DNA from: Umbilicaria muhlenbergii
Lineage: Eukaryota > Ascomycota > Lecanoromycetes > Umbilicariales > Umbilicariaceae
Assembly (NCBI GenBank): GCA_000611775.1
Contig: KK106982.1
Span: forward strand, 4,906,996 to 4,970,995
Length of the DNA stretch: 64,000 nucleotides
Reading direction: 5' to 3'
This document shows positions 1 through 64,000 of the stretch, in pieces (the stretch's first letter is position 1; each line of letters begins with the position of its first letter). Made by a program: the position numbers and the translations under genes. Under the pieces are notes generated by a model, which was given only the letters and a program-made list of their open reading frames with translations, was not told the DNA's origin and searched no databases.

Positions 1-1151
1 TAATGATCTGTTATAGATTAATTTTTTACATACTGATTACTCAGTACCTTCAGGTGAACAGTCACATCAAAAGCACAAAACATGATGACATCAATATTTT
101 AATCTCATCAAGTCAGTGAAACAGTTAATAATTAAACTGATACAAGCTCTTCAATTAACAGGTTTATATTATTAATTATTAATACTTTTACTTCTGACAT
201 CATTAATGATGATGATGAACATATCACTGCAGGCAACCTTAACAATATCATTAAAAACCTTAAAGCAGTCACTGCACATAATTAAAAAATCATCAAGCAT
301 CAGTGATTATAATTATGACATATATGACAAGAAATTGAGTTTAAGAATAATAAAAAAAAGCTTTAAAAGTTTAATCAACATCTGTAAGAAGATTCTTCAA
401 CTACAATAAATTCAAAAAATGATGCAGGTTCATTACATAAATTATGATATTAAATTATAACAGACATCACATCTTCTTCTTTTTAATATCTTATTAAAAC
501 ATGAGAGTCTCATCTTTATGTAGAAGACATCAAAGTCATTAAATGAAAACTTTAAAAATACTTAAATGAAATCAATCAGAGTTAAAAGTTGATATCAGAA
601 TAATTTTTTATTGAATGAGATTTCATCATCTAAGCAGCCTCTCACCTTGAGAAAACAATCATGAGTAATTAATGAAAACAGAAGAAACAGCATGATTATA
701 TTTAAATTATTTATAACAACTTTTTAAAGGTTTTAGAGAAGAACTTATCCTTTAATGAAAATATAAATGAATGAAATATCATCATTTTCAATGCAGCTGA
801 ACTTTATAATCATGATATAATCATCTTTTAATATGATAAATTATTAAAACTTTACTGCTTCCTTTTAACTTTATATAAGGAAATTAATGAGATACTCATT
901 CAAGATTACTGATGATTAAAACTTTCATATTATGTTTTAATTAAAATATGATGTTGAGATCTGATGCAGGTTACAAGATAATTAATGTAAGAAATTTTAA
1001 CACATTTTGATATTATTATTGATCATGAGCCCTTCTGAAGTCACTCAGACACTAAAAAGGATCATCAGAATAAAATTAATAATATAAATAAAAGTATAAC
1101 ATGAATGTCATACTACAACAGAAAAGAATCCCTCACTGAATAATAAATAAT
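1..1151 (+). pseudogene. Family B gag fossil, 5' part (B1)
   Basis: After an LTR-like end near base 30 comes a leader matching, in reverse complement, the 5' leader and gag of B2 (about 12430-13554) and B3 (about 58000-59028). An open stretch at 206-409 lies in it, but no intact gag product is present. The segment stops at the ATAAT target duplication at 1147-1151, where B2 inserted, and its continuation starts at 13818. The assignment rests on alignment to the sister copies in this window, not on a recognised capsid motif. It is degraded and A+T rich. Confidence 0.55.
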
Positions 1152-1688
1152 TGTAAGAGGCAGGTAGTATGACAGTCATTATAATGATGTTTAAATAAGA
1201 TGTCATTGTAAGAGGCAGGTAATATGACGGTCATCATATAAATGTTGAATGAGATGTCATAAGCAAAAGTCATGATAAAGTCAATGCAGTGATTATATAT
1301 CTTCTATTCAGTGACAAAACTGATTACTGAGGAAGTAGGTTTTTAAACCTCCTTATAAAGAGTTTTCACTTGATGTTAAGGCGTTAAGCGCTGAGTTATC
1401 ATATTTAAGTTATAATGATGTACTGTCATACTGTTATACTGTTGTATTATCATACTATGTATGATGGCCCTGACAGTCATAAGCAATATAATTATGATAA
1501 AGTCAATGCAGTGCTTATACATATTTTATTCAGTGACAAAAAACTGATCATTGAGAAAGCAGGTTTCTGAACCTTCTTATGAAGAGTTTTCACTTAATGT
1601 TAAGATGCTATTCACTGAGTCATTATATAAGTGAGTTATAATGATGTACTGTTGTACTGTTATATTATTATATATGATGACTTTAACA
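1152..1688 (-). repeat. B2 3' LTR with partial tandem duplication
   Basis: The family B LTR is about 290 bp in B3. Here it occupies 537 bp because parts are repeated: the first 55 bases (1152-1206) recur from 1207, and after a full end at 1475 a second partial unit runs from 1476 to 1688. The LTR reads TGTAAGAGG at its left edge and ends in TTTAACA or CCTGACA on the right. A TATA-like tract lies near the right side. Sister LTRs are at 13555, 41090, 59029 and, partial, 61590. Confidence 0.8.
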
Positions 1689-2089
1689 CAGTATTTTTCT
1701 TTCTTATGATGCTGTTTTTGATGTTAATTGACTTTGAATTCTTCATTATAAATATTATCATGATGATCTGATAAGTGATTGATCATGTAAAGTGAATATG
1801 TGAAATCATGTTAAACTCTTGCTGTTTTATTAAAAAGTTATGCACATGCTTTTTACATCTTCAACACTCATTAATCTTGCTGTCATCAGGAGTGTGTTGA
1901 ACCTTATGAATTACACAACATTAAAAAGATGAGGTTAGAGCTTTATTAAATAATAAAAAAAATATGAAACAGCAGATGATTAAATAATAATGAAATTATA
2001 ATGATAATGATATTGTCTTTTCTTCTTCACTTTACTGATGAGTCATTTTTTTTAATGAACTTGTCACTCTTGACTCTTGCTGTAAATCA

Positions 2090-2560
2090 TTTATAAGGCT
2101 TTAATAAAATCTGTAAAACCTCTTGAGGAAAATCAAGAAAAAGTGTTTTTATAACATTAATTAAATCCTGTTTGAGCTGTTCAGATTGTTCAGCATGTTC
2201 AGAATCATTCAGACTGTTTGAATTGTTTAAATTATTCAGCATGTTTAATGTTCTGTAAGGTCTTAATAAAACCTGTAAAATCTTTTAAGAAAAATCAGGA
2301 AAAAGTGTTCTTATGACATTAATTAAATCCTGTTCAAACCGTTCAGATTGTTCAGCATATTTGAAATCATTCAAACTGTTTGAACTGTTCAGATTGTTCA
2401 ACAGATAACTTATAAGATCTTAATAAAATCTGTAAAACCTCTTGAGGAAAATCAGGAAAGAGTATTTTAATAATATTAATTAAATCTTATTTGAGCTGTT
2501 CAGATTATTCAGCATGTTTAAAACTGTTTAAACTGTTTAAACATAAATCTGTCTTTTTTA
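2090..2560. repeat. Tandem repeat, three units of about 160 bp (B2 3' region)
   Basis: Three diverged units each carry the phrase AATAAAA(C/T)CTGTAAAA followed by a block rich in GTTCAGATTGTTCAGCATGTT-like words. The units begin near 2096, 2258 and 2410. A related single unit sits in B3 at about 41600-41740. No protein is evident. The array lies between the purine tract and the coding-type array of B2 and explains most of 2090-2560. The stretch 1689-2089 to its left shows nothing I can name beyond the purine tract. Confidence 0.7.
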
Positions 2561-2599
2561 CTCCTCTTTCATTTTTGTTTAATATGACAAAATGCTGTA

Positions 2600-3330
2600 G
2601 TAATTATCATACTTTTGCTGTACTCATGTATATTTATTGTATTAATATATTTGTCATGACTTGCTTCTTGAGCATGTAGGTCATGAACTGCTGATGTTTC
2701 AACTGCATCATCAACTTCAGTATTCATCATACTGATATGTTCATCATACTGATATGTTCATCATACTGATATGTTCATCATACTGATATGTTCATTGTAT
2801 TAATATGTTCATCATGACTTGCTTCTTAAGCATGTAAGTCATGAACTGCTGATGTTTCAGTTGTATCATCAACTTCAGTATTCATTATACTGATATATTC
2901 ATCATGACTTAATTCATCACGGCTTGTTTTTCAAGCATGTAAATTATGAACTGCTGATGTTTCAGTCATATCATCAGCTTCAGTATTTGTTGTATTAATA
3001 TATTCATCATGACTTGCTTCTTGAGCATGTAGATCACAGACTGCTGATGTTTTTTTAATTATATCATCAGCTTCAATATTCATTGTACTGATATATTCAT
3101 CATGATTTAATTCATCATGACTTACTTCTTGAGCATGTAAGTTATAAACTGCTGATGTTTCAATTGTATCATCAGCTTCAGTATTCATCATACTGATATA
3201 TTCATTACTGATATGTTCATTGTATTAATATATTCATCATGGCTTGCTTCTCAAGCATGTAGGCTATGAACTGCTGATGTTTCAGTCATATCATCAACTT
3301 CAGTATTCATCATACTGATATTCATTTCCT
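2600..3330 (-). repeat. Coding-type repeat array in B2 (peptide repeat on - strand)
   Basis: This is an irregular array of 80-160 bp units built from phrases such as CATGACTTGCTTCTTGAGCA and CTGCTGATGTTTCAG. Read on the - strand, long stretches stay open (for example 2931-3191, 86 codons) and give a recurring peptide: an acidic EADD core, then TSAV, then LHAQE and SHDEY. Unit lengths are often multiples of three, so the array probably expanded inside a reading frame. A 17-bp sub-repeat (TCATACTGATATG core) occurs four times at about 2719-2800. Matching arrays occur in B1 (16440-16910) and B3 (41800-42160). Confidence 0.75.
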
Positions 3331-3735
3331 GTCAGCGCTTTCACATATTTAATAATATAAAAGTCACATGAGGCTGCATCTCTGATGTCATGATCATCTC
3401 TGAGTTCATGTTTATATTCATGTTTGTCATCTCAGACTCAGTCAAGTTGTTTTTATTTTCAAGAGGGGTAGTTAATCTCTGTTGTACTCATCATATCAAA
3501 TCATCTTTTAACTGTTCAGCATGAATTGTATGTTCAAGTTGTTTAATAAATATTTTTATATAAGCTGTTATCTCCTCACCTAAAGGTGAATGAGTAAACA
3601 TGAATTGAAGTGCTTCAACAGTGTCAGCAGAAGAGTGCTATCTTTAATTTAAAGATTAATAAAAACACAGCTTGCATCACTGTTCATAATTACAGTGTTT
3701 ATTATGTTATTTTTAATTGAGTGTTATTTAAGCTC
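3331..3735 (-). other. B2 internal segment related to pol spacer
   Basis: A non-repetitive segment between two arrays. Its reverse complement matches the start of the B1 piece at 40113-40260 and the B3 stretch at about 54830-55000, so it belongs to the family B pol region just before the integrase. I see no intact coding sequence in it. Confidence 0.5.
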
Positions 3736-4448
3736 TGCATACTCAAGTTCTCTTATTCAGTCATGACTTGCTTTTAAAGCATATATATGCTGCACTGTTA
3801 ATGTTTCAGTGAGCTCACTGATCTTGTTCAATATGACACAGCTTGTTTTTTAAGTAGATAAGTTTCACACTGTTGATGTTTTAATGAGATTATTAATTTT
3901 TTTATTACAGCTTGCTTCTTCTTGAGCAGGTAAATTTCACATCACTGATGTTTTAATGAGATCATCATCTTCAGTAATCATCATACTGAGTAGATGATGC
4001 ACTGCTGATGTTTCAATGATACTGTTGACTTCATTTTCATTATGACTTGCTTCATGAGTAGATAAGTTCTGCACTGTTGATGTTCTGATGAGATCACTGT
4101 TTTTTGTATTCATCATACTGAATAAATTTCTCACTGCTGATGTTTCAGTGATACTTGTCATACTGAATAAGTGATGCACTGCTAATGTTTCAGTGATACT
4201 GATGACTTCATTCTCATTATGACTTGCATTTCACATTACTAATGTTCTAATGAGATTATCATTTTCAGTATTCATCATACTGATAGATTCTTCACTGCTG
4301 ATGTTTCAGTGATACTGTTGATTTCATTTTCATTATAATTTATATTTCACATCACTCATGTTCTGATGAGATCATCATCTTCAGTATTCATCATACTGAT
4401 AAATTCATTGTGACAGGTATGATATTCTTTTATTATAACTTTTGTTAT
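3736..4448 (-). repeat. Second coding-type repeat array of B2
   Basis: Units of roughly 100-110 bp alternate CTGCTGATGTTTCAGTGATA and TCATCATCTTCAGTATTCAT phrases. On the - strand they give variants of the same TSAV-type peptide repeat (an 80-codon open stretch at 3937-4179). The array is interrupted at 4449-4453 by the target site of C1 and resumes at 10698, which shows that C1 landed inside it. Confidence 0.75.
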
Positions 4449-4453
4449 ATTAA

Positions 4454-4674
4454 TGTTACAGCTAGCTATTTCACTTTATAAGCAGGCTTAAAACTGTTGC
4501 AAGATGTGAGTTATTTAAATTTAAAAAAGTACAAAAAAGAAAGCAGTCTTATGAGTGCAGTCACAACATAAATGTCAAAGTGTTAAGACACACTACTTTC
4601 AATTTAATTTAACATCAGGTAATTCAATATTTATCAGTGTCAGTTGATCAGTGTTAATTAATCATGTCATAATA
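4454..4674 (-). repeat. C1 3' LTR
   Basis: This 221-bp copy pairs with 10477-10697. It is 14 bp longer than the C2 and C3 LTRs (207 bp) because a GTTGATCAGTGTTAATT-type phrase is partly repeated. A polypurine tract on the - strand (about 4676-4690) abuts it, which fixes the element's orientation. Confidence 0.85.
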
Positions 4675-4859
4675 TCACTTCTCTTCAGATAAAAGGATTA
4701 TTTTCAGTTCTCATCTTAAGTTTTTCATCTTGACTGCCTCTTAAATTCTTTATTGACTGTCATGTTGTCTTCATTCATCAAGTTCAGCTCTTCACTTGAC
4801 TTGTAAGTATTTAATTAAACTTATAATCTCCTCAGTGACTTCACTTTATTTAAATAAGC

Positions 4860-7790
4860 ATCATGATAATTCTTTACCTTTTGAGGTGACCTTATAAAGT
4901 CATCAACATTATATCATTCAGAGTCTGAATCATATCCCTCTCAAGTCACTTGATATTGCAAGACATTATTATGAATTCAGCTTGTTAAGATTTTTTTCAC
5001 TGTGTACTCAAGTTGATTATTAACTTCAGTCAACAGCTCTGAGTCTTGAATTTGATTCAGCATTAAATCATTCATCATCTTTCTTAAATGATCAGCATGA
5101 AAGATATTATTCATCTTCATATGTTTAAGTAACTTCAAAACATAGAAGTGATTTTTCATGCTAAAGATTCAGTAAAGGCCTGCTGCTTGATGATTCAACT
5201 TTAAGTTAAGTCTTTCAGTGATTCAACTTTTTTAAATAATATAAACTCAGTCTCTGATGAAGAAGTTTAATTTCTTTCAGTGTTTATTTGCTTGATCTGT
5301 CATTTTATTTTAAGTCTGTTTCAAGTTTTCCTTTGCTCATTTAATCATGTCATGAGTTTTAATAATAAAGGTTTAAGCTTCTTCTCTTGTCAGTTGCTCT
5401 CTTATGATGTTTAAGAATTATGTTCACTCTTTTCAGTGAAAGTGTAAATGAGGGGTTTGTCTCAGCTTCAACTCATAAAATGACATGCCTGTGAACTCAT
5501 GAGTGAGAATCACTTGAGTAAAGTTCATTACTGATAAAAGATCAAATCAGTTGTTCTGAAAGTGATTTATAAAAAAGTGAAGCTGTTGATTGATATACTG
5601 ATTTAATACCTCAGTGCTTTCATCAGTTTATGAGTGATATGCTGTTGAAAGCTTTTGCTTTACCCTCATAAGCTTGCAGAGTTCATTCATGAATGCTGAA
5701 ATGAATTAAAATCCTCAGTCTGATGTTACTGTCTCAGGTGTTTCATAGATTCTTCAGATGTACTCATAATATAATTATGCAACTTAAGCTGCTGTAACTG
5801 TCTTTTAACATGACAGTGAGAAGGCCCTTTTTTTAAAGTAATCAATAATGATAAATATGTTGTCAAAGCCTTTCTTGTCTCATGAGAAGGATTTAAAGTC
5901 AAATGAAACATGCTGTCAGCACTTATCCTCAATTAATAACAGATGAAGTAAGCCTGAGGTTTTATTTTAAGATATGTGTGTTCAACAGCATGTTCAACAG
6001 TTTAAAATAAAAACTGAACAGTCATTTGACAGACCTGATCAGTAATACTGAATTAACAACAGCTTTGCTGTTTTAATCTTACCTGAGTGTGCTGTCACTG
6101 ATGTTAAATGAGCCTCATTAATTAAATGAGTCTGTAAAGTGTTCACATTCAGCATCATGAGCTTCTCAAATCATGTAAGAAGACTGTTTTAAAGCTTTTA
6201 ATCTTATTTCTTCTTTCTTGTCATCTGGCAGTACTGGTTCAGTGATTCATAAAAGTGATTAACTTGCAGAATCTGATTCATCAGCTGATAAGAATTTTTC
6301 ACTTGTTCAGCCTCATTCAGTGAATCATTTTCAACATTCATTGAATCCTCACTTATTGTGATTATCATGCAATTAAAATTTAAAAATAATTATATTCATG
6401 CAGTGATATTCTTTTCTTTCTGAGTGATTAACTCATCATGTTTTCTTGTCAGAGCATTAATGATGATGTTGACTGTTCTTGAGTGATAAATAATCTTGAA
6501 GTTGTAATCTGTCATAATATCAGCTCATTTAGCCTGCCGTGAATTAAGTAATCATTTGATGATAAAGTACTTCAGAGCACAGTGATCTGTAATTGCAATA
6601 AATGAAACTGCTTGTAAATTTAATAGCATGTCATGTCATTCTTGAAGAGCTTTAACAACTGTTAATATCTCTTTGTCATGAATCTCATATCATATTTCCT
6701 CAGGTGACATTGTTTTTAAGAAGTAAATTATAAATTTTCACTTATCATCTTTCTGTTGCTGAGTGAGCACTTTTATAACAACTTTACTGCTGATGTCTGT
6801 CTTCATTCAAGTTTTTAAATAAGGTGAGTAATGAGCTTGAACAGCATTTGATAATATAAGCTCTTTTGCCTTCTTAAAAGCTTGAATTTTCAACTCTTTT
6901 AAGAGGTGTCAGGCTTCTTTTGCAGTCAACTTTGTCAACAGATGTATGACTCAACCTTATTTTTTTAATGAGTAATGATAAAAGTTGCAGAATTTCAGGA
7001 AGAACTGAATTTTTTTAACTGATTTCAGTAATAATTAATTCTTGATGACAGAAACTTTATCTGAGTTCATTATAATATCTTCAATGCTGATGATGAAGCT
7101 CAGAAACTTAATAAATTGAATATTAAACTCATTCTTTTTTATGTTCACTTGTAAGTCTGCTTTCTTAAGGTATTGAAGCATCTTTTTAACTTGAGCATCA
7201 TGTTTCAATGAATTCTTTGAGTAGATTAAGATATTGTTCACATAAACTGTGCAGAAATTATTCAGATAATTAAACAAGATGTTGTTGATATACTTTTAAA
7301 AAAAGATGAGTTTGTTGCAAAAGCTGAAAGATAAGATCTTGTATTTATAAGATTCATACCTCATTCAAAAGATGATTAAATTCTTGACAGACTCCTTCAT
7401 CTGTATTTAATAAAACACTTATTTAATATTTAATTTAATAAAAATCTTTATTTTAATCAGTCATGTTAAAGACTCCTCAATCAGAGGTAAAAGGTATTTT
7501 TTTTTTATAATAATGTTGAGTTTTTGATAATTAATATAAAAACATTACCCTTCTCCTGACTTCTTCACAAACAGGACTGATGATGCATAAGAAGCATTAT
7601 TAAAGATTATGAAACTCTTTTTTAAATGATCTTCAAGGTAAGCCTTAATTAATTTTAACTGCTTCAATGACATGCTGTATAAAAAGCTTAAGGTCAGATT
7701 GTTTTCATCTTTTAAGATGATATTATGATTCACTTTTTCCTTATGTAAAGACAGCTGATCTGATATTATCTTGCTGAAAACCTTCACAAA
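4860..7790 (-). pseudogene. C1 pol fossil: RT, RNase H, integrase, chromodomain
   Basis: On the - strand, 7545-7787 reads as the N-terminal RT region (stretch NLTLSFLYSMSLKQLKLIK is typical of Ty3/Gypsy). Next, 7035-7277 covers the RT active-site neighbourhood with the NILIYSKNSLKHDAQV context. The stretch 5250-6330 aligns with an integrase core in the order expected for gypsy pol. The stretch 4977-5159 gives the post-integrase phrase HMKMNNIFHADHLRK, and 4860-4980 a chromodomain-like end. All are decayed, and no intact polyprotein remains. Short open runs on the + strand here are shadows. Confidence 0.8.
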
Positions 7791-7799
7791 CTCTTAATA

Positions 7800-10476
7800 T
7801 TAATGAGGTAATTTTTCTTTTATTCTTTAATTCAGCTCTGTTTCATTTTACAACAGCAGACAGGAGTTCCTTCAGTTTTTTATTAAATGATTAACCTCAT
7901 GAATGTTAATGATGTTAATAACAACCTTTTTTCTTTTAACATTGCATAGAAAGTTTCCTGTTTTTAAAAGTGTAATATTCACTTTTTAATAAAAAAAAGA
8001 TTTATGATTCTTTAACTTCTTCATATTCAATGAACTTTAATCTTCATTCATTAAATTACTCATGTGATTCATTGAATCCTTTTTTTTCATTTAGTTATTT
8101 TTTTATTTTATTAATGTTGACCTGCTGCTGAGCTTTTCATGTCTTTGATTATGCTTGTAGCTGCAGGATTAACTTTTTAAAAAGTTTAATAAATCTTTTC
8201 TTTCATTCATTTAACTTCATCAGATGTTCAGTATTTTTAAAGTTAACTTCATTAAATGCTTTTATGATTTCATCTCTTTCTGCTTTTTTTAAAATTTAAG
8301 TCAATGTTACTGCTTTATGCAAGTGATTTTAATGATTCACATTTGTTTAATGTTTTAATTTAACTTCTGATAGCTGTAATTTTCATCTTGATATCATTAA
8401 GTTTTTACTTACCTGATATTGAGTCTCCTCAGGTCAAATCAGCTTTTGATTGAAATAATAAATCAAGATTTAAGTCTTTTCAAATCATTTTCTCTTGATC
8501 AGAACATCATGCCTGCTGATATTATAAAACAAGAAGTGAGTAGAGATTCATTTCTCATTAATCATTAAGTTTGCTGTAAATGCTCTGAAGATTACCTCAG
8601 CATTTTAATTATTATAATTTATTAAAAGAACTGACCTCTGTGTTGTTCTGATGTATAATTGTAGATGCTTTTTCATAAATTTAAAGTGCTTCTTGTGAAT
8701 GAAAGTCTTTTCAACAGCATTAATGTTTAGCAGAGCTGTTATCCTCATGATTAAACTGTTGACTGCAAGTTGATAATCTCAGGTTAATGATGATTTTTTT
8801 TAAAATATTTAATATTTTCATCTTACTTATCTTTGCTCCTTCTGTTGACTTTAAAGTGAAGACTTTATCTAGAGTAGCTTATTTTCTGAATTTAAATAAT
8901 CAGACTTTACAGCTTTTGTCTCAGCTTTTTTTAAACTTATCAGGATAATTCCTCACTAAATGTTCTTTCTTATTGCAGGTATAACATGTTATATTAATTA
9001 ATATTAACTTGATTGCTTCTCATGTAATGACAGTAATTGTGATGATTATCTTCTTTTTAAATTTAAAAGCTGATTACTTTTTTTGCAGCTTTTGTTAATT
9101 CTTTCATTTCTTGATTTTTTCATCAGCTTTAATAAGATCTTTTATGAACTGTTGAGTCTTTTTATAATACACATCAAATGACATGTCCTCATCAGCAACA
9201 TAGATTTTCATTTAAACTTAAAGTGAGTTATATAACTTGTCATGAATTTCTTCTTTTTACTGATTCATTAACATCTTTACTGAATTCACTAACTGTAAGA
9301 ATTCTGATTGAAACATATTAAAGTTTTTAAAATAAAGCATCTTGAACTTCTTCAGCTGCTTTTATGCCTTCAAGTGATGATTTAAATCCTTGAAGATGTT
9401 CTTAAGACATTGAATAATCTTTTTAATATAAATCTCTCTTATTGATTAAGCCTTTAATCATGAATAAAGGTGTTCAGTGACCTTGTTGTTTACTCACATC
9501 TTGATGTAAGTAACTTTAACATGTTCAGCTTCATTTAAGTCTGACTGATTAAATTAATCATCATTGATTCATAACTTGCTCTTTATCTGATCATTTCATA
9601 CCTGAAACATGAGCTTAAGATCATCATTCAGAATTAATGAATTTAAAAACTTCATTGAACACTTCTTCATTATGTCATTCATGTTCAATTTAAGTGTGCC
9701 TTCTCTTGACTGCTCTGCTTCAGGATTATTAAGTCATTAAGTTAACTTCAACATATTCTGTTTCAGTTCTTATTTCTCAGTTGTTAACTTCTTTATCTGA
9801 GAGTCTTTTTGATTATTTTATTCTTTTAAATTCTGAATCTGTGCCTTGTATGAAAATCTCTGATTTAATGTTTTCAACATCAGATGACAGGTGTTCTCTG
9901 AATCATGTGTTACTCATCATTATAAATTTTCAAAGGTCACCTCACCTCAAGAGTTCATCTTCATAATGTTTATTAATTTTAATCTTTCATGATCATCTGA
10001 CTGTTCTTCAGTCAAGGATAATCTTTTAAATTAAGAAGAAGTCTCTCTCTTTTAATGTGATTTAATCATAATTCCTTCAATGCTTCAAACACCTACTTTT
10101 AATGCTGAGATTATTTAATTCAGAATCTTACTTTTTTAACTGCTTTTACTGCAGTCATCTGTGTTTACTAATAAATCTTCAAGAATGTTTACATGTTGCA
10201 GAGCTTTCACATTTGCTGACTTTTCACAATTACTCATCATCATGACAAAGTACTTTTTAATCATTTGTTGCTTACTCCTCACAGGACTTGAGAATTAATT
10301 GTTAATAATTAATTAATGAATTTAAGATGTTTTAAGAACCTCTTGATCACTCAGTAAACTGTGAGTTGAGATGTTTAATGATGTCAAGGAAGAATTTTTT
10401 TCATCAACACATGCATTTATCTCAGCTGATATTTTGTCACCTTCAAAGGTTAAAAGAATGTAGGGTACTTTTTTAA
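7800..10476 (-). pseudogene. C1 gag and protease fossil
   Basis: On the - strand, a CCHC zinc-knuckle-like segment sits near 8960-9000 (context CNKKEHLVR), downstream of a long capsid-type region (9000-10450). A protease-length segment (7900-8900) lies between it and RT. The same order is found in C3, interrupted there by the hAT. The boundaries are approximate, and no intact frame survives. Confidence 0.6.
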
Positions 10477-10697
10477 TGTTATGATTAATTATTTCACTTC
10501 ATAAGCAGGCTTAAAACTGTTGCAAGACATGAATTATTTAAATTTAAAAAAGTACAAAAAAGGAAGCAGTCTTGTGAGTGCAGTCACAACATAAATGTCA
10601 GAGTGTCAAGACACACTACTTTCAATTTAATTTAACATCAGGTAATTTAATATTCATCATTGTTAATTGATTAATGTCAGTTGATCATGTCATAATA
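10477..10697 (-). repeat. C1 5' LTR
   Basis: This is the 221-bp partner of 4454-4674, sharing the same partial phrase repeat, so the two ends come from one insertion. Differences between them are mostly transitions. Confidence 0.85.
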
Positions 10698-11040
10698 ACT
10701 GAGTATATGTCATACCTTTGTTGTACTGATGTCTTGACTGCAGTTTATTACAGCTTGCTTTTACTTAAGCAGGTAAATTTTCATCATTAATGTTTTAATG
10801 AGTTCATCATCTTCAGTTTCATCATACTGAATAAATTCCTCACTGCTGATGTTTCAGTGATATCATTAATTTTATTTTCATTACAGCTTGCATTCTGCAT
10901 CACTGATGTTCTGATGAGACTGTCATCTTCAGTATTCATTGTACTGATTGTATTCATTGTACTGATTGTATTCATTGTACTGATTGTATTTATTGTACTG
11001 ATTGTATTCATTGTGACAAGTATAATGTTCTCTTGTTGTA
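10698..11040 (-). repeat. B2 repeat array resumed, with 17-bp minisatellite
   Basis: This continues the array cut by C1. It includes five tandem copies of a roughly 17-bp word (GTATTCATTGTACTGATT) at about 10930-11010. Open stretches on both strands (10787-11011 and 10857-11075) are products of the repeat, not genes. Confidence 0.7.
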
Positions 11041-12170
11041 ACTTTTTTTTAACTTGTAAACTGTGTACTGAGTAGCTTGTGTTAAATTTTTATAATGAGG
11101 TTGAGCTGCTCTGCTTTTCTCTCATGTCTTAATGAGGAGCAGTTTATTAATCAGAAGGAAAATTTCTGCAATTCATGAACATTCTTCAAAAGCAGTCATT
11201 CTTCAACAGCTTAAATTTTCTTTAAGTTCATGTATATGCCTTCTTGATCTTAAGATGAAGATCATGATATCATAATGCAGTTAATACTTGTCATACATGC
11301 TCTCTGTGCTTAAACTCATCTTTATCAAAGATCAAGATATCATTCAAGTAAATCATGCATATGATGTTTAAAAACTCATTAAGCGCTTTATTTATAAAAA
11401 CTTGAAATGTAGCAGGAGTATTCATGAGTTTAAAAAACATGATGAGATATTTAAACAACTTAAATCATGTTTAAAACACTGTCTTTCACTCATCTTCACT
11501 TTTAATTCATATTCAATTATATGCATTTCATTATACTGAATAAGTGATGCACTGTTGATGTTTCAATATCATTAATGACTTCATTTTCATTACAGCTTAC
11601 TTCTTCTTGAGCAGGTAAATTTCACATCACTGATGTTTTAATGAGATCATCATCTTCAGTATTTATTATACTGATAATATTTATTATGACAGGTATGACA
11701 TTCTCTTATTGTAATTCTTCTTTAACTTGTAAACTGCATGCTGAGTACTCTGTACTGAACCTTCATAATGAAGTCAGGTTGTTTCACTTTCTTTTAATAA
11801 TAATCTGTTGAGATTAAAGAGAAAAAAGTGATGTATTAATGCTTCTTATGCTCAGATTCATAACATCATTTTTGCTGAAGATCAAGATATCATCTAGATA
11901 AATCATACAGATTATATTAAGAAACTCATTAAAAATCTTATTAATGCATGCTTAAAACATAACAGGAGTGTTCATGAGATCAAAAAATATAATAAAATAT
12001 TTATATAATTTAAACTGTGTTCAAAAAGCTGTCTTTCACTCATCTTCAGTTTTAATTCATACTCAATTATATGTATTCTTGCAGTTCAGCTTCATGAATT
12101 TCTTAACTCTCTGTAAACAGTTTAATATAAACTCTTTATCATATCACAATGAGTTCATTTATTCACATCA
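11041..12170 (-). pseudogene. B2 reverse transcriptase fossil with an array copy between two RT-like parts
   Basis: Two RT-like segments (about 11200-11520 and 11820-12150) each include the active-site neighbourhood seen intact as YLDDILIFSKDEFKHEEHV in B3. Between them, 11521-11700 repeats the TSAV-type array. So part of the RT and the array look duplicated in this copy. No functional frame remains. Confidence 0.65.
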
Positions 12171-12179
12171 ATTGCAGTA

Positions 12180-13554
12180 ATGACTGCTGTTGATTATCTT
12201 ATCATACATTCATTCATTCAATGACTGATGACTTTATATTTAATGCAGAGACCTGTTGATTTACATGCATTTACTTTATTCCTTGAAATGAAGTCTCCTT
12301 GTCAGTGTGAGGAGATTGTGAATATTCATGTTGTCATCATAATTGCCTCTTCAGTGATTGATAAATGATTAAGATTTTAACTTTGATTGCAGTCACTTTC
12401 ATGACTGACTTGAGTGAATTGAGTGCAGGTTGTTTATTATTCAGTGAGAAATTCTTTTCTGTCATAATACAATATTCATGTCATACTTTTGTTTATATCA
12501 TTAATCTTGTTCTGAGAATTTTTTTTAATATCTGAGCGGCTTCAAAAGAGTTCATGATTAATAATAACATCAAAATGTGCTGAAATTTCCTGCATTGATT
12601 ATCTTGCAACCTGTGTCAGATCTCAATATTGTAGTTCAGTTAAAATGTGATGAAGAAGTTTTAATCATTAATGATCTTAAATGAGCATCTCACTGATTTC
12701 TTTGTGTGAAGTTAAAAGAAAGCAGTAGAGTTTTGATAATCTGTTGTATCAGAAGATGATTATATCATTGTTATAAAATTCAACTGCATTGAAGATGATG
12801 ATATTTCATTCATTTATGTCTTCATTAGAAGATAAGTTCTTCTTTAAAATCTTTAAAAAGTTGTTGTAAGTAATTTAAATGTGATCATGCTGTTTCTTCT
12901 GCTTTTATTAATCACTCATGACTGTTTTCTTGAGGTGAGAGGCTGCTCAGATGATGAAATCTCATTCAGTAAAAAATTACTTCAACATCAGCTTTCAGCT
13001 TTGATTGATTTTATTTAAGTATTCTTGAAGTTTTCATTTAATGACTTTGATGCTTCTTGTGTAAAGATAAGGCTCTCATGTCTTAATGAGATGTTAAAAA
13101 GAAAGAGGTGCAATATTTATTATAACTTAACATCATAATTTATGTGAAGAACTTATGTTGTTCTCTGAGTTTATTATGTTTATAATTGAAGAATTTTCTT
13201 ACAGATGTTGATTAAGCTTTTAAAGCTTTCTTTTATTATTCTTAAACTCAATTTCTTGTCATACATGTCATAATTATAATTACTGACGCTTGATGACTTC
13301 TTGATTGTGAGCAGTGACTGCTTTAAAATCATTAATGAAGTCATTAAAGTTACCTGCATTAATATGTTCATCATTGTTGTTGACAATGTCAGAAGCAGAA
13401 GTGTTGACAGTTAATAATATAAATTTATTAATTAAAGGTTTTGATTTAATTTAATTGACTATTTCACTGATCTGATGAGATTGAAGTGTTGATGTCATCA
13501 TGTTTTATTTGCTTCTGACATGATCATTCACCTGAAGGTACTGAGTGATTAGTT
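12180..13554 (-). pseudogene. B2 gag fossil
   Basis: It lies between RT and the 5' LTR on the - strand and matches B1 (1-1151 and 13818-14100) and B3 (57600-59028) in reverse complement or directly. B3 shows the CCHC knuckle clearly (CIKCEAVGH context); here the matching place is near 12190-12260. The leader next to the LTR matches base 31 onward of the window. Degraded. Confidence 0.6.
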
Positions 13555-13817
13555 TGTAAAAAACAGGTAGTATGATAATCATCATAATAATATTTGAACA
13601 AAGTGTCATAAGCAATATAATCATAATGAAGTTAATGCAGTGATTATATGTATTCTATTCAGTGGCAAAAAACTGATTACTGAGAAAGCAGGTTTCTGAA
13701 CCTTCTTATGAAAAGTTTTCACTTAATGTCAAGATGCTACTCACTGAGTCATCATATAAATGAGTTATGATGACATACTGTTGTATTATTATACTATTAT
13801 ATATGATGGCCTTGACA
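13555..13817 (-). repeat. B2 5' LTR
   Basis: The copy is 263 bp, starts TGTAAAAAACAGG on the + strand and ends TTGACA. It is followed at once by ATAAT (13818-13822), the second copy of the B2 target duplication. Confidence 0.85.
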
Positions 13818-16439
13818 ATAATTCATACTCAATTCACTTAATTCAGTCATGAAAGAGAAAACAACTCATGAGATTTTTATCATGAAAGTGATCACAATCA
13901 GAGTTAAAATCTCAATCATATATTAATCACTGAAGAAGCAATTATGATGATGATATGAATATTCACAATCTTCTCACACTGACAAGGAGACTTCATTTCA
14001 AGGAATGAAGTAAATGCATGAAAATCAACAAGTCTCTGCATTAAATGTGAAGTCATCAATCATTAAATAAATGATTGTATGATTAAATGATTTACAGCCG
14101 TCTTCATCACAGTTAATATAAATAAATAACTCATGAATCACCTTCAGTCTACTTCATTACTGATTATTAATAATATCTCACATCTGATATCAAGGCAACT
14201 AGAGGTAAAACTGCACATAATGACAATGAATAATATGATGAGCAAATCCTCACAATATTCATATATTATCAACAATAATAGTCAGGGTAATATAATCACA
14301 TGAGATGTTGTTAATAAGCTATTCTTACTAACTGAATCTTATGAGGCTCAAGGCAATGCATGAGGTAATGTGATTAAATTATCAAAGTCTATTGTACTTA
14401 TGATTACAGCATATGACATTGATGTTTAACTTTATCATTATAACAATCACTTTTTTATCATGCAAGACAACACATTAACTTCTTTTGTTTTCAAGTTACC
14501 TTATTTAATTCATGTGAACTTAAATCATTATTATGATACAGGTAATTCTTATAAAGAAAAGTAAAACATATTATCACACACTGAGTATTCACTGCTGATG
14601 AAAAGAAGGTTTTAAAGAATATTTTATGTATGAATAATCTTATCATTATTGACTGCTTCATAGGATCATCAGACTTAATGATTAATATGAAAAAATATAC
14701 TCTACAAATGAACTTATTATGATATGATAAAAAGTATGATAATGTTTATGACAGTTTACCTCCTGAATATCATGATTTCACAGACATATTTTAAATAACT
14801 GAGAAGTAATCTCTGTCTGAGAGAGATTCACATGATCATGTCATTAATTTAAAATCAAGACAGCAACCTTTATTCAGAAAGTTATACTTAATGTTTTTAA
14901 TTAAACTTAATGTACTGAAGGTATATTTAGATGATGTTATAAAGATAAGTATAATCTGTAAATTTAATATCATCTGCAGCTTTATCTATTATGTTCATAC
15001 TGAAATCAGATGACAGCTTATGACTAGTCATTAATTATAAACACTTAAATGATATTATCATTAAAAATCACTACTCATTATTATTTATATCAGATATATT
15101 AAACTGTCTACAGAGAGTCAAGAAATTCATGAAGCTGAACTGCAAGAATGCATATAATTAAATATAAATCAAGATTAAAAATGAGTGAAAAACAACTTTT
15201 CAAATATGCTTCAGATTATATGAATATTTTATTATATTTTTTAATCTCATGAATGCTTCTGTTATGTTTCAGGCCTTCATTGATAAGACTTTTAATGAGT
15301 TTCTTAATATAATTTATGTGATTTATTTAGATAATATCTTGATCTTCAGCAAAAATGAATCTGAGCATGAAGAGCATATATGACAAGTATTAACTGCATT
15401 ATAATGTCATGATCTTCACCTTAAGATTAACAAATGCTCATTTAATGCAACAGAAGTGAACTGTTTAAAGTTTAAAATTAATACTGAAGGCATACATATG
15501 AGTTCAGAAAGAATTCATGCTGTTGAAGAATAATTATTCTCAGAGAATATTCATAAACTGTAAGTTTTTTTAAGCTTTGTGAACTTCTTTTGAAGATTTA
15601 TAAAAAATTATTCTTATATAACAGCACTGCTGTTAAATCTTCTGAAAACAGAAAAGAATAAAAAGAAGATTAAGAATATATTATTTTCTCTTTTTCAACC
15701 TCAACAAATTATTATTAAAAGAAAGTGAAACAACTTGACCTCATTATGAAGGTTCAGTACAGAGTATTCAGCACATAATTTGTAAATCAAAGGAAAGTTA
15801 TAATAAAAAAACATTATATCTGTCTCTTTTTCACTTTCAGAAGCTGCATTGAAAGTGTTTAATGCTTTAAAGAAGATCTTCATGAGTACTTCATTATTAT
15901 ACTACTTCAATGAAAATAAACTCATGAAGGTTGAAATAGACACCTCTGAATTCATAATTAATAAAATATTAACATAACACTTTGAGGTTGATGATCAATT
16001 GCACTGATTATTAATCACATATTATAATAAGAAGCTGCTAAATACTGAGACTTAATATGATACAAGTGAACAAGAACTCTTTGTCATTATGAAAGTTATA
16101 CATCATTAACAGCATTATTGTTGAGGTGTTAAACATTAAATTATTGTACTGACTGATCATGCAAACCTCATTTGATTTATGACTACCTTAAACCTCACAT
16201 GAAGGCAGCTCAAGTGAGCTGAAAAACTCACTGAGTATGATTTTAAAGTTACATATCAAGAGAGCAAGAAGAACTCTGTTAATGATTTATTAAAATAATC
16301 TGATTATGAACTGTTAAAGACTGTCAGTACCTCAATTATCACTGAAAGAGTGCAACAGTCCTTTCATTTAAAAAGCAAGAATTATAAGTTAATGCAGAAG
16401 AAATTATATGCACTTGCTGCAATGACACTGCAGTCAAGA
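13818..16439 (+). pseudogene. B1 end of gag, protease and RT/RNase H fossil
   Basis: B1 resumes on the + strand. Its first part is the reverse complement of B2 gag (about 12200-12440). RT follows at about 14850-15600, with an active-site neighbourhood near 15325 and the context ILIFSKNESEHEEH. An RNase H-type segment runs to about 16400. The - strand open run at 15701-15883 is a shadow. Decay is heavy and no intact frame is present. Confidence 0.65.
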
Positions 16440-16910
16440 CACTCAGTATGACAGAAGTTATAACAAGAGAACATTATATTTATTATAATAAATATTATTA
16501 ATATGATGAACACTGAAGATGACAGTTTTATCAGAACATCAATGATGTGAAACTTATCTACTTAAGAAGAAGCAAGCTGTAATGAATTATAATTAAAACA
16601 CTCAATATGACAGAAGTTACAACAAAAGAATATTATATCTGTTATAATGAATAATATCAATACAATGAATACTGAAGTTGATAATATAATTAAAACATCA
16701 GCAGTCTGTAACCTACATGCTTAAGAAGTAAGTCATGATGAATATATTAATACAATAAATACTGAAGTTGATGATATGATTAAAACATCAGCAGTTCATA
16801 ATTTACATGCTTAAGAAACAAGCTGTGATGAATATATTAATATAATGAATATTAAAGCTGATGATATGATTAAAACATCAGCAGTTCATAATTTATATTC
16901 TTAAGAATAC
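16440..16910 (+). repeat. B1 coding-type repeat array
   Basis: Four to five units of about 100-120 bp run in the opposite orientation to the B2 arrays. They carry ACTGAAG(T/A)TGATGATAT, AAAACATCAGCAGTTCATAA and ACATGCTTAAGAA phrases, the + strand equivalents of the peptide repeat. The array breaks off at about 16910, where segment D begins. Confidence 0.75.
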
Positions 16911-16950
16911 AGTAAAGCCTGTACAGTGAAAAGAATAACAGTTGTATAAC

Positions 16951-17085
16951 AGTTGTATAAGATTACATAAAGTTGTGCAACTCTTGCATAATAATTTCAC
17001 AACTGCTGCACATCTGTCATGTAAAGGTTGCATAACTTTATGTAACTTTATGCAACTGTCATGCAACTGCTGCATTATAATTACA
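16951..17085. repeat. Hairpin-rich inverted repeat near the left edge of D
   Basis: Words around TTACATAAAGTTGTGCAA (16970-16995) recur in inverted form as TTGCATAACTTTATGTAAC (about 17028-17048), with further direct copies of ACTTTATGCAAC. A 13-bp ACAGTTGTATAAC word is also tandemly repeated at 16938-16962. Such palindromic subterminal repeats are common in DNA transposon ends. Confidence 0.6.
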
Positions 17086-17249
17086 ACCTCAACATCATAT
17101 TAATTGCAACAACTCATAACTGTTATGTGAGCATTTATTCACTGAAATTTCAAGTCACGGTTGTAGCAGTGATACTGATTATGATGTAATTGCAATGTAG
17201 AGTAAGTCAGTTTTATTAATTATAAATAATGTATTCCTCAGTCATACTT

Positions 17250-20200
17250 TAATACATAACTCTCATCATCATTCAGCTCATGAGACAATCATGTTTCATT
17301 CATATTCACATTAATGTAGTATAGACCTTCACTTTTTTGTAAAGCAGGCAGTTTATATATGCTCTGTCTTCATGTTACTCAGTGTAACAAAAGATTCAGA
17401 ACAGGATCTTTCTCACTCTCTGCACATATGACATTCATAATCATGAACATGTATTGTTGCTTGTGATATATGCAAGCAAAACATTGTGTCAGGTGAATAT
17501 TAATCATTTAAGTCTTCACCTTTATCTTTACTTCTGTCTCCGCTTCAGCTTCAGCTCTGATTCAAATTCAGGTTCAGGTTCAGATTCAGGTTAAATATTG
17601 ATATTAATATTAATCATGATCATGATCATGATCATGAGTGTGAGCATGAGCATGAGCTTCATACCTCACTTGAATGTAATTCTTCATGTTGTGTACTGTT
17701 CATTGATTTATCATCCTAGTGAAGCCTTCATTAGCATACACATTGACTGAATAGAGTAAGGTTTAAATCCTCATGATTATCAGTTAATAAGCTGCTCACT
17801 AATCAGTGTATGTCAATTGACATGCTCATTTAAGTCATTAAAATCTTATGTCTCACACTTCATGTAGCCTGTAATTCAAATTGAAGGCCTGAGTCAGGTG
17901 TCATTGAAAAATATGTTGCAGTGACAGATTAATCAACTTGATCATCTGATGTATATTATAAAAGTGACGTGAGAGCTTAAATTTAAAGACAGATAAACTG
18001 ACTCTTCAGTGATTATTATTTTTTACAGTTTGAATTCTCTTCTTCTTCTCATTGTTATCCTCATTGAGTTCATGCTCCCTCACTGAAAGGAAGTTGTTGA
18101 GAACAGTGAAGCAGTGTTTCTTCAGAACTGTTAAACACTTCATAATCTCTGAGTGTGTGTGATCTCAAGCACCTGCAAGCTCAAGTTGTAAAGACTGCTT
18201 AACAACATTCTTGATGAAGATATAACTTATAAGGTTTAAGGAAGCAACTGCATCTGTCATTATCTTTGTCCCTTTATAACTCATCAGTGAGGTATCATAG
18301 CAGGTGATAAACAGTTTATACTTATGTTTAAGCTCCTCAGCAAAAATGTTATAATTCATGATTATGATGTACTCCCTTGTGATGTCTGCTAGGTGCAAGC
18401 CGGCATGTATGTTGAGAAGACTTATATATATGAAGTCAATTATGTAAAGACTGATATAAATGTCAGAGGATTTAATAGCTTCTTTAACTTAAATTTTATT
18501 TTACATCAGCTTGAGGTCTCAGCATCTAGTTGCTCATCAGTGTTTAATGACTCATCAGTGTTTAATGACTCATCAGCATTTAATGACTCATCAGCATCTA
18601 ATGACTCCCTGATTTTTAATAATGACTGATTGATGATTGCATCTGACTCATTTAATACTTCTCTGTCTGCAGATGATGTCTCAGTGAAGGCTTCATCAAT
18701 AGTCTTCATCATGTAATGCATCAGTTGTTGATAATATCTTCAGGCCTTAATGATCAGGCAGTGTAGTGTGTCTGAATGTATATATCATTAACTTTCAACA
18801 GTGATATTGAACTGTGCAATGATTTAAAAAGCATGAATTATAAGCAGTATAAGAAGAAGTTGTATGATGTTAATGCAGTTGAGGTGTTTGTCTGCTGCAT
18901 GAAGAAATAATAAATGAAATTAATTAACATTAACATAACTGCATAAAATCAACAGCATCAGGATTATAACTTTACCTGCCTCAGAAAGTGATCATGATCA
19001 GATGTAATATATTAAACTTTAAATCTTAAGTTATGATGAAGGATACTTGAATGTCTGAAAGATTTTAAAATAAGAAGAGTCATCCTTTTTTGTGAAAATG
19101 ACAGAGAACAACAAGCTCTGTAATATTCATCTTAAACCTCATCATTTAAAGTGAAGTGCATCATATCCTGATGAAATGATGAGATTAAGTACTGATGTTA
19201 ACATTATTATAATTAATGATTGTTGCTCTTGTAGATCATATTTCTTCAAGAACCTCATCTTCTCTGCATTTATTAACTCAGCAGCCTCATCTCTTAAACT
19301 TACAGTCTCTCAGTGATATTAATCACAGTTTATAATGTTGTACTGTAGATTAACCTGTTAATCACTGAGACAGAAGCAGCTTCAACAGCTTGTCTTTACA
19401 CTGTGATGAAGAAATTCTTCATTGTCAGCTTATTGAAGCATGTCTTTAATAATAATCATGATGAATGCACAAATCAGTGTATTTTCTTCATGTATACAGA
19501 GAGTACACCTCATGTCAAGCTGCTGCATTGATGTGATAAATACCTCAACAACATCACTTATGTTTGCCTCATGTGAGCTTAACATAAATGAAAAAATGTT
19601 AATCACTTTTCATCTCTCTTTATATGAAAGACTGATTGAAATCAGATAAAAGACTTTGAGGGCTTAATAATTATTTTAATGTACACTGAAGTCATTGATA
19701 AAGAGAATAAATGATAAAGAGCATATTGACATGAAAAAGATGTTAATGACATGATCTTATTTGAAGTGATTCACCTTCAGCTTCACTTGAGTTAAATGTA
19801 GCTGATTTCAAGCCTGCATTATATTATTACTGATAACACGTCTGATGTAGAAGTGATCATCAAGATACATAATTTTCTTATTCATAAACTCTTAATCAAG
19901 AAACACATTCAGGTGATGAATAATCATATTTAATGTGAATTTTAAACATATGTCCTTTATAAGAAACAGCTCATGATCATCATGATTTAATAACATTACT
20001 GAGAGAAGAGAGATAAGGTCTGTTAAAATTATCTGCATTGTAAAAACAACCTCATTTACATGCTTGACTGTAAATTTATGATCTCAGTCAATGAAGGTGA
20101 TTCAGCCTTTGAAATATCTTTTCATAAGTTGAAATCATATGATGTTCTTTGAAATCAACAGCTCATCAGCCTGATTATATACATTATCATCAGAAGTAAC

Positions 20201-20950
20201 TTAAATTGATGAACTTCACACTTTGAAGTGTCATAACTCAGTTGACTCATCTTGATATTCAGTCATGTTAAAATGCATCTTGTCTCATAGCTGATATGTG
20301 AAGAGGATTCAGGTAATCAGATTTAACAGATCATATCAATATTATCAGTTTATTTATTTTAATATGTCTCCCCTCTTGTTCTTTGCTTCAGCTGATAGGG
20401 AGGATTGCTTCTTAATAAAGACTGTTAATGACTTTCACATTAACTGCAGCATTGATAGATGTCATTGAACCTGACATTTTATGATATCAAGTTTAACAGG
20501 AAGGTGCAGGATGTTAATGTTCAACATAAAAAAATCTGCATCAAACTTCTCAAGATTAACTCACTTCAGTGAAGCCTTCATCAGGTTAAGTGACATATGA
20601 AGAACTTCTTAAAGATGTGTATAATTCATTCTGAATATCTCAGACTTTTCACATCATAAATTGAAGGTAAGAACTTCTGAAGACAGAGTATATTTAAAGA
20701 TAATAATTTCAATGATCTTAAATGATGAAGTTTCAGAGGCTGCTAATCATCTATTAAAGTCATTAAGATCATCAGAGTCATCAAGAGTGAAGTCTTCAAG
20801 ATTATTAAAGTTTTCAATATTAATGAGATTTAACTCATAATTCATCAAACATGCAGATTTCACTTTAAAATATAAATATTCCTGATTATTCTGTATGCAT
20901 CAGTAGATGTTGCTTTGAAGACAAAACATATAACTTGAATATTATAAAGA
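17250..20950 (-). pseudogene. Unrecognised - strand coding fossil(s) in D
   Basis: Between the left edge of D and the helicase fossil, several - strand stretches stay open for 60-80 codons (18165-18398; 18506-18721). In the second of these an acidic DESLN(A/T) repeat is encoded by an 18-bp tandem at about 18535-18605. On the + strand, 17555-17650 carries TTCAGGTTCAGG and ATGATC tandem words. I do not recognise a domain. It may be the 3' part of the helicase gene or a second gene read in the same direction. Stops are frequent, as elsewhere in the window. Confidence 0.35.
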
Positions 20951-21029
20951 TTTTTTCAAGTTTTATTACTTCTGTTACTCTTTTGCTTATCTTGACTGTC
21001 ATTATTAAATTGATTAATATCATCATTTA

Positions 21030-21260
21030 TGCGTTCAGGCTCATGATCATCAGGCTCATGATCATCAAGCTCATGATCATCAAGCTCATGATTATTGAGC
21101 TCATGATCATTGAGCTCATGATCATTAAGCTCATGTGAATTGTTGAGCTCATGTGAGTTGTTGAGCTCATGTGAGTCATCAAGCTCATGTGAGTTGAGTT
21201 CATGTAAGTTGAGTTCATGTGAGTTGAGTTCATGTGAGTTGAGTTTATATGAATCTTTAT
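21030..21260. repeat. 15-bp tandem repeat (GAGCTCATGATCATT words)
   Basis: About fourteen units of 12-15 bp vary from GCTCATGATCATCAA to GAGTTCATGTGAGTT. Both strands stay open through it (20935-21138 on + and 21027-21266 on -) only because the repeat lacks stops, so neither open run is evidence of a gene. It separates the helicase fossil from the unrecognised D region. Confidence 0.8.
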
Positions 21261-21649
21261 GATCATATGCTCCTGTCAGTGTTCAAGTCATTCACTCAAG
21301 ATGATCAACATTTCTTGAAGTCATGATGTGTGATAAAGCAAAGTAGGTGCTATAAAACAGCAGAATAAATAAAAATCAAGAAAATGATAAATGAGTGACT
21401 CATTAAAAAAAGTATGCAAAATTTTAATGATTATTTTCTAAACTCATTTTTAAAACATATTGTTTAGTTTTTAATGAAAAGCTTTGAGTTTTTAAACCTA
21501 AAGTGAATGTGCTCAAGAAGCTTAAATCAGAAAGTGTGTATACATATAAAAACTGAATATTTAATGATTATATGTAACAGGCTGATTCATCATCATAGAA
21601 GATTTATGACTTAAACATTAAATGATGCATGATGATCCTCTTGATTAAT

Positions 21650-24172
21650 TAATTTCACACACTTTTTAATTTCTTCTCCTCTTCAGCTTCCTGATCAACA
21701 AGCTTCTCATCAAGACTATATTAATCACTCATAAGCAACTCATTACATATATCATTAATCATGACAACTGCTGAGAACTGCTGACAACCGCTAATCATTA
21801 ACTGTTAATCTCAGAAGAAATCATGAAAACTGTTGTAAAACTCATAATGAGGAAATCACAGAGAGGAATATGAAATCACTGAGAGAAACATGAAATCATC
21901 AAGGAGAAATCAAGTATTACTGTACATGTGATAAGCATGTAATGCCTTTAATCACTGACTAATTAACATCAAGCCTTAATAACATTAAGGAGTTTACATA
22001 CTGTTGAAAGCTGCTCTGATGAAGTCTTCATTAAGTTTTAAAAGAATCACTGTCATTCTCAGTCTCCTCCCCTGTCACCTCAGACTCAGAATCAGAACTC
22101 ATGACAATATGCTCACTTTTAATGAACTTGATGATTCATCAAAGGATGTTCTCAGTCTCTGCATGCTTAAGATTCAGCTTCTCTTGTATTTTAAGTGCAT
22201 TGTCTCAGTATAACTCCTCATTGTATATGAGAAAGTCTTCAAGGTCAAGATCATCATCATAAACCTTCATATCTCATTCTTCATCATGATCATTGAATAA
22301 CTGTTTGTTCAGTTCAGTCATCACAGTGAGGAGAGACTTGTGAATATTATTCTCAACAAGATGATCATTAAATGTATTTTTATTATGAATATTAAAAACA
22401 TTAATGACCTTGCTTGAGTTCTTCATTCAGCATGCATGACTGACAGCTTGCATGATCATTGAATCATTTAATGAGGTATCAAAGTTAACAACATTTCAAC
22501 ATCACTTTTATAAATTAAGCTCACAGAAGCTGATCATGTAAGATTTAATAAAAATCATGTCAGTTTTGTCATTGTCATTAAAGGTTGAGATCACCTTGAA
22601 TCACTCATCTGATGATATTTCAGCATAAAAGATGATACAGTTAACTTCAGCAAGCTGCAACACATCATACAGTAGCAATTAAGTGACAGGATACATGCAT
22701 CATACAATTATTTTTCATTAATCATGAACAATAATGTCAGTCAGGAGGATCAACATGATCTGAAGCTTAAAAAAATCATGACATAACATGATGAGAAGCT
22801 TAAGTCAGTTATTTTGTGAAAAAAGCTCAAAGTCTGATACCTTCTTGAAAATTTCTTTCAGCCATCATCAAATAAAGATGAGGTCAGTCACTCATCATCA
22901 CATTATTAAGACCTTAATCATGTGCTCAATGTGTAAGAAGTAAACTTAAATACAACATAAAAATATCTTGCACAGTGTGAGGAAGCTTCACTTTGATTGA
23001 TGAATCTTTTAATCAGAGTAAATCAGCTTATGATAAAGTTGATCTGCTTGTTCTTGATATAATTTTTATTTCAAAATGATGTATCAAGTCTTAATGATTT
23101 TAACATTAATGTATGAAAGATTCTCTCTGATGATCTTTAAGTTATTGAATGAGATTTTGAAAGCATGAGTGCGCTGAAGTATGCACTCAGTTCACAACTT
23201 TTGCAGACAGGCTTCAGTGATTGATGTTAATATATGAGATGAATAAATTCATTGCTTTGCTGCACACATAATCAATTGTAAAACTGTTGCAGCATGTTCA
23301 GCTGACAAATCATAAAAGTTGAAGATGTCAAGATTAATGTCAGAGTCAAGTTCATACTCAATAAGCTTAACTAATGATCATAGAGACTCAGTGTTAATGA
23401 GTTTCAGTAGTTTATGATAATCACTGAAATTTTGAGCTTCAGTCATAGTCATAGACGCAGTTAATGTCATGTAGAATGACTTTAATCAAGATAATGAAAT
23501 ATTAAGCTGAGTTTTATCATTTTTGATGACATGTGCTTCATTCAGAATGATGATGTTGAATTGATCATGCAGATCATGTGATCAGTTCAGGTCATATTCC
23601 TGCATTTTGCTTTTAATTACAGCTTTAAAGTAACTGTTCTGAAGACATCAACTCTGCTGATCTTGAACCTCATGTCTTACTGCTCAGATCTGATATGTTA
23701 TGATGATTACATTCTTCTCATTGTCATTATTATCACTAAACAGGTGATGATTCTTGATCAGTGTTTAAGAAATGATGTTGAGTAAATTTTTTAACTGTGA
23801 CTTGACATCTTCTTAATATTTTCAGACCTTAAGACTTGAAGTGACTCAGGTAATCTCTTTAATTCACTGATTAATGAGGTTGAGTGATATGATGATGATT
23901 ATAAGCTTCACAGCCTTCTGATCATCAGGGTTAACCTTGAATCATGCATTAACTTATTATAATATACATGTAGTTAGTCTTGAGCGCTTCAGTGAAGCCT
24001 TCATCAAGAGAGTCAGTTGAGGGTGAGAGCTTAACTTACAAACATGATATACTCAATTGCAGTTCATGTTTTATCAAGTCTGACACAGTCAGCAATGACA
24101 CACTCATGAAGCAGACTGAGCTGAAAGATAATGATTACATGAATGATCATGACTTGTCATATTTGAAGTCAG
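21650..24172 (-). pseudogene. SNF2-family helicase-like gene, decayed (5' part displaced by A1 and A2)
   Basis: SNF2 proteins are ATP-driven DNA translocases of chromatin remodelling and repair. On the - strand, about 23518-23548 reads NIIILNEAHVIKN, matching motif II (DEAH-box) of SNF2 helicases. Just downstream, MTLTAS matches motif III (LTATP). About 22430-22470 reads NDSMIMQAVSHAC, matching motif VI (QAxxR) of the C-terminal helicase lobe. An acidic tail (VYDDDLDLEDFLIYNEEL region, 22200-22260) follows. At least one intron is likely near 22630-22680. Many stops interrupt it, so it is a pseudogene. I could not place the Walker A motif, which should lie upstream, in the pieces 31123-31198 and 37680-37894 or lost. 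Both lobes and their order support the call; the subfamily (possibly Rad5/Rad16-like) is a guess. Confidence 0.65.
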
Positions 24173-24564
24173 TGTAACAGGTGGTGTCATAGTGACAGGG
24201 ATAATACAATCATTCAATGAACTATACCAATGTTCATTTAACCATGGCGCTTGATTCAATGAACTACTGGTCACATGTAGACTTGAATAAACTAGAAGGC
24301 AGTAGACTTATGAGATTGCATTTAATACATGAGTTGAGCATGAGCTTCTAACTATGAATCTACCTGTGATTATATAATACTTTAAAAGACTCATGTGTGA
24401 CTGTACTGTTCTACATGTGTAATCTTACTGCTCAGGGTGCTCATGCCCTGAGCATCATGAGTGATAGGGTGCTCAAGGTGCTCATGCTCTGAGCATCATG
24501 AGCAGTACCACATGTACGCCTGCTATGCATATCAACCAGGTACCATCTAGTGAGAGGTGTAACA
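24173..24564 (-). repeat. A1 3' LTR
   Basis: The copy is 392 bp, from TGTAACAGGTGG to GAGAGGTGTAACA. It holds two copies of a palindromic unit of about 40 bp (GCTCATGCTCTGAGCATCAT words) at 24428-24505, where the 5' LTR holds three. Confidence 0.9.
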
Positions 24565-25100
24565 CTAGCTCCCTCCTCAACATTTTCATCCTCAAAAACT
24601 CAACCTTCTCTATGCCTTCATCTGATATTAAAAAAAAGAAATCATTCACTTCCTGTCATTCCCATCTGGCTGATTCAATCGCCAAGAATGAACAGATTGT
24701 CATGTGAACATGTGATTGCTGTTTAACTGATGGCAAGGAGTGTAGAGTGTCAGATGATTATGATAAGTGTGACATCTGCATCAGACTGAGTGTCTCTTGT
24801 GACTTGTTCATATCTCTGAAGGAGATCAACAAGGTGAGTGCAGAAATTCATCACCTGAAAAAGGAAAAGAATGCCGTCATGACACAAAAGTGAGAGATGA
24901 GGGTGAAGAAAGAAAGGCTTCACAAACAGATCACTTTTCTAAGGAAGAAGCAGTTGAACTTGATTTATACTGAACTTCAAAACATTGAAGAGCTGAAGAT
25001 GAATGAGTGCATGACTGCTGTAACTGTTGATCCTTTTAACAGGCTTCTCCTCAACTTCTTCATGCTTGAGGCTTTCAACCTCAACAGTGTGAACTGACTT
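24498..25100 (+). pseudogene. Antisense Cys-cluster/coiled-coil frame at the 3' end of A1
   Basis: This frame runs opposite to gag-pol. It starts inside the LTR (MSSTTCTPA) and crosses into the internal region. Visible parts are a Ser/Lys-rich start, a Cys cluster (context KCDICIRLSVSCDL near 24765-24815), then a Lys/Glu/Leu-rich coiled-coil-like stretch (24897-25030, for example ERLHKQITFLRKKQL). The same arrangement occurs in A3 (62062-62720) and in A2 on the opposite strand (about 36700-37200). Similar small antisense Cys-rich proteins are, to my recollection, common beside fungal Gypsy elements. Function unknown; broken here. Confidence 0.65.
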
Positions 25101-25169
25101 TCAGTGAATTTCTTTGCTGAAACTGATGCAGTTTTGCTGCACAATGAGTAAGATTTTCTTCTGATTCTC

Positions 25170-28100
25170 ATGTGTTTCCTTCACTATCATATCCCTTTCA
25201 TTTGATCAGGTAGTGTGACTCATCATTTATATCTTGTCAATCTAGAATTTCCTCTACTTTGAATTCAGTGTCTTGACTTTTCAGGTTGATCTCTGATGAA
25301 TTTGCTTGTATTGATATTTTCAGGTCCGCTGGTTCAAGTAGTGATACATGAAATATTGAGTGTATTCACATAGTGGGTGGAAGTTCAAGCTCATAGTTGA
25401 CACTTCCCTTAGTTTTTGCAATTTGAAAAGGTTTCAACTTCATGTGATTCAATTTGTTGCTAGGCCGCTTTGTTTTGATATTGTGACATAAAAGGTATAC
25501 TTTATTCCTCTCTTTGAGAGTAGGTCCTTTATCTCTCTTTTTATTATAATAAACTGCTGACCTTTCTGAGGCAAATTTGATGTTTTTTTGTAGCATTTCA
25601 TGCAGGTCCTTGAGGTGATTCACTTGTATTCTTGCTCTCTGTGTTATTGTTATTAGTCCCCTGACCTCATTCATAGCCGGGTTGAAATCATAATTGATGT
25701 AGAATGATGGTACTTCAGTTGTCTCTGTTGCTGCTGAGTTGTAGGTTAACTGAGCTATCAGTAAGAGTTCTACTCAATTAGTTTACTGATAGTTAACATA
25801 ACACTGTAGATACTGTTTCATAGTTTGATTTAATCATTCTGTCTGTCCATTCATCTGAGGATGGTATGATGTTGATAACTTGTGATGAATCCTCAACTGG
25901 TCCACTAATGATTTTCAGAACTTGAAGGTAAAGAGTTTATTCTTATCAGAGATTATCTCCTCTGACAGTTCATGATTGGCTGCTATAATTCTTAAGAACA
26001 TATATGCAAGTTCTTCTGCTGATGATGCTTCATTATAAGGTATGAAGTATTCATACTTTGTGAGTCTGTTGATGATAATTAATATTGAATCATAAACTGC
26101 TCTCATCAGGGGTTCTTTTGACTTTGATAGCTTAATTATAAAGTTTAATGTGATGCTTGCTCATGATCTTGATGATGTTCTTGATGACTTAAGTAGATTG
26201 TATGACTTATGTTGATTTGCTTTGCTTCTTCAGCAGATGTCACACTTTTAAATGATCTTTTCAACTTTCTTTCTCATGTGTGAGAAGTAATATGTTCTTG
26301 TGAGTCATTTTATCATTTTGTTAATTCCTTGATGATCATGCATCTTGTTGAAATGACTTTCCTTTATTAGCTTCCGTTGAAGACTAATAGAAACATAGAT
26401 CAAGCCTTGAAAAAGTAGTAAGCTTTTCTCCTTTTTAAAGCTTTCATGATCTTTAATATTCTGAAGAACCTGCTGTGCTAGCTTATCATTTTTCAATGCT
26501 TTTTGAATCTCATTTTTAAAAATGTTATCCTCTACCTGTATGATGAGGTTGAACTGTTTATTGAAAGACATGTCTCCTTGCTCATCCTCCTGAAGGATAA
26601 CATGACTGATGACTGATTTGTCTTGCAAGTAATCAGCTCATCAACTGAGAGCATTCACTTTGATGTTCTCTGATTCTTTTCAATAATGAATCTTGAAATT
26701 GTACTGTGACAATTCTTCTGATCAACACACTTGTCTTCAATTTAAGACTTTCATTGTCATGAAATACAATAAATTCTTATGATCTGAGTATACTTAAACC
26801 TCATGTTTAGGTCCTTTCAGATACACATGTCATTGCTTGAATGCATCAACAATTGTTAACAGCTCCTTGTCATGTATCTTGTAGCTCATTTCAGCGCTTG
26901 AAAACTTTCTTGAATAAAAAGCTACTGATCATAGATATCTCTTTTCATCTGATTGATTGATACATGCTTCTATAGCTTCATCTGATGTGTTTATCTCAAG
27001 CGTAATAGGTTTCTCAGGGTTGAAACTCATGAGAATCAGTTGAGAAGTGAATCTCTTCTTCAACTCATTGAAGGCTTTCTGTGCTTCAGGTGATCATTTA
27101 AATTTTTAATCTTTCTTGATCAACTCTGTTAAAGGTGATGTGATTTTTGAATACTTTTCAATAAACTTTCTATAGAAGTTCATGAACTCAAGGAAGGACT
27201 GTACTTCCTTGACATTCTTTGATACTGATCATTCAATCATAAATTATATCTTCTTTAAATTCATCTGTAACCCTTCTGATGTTATTATGAAGCCTAGGAA
27301 GTGTACTTCCTTGAAATGAAAAAGGCTTTTCTCAGGCTTTACTCATAATCCTGAATCTTGAAGTGCTTGCAGGACTTTTCAGACATGCTGAACATGCTGC
27401 TTCTTGATTTTAAAGTAGATCAGTATGTCATCAAGGTAGATGATCATGAACTGATTTAAATATTCTCACAGTATGTTATTGATAAAAGCCTGAAAAGTTA
27501 CTGAAGCGTTTGTTAATCTGAAAGGCATTATCAGGTACTCATAAAGTTCAAATCTTGTTTAGAATGCAGTTTTTCATTCATCTCCTTCTTTAATACAGAT
27601 CTGGTTGAAGGCTCCTGAAATATTGAACTTGATAAATTATTACACTCTCTGAAACTGATCCTGCAGTTCTGTAATGAGCAGCAAAGAGTAACTGTTCTTG
27701 ATGATTATGTCATTCAACACTTAATAGTCAACACATAACCTAAGTGAACTGTCTGACTTTGACATGAACAGTATTGAATATTCAGCTGAAGATTAAGATT
27801 CTCATATGAATTCTTTTCATAAGTTCTCCTTTAAGTATTCTCATAAAGTGTTTAACTTCTGAGGTGACAATGAGTAGATAGGTTGCTTCATTGATGTGCA
27901 ATCTTTCATGATCTTGATTTCATGATCTCATTTCTGATGTTTCAGCAAGGCGTCCTGATCCTTCACAGCTGTAAACAATTCCTTGAAGTCTTTATATTCT
28001 TTAGGGATAAATAGCTTGATAATGAGGTCTTAATCATCTTCAACTCATCTGCTTCACAGTATCTTTGTGTTGAGATTCTTTAATTCCTCATGTGTTTCTT

Positions 28101-28500
28101 CTGCTGACATAGTGAAGATCTCCACACCTTCAGGTGAGTTCAGGACTGAATATAACTTATTCAGATTATCACTCTTAATGAAGTATATCTCATTTTCAGC
28201 TCAATTGATCATTGAATTGACTGCTCAGAGTCAAGATATTCTCAGGACTATATCACTTCCTGATTACTTCATTATGTTGAATTGAATCTTTTCCCAATGT
28301 TGATCTAAACGCATAGGTGTGGGAACCGTCTCTCAGTTTACTCATTCATCATTATGTTTCATAAAGGTCTCATCAAACCCTTGAAGTTTAAAAGAATTCT
28401 GCTTCACCTGTGTCTGAATTGCATGTTTCATAATAAACTCTGAGTTCATGAAGTTCCCTGTGCAGCCACTGTCTATTAACAGTCAGGCTGACTGGTCATT
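25170..28500 (-). pseudogene. A1 pol fossil: protease, RT, RNase H, integrase, chromodomain
   Basis: The - strand order is that of a chromovirus. The protease signature lies near 28450-28490, RT with IIYLDDILIYF near 27425-27455, and RNase H at about 26700-27000. The integrase zinc-binding region is at 26305-26628 (MHDHQGINKMIK), with its core at 25780-26160 (IINRLTKYEYFIPYNEA). The post-integrase region is 25366-25674 (NKVYLLCHNIKTKRPSNKL). The chromodomain, near 25190-25270, has EFKVEEILD and DINDESHYLIK. The chromodomain is known to steer such elements to heterochromatin. No intact polyprotein remains. Confidence 0.88.
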
Positions 28501-28559
28501 GACTTTAACTCAGACATGAAAGTTGCTCATGTCTTCCTGTACTGCAGCAGTGAACTCTT

Positions 28560-30689
28560 GTTGTCATTCACTGCTCAGAGGCTTCAAAATAAGCATCTTC
28601 AGAAGCCTCTGACTTGAAGGGCCTCTTAGTTTTTTGAATTAAAAGAGAAGAAACTTAAGTTCTTTCTTATGTACTTGAAGTCTTTCAGATTCACTTTCTG
28701 AGTTGAATGTTTGCTCAGATCTCTCTTGAAGTATTCACTTCAGAGTTCTCATACTTTCATACAAAGTTCTCATGAGATGTGTGCTCTGTCAGAGGTAACA
28801 TATCCCCCTCTGATGATGAACTGAGAACCTTTCAGAGGTGTCTCTTTGATTATATCTTGATAGTTGATTTCTTCATGATCCTGATTCTGCGTGAATGCAT
28901 CTCAAATAATGTAAAGGATTTAATCCTTTATCTCTTCTACTCACTTCACATACTCCTCTTTCTTGCTGAGGGCATTGAGTATTTTGATGTACATTCAAAT
29001 TCACCTTTCTTCATGAGTAGTTAATCACTCATTGTTGTCTTCCTTCATGAGTTCTCCTGAACCTTCAAAGGAAGCTACTTTCATGAAGTCTTCTTCCTCA
29101 CTGAATGAGGGTATTGTATCATCACTGTTAATGTAATTATCTTTTAAGTTAAACTGCTCTCACTTGACTTGATGTCTCTCTATGTCTGTGACAGAGTTCC
29201 TGTGAGAGGTTGCAGCATACTCTTTTGCCTTCTTTGATTAACATGAAAATCATTCAGAGTCATCTTTGTCACTTCAGTGAACTATACAGCTGTCATCATA
29301 ACAGGCTGTTCAAGACATAATGTTGTGCTGAACTGATTACTTCAGTGTTGACTCTTTTAACACAGCAGTGTATGTCTTCTTTTTTGATGAAAAGGTTTTC
29401 ATTGAGATTTAACAATTGTGTGTGAAATGTCCTGACTTTTCACAGCTATAACAATTTCCTTTGACTCTGATACCCTTTGATAACTGTTTGATTCCCCTCT
29501 GAAATCAACTCCTTTGAAAAGTCATGTTGATTTCCATCAGCTGAGGGCTGTAATAGGGTTGATTATTATACTGAGTGCTCTCATGAGGCTTGTTCACCTT
29601 TGATGGTATGTAATTCTTTTGGCTTTTTTCCATGAATCTTTCATACACTCAGTTGTTGATGATGACTGACTTCTCAATCATCTTGATCAAGATGCTTGAT
29701 CACTCAGATCTGAAGATTTCATCCTTGATGAAATTCTTCAAGCTCTTGTAATACTGCGTGGTCAAGGCAGTGTCATCTCAATTCATATACATGACATGTC
29801 TCTGAAAATTGACTGTGTACATCATGACAGCTTCTTTCTGCATAATATTGCAGATTTCTCACTTCATGATTCTTTCCTGATTAATGATCTTAAACATGAT
29901 TCTTATCTGCTTCTTGAACTCCTTTAAATTAAAGAAGATCTCATTCATCTCATCATCATGATCCTTCTTCTCATTTTTCATATAGTCTCAGAGGGTCAGC
30001 TTAAATCAATTGAGAGCATCAGACCTGAGGTAGAAGGATGTGTATAATACTTTATTAAACTCCTTCTTGAACATAATATGATTGAGGTGAATGTAAGTAT
30101 CAAGTTGAGTGAAGAATGAACTCAACATTCTTCACTCTCTTAAGAACTTATCTGATGATGAGATCTTGATCTTCATCCCTGATGATGTCAGGCTCTTAAT
30201 GATTAATGAGTCATGACTGAAGGCTGTCATCCTTTTGAGGGACTCATGAGTCACAGTTCATTTCATGACTGATATCTGAGGGCTGTAATAGGGTTGATTA
30301 TTATACTGAGTGCTCTCATGAGGCTTGTTCACCTTTGATGGTATGTAATTCTTTTGGCTTTTTTCCATGAATCTTTCATACACTCAGTTGTTGATGATGA
30401 CTGACTTCTCAATCATCTTGATCAAGATGCTTGATCACTCAGATCTGAAGATTTCATCCTTGATGAAATTCTTCAAGCTCTTGTAATACTGCGTGGTCAA
30501 GGCAGTGTCATCTCAATTCATATACATGACATGTCTCTGAAAATTGACTGTGTACATCATGACAGCTTCTTTCTGATGATGTCAGGCTCTCAATGACTGA
30601 TGAGTCATGACTGAAGGCTGTCATCCTTTTGAGGGACTCATGAGTCACAGTTCATTTCATGACTGATATCTTGATGATGATGCTCAAAG
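28560..30689 (-). pseudogene. A1 gag fossil with an internal 300-bp repeat
   Basis: The capsid/nucleocapsid region lies between protease and the 5' LTR. The CCHC knuckle is at 29411-29455. Two apparently identical 300-bp blocks (29541-29840 and 30276-30575) and two near-identical blocks of about 95 bp (about 30183-30275 and 30577-30671) make this region irregular compared with A2. Confidence 0.75.
29541..30575. repeat. Direct 300-bp duplication inside A1 (29541-29840 and 30276-30575)
   Basis: The blocks starting CTGAGGGCTGTAATAGGG and ending CAGCTTCTTTCTG read the same by eye over about 300 bases. The flanking block of about 95 bp, with TCATGACTGAAGGCTGTCAT, is also doubled, with about three transition differences. 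Identity in a region otherwise marked by transitions suggests a late event or an assembly artefact. Confidence 0.8.
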
Positions 30690-31122
30690 TGTAATGAGTG
30701 ATGTTGTAGTGATGAGGATAATACAATCATTCAATGAACTATATCAATGTTCATCTAATCATGACGCTTGATTCAATGAACTACTGATCACATGTAGACT
30801 TGAATAAGTTAGAAGGCAGTAAACCTATGAGATTGCATTTGATACATGAGTTGAGCATGAGCTTCTAACTATGAATCTACCTGTGATTATATAGTACTTT
30901 AGAAGACTCATGTGTGACTGTACTGTTTTATGTGTGTAATCTTACTGCTCAGGGTGCTCATGCCTTGAGCATCATGAGCAGTAGAGTGCTCAAGGTGCTC
31001 ATGCTCTGAGCATCATGAGTGATAGAGTGCTTGAGGTGCTCATGCTCTGAGCATCATGAGCAGTACCACATGTACGCCTGCTACACATATCAATCAAGTA
31101 CCATCTAGTGAGAGGTGTAACA
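30690..31122 (-). repeat. A1 5' LTR
   Basis: The copy is 433 bp and ends GAGAGGTGTAACA. It is about 40 bp longer than the 3' LTR because of a third palindromic GCTCATG..CTGAGCATCATGAG unit (30955-31065). Confidence 0.88.
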
Positions 31123-31198
31123 ATCAGCAGGCAAAGAGCATACCCTTTAATCATGATCAGCTGAGGTTGACAATGTTAAAATTAATATAAATCTCAGC
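31123..31198 (-). other. 76-bp remnant of D between A1 and A2
   Basis: It is bounded on the left by the A1 duplication (ATCAG) and on the right by the A2 duplication (TCAGC, 31194-31198). It presumably belongs to the 5' part of the D helicase fossil, but no motif is recognisable in so short a piece. Confidence 0.6.
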
Positions 31199-31592
31199 TG
31201 TTAAGGCTCCTGCATTATAGTATTAGCAAAGTATGCAGTGTGAGTGTACACATGATATTACTCACCTTGCTCACCTTGCTCACCTGTTAAGCATGATGAG
31301 CATGAAGTGTTACATCATGTTGCTCACCTTGCTCACTGTGATGAGCATGATGAGCACACTGAGCACATGAGTCTCCTATAATTTATATAATCACAGGTAG
31401 ATTCATAGTTAGGAGCTCATGCTCAACTCATGTATTAAATGCAATCTCTTAAGTCTATGACTACTAGTTCCCTCACTTGATCTTAACTTTAAGATCATAT
31501 AATTCATTGAACCTTGTTTAGTTCATTGAATCATACCTTGTAGTTCATTGAATGACAATATTACTTCAGTCACTACAACATCACCTGTTACA
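31199..31592 (+). repeat. A2 5' LTR
   Basis: The copy is 394 bp, from TGTTAAGGCTCC to CACCTGTTACA. It contains GCTCACCTTGCTCA tandem words and palindromic GATGAGCATGATGAGC words at 31260-31370. The latter part is the reverse complement of A1 LTR sequence. Confidence 0.9.
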
Positions 31593-31619
31593 CTTTGAGC
31601 ACTGATTTACAGGGTATCA

Positions 31620-34600
31620 GTCATGCAACAAATTAACTCACTGATCTCAAGATGTTCAAATCCTCTGATAAAGAAGAATCAGTCACTGAACATTTCTTTG
31701 ACAAAGTAGTTCAAGTTAAGATTCTGTTATCAGATAAGTTTCTTGATGAGAGAAGAATGTTAAATTTATTCTTCACTCAGCTTGACATGTACCTGTGATT
31801 CAACAAGACTTTATTCATCTCAGAATCAAAGAAAGTGTTGTTCACCTTCTTATTTCTGAGGTTGAATACTTTGAACTGATTTAAACCTATTCTTCAAGAT
31901 TACCTTGACAACAGAGCTGAAGATCAGAATGACTTAATTAATGAGATTTTTCATGATCTAAAGGAATTCAAGAAGCAGATAAGAATAATGTTTAAAACAG
32001 TTAATGAAGAGAGAATGATGAAGTAAGAGATTTGTAATATTCAGCAGAAAGAAGCAGCTGCTACATACATAATAAACTTTCAGAGACTCACCTTACATAT
32101 GAATTGAGACAATATTACTTTGATGACGCAATATTACAAGGGACTGAAGGACGTGATGAAAGATGAAATTTTTAAAGCTGAACACTCAGCCACACTCTCA
32201 GAAATGATCAATCATCATTGACAACTGAGCTTACAAATGAAGCTTAGAAAAGAGTCATAAGATTCTCATACCTTAAAGGGCTGAGAAGAACCATGAGCGC
32301 CAGTATAATAATCAACTTTATTATGAACCTCAACTCATGAAAATTGATGCTGTTACTCAAGTGAATCAGTTTCAGTGAGGGAAAGGACCTGAGAAGAACT
32401 CAGGAAAGAAAGAGAAGTCTCATGAAAACAATTATTATAACTGCAGAAAGCTGAGACATTTTGCTCATGATTATTAAGTTTCAGGAAAGATCATTCAACC
32501 AAAGAAGACATATGCAGTCATGCAAAAAGTAAAGATCAAAGCTAATCATAACATTATGTCTTGAACAGCATGTTATGATGATGACTGTCACACACATCAG
32601 AGTGATAAAGACGGCTTCAGATGATTTTCACATCAACTTAAAAATATAAGAGAATACATCACTGCCTCTCACCTAGATCAAGTTGTGAACTTGAAGAAAC
32701 AACAAACCTGATGAGATCAATTCAGTCAAGAAGGCAATTATGTTGACAGTGATGAAATGATGCTCTCATTTAATGAGGAGGAAGACTTCATGAAAGTAAT
32801 GAACTCTGATGACTCAAGAGAACTCATCAAGAAGAATGATGATATTTAAGCATTCATTCATGAAGAACAGTGATTGAAAACTTATGAAGAAGTATTTAAA
32901 GTGATGAAGACATCTCCTGAGAATTATGAAAATCACATAAATCAGTTGCAGGAGTGAATCCTGTGAATAATTAAGAACATGTTCACTCAAAAAGATGAAA
33001 TCAAGGACATGAATTATCAAGATATACTCAGAGAAACATCACTGAAAGGCTCAAAGTTCATCATGAAAGAAGGGTATGTTACTCTTGACAGAGCACACAT
33101 CTCAAGAAAATTATGCATGAAAGTTTGAGAACTTCAAAGTGAATACTTAAAGCTAAACCTGATACAGTACCTGGACAAGAAAGTTAATTCAAAGAATTTC
33201 AAGTATGTGAGAGAGAATCTGAGATTCCTCTCATTTAGTTCAAAAAACTAAAGAGCTTTTTAAGTCAGAGGCCTCTGAAGACACCTGAACTAAAGCCTCT
33301 GAAAGAGGTGATTGCTAAAGAAATCATTGTCACAGAAAACACAAGCAACTTCTGTGTCTGAGTTAAAGTAAAAGGCCACTCAGTCAGACTGTTAATCAAC
33401 AGTGACTGTACAGGAAATTTCTTGAATTCATGATTCACAAAGATGAACAGGATAGAAATTCAGAAAAAGTGAAATCTTTATTCACTTCAGGAGTTTGATG
33501 AAACTCTTATAAAACACAATAATGATCATGTGAATGAAGAAATCATTCTGACACCTATACAGATAAGTTGACACTGAGAGAAAATTAATTTCAACATTAT
33601 GAAGCAGTCAGGAAGTGACATAGTTTTAAGCATATCATGACTTCAGCAGGCCAATCTGATGATTGATTGAGTCAAGAATGAGATATACTTCATCAAAGGC
33701 AGTATTTTTATGAAGTTATATTCAGTCCTACACTCACCTGAAGGAGTGAAAGTCTTCACTATAACAGTAAAAGAGATGCATGAGGAGTTAAAAAATCCTG
33801 ATGCAAAGATACTGTGAACTAAGTGAGTCAATGATGACTGAGACTTTATTATCAAGTTATTTATCCCTAAAGAATACAAAGACTTTGAAGAGTTGTTTAC
33901 AGCAGTAAAAGAACAGGACATCTTACTGAAACATTAAGAATAAAATTATGAAATCAAGATCATGAAAGAGTGCAAATCAATGAAGCAACTCATATACTCA
34001 TTGTCACCTCAAAAGTTAAATGCATTGTGAGAATATTTAAAGGAGAACTTATGAAAAGGATTCATTCAAGAATCTTAATCTTCAGCAGGATATTCAATAT
34101 TGTTTATCTTAAAATCTGACAGATCATTGAGGTTGTGTGTTGACTACAAAACATTAAACAACATAATGATAAAGAACAGTTACTCACTGCTGCTCATGTC
34201 AAAACTGCAGGACAGATTTCAGAGAATATAATGATTCATGAAGTTTGACATCTCAGGGGCATTCAACCAGATATGAATAAAAGAAGGTGATGAATAAAAG
34301 ACAGTGTTTCAAACACACTCAGAATTATATGAGTACTTGATAATGTCATTCAGATTAATCAATGTCCCTGCAACTTTTCAGGCTTTCATTAACAACATTT
34401 TGTGATAATATTTAAATCAGTTCATGGTCATCTACCTCAATGACATACTGGTATACTTGAAAATGAAAGAACAGCATGTTGAACATGTTTGAAAAGTTTT
34501 ATAAGTGTTAAAGGACACTGACCTGTGAGTTAAACCTGAGAAGAGTCTTTTTCATGTCAAGGAAGTTCAATTCCTCAGATTCATCATCACATCAGAAGGC

Positions 34601-36700
34601 TTATGAATGAACTTGAAAAAAATCAGTTTCATGATTGAATGATCAGTTTTGATAAATGTTAAGGAAGTACAATCCTTCCTAAGCTTTGCAAACTTCTATA
34701 GAAAGTTTATTGAGAAATATTTTAAAATTGCAGCACCTCTAACAGAGTTGATGAAGAAAGATTAAAAATTTGTTTAATTTATTGAAGCACAAAAATCCTT
34801 TGAAGAGCTGAAGAAGCACTTCACATCATAATTAATTCTCATGAGTTTCAACCCTGAGAAGTCTATTACGCTCAAGATGAACACATCAGATGAAGTTATA
34901 AGAGCATGCATTAATCAGTTAAATGATAAAAGATGTTTGTGATCAGTAGCTTACTACTCATAGAAGCTTTTAAGTGCTGAACAGAGTTATGAGATTCATG
35001 ACAAGGAGCTGTTAGCTATTATTAATGCATTTAAACAATGACATGTATATCTTGAAGGATCAAAGCATGAGGTTTAAATGTATTCAGATCATAAGAATCT
35101 GTTATATTTTATGACAATGAAGATCTTAAATCAGAGACAAGTTCATTAATCAGAAGAATTGTCACAGTACAACTTCAAGATTCATTATCAAAAAGGATCA
35201 GAGAACATCAAAGTGAACATTCTCAGCAGATGAGCTGATTATCTGCAAGAGAAATCAATCATGAATCAAGTTATTCTCTGAGAAAATGAGCAAGGTAGGA
35301 TAACCTACAATTAAGAAGTCAACTTTACAATTAAAGTTGAAGACAATGTTTTTGAGAAACAAGTCTGAAAAGCGTTGAAGAATGATAAGCTAGCACAACA
35401 GGTTCTTCAGAATATTAATGATCATGAAAGCTTCAAAGAGCAAGAAGGCCTCTTACTTTTTTAAAACTTAATTTATGTCTCAGTCAGCTTGAGAGAAGCA
35501 CTGATAGAAGAAAGTCATTTCAACAAAATGAATGATCATCAAAGAATCAACAAAACAGTGAAATGACTCACTAAGATGTATTATTTCTCATGCATAAGAA
35601 AAAAAGTTGAAGAGATTGTTCAAAAATATGACACATGCTGAAAAAACAAAGCTGAGTGACATAAATCATATGAATTGTTGAAGTCATCACCAACATCATC
35701 ATGATCATGATCAAGCATCACATTAAACTTCATAGTAAAACTATCACAGTCAAAGGAATCATTGATGAAAGTGTTATACAACACAATCCTCATAATAACA
35801 GATCAACTTATGAAGTATGAATACTTCATACCTTATAAAAAATCATCATCAGCAGAAGAATTAACATACACATTTTTAAGAATCATAATAATCAATCATG
35901 AGCTGCTGAAAGAAATAATCTCAGACAGAGATAAACTTTTCACATTTAAGTTTTAAAAATCATTAGTGAATCAACTAGGGATTCATCATAAGCTGTTCAC
36001 AGCATATCATCCTCAGATGAACAGGCAGACTGAATAATTAAATTAAATGTTGAAACAGTACTTGCGCTGCTATGTTAATTATCAACAAATCAATTGAGTA
36101 GAACTCTTACTGATAGCTCAGTTAACTTATAACACAGTGACAACAGAATTCATGAAGGTATCATCATTTTATGTTAATTACAAGTTCAACTCATCTACAA
36201 ATGAAGTGAGAGGGCTGAAAGTCATAACACAGAAAGTGAAAGTATGAGTGAATCAACTGAAGGACCTTCATAAGGAACTATAATAAAACATAAAATTTAC
36301 CTCAGAAAAGTCAGCAGTATATTATAATAAGAAAAGAGATAAAGGACTTACTCTTGAAGAAAGAGATAAAGTATACCTTCTACAGCACAACATCAAGACA
36401 ACATGATCAAGTAACAAATTAAATCACAAGAAGTTAAAACCTTTTCAGATTGTGAAGAAGAAAGGAAGTGTCAACTATGAACTTAAACTTTCATCATTCA
36501 TGTGAATACACTCAGTATTTCATGTATCTTTACTTGAATCAGCAGATCTGAAAACACTGTTATAAATGAACTCATCAGAGATCAACCTGAAGAGTTAAGA
36601 TGCTGAGTTCAAGGTAGAGGAAATCCTAAATCAACAGGAAGTTAATGAAGAGCTTCATTATTTAATCAAGTGAAAAGAATATGACACAGCAGGAAACACA
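31620..36700 (+). pseudogene. A2 gag-pol fossil
   Basis: Segment by segment it matches A1 in reverse complement. Recognisable stretches include the knuckle context NCRKLRHFAHD near 32440-32480, the integrase core at 35762-35956 (MKYEYFIPYKKSSSAEELTY), and the chromodomain start EFKVEEIL near 36605-36630. The - strand open runs at 32814-33020 and 33643-33921 are shadows. No intact product. Confidence 0.85.
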
Positions 36701-37200
36701 TGAGAATCAGAAGAGAATCTTACTCATTATGCAGTGAAATTACATCAGTTCTGACAACAGAACCTGAACCTCAGAGGTCATTCAACACTGAGAAGTTGAA
36801 AAGTTCAGAAGTAACAATTGAAGTGAAAGTCTTCACTTGCTTACTCTCTTTCACCTTCAACTCTTTAATATTTGTAAACTCATGAGAAATGAAGTCTTTC
36901 TGACAGCATTGCAACAGTCTTTTCTGTTTACACAAACAGACTAACTTAGCTGACGCCTCAGCAATTATTTCCTCAGCAGCAGAAGTCTTTTCCTTCAGAG
37001 AAGTCAGTTCAACTTTCATCTTTTCTCAGTCAGCACTACTAAAAGAAAGGTCACAGGACTTCTCAGTCTGAATATAAGTGACACACTTTTTAAAATCATC
37101 ACTCACATGACAGTCTTTTTCATCATCAACGCATCACCTACATGATCACATGACAGAAGAAGTGAGGTTGAGCCTGTGAAGAAGATTATGATGTTGTTGA
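36700..37200 (-). pseudogene. Antisense Cys-cluster/coiled-coil frame of A2
   Basis: Read on the - strand, 37040-37140 gives a Cys-spaced segment (KDCHVSDDFKKCV and EKSCDL) and 36771-37019 an open coiled-coil-like stretch (LTSLKEKTSAAEEIIAEASA). Position and order agree with the + strand frames of A1 and A3. The spacing of Cys residues and the KxC..SDD core are kept although the nucleotide sequence has drifted, which suggests the frame once coded for a protein. Confidence 0.55.
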
Positions 37201-37285
37201 GAAAAGTTCAATTTCTTTTGCACTCAGGAAGAAGGCATGAAGATGTTTAAGTTTTCAAAGACAGAAACCTTGAGGGAGGAGTTAA

Positions 37286-37679
37286 TGTTAAGACTCTCAC
37301 ATTATAATATTAACATAGTATGCAGTGTGAGTGTACACATGATATTACTCATCTTGCTCATCTTGCTCACCTGTTGAGCATGATGAGCATGAAGTGTTAC
37401 ATCATGTTGCTCACCTTGCTCATCATGATGAGTATGATGAGTACACTGAGCACATGAGTCTCCTATAGTCTATATAATCACAGATAGATTCATAGTTAGG
37501 AGCTCATGCTCAACTCATGTATTAAATGTAATCTCTTAAATCTATGACTACTAGTTCCCTCACTTGATCTTAACTTTAAAATCATATAGTTCATTGAATC
37601 TTGTTTAGTTCATTGAATCATACCTTGTAGTTCATTGAATGATAATATTACTTCAGTCATTATGACATCACCTGTTACA
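37286..37679 (+). repeat. A2 3' LTR
   Basis: The 394-bp partner of 31199-31592, directly after a purine tract. Its differences from the 5' copy are mostly transitions, so simple LTR dating would overstate the age. Confidence 0.9.
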
Positions 37680-37894
37680 TCAGCAACATTCTCTCACTGA
37701 TAACATTCATTGTTAAGTCAACTTTGCTGTTTATTAAACTTCACAGCAGCTGTCTCATTAAAATTATTATATAAGATGTTATTCTTTTTCATCATCTTTT
37801 GTACTTTATTCTCTCAGGTGATAAATTATACATCATTAAGATGATCATCTGCATATATGTGCTGAAGTTCAGTGACAAGATCATGTCAGGTGCT
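37680..37894 (-). other. D remnant right of A2
   Basis: It follows the second TCAGC and runs up to the C2 LTR. Read on the - strand it may belong to the upstream part of the SNF2-like gene, but I see no motif. The segment is cut off by C2, and the right end of D was not found. Confidence 0.5.
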
Positions 37895-39386
37895 TGTTAC
37901 AGTTAATTATTTCACTTCATAAACAAGCTTAAAACTGTTGCAAGAGGTGAGTTATTTGAACTTAAAAAAGTACAAAGAAGAAAGCAGTCTTGTGAGTGCA
38001 GTCATGACATAAATGTCAAGGTGTCAAGACACACTAACTTTAATTTAATTTAACATCAGGTAGTTCAATATTCATCAGTGTTAATTGATCATGTTGTAAC
38101 ATCACTTCTCTTCAGACAAGAGGACTGTCCTCAGTTTTCATTTTAAATCTTTTATCTTAACTGCCTCTTAAATTCTTTATTGACTGTCATGTTGTTTTTA
38201 TTCATCAGGTTCAGCTCTTCACCTGACTTGTAAACATTTAATCAAACTTATAACCTCCTTGATGACCTCATCTTGTTCAGATAAGTGTCATGATAGTTTT
38301 TTATTTTTTGAGGTGACTCTATAAAGTCAACAGCATCATATCATTCTGAGTCTGAATTGTATCCCTCTCAAGTCACTTGATATTGCAGGATGTTGTTGCA
38401 GATTCAGCTTGCTAAAAAATTTTTCACTGTGTACTCAAGCTGATTATTAACTTCAGTCAGCAACTTCAGGTCCTGAATTTGATTCAACATTAAGTCATTC
38501 ATCACTTTCCTTAAATGATCAGCATGAAAGATGTTGTTCATCTTCATGTGTTTAAGTAGCTTCAGAACATAGAAGTGACCTTTCATGCTGAGAATTCAGT
38601 AAAGGCCTGTCACTTGATGATTCAACTTTAAGTTAAATCTTTCAGTGATTCAACTCTTTCAAGTAATGTAGACTCAGTCTCTGATGAAGAAGTTCAATTT
38701 CCTTTAATGCTTATTTGCTTGATCTGTCATCTTATTTTAAGCCTGTTTCAGGTTTTCTTTTGCTCATTTAACTGCATCATGAGCTCTGATAATGAAGGTC
38801 TGAGCTTCTTCTCTTGTCAATTGCTCCCTTATGATGTTCAAGGATTGTGTTCACTCTTTTCAATGAAAGTGTAGATGAGGGGTCTGTCTCAACTTCAACT
38901 CATAAAGTGATATGCCTGTGAACTCATGAGTGAGAACTGCTTAAGTGAAATTCATTACTGATAAAAGGTCTGATCAGTTGTCCTGAAAGTGATTCATGAA
39001 GGAGTGAAGCTGTTGATTGATGTATTAATTTAATACCTCAGTGCTTTCATTCATCTGTGAGTGATATGCTGTTGAAAGCTTTTGCTTTACCCTCACAAGC
39101 TTGCAGAGTTCATTCATAAATGCTGAGATGAACTGAAACCCTCAGTCTGATGTTGTTGTCTCAGGTGTTTCATAGATTCTTCAGATGTATTTATAATACA
39201 ATTATGCAGCTTGAGCTGCTGTAACTGTCTTCTGACATGACAGTGAGAAGGCCCTTTTTTCAAAGTGATTAACAATAATAAATATGTTGTCAAAGCCTTT
39301 CTTGTCCCGTGAGAAGGATTTAAAGTTGAATGAGATATGCTGTCAGCACTTATCTTCAATTAATAAAGAGTGAAGTAGGCCTGAGG
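37895..39386 (-). mobile_element. C2: partial family C Gypsy element
   Basis: A 207-bp LTR (37895-38101) is followed by the - strand 3' part of pol: chromodomain about 38270-38410, post-integrase 38404-38586 (HMKMNNIFHADHLRK), integrase to 39386. The rest of the element and its second LTR are absent, and the sequence abuts the element at 39387. It is colinear with C1 4454-5950. Broken. Confidence 0.85.
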
Positions 39387-40112
39387 TTACGCTGCATCAT
39401 GAGTTGAGTTTTACCCAGTGGGTTTGGGTTTGGGTTGGGTTTGGGTTGGGTTTTGGGGTGGGTTATACATGTTGAAACCCAACCCAGAAAAAACCCAACC
39501 CATTTAACCCAAACTCAGAAAATTCTGGGTTAACCCAGTACATACAAATAGTTATGGTAGTCTTTATGATAGTCAAAAAAGTCAGTTCAAAAGGCGCCTT
39601 CTCAAGTCATTTTCAAGGTCATGTTTTGAGGCCGTCATCAAAGCCATTTTGAAAGCCGTTTTGAAAGCCGTTTTTCGAGGCTGTCGTTGAAGCCGTTTTG
39701 CAAGCCGTCATCGAAGCCGTTTTGGAAGCTGTTTTGGAAGCCGTTTTTTGAGGCCGTCATTGAAGCCGTTTTGAAAGCTGTTTTTCGAGGCCGTCCATCA
39801 AAGCCGTTTTGGAAGCCGTTTTTTGAGGCTGTCATTGAAGCCGTTTTGGAAGCTGTTTTTCAAGGCTGTCGTCGAAGCCGTTTTGGAAGCTGTTTTTTGA
39901 GGCCGTTTTTCAAGGCCGTTTTGGAAGCTGCTTTGAAAGCTGTTTGGATGAGTCATATACGTGAACTTGAACTGGGTTACCCAGTGAAAAACCCAACCCA
40001 AACCCAAAAAAACCCAACCCAGTGTGACCCAACCCAAAAAAAACCCAACCCAGTCTAGGTTGGGTCACAATAGTCAAAACCCAACCCAAACCCAACCCAT
40101 GGTGCAGCGTAA
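39387..40112. mobile_element. CpG-rich non-autonomous DNA element with (T)TGGGT-rich terminal inverted repeats
   Basis: The ends are inverted: TTACGCTGCATCATGAGTTG on the left, and on the right the complement of TTACGCTGCACCATGGGTTG (40093-40112). Each end continues into runs of TTTGGGTTGGGT (39417-39470) or their complement ACCCAACCC (39470-39530, 39970-40100). The centre (39590-39945) is a tandem of GCCGTTTTGGAAGC-like words rich in CpG. At 726 bp it has no transposase; the open frames at 39638-39835 and 39687-40058 are repeat products. It is TIR-type, family unassigned. No target duplication is visible because the left flank is C2 and the right flank is B1. Confidence 0.75.
39590..39945. 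repeat. Minisatellite of GCCGTTTTGGAAGC words
   Basis: About 20 units of 14-24 bp are variants of GCCGTTTTGGAAGC, GCCGTTTTTTGAGGC and GCCGTCATTGAA. It has by far the highest CpG density in the window, in contrast with the CpG-starved surroundings. Confidence 0.85.
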
Positions 40113-41089
40113 GCTTATATAAGAATGTTTATTAAATAACTTAAACATATGATTCATACTGAACAGTCAAAAGATGATTTAGTACAATGAGTATGACAGG
40201 AATTAACTACCCCTCTTAAGAATAAAAACAACTTGATTGAGTCAGAAATGATAAATATGATGATAATACTCTCTGATGTAATAAAATGTTGAGAGGAAAT
40301 TGAGGATGTCATATATTATAATGATAAAATTTACATTCTGCAGAACTCTGCTCTTCACAATGCAGTGATCAGTTGATTTTATGATGATGTCTTTGCAGAT
40401 CATTTCAGGAAGTTAAAAATTATAAAATTAATATAATGATCTTATGATTAACTTAATACTGTCAGAGATGTATGATGTTACTGTCATGATTGTGTTAAAT
40501 GCTAAAAGGTGAAGTCATCTCATCATAAGTCATATGAGTTATTAAACTCATTGTCAGTCTCAACTGAGTCATGACATATGATGACAATAAACTTCATTAC
40601 AGACCTGTCATTAAGCAGCATGTATAAAAGTATGACATGAAATTTAATCCTTGTCATAATTAAATTAATTAAGATGACTCATTATATTTTTATATGAAAA
40701 ATGATGACAATTGCTGACTTCATTGAAGTGTTTATTCAGAATATAATTAAACATCATGATGTGTTAAAAGTCTTAATCACAGACAGAGATAAATTATTTA
40801 CATTAATGCAGTGAATTAGCTTCTGCTTTTATATGTGATGTCATCATAACATGTCAACAGCTTTTTACCTGCAAACTGATGATTAAACAGAGAGGCAGAA
40901 TCAGTCTCTAAAGATGTACTTACACATATTCATTAATGAGCAGCAAAAGAACTGAGTGAAACTTTTACTCTGTACTGAGTTTTCATATAACAACTTCATA
41001 CATGCTGTCATGAGTATGAGTCTCTTTCAGCTTAAATTAAAGTGAGACTTTCAGATGAGCTTAAGCAGGTTATTTATATAACACTCACA
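40113..41089 (+). pseudogene. B1 integrase fossil
   Basis: The segment starts in the family B spacer (compare 3331-3580 reversed). It then carries an integrase-like order: a zinc-binding region about 40320-40520, core about 40530-40880, and a downstream part (QKNWVK-type region) to about 41050. It ends at the TCACA target site of B3 (41085-41089). Its left border directly abuts the terminal inverted repeat at 40112. Heavily decayed. Confidence 0.6.
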
Positions 41090-41378
41090 TGTAAAAGGCA
41101 GATTATGATGAGTATGACAGAATTTCAATCATAATCATCATACAATTATAAAACAGGGTATCTAAGCAATATAATCATGTATAAAAGTAATAATATGATA
41201 ATAAGTTTTTTATTTGATGAGGAAATTGATCATTAAGGAAGCAGGTTTTTAAACCTCCTTATGAAAAGTTTTCACTTGATGTCAAGGCATTACTCACTGA
41301 GTCATTATATAAATGAGCTATAGTGATGTACTGTCATACTGTCATATTGTCATATTATTATATATGATGACTTTGACA
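41090..41378 (-). repeat. B3 3' LTR
   Basis: The copy is 289 bp, from TGTAAAAGGCAG to CTTTGACA on the + strand. It is preceded by TCACA and followed by a purine-tract complement. Confidence 0.9.
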
Positions 41379-42796
41379 CAGTATTCTCCTTCTCATGACA
41401 TCATCCTTGATGTCAATTGATTCTGAATTCATTACCATAGACATCATCATGATAGTATGATAAGTGATTGATCATGTAAAGTAAGTGAATGAAACCGTGT
41501 TAAGCCCTTGCTGTAAATCATTTATAAAGCCTCAATAAAACCTGTACTGATGAGTCATCTTTTTTAATGAACTTATTACTCTTGACTTTTACTGTAGATC
41601 ACTTATAAGGTCTTAATAAAACCTGTAAAACCTCTTAAGGAAAATCAGAAAAAAATGTTCTTATGACATTAATTAAATCCTGTTTAAGCTGTTCAGATTG
41701 TTCAGCATGTTTAAAATTATTTAAATGTAAGTTTACCTTTTCTACTCTTTCATTTTTGTTTAGTATGACAAAATGTCATAATAATTGTTGTACTTTTGTC
41801 ATACTTATGTATATTCATTGTATTAATATATTCATCACGGCTTGCTTCTTGAGCATGTAGATCATGAACTGCTGATGCTTTAATCATATCATCAGCTTCA
41901 GTATTCATTATACTGAATAAATTCCTCACTGTTAATGTTTCAGTGATACTGTTGATTTTATGTTCATTACAGCTTGTTTCATGAGTAGATAAATTCCTCA
42001 CTGCTGATGTTCTGATGAGATCATCATCTTCAGTATTCATTTACTGAATAAATGATGCACTGCTGATGTTTCAGTGATATTATTAACTTTATTTTCATTA
42101 CAGCTTGCTTCTTGAGCAGGTAAATTCCTCACTGCTGATGTTTTAATGAGATTGTCATCTTCATGTAGATAAGATGATCTTTAGTTATGTTTACATCATA
42201 CTGCTCACCTGAATTTCAGCTTGTCAGAGTTGTCAGCATGAAATTTTTACATTTTTGCTTTTATATTGTGAATGAAGTGTGTTGACTTTCATATGTCATC
42301 TCACACCTGATTCATCAGCTTTTATTTGATGAGGTATTGAAGCCTGTTGTCATGAATATAATTATTCACAATTGTCTCAACTTCTCACTTATTATCTTAA
42401 TTGAGTAGTAGGTTTTTTCCTGCTAATGCAGAGGATACATGACGTGTGTCTTAAAATAACTTCAATAAAGTGATGTTGAACATGTTATAAATATTTTAAT
42501 CCTCTGAGAGGTTAAGTTTATATGAGGACTGACTTATCACATGTCATACTTTAAATGAGTTGAGCTTTTTTCAATGCAGTTTCTTCATCTGCTTGTTCAC
42601 TAACACATTCTTTTCATTAATCAGTATTAAATCACCTTTTTTGAATGTTATCTTCATTCAGTGCTGATTATAATAATTTGCATACATCTCATTGACCTGT
42701 TATAATTATTTTCAAGTTATTACAATTTGATCTTAAAGCTGCTGTGCATCTGCATAAAGTCTTATTTGTTCATGTGAGTGTTATATAAATGATTTA
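41379..42796 (-). pseudogene. B3 3' region: repeat array and chromodomain fossil
   Basis: The stretch 41500-41760 holds one unit of the B2-type repeat of about 160 bp. The stretch 41800-42160 is the TSAV-type coding array (open on - at 41750-42040). The stretch 42190-42796 is the reverse complement of the B1 chromodomain and post-integrase region (59480-59930). It is cut at ATTTA (42792-42796) by C3. Confidence 0.7.
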
Positions 42797-43003
42797 TGTT
42801 ACAGCTAACTATTTCACTTCATAAGCAGGCTTAAAACTGTTGCAAGAGATGAGTTATTTGAACTTAAAAAAGTACAAAGAAGAAAGCAGTCTTGTGAGTG
42901 CAGTCATGACATAAATGTCAAAGTGCTAAGACACACTAATCTTAATTTAGTTTAACATCAGGTAGTTCAATATTCATCAGTGTTAATTAATTATGTTGTA
43001 ACA
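42797..43003 (-). repeat. C3 3' LTR
   Basis: The copy is 207 bp, TGTTACAGC to TTGTAACA. The 7-bp ends TGTTACA and TGTAACA are perfect inverted repeats, preserved here better than in C1. Confidence 0.9.
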
Positions 43004-44912
43004 TCATCTCTCTTCAGACAGAAGGACTGTCCTCAGTTTTCATCTTAAATCTTTCATCTTGACTGCCTCTTGAATTTCTTATTGACTGTCATGTTGTTTT
43101 CATTCATCAGGTTCAGCTCTTCACCTGACTTGTAAGCATTTAATCAAACTTGTAACCTCCTCAGTGGCTCTGTCCTGTTCAGATAAGCGTCATGATAGTT
43201 CTTTACCTTTTGAGGTGACTCTATAAAGTCAACAGTGTCATATCATTCTGAGTCTGAATCATATCCCTCTCAAATCACTTGATATTGCAGGATGTTGTTG
43301 TGAATTCAGCTTGCTAAAATTTTTTTCACTGCATACTCAGGTTGATCATTAACTTCAGTTGATGACTTCAGATCCTGAATTTGGTTCAGCATTAAGTCAT
43401 TCATCACTTTCCTTAAATGATCAGCATGAAAGATGTTGTTCATCTTCATGTGTTCAGATAACTTCAGAACATAAGAGTGACTTTTCATGCTGAGAATCTG
43501 ATAAAGACCTGCTGCTTGATGATTCAACTTTAAGTTAAGTCTTTCAGTGGTTTAATCCTTTTGAGTAATGTAAACTCAGTCTTCAATGAAGAAGTTTAAT
43601 TTTCTTCAGTGCTTATTTGCTTGATCTGTCATCTTATTTTAAGCCTATTTTAGGTTTTTTTGCAAAGAGAACTGATGATGCATAAGGAGTGTCACTAGAG
43701 ATTATAAAACTCTTTTTCAGATGATCTTCAAGATAAGCCTTGATTAACTTCAACTGCTTCAATGACATGCTGTATAAGAAGCTTGAGGTCAGGTTGTTCT
43801 CATCTTTCAAGATGATATCATGATTCACTTTTTCCTTATGTAGAGGCAGCTGATCTGATGCTGCCTTGCTGAAAACCTTCACAAACTCTTAATACTGATG
43901 AGGTAATTTTTTCTTTATTCTCTGATTCAGCTCTGCTTCATTCTGCAGCAGCAGACAGAAGTTCCTTCAGTTTTTTATCAAGTGATTAACCTCATGAATG
44001 TTAATGATGTTGATAATCACCTCTTTTCTTCTGACATTGCATAAGAAGTTTCCTGCTTTCAGAAGTGCAATATTCACTTCTTGATAAAGAGAAGGTTTAT
44101 GATTCTTTGATTTCTTTATGTTTAATGAACTTTAACCTTCATTCATTGAACTACTCATGTGATTCATTAAATCTTTCTTTTTGTTCAGCTGTTTTTTTAT
44201 CTCATTAATGTTAATCTGCTGTTGAACTCTTCATGTCTTTGGTTGTGCCTGTAGCTGCAGGATTGACTTTTTAAGCAGTTTAATGAATCTTTCCTTTCAC
44301 TCATTTAACCTTGTTGAATGTTCAGTATCCTCAGGGTCAGCTTTGTTAAGTATCATTATGAGTTCATCTCTTTCTGCTCTTCTTAAAATCTGAGTCAGTG
44401 TTGCTGCCTCATGCAGATTATCATGTTGTTCAGCATCTGCTTAATGTTCTGATTTGACTTCTGATAGCTGTAATTCTCATCTTGATATCATTAAGTTCTT
44501 GCTTGCCTGATATTGAGCCTCCTCAGGTCAAATCAGCTTTTGATTGAAGTAATCAATCAATATCTTAATCTTCTTAAATCATTTTCTCTCAATCAGAACA
44601 TCATGTCTGCTGATGTTATAAAATAAGAAGTGAGTAGAGATTCATCTTCTGTCAATCATTAAGTTTGCTGTAAATACTCTGAAGATCATCTCAGCATTTT
44701 AATTATTGTATCTTATTAAAAAAACTGACCTCTGTGCTGTTCTGATGTATAACTGCAGATGCTTTTTCACAAATTTAAAGTGCTTCTTGTGAATGAAAGT
44801 TTTTTCAGCAGCATCAGTGTTTAGCAGAGCTGCTACTCTTATGATTAAGCTGTTGACTGCAAGTTGACAATCTCAAGTCAATGATGACTCTTTTAAAATG
44901 TTTAACATCTTC

Positions 44913-44920
44913 ATCTTGCT
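44913..44920. repeat. hAT target-site duplication, left copy (ATCTTGCT)
   Basis: An 8-bp word matched exactly at 51935-51942. The C1 sequence at the same place (about 8828) is uninterrupted, which shows the empty site. Confidence 0.9.
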
Positions 44921-45649
44921 TAGAGTGACTGCTGAGACGGGAGTCTCAGTCTGAGATGAAGGAATGAGATGAGATGAGACAGAATACAGGACTAAGCAGT
45001 AATCCTGTTCTTCAGAATCAGAACAGGAGTTTTGTCTCATTTCATTTTTTAATCTTGATGAGATCCTGATCACATGACTTCTTATATATGACTGTCAGTG
45101 GTTTTGAGACACGGGGAAAGGTTAATTCAGACACAGAGAAATTAATACATTGTAATGATTCATTATAATGATCTAGATTATCAATTTATTCTAATGACTT
45201 TAATCTTGATCATTTTCTTTGCAGCTGCCTCTTGTTACTCAAGACATATTCTAGTCTTGCTCTTGAGCTGATTGATGTTTTCATGAGTATGAAACTTAAG
45301 CTTAATGATTTATCATGCTGACCTGATAGAATTGATAACTCATTTAAATCTTCAGTTACATCAGCAACATCCTGTAGCTTTGCAGGTGACCTCATATGAT
45401 TAACATTAAATGATAATGCTCAAGGCTCATTATCATTCAGCTCATTCACATCATAATCTTCATTCATTAACTCCTCAGTATCACTGCTTCTTATTAGACA
45501 GACAACAATATATTACATTAAGTAACATACTTGAATACTTCAATGACTCATTGTTTTTCTCTTTTATGTGCTGACATATATCCTCCTTCACCTTTATGTC
45601 TGACATTTGATGCATCACCTTCATCATGTGATAAAGAAATATGAGTAAG

Positions 45650-47950
45650 ACTCTCAGCATCATTCATATTCACTCACTGTGTTTCACATTCTTGATCATT
45701 AGAGGTGAGTTCATCTGCAGGAGAAGATTAATCATTTTAAGTATGTTGTTGTATATCTTCCTCATGTGCCACCATATCATGAATGTGAGTAGTGTCACAT
45801 TTTTTGATTATCATGATGTCAGATATAATGTCTGAGTTGAAGTGACTTCAATGATAAGTAACAACATCTCATGTCATGAAAAAAAGGTGCTTCACACTTA
45901 CATCAACTACTGATATAACAAGAATGTTCTTTGTCATTTGTGATAAGACAAGCTTACTGATCTTCAGCTGTTTTCATAAAAGAAGAATGTTGTCATGCTT
46001 TAATTTCATTTCATTAAAGTATCATGAGGCTTTACTCTCTTGATAATTTTTCATCTTCCTTGATCTCTGAAGCGTGGAACTTCTTGAAGTTAAAAGAACA
46101 CTCTTCAGGGATTTCTTCATCATGTTAAAAGGCACAAGCTGTCATGATTAATACTGAATAATCTTCTGTTCTTGATAATTCACTTCATAATAATCAAGGA
46201 ACTCTTGTTGATACTGTGCATAATCCTCAGAGTCTCATTCAGCGCCCTGCAGTAGCAATTAAAATATAAAGTTTAAAATCATTACAATAAATCATTAGAA
46301 ATGTTGACTGCTTACCTTGAACAAATCAAGCTTCAAAGAAGAATCAAGGCAGGCACTTACTACAAACAACACTCTTCACTCATCATATGTTCATTCATAA
46401 TATGTTGAAAGTTTATTCTTTGCTGCTGCAATAACCTCCTGCAGATTAGAAGATCATTTGAGTTTAAACTTTTAAACTTCTTAACACTGTCACTCTAAAT
46501 GATTGAAAAGTTCATTATAAGTGATTTAAGTATAAAAAATGTTTAACTGATCTGTCACTCTCAGCGTATCTGTAAAGCTTTAAAATGATTATAATAAACT
46601 GATGAGATACCTGACCTGCTCTCATTCAGTGTCACTGAGTATTAAAACTCATCATATAAACTTCTTCTCTTTTATTCATTCTCTGCTGAACTCATGCATC
46701 TCATATGCTCATTTAAGCATGAAGAAAGAACTGTTTCATCTTGTCACAACATCTTCAATTAAGCCCTTCTGCAAATAAGGGGGTGTATTAATCTGAGTGA
46801 CTTTATATCTCTCAAGTCATTGTGATGATGAGTTGACTGCAATGACTAATGCACAGACCTGAACGCAAAGTTAATTAATCATTATAATATATCATTAGAA
46901 AGACTAAAATCTTTTGAAATGTAAAATTAAAATCTTTATCCTTCTCATGCACCTCTTTTAATTAACTTAATGTTTTGACATCTCACTTCTTTGTAAGATT
47001 GTCATTGTTTGCTGACACTTTAAGTGAGTGTAGTAGTGCGTTGATGAATAGTTGAAAGACATGTGTCATGCAGTTGACAGTATTCATGTCTTCATTTCAA
47101 TGAATCTTTCATTTTCATAGCAGTGATGACAGCTAAATGAGCAGTGTTTAAATATTCAAGACATTGTCAGCTGTGATAGCAAGGAGCTTATTCAGAAGCT
47201 TATAATTATTAAGCATATTTATTATCACCTTTGCCAAATTCTTCCCTGTATGCTTGTCATGAAGAGGAGAGAACTCAAGAAGAACCTCATGATAATCTTA
47301 ATTATCATTTATGAAGTAATCAGTGATGTCAAGAAATGCAAGGTTATTTGAACTTGTTCAACAATTAAGTGCTAAAGAAACTTTCATTCTTGATTTTAAT
47401 TTTATTAACACAGTTTATTTAAGTTCCTTTGCTCACTTCTTGACAAGGTGAGAGAACTTGGTTTAATGAGAAGTCTCAACATCAAATTGAAGAAAATTAA
47501 GTAAGCATAAAAATGAGAGATGTTCAACTGAGTGAAAAGACATGTTGAGGTTAAGAATTATTTAAATAAGTTGATTCTTAAAGGCTTCTTGTGTAAATCT
47601 GCTAGACGTGAGCTTAATGAGTACAGAGTTAATGAACTGAAGTCATATCATTAAAATAGATTGTTATAACAGGAGTTTAAAGAAGTCAGTATCTTTTGTA
47701 ATAACTGAGAAAAAGTCATCTGCTCTGTTTGATTCACCTCACAATTTTTGATGTTGATATGCTTTGTCATATCATTGCTCCCTGCATCATTAAAATTAAG
47801 ATGTTTCAGAACTTTCTCACAAAGTTTACAGATAACAGCAGGCTTCTCAGTTTTAATTTCAGCAGCCTCATGATATGATGCTCACAGCAGAGCCTTTCAT
47901 TTTATATTATTTCAAAGAACAGGCTTATGTCTTGTCATCTTCTTGAGTGT
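45650..47950 (-). pseudogene. hAT transposase with N-terminal BED zinc finger, decayed
   Basis: Read on the - strand, 47735-47900 gives a BED-type finger (VICKLCEKVLK, then H and C in NDMTKHINIKNC). About 47160-47340 holds the hAT core phrase LDITDYFI, then HDKHTGKNLAKVIINMLNNY and LLAITADN. About 47040-47100 has NTVNCMTHVFQLFINALLHS. About 46717-46758 has EDVVTR followed by NSSFFML, the TRWNS block with its Trp codon now a stop. About 45780-45970 matches the C-terminal dimerisation domain (ILVISVVDVSVKHLF, SHFNSDIISDIMI). Introns are likely at about 46246-46315 and 46863-46910. Such enzymes cut and rejoin DNA at the 18-bp ends. Several in-frame stops make it non-functional. Confidence 0.85.
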
Positions 47951-48189
47951 ATCTTGACCTCATTTCATTCTCTTTCATCACTCTTCAAATTCATCATGAA
48001 ACTTAAAAGTTTAAAGAACATAATCATCCTTTCTGTTTTGTAAAAGACATGCTGATGATGATTCAGTGATAAATAAGAGATCAACAGAAGTTGACTGTGA
48101 AGCTGAAGCTCAATCATCTTCAGAAGTAAGAGTAAATTATGAGGAAGTCATGCTGTCTTAAGATGAATAATGATGTTAAAGGGTATGAG

Positions 48190-50673
48190 AATACAGAAAG
48201 CCCTTTGAATCAAACAGTTTATTTGAGCAGAGCTTGAATTTTAATCACTTAATTAAGAAAGTACATACATACATTGAATTAAAGACTAAACTATTCTGAA
48301 AAAGAAATTTTAATGCATGATTATGATGATTAATGTCACCTGACAAATCACACACTCTGATTGATGTGTTTAATGTTTGTTGAACAGTCAACATCCTTGA
48401 AAACATCCTTGAAAATGTTTGATCATGTCAGATAATGCTTGTTTACTTCATTGAGATTCAGACTTTGATTCATTCATCTATTCATCATCTGCATCATCTG
48501 CATCACCTGCATTTGCATCACCTGCATTTGCATCATCTGCATTTGCATTATTTATGTTTTCATCTTTAAACTCTTCCTCCTCATATCCTGTAGCTACCTC
48601 ACTCTCTATGAGGATATTATTGTCATCAGGGGCAAAAACAGCTTCAAGATGCTGAATAAAGTCATCAGAGCCTGTAGTAATTGAGGGAAGATTAACATCA
48701 TCCTCATTATCATCCTCTTTAAGAATTTCAGATGACTCTTTGATTATGAAATTAAACATTTAATCATCTTCATTAAAGTATGTTTTAAATGACTCTGTAT
48801 GAACTATCTTGATCTGTGAATCAGTAATCATGATAACATCCTTCTTCAGAACCTGTTGTCTCAGAGCAGAGTACAGATAGTTAAACAGTTTTGAATAAAT
48901 ATCATTATAATGAAATGTTAAAATGTAAAAAACCTGCACTGATCACTCTTCTGAATCTTTAATATGATCTGAGTTCATAATCTGCTTATGAAACTTTCTC
49001 ATGATGTTGACTGAGTCAGGATCTTCAGCATCAATTAAATCTTGAAAATCATTAATTTAAGTAATTCATTTATAACACTTCACAGAGATGACAAGTCTGA
49101 TGATGACAACTCTTTGATATTCATCATCTTTTGAATCCTGCATAGTCATAAGCATACATGATCATTACAAGAGATCATTATAATATTATCATAAAGACAA
49201 ATGACTCAGATGCAGATTCAGAGTCTTTTTTTAATATTCTTATTATGTTAAAAGCTTCTGCATGCTCCTGTTTCTTTTTCTGTTGTACTTAATATGCTGC
49301 ATGACGCAGCTGTTGCTCATGTTGCACTTAAAAGAATTTAATTATCATTTGTGAGTTGATTCCTGAATTGAAATGTAGAAAGAAAAACACATATCACTTT
49401 CATCAATATTGAAATGATTTGTCAGAACATTTAGTTGATATTCTTCTTTCATAACCTTTTGATCTGCTGAGTTGACGGCTTTTCATGCATCAGTAAGCCT
49501 TAGCTTTTTCTTAGCTTGAAAGATAGCAGCTTGATCATGATCATCAGTTTTTAATAACACTGCCTCATCAGGATCCTGTATTCTCTCATGATGAAGTTCA
49601 TGCACTTCAATCACCTTCTGAGATGTTGTGAAGTATGAGTCAGCAGTCTTTTTCAGGCTGAAATTTGTGAAGTTTTTCATAAGCACTTTAATGATTCTGT
49701 TTACTGCCTTGACAGCTGCTTTTGCTTAAATCTTTTCTGCTATGAACATTTCTTCTTCACCTTCAACATAAATTGAAGGTTTTGTATATCTATTAAGTGT
49801 TTTGAGTGCTAAGAATGCATGATTAGTGATTTTATTACAATAGATTGTTAGAATACCTACTGATCTTTATTTGAAAACTGTTAATATCACTATTCACTTC
49901 AGTCTTTATTCACTTTGTGCGCGGCTTATGAGGGGTAGTAAGAACAGAGAGTGTTGAAAAGTTTAAAATTTACTCAGTTTACACATTCTCATCATTAGAT
50001 TGCGCTGTATGAGCGTGTTTTTTCATTGATGATGTCATCATGAAGGACTCACTCACTTGCACTGATGATGAAGAGTGTTCAGCAAGGCCTGTCATGTATA
50101 ATCAATCAATAAATTGTTATAATAAATTGTTATAATAAGAAATGTTAAAACTCATTAATGAAGACTTCTGCAATAAGTATGACATATGAGTTGCTCACAT
50201 GAGCTGATGATGAGGGGAGTTTTACAAGACTTATCATGTATAATCAGTCAATAAATCATTATAACATCTTGTTAGAATAAAAAATGTTAAAACTCACTAA
50301 TGAAGGCTTCTGCAACAGAGGTAACTTAAGAATCACTCTCTTGAGTTGATGATGATAAGAGTTCTACAAGGCCTGTTATGTATAATTAGTCAACAGATTG
50401 TTATATCATCTTTTTTAATAAAAGAAGTTAAGACTCACTAATGAAGTCTTCTTCAACAAGGGTAACACTCATTCTTAGTAGAGCAGACTGAGCTGACTGA
50501 TCATAAGAATTAAAATATGCATCATGAGAGTCATGAGGCTCACCACAAAGGTCAGGACATGAAATATCATGAGTAAAAAATGTGTATTCAATGACTGATG
50601 AGAAGACTGCTTGCAGGTCAAGAGATAAATGATTTATAAAAATGTGAATAATTGAGATGAGAGGTGACAGCAA
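48190..50673 (-). pseudogene. Unrecognised multi-exon gene of the hAT element
   Basis: A - strand gene probably starts at 50673 (81 open codons to 50428, ending near a GTGAGT donor). Tandem exon-intron units follow at about 50310-50440, 50165-50300 and 50030-50150. Open parts downstream are 49483-49686 (FTTSQKVIEVHELHHERIQD) and 48478-48759, an acidic stretch with an NADDANAGDANAGD repeat encoded by CATCTGCATTTG words. I recognise no domain. It is divergent from the H3-like gene, with about 220 bp between the two starts that may hold a shared promoter. Stops are present in several places. It could be an accessory hAT protein or captured host sequence. Confidence 0.5.
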
Positions 50674-50891
50674 TTTAAGATGAGAATGATGTCAACATGA
50701 TCTTATTAATGCACACTTTAGGCTTAATGTAAAAGCATGTAACACTGAAATAACATCATGACCTTCACTCACTTTATGATCTCAACATCATTCACTATCA
50801 CAATAAATCATCAGTTCATAACATGTAGATTTTGTATTCTCAACATAATGATCATTTCTAACATTTCAGAATGACATGAATGAAATAAATA
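50674..50891. promoter_or_regulatory. Candidate bidirectional promoter between the - strand gene and the H3-like gene
   Basis: This 218-bp AT-rich gap separates two divergent starts (50673 on -, 50892 on +). The short spacing suggests a shared promoter, an arrangement familiar for histone genes. No specific element can be named, and the position is inferred from the gene starts alone. Confidence 0.3.
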
Positions 50892-51201
50892 ATGATCAAA
50901 GCACCCTGAAAAGCCTCAGTAACTGATGAAAAGACTGCTGCAAAAGCAAAAGCAAAAGCTGATTCAGCTCATGCTGCACATGCCAAGGTCAAGGCCAAGA
51001 TTAATTCTAAAAAGAAGAAAATCAACACACAAGTCACCTTCATCACTGCTGTCATTCTCATCATCAATTATCAACAGCGCCTGGCACAGTATCATATTAA
51101 TATTCATGCATGAAGAACGGCTGATGCTGCTGCAAGAGCAGCAGGAACTTCACATTTAGCTGAAAAGCTTACAATGTTTAAACCTGCTGCACGGCCTGAT
51201 G

Positions 51202-51260
51202 GTAAGTTATATCAGCATAGTAACAATCAATTTTAATGATCTATCTCAATGATTATACAG
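51202..51260 (+). other. Intron 1 of the H3-like gene
   Basis: A 59-bp intron, GTAAGT...TACAG, falls between RPD and ALHEIK, i.e. just before the alphaN helix. Joining the exons keeps frame. It ends in ATGATTATACAG, resembling other introns of this transposon. Confidence 0.8.
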
Positions 51261-51455
51261 TTCAAGCGCTGCATGAAATCAAATGATATCAAAAGTCAAC
51301 AGATCTCCTCATTTCAAAAGCCTCATTCAGTAGAATTGTTCATGAGATCATGACTGAAATGATGCTTACTGAGGACATGAGCTTTCAGATACAACATATC
51401 ATGTTGAAGACACTGCAAGAAGCAGCAGAAGAATACATGATATCTTTTTTTAAAA

Positions 51456-51517
51456 GTGAGAGTTTTAATCTCCTATTTCTAATGTTATACTAATTCAACT
51501 TTTATCTAAACACTCAA
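51456..51517 (+). other. Intron 2 of the H3-like gene, acceptor decayed
   Basis: It begins GTGAGAG, with a likely branch site ACTAAT near 51490, and is followed by LAVIHDK in exon 3. The expected AG acceptor reads AA here, consistent with a transition. The frame across this intron is off by one base, possibly because of the T-run at 51444-51451. Confidence 0.6.
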
Positions 51518-51613
51518 CTTGCCGTCATTCATGACAAGTGTATCACAATACAGTCAAAGGATTTGACACTTGTGAAGTGATATATGAGTGAATTTGGTGC
51601 TTTGGTTCAGTAG

Positions 51614-51934
51614 ATACAGTTAGTCATGCACAGATTATATTAAGACTCAATTCAACAGTTTTAATAATCAAATGTAATAATTTATTATAAAATATAAACT
51701 GATGACTCCTTAAATGATGTTTATCTTAATGTAATATTGTATCAAGCCTCTTTAGGTTAAGCCTAAGTTACTGTCATCATGACATATTAATGATGCAGAG
51801 ACAACAGGACTATTCCTGTCTCATTTTATTAACAAAATTAAGATGAAACTGAAAAATCATCACTGAGATGAGATGAGACTGAGATGAGATAAAGATTAGA
51901 AATTTAATCCTGTTCTGTCTCAACAGTTATTATA
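51614..51934 (+). other. hAT right subterminal region and terminal inverted repeat
   Basis: No gene is visible. GATGAGATGAGACTGAGATG words at about 51855-51885 mirror the left end at 44960-44980. The terminal repeat is 51917-51934, followed by the target duplication at 51935-51942. Confidence 0.75.
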
Positions 51935-51942
51935 ATCTTGCT

Positions 51943-53593
51943 TATCTTTGCTCCTTTCATTGACTTTAGGGTGAAGACTTCACTTAAAGTAATTCATTTT
52001 CTGAATCTGAATGATCAGAGTTTACAGCCTTTGCCTCAGCTTTCTTTAACTTATCAGGATAATCCCTCACCAGGTGTTCTTTCTTATTGCAGATATAATA
52101 AGTTATGTTAATTAACATTGACTTGATTGCTTCTCATGCAACAATGATGATTGTGATGATTATCTTTTTTTTAAATTTAAAAGCTGACTGCTTCCTCTGC
52201 AGCTTTTGTTAATTTTTTCATTTCTTGATCTTTTCATCTGCTTTAACAAGACCTCTCATGAACTGTTGAGCCTTCTTACAGTAAATGTCAAATGACATGT
52301 CCTCATCAATGATATAAATTTTCATTTGAACTTGAAGTGAGTTGTATAACTTGTCATGAATTTCCTCTTTTCACTGATCTGTTGACATCTTCACTGAGTT
52401 CATCAGTCATAGAAACTCTGACTGAAACATGTTAAAGTTCTTAAGATAAGATATCTTGAACTTCTTCAGCTGCTCTCATGTCTTCAAGTGATGATCTGAA
52501 TTCTTGAAGATGTTCTTCAAGCATTGAATAATCTTTTTAATATAAATCTCTCTTCCTGACTGAGCCTTCAGTCATGAATAAAGGTGTTCAGCAGCCTTGC
52601 TGTTAACTTGCATCTTGATGTAAGTCACTTTGACATGTTCAGCTTCATCTTGATCTGACTGATTAAATCAATCATCATTGATTAATAACTTGCTCTTCAT
52701 CTGATCATCTCATACCTGGAACATGAGCTTAAGATCATCATTCAGAATTGATGAATTTGAAAACTTCACTGAATACTTCTTCATTGCATCACTCATGTTC
52801 AATTTAAGTGTGCTTTCTCTTGACTGCTCTGCTTCAGAGTTGTTAAGTCATCAAGTTAACTTCAACATATTCTGTTTCAATTCTTGTTTCTCAGTTGTTA
52901 ACTTCTTTATTTAAGAGTTTTTCTGATTATTTTGATTTTCTAGATTCTGTATCTGTGCCTTGTATAAATCTCTCTGATTTAGTGCTTTCAACACTAAATG
53001 ACAGATGTTCTCTGAATCATGTGCTGCTCATCACTGTAAGTTTTCAGAGGTCATCTCACTTTAAAGGTTCATCTTCATGATGTTTATTGTTTTTAATCTC
53101 TCATGATCATCTGACTGTTCTTCAGTCAAGGATAATCTTTCAGATTAAGAAGAGATTCCTCTCTTCTGATGTGATTTAATCATGATTTCTTCAGTGCTTC
53201 AGACACCTACTCTTAATGCTGAGATTATTCAGTTCAGAACCTTGCTTTTTCAACTGCCTCTACTGCAATTGTCTGTGTTTACAAATAAGTCTTCAAGGGT
53301 GCTTACATGTTGCAGGACTTTTTATTTGTTGTGACTGCTTCTCACAGTTATCTGTCATTATGATAAAGTACTTTCTGATCATTTGTTGCCTACTTCTCAC
53401 AAGACTTGAGAATTGATTGTTAATAATTAATTAATAAATTTAAGATGTTCTAGAAACCTCCTGATCACTTGATAAACTGTGAGTTGAGATGTTTAATGAT
53501 GTTGAGGAAGAATTTTCTCATCAACACATGAGTTTATTTCAGCTGATATTCTGTCACCTTCAGAGGTCAAAAAGAGTGTTGGTACTTTTCTAA
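51943..53593 (-). pseudogene. C3 gag fossil
   Basis: It resumes the C1-like sequence at the hAT target site and runs to the 5' LTR. The knuckle context CNKKEHLVRDY lies near 52070-52110. The + strand open runs at 52723-52914, 52895-53080 and 53216-53416 are antisense shadows, as is the matching one at 9781-9966 in C1. Confidence 0.7.
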
Positions 53594-53800
53594 TATTACA
53601 GCTAGCTATTTCACTTCATAAGCAGGCTTAAAACTGTTGCAAGAGATGAATTATTTGAATTTAGAAAAATACAAAGAAGGAAGCAGTCTTGTGAGTGCAG
53701 TCATGACATAAATGTCAAGGTGTCAAGACACACTAGTCTCAATTTAATTTAATGTCAGGTAGTTCAATATTCATCAGTGTTAATTGATCATGTTATAATA
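53594..53800 (-). repeat. C3 5' LTR
   Basis: The 207-bp partner of 42797-43003, followed by the second ATTTA (53801-53805). Confidence 0.88.
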
Positions 53801-54590
53801 ATTTACTTAAACTCATCTGAGGGTCTTACTTTAAGTTAAGCTGAAAGGAGCTCTTTCTTGTAGCAGCATGTATGAAGTTGTTATATGAAAACTCAGTGCA
53901 GAGTAAAAGCTTCACTCAGTCCTCTTGCTGCTCATTAATGAATATGCATAAATACATCTTCAGGGACTGATTCTGCCTCTTTGTTTAACTGTCAGTTTGC
54001 AGGTAAAAAGATGTTGACATGTTGTAATGACACTGCATGTGAAAGCAGAAGCTGATTCACTGCTTTAATGTAAACAACTTATCTCTGTCTGTGATTAAAA
54101 CTTTTGACACATCATGATGCTTAATTATGTCTTGAATAAACATCTCAATGAAGTCAGCAACTGACATTATCTTCTGTATTAAAATATAATGAGTCATTTT
54201 GATTAATTTATTAATTATGATAAGAATTAAATTTCATGTTATACTCTTGTATGTGCTGCTCAGAGGCAGGTCTGTAATGAAGTTCATGATTATCATATGT
54301 CATGACTCAGGTGAGACAGGTAATGAGTTTAATAATTTAAATAATTTATGATGTGAAGGCTTAACTTTTTAACACTTAATGTAGTCATGACAGTAACATC
54401 ATACATTCTGAACTGCATTTAATTAATTATAATTTCACTGCATCAACTCAACTGTTCTTGCTTTGCTGAAGTGACTTGTGAAAATATTGTCATGAAATCA
54501 GCTAATCACTGCTTTGTGAAGAGCAGAGTTCTGTGAAATGTAAATTTTACTATTGTAATATATGACATCATCAATTTCTTGTCATCTTGC
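53801..54590 (-). pseudogene. B3 integrase fossil
   Basis: It continues B3 after C3. In reverse complement it aligns with the B1 integrase at 40260-41070 (for example 53975-54060 against 40850-40940). It is decayed; the assignment rests on this match and on its place between the RT/RNase H side and the chromodomain region. Confidence 0.65.
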
Positions 54591-54594
54591 CTGT

Positions 54595-54815
54595 ATTACT
54601 GTCATGATTATTACTGTAGCCCTCTCAGGTGTTTCTGTAGTTATCATCATGTTAAGCATTTTCATAATTGCCTTCATGTTAAGTATTGCTGTAATTGCCT
54701 TTGTATTAAGTGTTGTCATAATTGCCTCTGTATTAAATGTTGTCATAATTGCTTTTATATTAAGTGTTGTCATAATTGCCTCTGTATTAGGTGTTGCCTC
54801 TGTATTAAGCCTGAT
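54595..54815. repeat. Minisatellite of 27-30 bp units in B3
   Basis: About seven units of GTTGTCATAATTGCCTCTGTATTAAGT. All three + frames and one - frame stay open (54562-54897, 54579-54848, 54582-54818), an effect of the repeat. On the - strand it gives an NTEAIMTT-type peptide repeat, analogous to the arrays of B1 and B2 but of different sequence. Confidence 0.85.
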
Positions 54816-55229
54816 CAAGTTATTTTTATTCTTAATAAAGGTAGTTAATCCCTGTTGTACTCATCATACTGAATCATCATTAAACTGTTCAGTATGAATA
54901 ATATGTTTAAGTTGTTTAATAAATATCCTTGTATAAGCTGTTATCTCACCATCAATTGATGTGTGAGTAGACATGAGTTGAAGTGCTTTAATAATGTCAG
55001 CAGAAGCACCCTCATCAAATTAAAGATTAATGAAATCATTATTAACTGTGTCTTTAATGTTCATAACTGCAGAGCTTGCTGAGTTATTTTTAATTAAATG
55101 ACACTGAGACTCTGCATACCTGACCTCATTCATAAATCATAATTGATTAATTCATATTGTCATGACTTGCTTCTTAAGCAGATAAGTGCTGCTGTTGCTG
55201 CTTTATGCATGTTTAAGTGACATCATCAA

Positions 55230-55400
55230 TGACATGTTTCATATTAGCATTCATAGTTATGCTATTTTTCATACTGGCATTCATAATTATACCTTTCATA
55301 TTGACATTCATAGTTATGCCTTTCATATTGACATTTGTAATTATGCTTTTTATACTGACATCTGTAGTTATGCCTTCTGTATGTACAATGTTTATTTATC
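55230..55400. repeat. Minisatellite of about 25-bp units in B3
   Basis: Six to seven units of TTCATAGTTATGCCTTTCATATTGACA. The + strand open runs at 55186-55404 and 55217-55417 are repeat products. Together with 54595-54815 it sits where B1 and B2 carry the TSAV-type array. Confidence 0.85.
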
Positions 55401-55439
55401 ATAACAGTTGTACTTGATGCTGTGACTGCAGTGTCATTA

Positions 55440-56990
55440 CAGCAAGCGTGTATAATTACTTCTGCATTAACTTATAATCCTCACTTTCTAAGTAGAAGGA
55501 CTGTCACATTATTTTAACAATAATTGAGATTATTACAATTTTCAGCAGTTTGTAATCAGGTCTTCTTAATAAGTTGTTAACAGAATTCTTTTTGCCTTCT
55601 TGATATGTAACATTAAAGTCATACTCAGTGAGTTTTTTAACTCATTTAAGCTGCCTTCTCATGAGATTTAAGATAATCATAAATCAGATCAAGTTTGCAT
55701 GATCAGTTAATATGATAATTGAATGTCTGGCACCTCAGCAGTAATGATGCTAATGATGCATTATCTTCATGATAACAAGGAGTTTTTATTCATTTATATT
55801 ATATCATGTCTCTGCATTTAGTAGCTTTCTACTGTAGTATGCAATTGATAATCAATGAAATTGCTCATTGACCTTAAAGCGCTGAGTCAATATTTCATTA
55901 ATGATGAATGCAGAGGTGTTTATTTCAACTCACATAAACTTATTCTCAGTAAAATATTATAATAAAGAAGTGCTCATGAAGGCTTTCTTTAAAGTTTTAA
56001 ACACTTTCATTGCAGCTTCTGAAAGTGAAAATAAAGGAGATATGACACTTATGATGTTCATTTATTATAATTATTATGATTTTAACAGTACCTCAGTCTT
56101 TTTTTTATTTTTTCTTGTTTTCAGAAGTTTCATAAGAGGTGCTGTGATTCATGAATAATTCTTAATAAATCTTTAAAAGAAGTTAACAAGGTTTAAAAAG
56201 ACCTGCAATTAATGAACATTCTTCAAAGGTAATCATTCCTCAACAGCATATATTCTTTCAAAGTTCATGAATATGCCTTTAGTGTTAATTTTAAAGTCAA
56301 GAAAGTTAATCTTTGAGGTGTTGAATAAACACTTATTAATCTTAAGATGAAGATCATGACCTCAGAGTGCAGTAAAAACTTGTTGTACATGCTCTTCATG
56401 CTTAAACTCATCTTTGCTGAAGATCAAGATGTCATCTAAGTAAATCATGCAAATGATGTTAAAAAACTCATTAAGCATCTTGTTCATGAAAGCTTAAAAC
56501 ATAACAGAAGCATTAATAAAGTTAAAAAACATAATAAAATATTTAAATAATTTGAATCATGTTCAGAATGCAGTCTTTTATTCATCATCATCTTTAATGC
56601 ATATTCAGTTATATGTGTTCTTGCAGTTCAGCTTTATAAATCTTCTTGTTCTTTAAAGATGATTAAGCATGTCTGATATCAATAACAGTGAATAGCAGTT
56701 TTTGATGATGATGTCATTAAGGTGCTTATAATTAATGATTAATCATAAACTTTCATCTGATTTAAGTATGAACATAACAGGTGATGCTGCAGATGATATC
56801 AACTTATGAATGATGCCTGCTTTAACAGTGTTATTAAGGTACACCTTTAATGTGTTGAGCTCAACTGAAGACATAAATATAACTTTTTAAATGAAGATTA
56901 CTGCCTTGATTTTAAGTTAATGACATGATCATGAGAATCTCTTTTTAACAAAGATTATGTCTTCATCACCTGAAAGATATTCATGAAGTC
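55440..56990 (-). pseudogene. B3 RNase H and reverse transcriptase fossil
   Basis: On the - strand, 56380-56480 reads IICMIYLDDILIFSKDEFK, a clear Gypsy RT active-site block. RNase H-like sequence follows at about 55500-56030. The + strand open run at 55901-56158 is a shadow. Decayed, no intact frame. Confidence 0.8.
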
Positions 56991-56999
56991 ATGATACTT

Positions 57000-59028
57000 A
57001 AGTGATAAAATGTCATAAACATTGTCATACTTTTTGTCATAACATAAGAAATTCATTTGCAGAGCTTTCATATCAGTCATTAAGTTTATCAGGTTTATGA
57101 AGTGTTTCATAATGAAGAGATTACTCAGGTATAAGACATCTTTTAATGTCTTTCTTTTATTAATGATGAATATTTCTTATGTTTTAATATGTTTTCTTTT
57201 TCTTCATAAGAATCTTCTGATTTCATAGTCATTATTAAGGTTTGCATTAACTAAGAATGATAATCTGAGGATAAAGAATGTTGATGCATCATTCAAGTTA
57301 ATATAAAAGTGATAATTATAATGATAAGATTAATCATTACTGTCATACATGATAATTGACAATATGATGAACTCTGATAAGTTCATTACATTGCTTCATG
57401 TGTTGCCTTGAGCTTCATATCACTTCATATGTAGAGACAGCTCATCAATGATGTTTCATGTGATTATATTGTCTTGACTGTCATTGTTAATGATATATTG
57501 ATAAGTTGATTTATGAGTCAGCTCATCTCTTGTTGTAGTTAAAAAGTTCACCTCTAGCTGCTCTTTTATCAATGATGATGTCTTATCAGTGATAGGTAAT
57601 GAGGCAAGCTGAAGGTTAATCATGAGTCATTGATCAGCATTAATTGTGATAATGACTGCTGTTGATCATCTCATTTGACACTCATCAGTTCAATGACCCA
57701 CGGCTTCACACTTGATGCAGAGGTTTGCAGCTTTTCATGCAGTTATTTCATCCTTCAGTATGAGATCTTCTTGCTTACATGACTTTTTAACTTTGTAAGT
57801 GATTGTCATCATGATTTTCTCAGCAACTGAAAGATGATTTGAGTTAATACTTTTTAATTAATCATGTTTATCTTCTCAGTGAAATCCTTTCTTGTCATGA
57901 CTGAAAGGTTAATTATGAAGTGTGAGGTCTTCAATGATAATTTCAGTCTTGTCATAATATGATGTATATATTATAGTTTTTTTAAAGTTATCTGTTGTGT
58001 ATTGATGCTTCTTTTTGCCTTCAGTGCAGCTTTAAAATGATTTATTATCAATGATAATGTCAAGCTGCACTGAGATTTCACTCATTAATTGTGTCATCAT
58101 TTGCTTTTAATCTCAACATCATAATTCTGTCAGGACATGATGAGGAAGCTTTAATCTTTAATAGTTTTAAATGAGTATTTCACTGATCTCTTTGTGTGTA
58201 TTTAATAAAAAGTGATATAGATCTGACAGCTTGTCATGTTAAAATGTAATGATGTCATTGCTGCATGATTTAATTATGTTGAAGATAATAATGTTCTGCT
58301 CATTAATGTCCTCACTTGATGATAAGTTCTTCTTAAACACTTTAAGGTAACTTTTATAAATTATTTAAACAGAGTCATGCTGTTTCTTTTTCTTGCATCA
58401 GTCACTTGATGTGATCTTTTTTAGAAAGGTGACTGATCAGAGGATAAAGTTCAACTCAGTAGAAAACTGCTTCAGCATTATCTTTTTATTTTAATTAATT
58501 TCATTTAAATAATCTTATAACTTCTGTCTGTCACATTTAGTGCTACCTGTGTACAGGTAAGGTGATCATGACTTAATGAGATGATGAAATGAGAGTGAAG
58601 TGATATTTGTCATAATTTAACATTATACTTTAAAATTAAAGCTTGCATCTTCTGAATCTGTCATGATCTGAGACTCTTATCATAAGTGTAAGTTGAGTTT
58701 ATTGAGCTTTTTTTAATTGTTGTCATATTTAATCTCTTGTTAAGCACATTAGATTTGTGCTCTCTGAAGCTTAAAAGCTTATTAATTATGAGCAGTAATT
58801 ACTTCAACATCTTTTATGTTGTCATTAAAGTGGTCTGTATCAATGTTATTATCATCAATGTTGTTATCAGAGGGAGTATTAACTGTCAGCAGTGTAAATC
58901 TGCTTATTAATGAGTTTACTGTAATTTAATTATTGACTGCTTCACTGATCTGATGAGATTAAAGTGTTGACATTATTATATTATTGCTCTGACGTGACCG
59001 TTCACCGGTGAGTGCAGAATAATCAGTA
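57000..59028 (-). pseudogene. B3 protease and gag fossil
   Basis: On the - strand, 57665-57730 encodes a CCHC zinc knuckle (CIKCEAVGH, then TDEC), the nucleocapsid of a Gypsy gag. The capsid region and leader run to the LTR at 59029, where the leader matches 31-110 of the window. Broken. Confidence 0.78.
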
Positions 59029-59317
59029 TGTAAGAGGCAGGTTACAACAGATATGACAGAATTTCAATTATAATTATTATACAATTATAAAACAGAGTAT
59101 TTAAGCAATATAATCACATATAAAAGTAATAATATGATAATAGATCTTTTATTTGATGAGGAAACTGATCATTAAAGAAGCAGGTTTCTGAACCTCCTTA
59201 TGAAGAGTTTTTACTTAATGTCAAGATGCTACTCACTGAGTCATTATATAAGTGAGTTATAATGATGTACTGTTGTACTGTTATATTATCATATTATTAT
59301 ATATGATGACTTTGACA
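59029..59317 (-). repeat. B3 5' LTR
   Basis: The 289-bp copy, of equal length to 41090-41378, followed by TCACA (59318-59322). Confidence 0.9.
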
Positions 59318-59930
59318 TCACATGAATAAATAAGATCTTATACAGATGCACAGTAACTTCAAGATTAAATTACAACAACTTAAAAGCAGTTATGACAGGT
59401 TAATAAAATATATGTAATTTATTATAATTAATGCTGAACAGAGATAACATTCAAAGAAGGTGATTTAATACTAATTAATGAACAAAATGTGTTAATGAAC
59501 AAACAGATGAAGAAACTGCATTAAAAAAAGTTCAACTCATTTAAAATATGACATGTGATAAGTTAATCATCATATGAACTTGACCTCTCAGAGGATCAAA
59601 ATATTTATAACATGTTCAACATTACTTTATTAAAGTCATTTTAAAGCACATGTCATGTGTCTTCTGCTTTAACAGGAAAAGACCTACTATTTAATTAAAA
59701 TGATGAGTGAGAAGTTGAAGCAATTGTGAATAATTACATTCATGACAATAAGCTTCAATATCTCATTAAATGAAAGCTGACAGATCAGATGTGAAATAAT
59801 ACATGAAAATTAACACACTTCATCTGTAATGTAAAGGTAAAAATGTAAAAATTTCATGTTAACAACTTTGACAAGCTGAAATTCAGGTGAGTTGTATGAT
59901 GTGAACATAATTGAAGATCATCTTATTTAT
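59318..59930 (+). pseudogene. B1 post-integrase and chromodomain fossil
   Basis: It resumes B1 after B3 on the + strand. About 59540-59600 carries a YELDL-type post-integrase context. About 59700-59800 shows a chromodomain-like stretch (VEAIVN, YIHDNKLQYLIK). It matches 42190-42796 in reverse complement. Confidence 0.65.
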
Positions 59931-61589
59931 ATAAAAACTTTATCAACTTTGTTTAGCTTGATCTTTTATGACAGAAATATAACTGAGCTTTATAATAAAA
60001 ATATAATAAAGATTATGACAGTTATATTACTTCTCATAAAGAACATTACAAGTCACATATGCATGATACAAATATTAAAATGAGAAAATAATTTCATTAT
60101 TAATTATTCATCTGTCATCTTATTTTCTTTTTCATTGTTTAATGAAATCTTTGATCTCATTTTTTTAATGTGATGTTATTCACAGAGTTTAATATACTCC
60201 TGATGATGATGAAATTAATGAGTGTTGAGGACACAAAAAGCGTGAGCAGTGCTTTTTAACAAAACAGTAAAAACTTAAATGAGCTTCTTAAAACTACTGA
60301 ATTAACACATGTTAACCTTAAGAAAGTTAAGAGACTCATGTTAAAAAGCAGCTGCAAAAGATGCAAAGAATGTTAATAATAATTAATAAAAAATAATAAT
60401 GTGAGGATTAATTGATCAACTGTTAAGTGTTATACACAATTAACATATTAATAATATGATAATATGGCAGTACAATAGTATAACAAAATGTCATATGTAT
60501 AACAGTATGACATTACAACATAATCATATTAAATGAAACAAAATGAAAGAGGATTAAAAAAAATAAACTTACAATGTGCTGTCACTCCTTCTGTCATTAT
60601 AAGCATGTGCATGCAGGACAACAACATCAGATTTTTTAAAAATTAAAGCAGTGATAATCAGAGACTTCATCATGCAATAATCATGAAAATTATAAAGTGA
60701 TGTGTAATAAATGCAAGTTGAATTAATTTATGACATGAAGCACTGATCAACTCTGACTCTTCTGTAAGAGTCACAGTGAGTAGTACTTAATAACATGTGA
60801 TTGAAATTCTCTTAAATCACATGTTCATAATGATGAGCCTGCTGCATGTGAACTGGCAGTGAGGTATCATCATGACATCACATAAAGCAGAAACTTCTGT
60901 CAAAGATATCATTTAAAAGTAAACATTTGACTTTCTTCAGATGTTAAACAGATTATTATATCACTCTGTTTTCTCATCTCTTTTTGAAAGTGTCAATCAT
61001 CATGAGTTCACTTGTTAATGATGATGTCTCAGAGCTTTTCTCATCACACTGAGCATGAAAATTGACAGGCTTGCTTAATGAAAGTGAGTCTTCACTGTTG
61101 TTCATAACTGTGAGTTTGAGCATTTAAATATTGATGAGTTATACACATCATGTTAGCATTCATACACTGTATGACAGGAAGTATGACACTGCAGAAAAAC
61201 TTAAATGTGAGTTATAAACTTTACATGCCTTCACACCTGAGATGAACACCTCTGCAGTGAAGTTGATGTCATGCAGGTGATCAGAACACCTCTGTAAGTT
61301 TTAAGTTAAAAAAAATACAATAATATGTCATATGAGATGATAAAGGATAAAGAACAAAGTTAAAAGAAATGTTTTAAACTTACAGTAAACATGTTGATTT
61401 TAATGTTTATGTTATGAAGAACTTACTGCCAGACATGATATTATCACAATTAAATGAAAACACATGATCAGTCTTATTTTAATATAATTTCATGCACTCA
61501 CCCTACAACCTCAACTATTATGATGTCATAATAATGTTTATGACCAGTCAGTTGACCTCAGGGACAGCATCATGAGAAGAGAAATATTG
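59931..61589 (+). other. B1 3' untranslated region, no gene seen
   Basis: About 1.7 kb between the chromodomain and the 3' LTR. It holds a few LTR-like words (60430-60540, with ATAATATGATAATATGGCAG and TGTATAACAGTATGACA) that may be a small family B LTR scrap. The open run at 59892-60083 is AT-rich and not convincing. A purine tract (GAGAAGAGAAA, 61573-61583) precedes the LTR. Confidence 0.5.
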
Positions 61590-61723
61590 TGTTAAAGTCA
61601 TCATATATAATAATATAATAATACAACAGTATAACAGTATGACAGTATGTCATTATAACTCATTTATATGATGACTCAGTGAGTAACATCTTGATATTAA
61701 GTGAAAACTCTTTACAAGAAGAT
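61590..61723 (+). repeat. B1 3' LTR, interrupted by A3
   Basis: It starts TGTTAAAGTCATCATATAT, the reverse complement of the right part of other family B LTRs, and breaks off at 61723 where the A3 LTR begins. Confidence 0.78.
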
Positions 61724-62185
61724 TGTAACAGGTGGTGTTGTAATGATGAAGATAATATAATCATTCAATGAACTATGTTAATGTTCATCTAATCACAGCA
61801 CTTGGTTCAATGAACTACTGATCACATGTAGACTTGAATAGGCTGAAGGTTGCAGACTTATGAGATTACATTTGATATATGAGTTGAGCATGAGCTCCTA
61901 ACTATGAATCTACCTGTGATTATATAGAACTTTAAAAGACTCATGTGTAATTATACTGCTTGATGTGTGTAACTTCTCTGCTCAGGGTGCTCATGCTCTG
62001 AGCATCATGAGCAGTTGAGTGCTCAAGGTGCTGATGCTCTGAGCATCATGAGCAGTACCACATGTACGCCTACTGCACATATCAATCAAGTGCTCAGGGT
62101 GCTCATGCTTTAAGCATCATGAGCAGTACTACATGTACACCTGCTACATGTATCAATCAGGTACTGTTTAATGAAAGGTGTAACA
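61724..62185 (-). repeat. A3 3' LTR
   Basis: The copy is 462 bp, from TGTAACAGGTGG to AAAGGTGTAACA. It is longer than in A1 because the palindromic GCTCATGCT..AGCATCATGAGC block and a following CACATGTAC.CCT block are repeated (61980-62160). Confidence 0.9.
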
Positions 62186-62720
62186 TTAACTTCTCTCTCA
62201 ACATTTTCATCCTTAAAAACTCAACCTTCCTCATATCTTCATCTGATATCAGAAAGAAGAAGTCATCTACTTCTCATCATTTCTGTTTAACTGATTTAAT
62301 CACTGAAAATGAAAGAATTATCATGTGAACATGTGATCACTGCCTGACTGATAACAAGGAGTGCAAGATGTCAGATGATTATGATAAGTGTGACATCTGC
62401 ATTCAGCTGAGTATCTCTTGCAACTTGTTCATCTCTCTGAAGGAGATCAACAAGGTGAGTGTGAAGATTCATCATCTGAAAAAGGAAAAGAATGCTGTCA
62501 CAGCACAAAAGTGAGAAATAAGAGTGAAGAAAGAGAAGCTTCACAAACAAATCACTTTTCTGAGGAAGAAACAGTCAGACTTGATCTGTATTAAACTTCA
62601 AAACATTAAAGAGCTGAAGATGAATGAGTGCATGACTGCTGTAACTGCTGATTCTTTTAACAGGCCTTCTCTCAACTTCCTCATGTCTGAGGCTTTCAGT
62701 CTTAATGATGTGAACTGACT
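62062..62720 (+). pseudogene. Antisense Cys-cluster/coiled-coil frame of A3
   Basis: It has the same start context as A1 (MSSTTCTPA within the LTR), then a Lys/Ser-rich part, a Cys cluster near 62385-62430 (KCDICIQLSISCNL) and a coiled-coil-like stretch at 62524-62718 (EKLHKQITFLRKKQSDLI). Many of the differences from A1 keep the chemical type. The - strand open run at 62598-62792 is its shadow. Confidence 0.65.
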
Positions 62721-64000
62721 TTCTGCAGGTTTCTTTGCTGAAATTGACACAGTTTCACTGCACAATGAGTAAGATTTTCTTCTGATTTTCATGTGTTTCC
62801 TTCACTATCATATCCTTTTCATTTGATCAGATAATGTGACTCATCATTTATATCTTGCTGATCTAGGATTTCCTCTACCTTAAACTCAGCATCTTGACTT
62901 TTCAAGTCAATCTCTGATGAATTTCCTTGTATTGATGTTTCTGAGTCTGCTGATTCAAGTAGTGATACATGAAATACTGAATGTATTCACATAATGAGTG
63001 AAAGCTCAAGCTCATAGTTGATGCTTCTCTTAGTTTTAGCAATTTGAAAAGATCTCAACTTCATGTGATTTAATTTGTTGCTAGGTCACTTTGTCTTGAT
63101 ATTATGATATAAAAGGTATACTTTATCTCTCTCTTTGAAAGTAAGTCCTTTATCTCTCTTTTTATTATAATATATCACTGATCTTTTTAAGGTGAATTTA
63201 ATATTCCTCTGCAACATTTCATGCAGATTCTTAAGGTGATTCACTTGTACTCTTACTCATTGTGTTATCATTATTAGTTCCCTGACCTCATTCATAGTCA
63301 GGTTGAAATCATAATTGATGTAAAATAATGATACTTCAGTTGTCTCTGTTGCTGCTGAATTGTATATTAACTGAGCTATTGATAAGAGTTCTACTCAATT
63401 AGTTTGTTGATAATTAACATAACATTGTAGGTACTGTTTCATAATCTGATTAAGTCATTCAGTCTGCTCATCTGTTTGAGGATGATATGATGTTGATAAC
63501 TTGTGATGAATCCCTAGTTGATTCACTAATGATTTTTAGAACTTGAAGGTGAAGAGTTTATCTCTATCAAAGATTATCTCTTTCAGCAGTTCATGATTGA
63601 TTGTTATAATTCTTAAAAACATATATGTGAGTTCCTCTGCTGATGATGCTTCATTGTAAGATATGAAATATTCATACTTCATGAGTCTGTTCATGATGAT
63701 TAATATTGAGTCATAGACTGCTTTCATCAAGGGTTCCTTCAACTTTGATAATTTAATCACAAAGTTTAGTGTGATGCTTACTCATGATCTCAGTGATGTC
63801 CTTGATGACTTGAATAAATTATATGACTTATGTTGATCTGTTTTGCTTCTTCAGCAGATGTTGCACTTTTGAATGATCTTTTTAACTTTTTTCCTCATGT
63901 ATGAGAAGTAATATGTCCTTGTGAGTCATTCTATCATTTTGTTAATTCCCTGATGATCATGTGTTTTATTGAAATGACTCTCCTCTATTAACTTCTGTTG

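Follow-up and report, generated by a model that had tools for sequence, protein, structure and literature searches.

A histone H3-like gene with a broken reading frame

We analysed a stretch of 64,000 nucleotides from contig KK106982.1 (assembly GCA_000611775.1, positions 4,906,996 to 4,970,995 of the forward strand) of the ascomycete Umbilicaria muhlenbergii, referred to here as the window; all positions are those of the window. A histone H3-like gene, H3L, is located on the plus strand at positions 50892-51613 and comprises 202 codons in 609 nt, which are distributed over three exons (Table 1). Exon 2 matched the core histone family of Pfam (PF00125) with an E-value of 1.2e-10 and a score of 42.1 bits, the cut-off being 26.4, and the joined exons matched histones in the PDB down to an E-value of 5.7e-19. 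Together with the 202-codon frame these matches confirm the three-exon gene with an H3 histone fold that an earlier sequence-only reading of this DNA had described at the same coordinates. The long Lys/Ala-rich N-terminal tail is likewise borne out by exon 1, which is unlike the tail of H3 and returned no family above the cut-off in a Pfam search. At the other end, the C-terminus of H3L extends about four residues beyond what we take to be the end of H3.

The reading frame contains neither TAA nor TAG over its 202 codons (P of about 1.9e-4 from the triplet frequencies of the element itself, for a gene model that was chosen to be open). It is interrupted by four TGA at codons 6, 74, 112 and 192, two of which stand where H3 has arginine, among them the single TGA of exon 2. 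H3L was a real gene, and its present copy is broken by these four in-frame TGA and by the loss of the second splice acceptor. The influence on chromatin at its own insertions which had been suggested for the element cannot be exerted by the present copy, because its reading frames are broken. Neither the four in-frame TGA nor the missing AG of the second acceptor appeared in the sequence-only reading.

Two other readings of the gene were set aside. A retrocopy was ruled out by intron 1, which keeps GTAAGT...ACAG, and the use of TGA as a sense codon is not favoured, given the two TGA at arginine positions of H3 and the near absence of CpG from the window.

Table 1. Features of the H3L locus in Umbilicaria muhlenbergii, in window coordinates
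Feature	Position	Strand	Remarks
Protease-like remnant, left flank	44699-44872	-	ORF; motif by eye
Left target-site duplication, 8 bp, ATCTTGCT	44913-44920		Exact copy at 51935-51942
Probable hAT element, 7014 bp	44921-51934		Ends TAGAGTGACTGCTGAGAC / TATAATAACTGTTGAGAC
Decayed hAT transposase	45500-47881	-	BED-type zinc finger 47881-47651; core 47297-47148; reading uncertain below about 46.9 kb
Remnant of a further gene between transposase and H3L	48478-50691	-	Open stretches 48759-48478, 49866-49483 (two ORFs) and 50691-50428
Tandem array	50049-50460		2.9 units with a period of 142 bp; shortly upstream of H3L
H3L exon 1	50892-51201	+	103 codons and one base; Lys/Ala-rich long tail; two in-frame TGA, otherwise open
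H3L intron 1	51202-51260	+	59 bp, GTAAGT...ACAG
H3L exon 2	51261-51455	+	Alpha-N to alpha-2, longer loop 1; PF00125 match; PDB E 4.1e-12
H3L intron 2	51456-51509	+	GTGAGA...CTAA; acceptor AG lost (now AA)
H3L exon 3	51510-51613	+	Alpha-3 and C-terminus; one in-frame TGA, then TAG stop
Right target-site duplication, 8 bp, ATCTTGCT	51935-51942		Exact copy at 44913-44920
Gag-like zinc-knuckle remnant of an LTR retrotransposon, right flank	51984-52133	-	ORF; motif by eye

Mutational decay of the locus

The window is strongly depleted in CpG (observed/expected 0.07), with CpA at 1.49 and TpG at 1.48. The values for CC and GG are 0.49 and 0.47, respectively, and CpA and CpT are kept; cytosine is rare before G and before C and less so before A or T. 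The pattern is one of C-to-T changes at both CpG and CpC and is the reverse of the CpA-to-TpA changes of classical RIP. CpG-to-TpG changes in some fungal transposons have been ascribed to deamination after methylation, according to a passage in PMC4352252.

The decay could account for a part of the divergence of H3L. Compared with a canonical H3 gene (L001, described at the end of the text), H3L shows 52 differences, 23 of which a C>T or G>A change could explain. Because the other 29 cannot be explained in this way, the comparison suggests that much of the divergence is older than the decay of the present copy.

The element surrounding H3L

H3L sits 321 bp inside the right end of a proposed hAT element, the terminal inverted repeats of which, TAGAGTGACTGCTGAGAC and TATAATAACTGTTGAGAC, are alike at 14 of 18 positions, with transitions at three of the four mismatches. 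The end pair 44921/51934 is the best of 660 pairs with an exact target-site duplication in its box, hence the duplication was selected for. By a combined score this end pair came third among the pairs of the box (box best 21.3), and six control boxes gave values of 18.8-20.6. Its terminal inverted repeat score of 14.2 was reached by 6 of 200 control boxes from which the target pair was excluded, some of these being repeats of one pair. By score alone, the ends at 44921 and 51934 are not beyond chance.

The sequence GAGATGAGA has seven matches in the 64-kb window, six on the plus and one on the minus strand, and five of the seven lie at most 70 bp from the two ends (44966, 44971, 51865, 51870 and 51881). 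These terminal matches overlap within each end and have the same orientation at both, a pattern that was noticed after the ends had been chosen. Long terminal repeats were rejected: aligning one 180-bp end with the other gave a score that 235 of 1974 random pairs also reach, which is within chance. The joined empty site, reconstructed from the flanks and one 8-bp copy, was uninformative: two of its three frames run through the joint without a stop, and neither of them is the gag frame. Altogether, H3L is probably located between hAT ends. The exact 8-bp duplication and the 14 of 18 matching end positions speak for the claim that the gene is carried inside a hAT, but the ends themselves are only probable, as control boxes reach similar scores.

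Remnants of two further genes could be traced within the element. The BED-type zinc finger of the decayed transposase was found by Pfam with an E-value of 0.016, which is under the cut-off, and the stretch that we take to be the transposase core was assigned by eye for its resemblance to fungal hAT sequences. No Pfam family came up at E-values up to 1 in any of the three minus-strand frames between 44001 and 50000, and no hAT-specific family, including the dimerisation domain, was found in the element. On the minus strand of the 142-bp tandem array, several GTGAGT or GTGAGC sequences resemble splice donor sites. Between transposase and H3L, the open minus-strand stretches of a middle gene (Table 1) are coding-like; two of them were tested in Pfam and gave no match above the cut-off. 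The tandem array may represent a repeated exon-intron unit of this middle gene.

Beyond both hAT ends, retrotransposon remnants are present, all on one strand. Farther out on the side of the protease-like remnant, the Pfam domain SH3_Tf2-1 was identified on the minus strand (E 6.7e-14, best stretch about 42457-42636), and Integrase_H2C2 was found, also on the minus strand, farther out on the side of the gag-like remnant (E 1.1e-5, about 54354-54527). This domain order suggests several nested elements, so that the two flanks need not belong to a single one. In the same retrotransposon-rich surroundings, two arrays of 27-bp repeats (54629-54790 and 55210-55401) lie in open minus-strand stretches.

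H3L appears to fit neither canonical H3 nor CENP-A

The gene had been read as CENP-A-like, and comparison of H3L with histones of both classes gave the following picture. Against the PDB, the joined fold scored 71.5 bits with Cnp1, 71.1 with Cse4 and 70.4 with H3, so that centromeric H3 proteins (CenH3) head the matches by a margin of about 1 bit, which is a tie. With exon 2 alone, among the best 60 of 175 matches, one Cse4 chain reached 48.9 bits and H3 chains at most 44.1 except for 7d69 with 46.9, but other Cse4 chains (43.5 and 43.2) fell under some H3 chains. Identities over the fold are 38/90 to canonical H3 (L001), 39/93 to Cse4 and 32/91 to human CENP-A; the identities and the codon comparison cover these three proteins. 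The rows used for canonical H3 and for an H3-like protein are L001 and L002, which are genes in contigs labelled as bacterial metagenome-assembled genomes (MAGs).

Loop 1 of H3L is indeed longer than that of canonical H3, by two residues in the HMMER alignment, which places two more residues in alpha-2, and by four residues in a second alignment. A longer loop 1 is common to other H3 variants as well as to CenH3. A defining mark of CenH3 is a tryptophan at the start of alpha-2. This residue is present in Cnp1, Cse4 and human CENP-A and missing from H3L, which has phenylalanine or isoleucine there, depending on the alignment. In a tree of seven sequences, H3L was found on the CenH3 side with a support of 70/92, unstarred, and on a long branch (1.25); the H3 side was not rejected (p-AU 0.257).

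As the PDB scores tie, the tree gives no starred placement and the alpha-2 tryptophan is absent, an affinity to CENP-A is unsupported, and CENP-A was dropped as the main reading. That H3L is the centromeric H3 of the host, captured by the transposon, would agree with the order of the PDB matches, the best Cse4 chain, the length of loop 1 and the side taken in the tree. We consider it quite unlikely in view of the narrow margin, the identities, the missing tryptophan and the p-AU value, and also because the H3-like protein of Pyrenophora tritici-repentis, likewise with insertions in its tail, was judged to match neither H3 nor CenH3 in the passages describing it (PMC3538342). A literature search on captured centromeric histones, which covered titles and the openings of abstracts for 15 of 189 matches, found no hAT with CenH3 among these.

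Canonical histone H3 was ruled out by the 38/90 identity to L001 and by the tail of H3L, which differs from that of L001; the ARTKQTARKS tail and the nearly invariant fold of canonical H3 are both absent from H3L. Judged by sequence comparison, a diverged H3 of neither class therefore appears to fit better than a CENP-A-like protein.

H3-carrying repeats in other fungi

The sequence-only reading knew of no described hAT with such cargo. This does not hold, since cases from Pyrenophora (PMC3538342) and from Mycosphaerellaceae (PMC6710886) are in print. The hAT of P. tritici-repentis is described as an element of about 5.6 kb in which an H3-like gene accompanies a transposase gene and a central ORF, and the element also occurs in a short form of 2.3 kb; in all, 26 highly similar H3L were reported, of which two carry frameshifts, and ESTs exist (PMC3538342). 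By this description, its gene set resembles the transposase, middle-gene remnant and H3L found here, and it differs from the U. muhlenbergii element in length (about 5.6 against about 7.0 kb), in its 26 H3L copies and in its ESTs, the gene described here being broken.

In Pseudocercospora fijiensis, a hAT of about 9.5 kb was reported with 784 H3-like copies, which are without introns and were inactivated by RIP (PMC6710886). An amplification of H3 was described for six Mycosphaerellaceae, P. fijiensis and five more, and a hAT domain was found in four of them (PMC6710886). Again by description, the P. fijiensis element shares with ours the 8-bp target-site duplication, the H3-like cargo and the inactivation by C-to-T mutation. 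It is longer, and each element holds either a single H3-like copy or two, whereas here one copy is present in about 7.0 kb. Its copies are intronless and show a CpA-to-TpA signature, in contrast to the introns and the CpG (and CpC) signature of the U. muhlenbergii element.

A third case is the repeat R25 of Stagonospora nodorum, which has histone H3 homology with Pyrenophora histone H3 as the informative match and which was moved to the class of endogenous gene regions, its homology to DNA transposons being weak (PMC3017866). R25 resembles our element in being a repeat with H3 homology and differs in that the passages on it do not name it a hAT. The U. muhlenbergii element is a further member of this known H3-carrying kind, set apart by its introns, its length and its mutation signature.

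Origin and possible role of the H3 cargo

We consider it probable that the locus represents an inactive, mutated copy of a hAT like those with H3 cargo that are known from the Dothideomycetes, here with a diverged and intron-bearing H3L. The exact 8-bp target-site duplication, the hAT-like ends, the clusters of GAGATGAGA, the BED finger, the transposase core and the flanking retrotransposon remnants were counted in favour of the hAT, as was the similar gene set of the Pyrenophora element (PMC3538342). Against this explanation we counted the absence of another H3 or hAT copy from the window, the end score within the range of the controls, the lack of a hAT-specific Pfam family in the element and the intronless copies described for P. 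fijiensis (PMC6710886).

An ancestor of the element may have acquired H3 in the form of genomic DNA, or may have inherited it from another such element, and we infer kinship with the published elements. H3L would then have diverged as a coding gene, acquiring in frame its long tail and the insertion in loop 1. The hAT copy would later have inserted into LTR-retrotransposon sequence, where cytosine-to-thymine changes, for the most part at CpG, presumably inactivated it. Had H3L ever been functional, it would most likely have acted as a variant H3 incorporated into the nucleosomes of either the element or the host.

The repeats of Pyrenophora, S. nodorum (R25), the Mycosphaerellaceae and U. muhlenbergii might descend from one old lineage in which the histone is a lasting part, rather than from repeated accidental capture. 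Such a descent would agree with the similar gene set of the Pyrenophora element (PMC3538342), with the Pyrenophora histone H3 as informative match of R25 (PMC3017866) and with the apparent in-frame divergence of our H3L before its decay. The Pyrenophora hAT, however, was reported to be without similarity to the hATs of the six Mycosphaerellaceae and was read as an independent event, with the proviso that RIP may hide kinship (PMC6710886), and the intron content differs between elements. We regard a single old lineage as possible but rather doubtful; it is compatible with the explanation preferred above and concerns the origin of the element.

It is distinctly improbable that H3L is an unrelated host pseudogene lying beside a decayed hAT, or landed in it by chance: although a single copy is visible and the terminal repeats are degraded, with a score within the control range, H3L falls within the proposed element, close to its right end, both ends have retrotransposon remnants beyond them, and hATs with H3-like cargo have already been published (PMC3538342, PMC6710886).

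With the preferred reading of an inactive H3-carrying hAT, a more far-reaching proposal can be made, which we put forward as speculative and, at present, unlikely. The H3 variant could be a permanent and functional gene in an ancient lineage of fungal hATs, one which predates the species where it was noticed. With its own tail and loop 1, the variant would be used for the nucleosomes of the transposon itself, for example by keeping copies open to the transposase or out of host silencing.

To the scattered H3-carrying repeats of fungi, the locus adds one that has introns and an H3 of strong divergence. That such unusual cargo has turned up several times leads one to ask whether it is an accident or a histone that serves the transposon. 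A single broken copy does not decide between the two.

Searches for relatives

Within the 64-kb window no further copy of H3 or hAT was found, and the window yielded neither a tRNA nor an Rfam match at the gathering score. Viral contigs were scanned with H3 exon 2 and, separately, with the hAT core, and neither scan gave a confirmed relative; a search of plasmids with the hAT core found nothing. In prokaryote genome contigs, 62 pattern matches to H3 exon 2 led to two loci. One of them, L001 (positions 8001-8150), is a canonical eukaryotic H3 gene in a contig labelled as the bacterial MAG TMED88; the other, L002 (positions 8001-8069), is an H3-like gene in a contig labelled as the bacterial MAG Desulfosporosinus SulCav. 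Both contigs are probably mis-binned.
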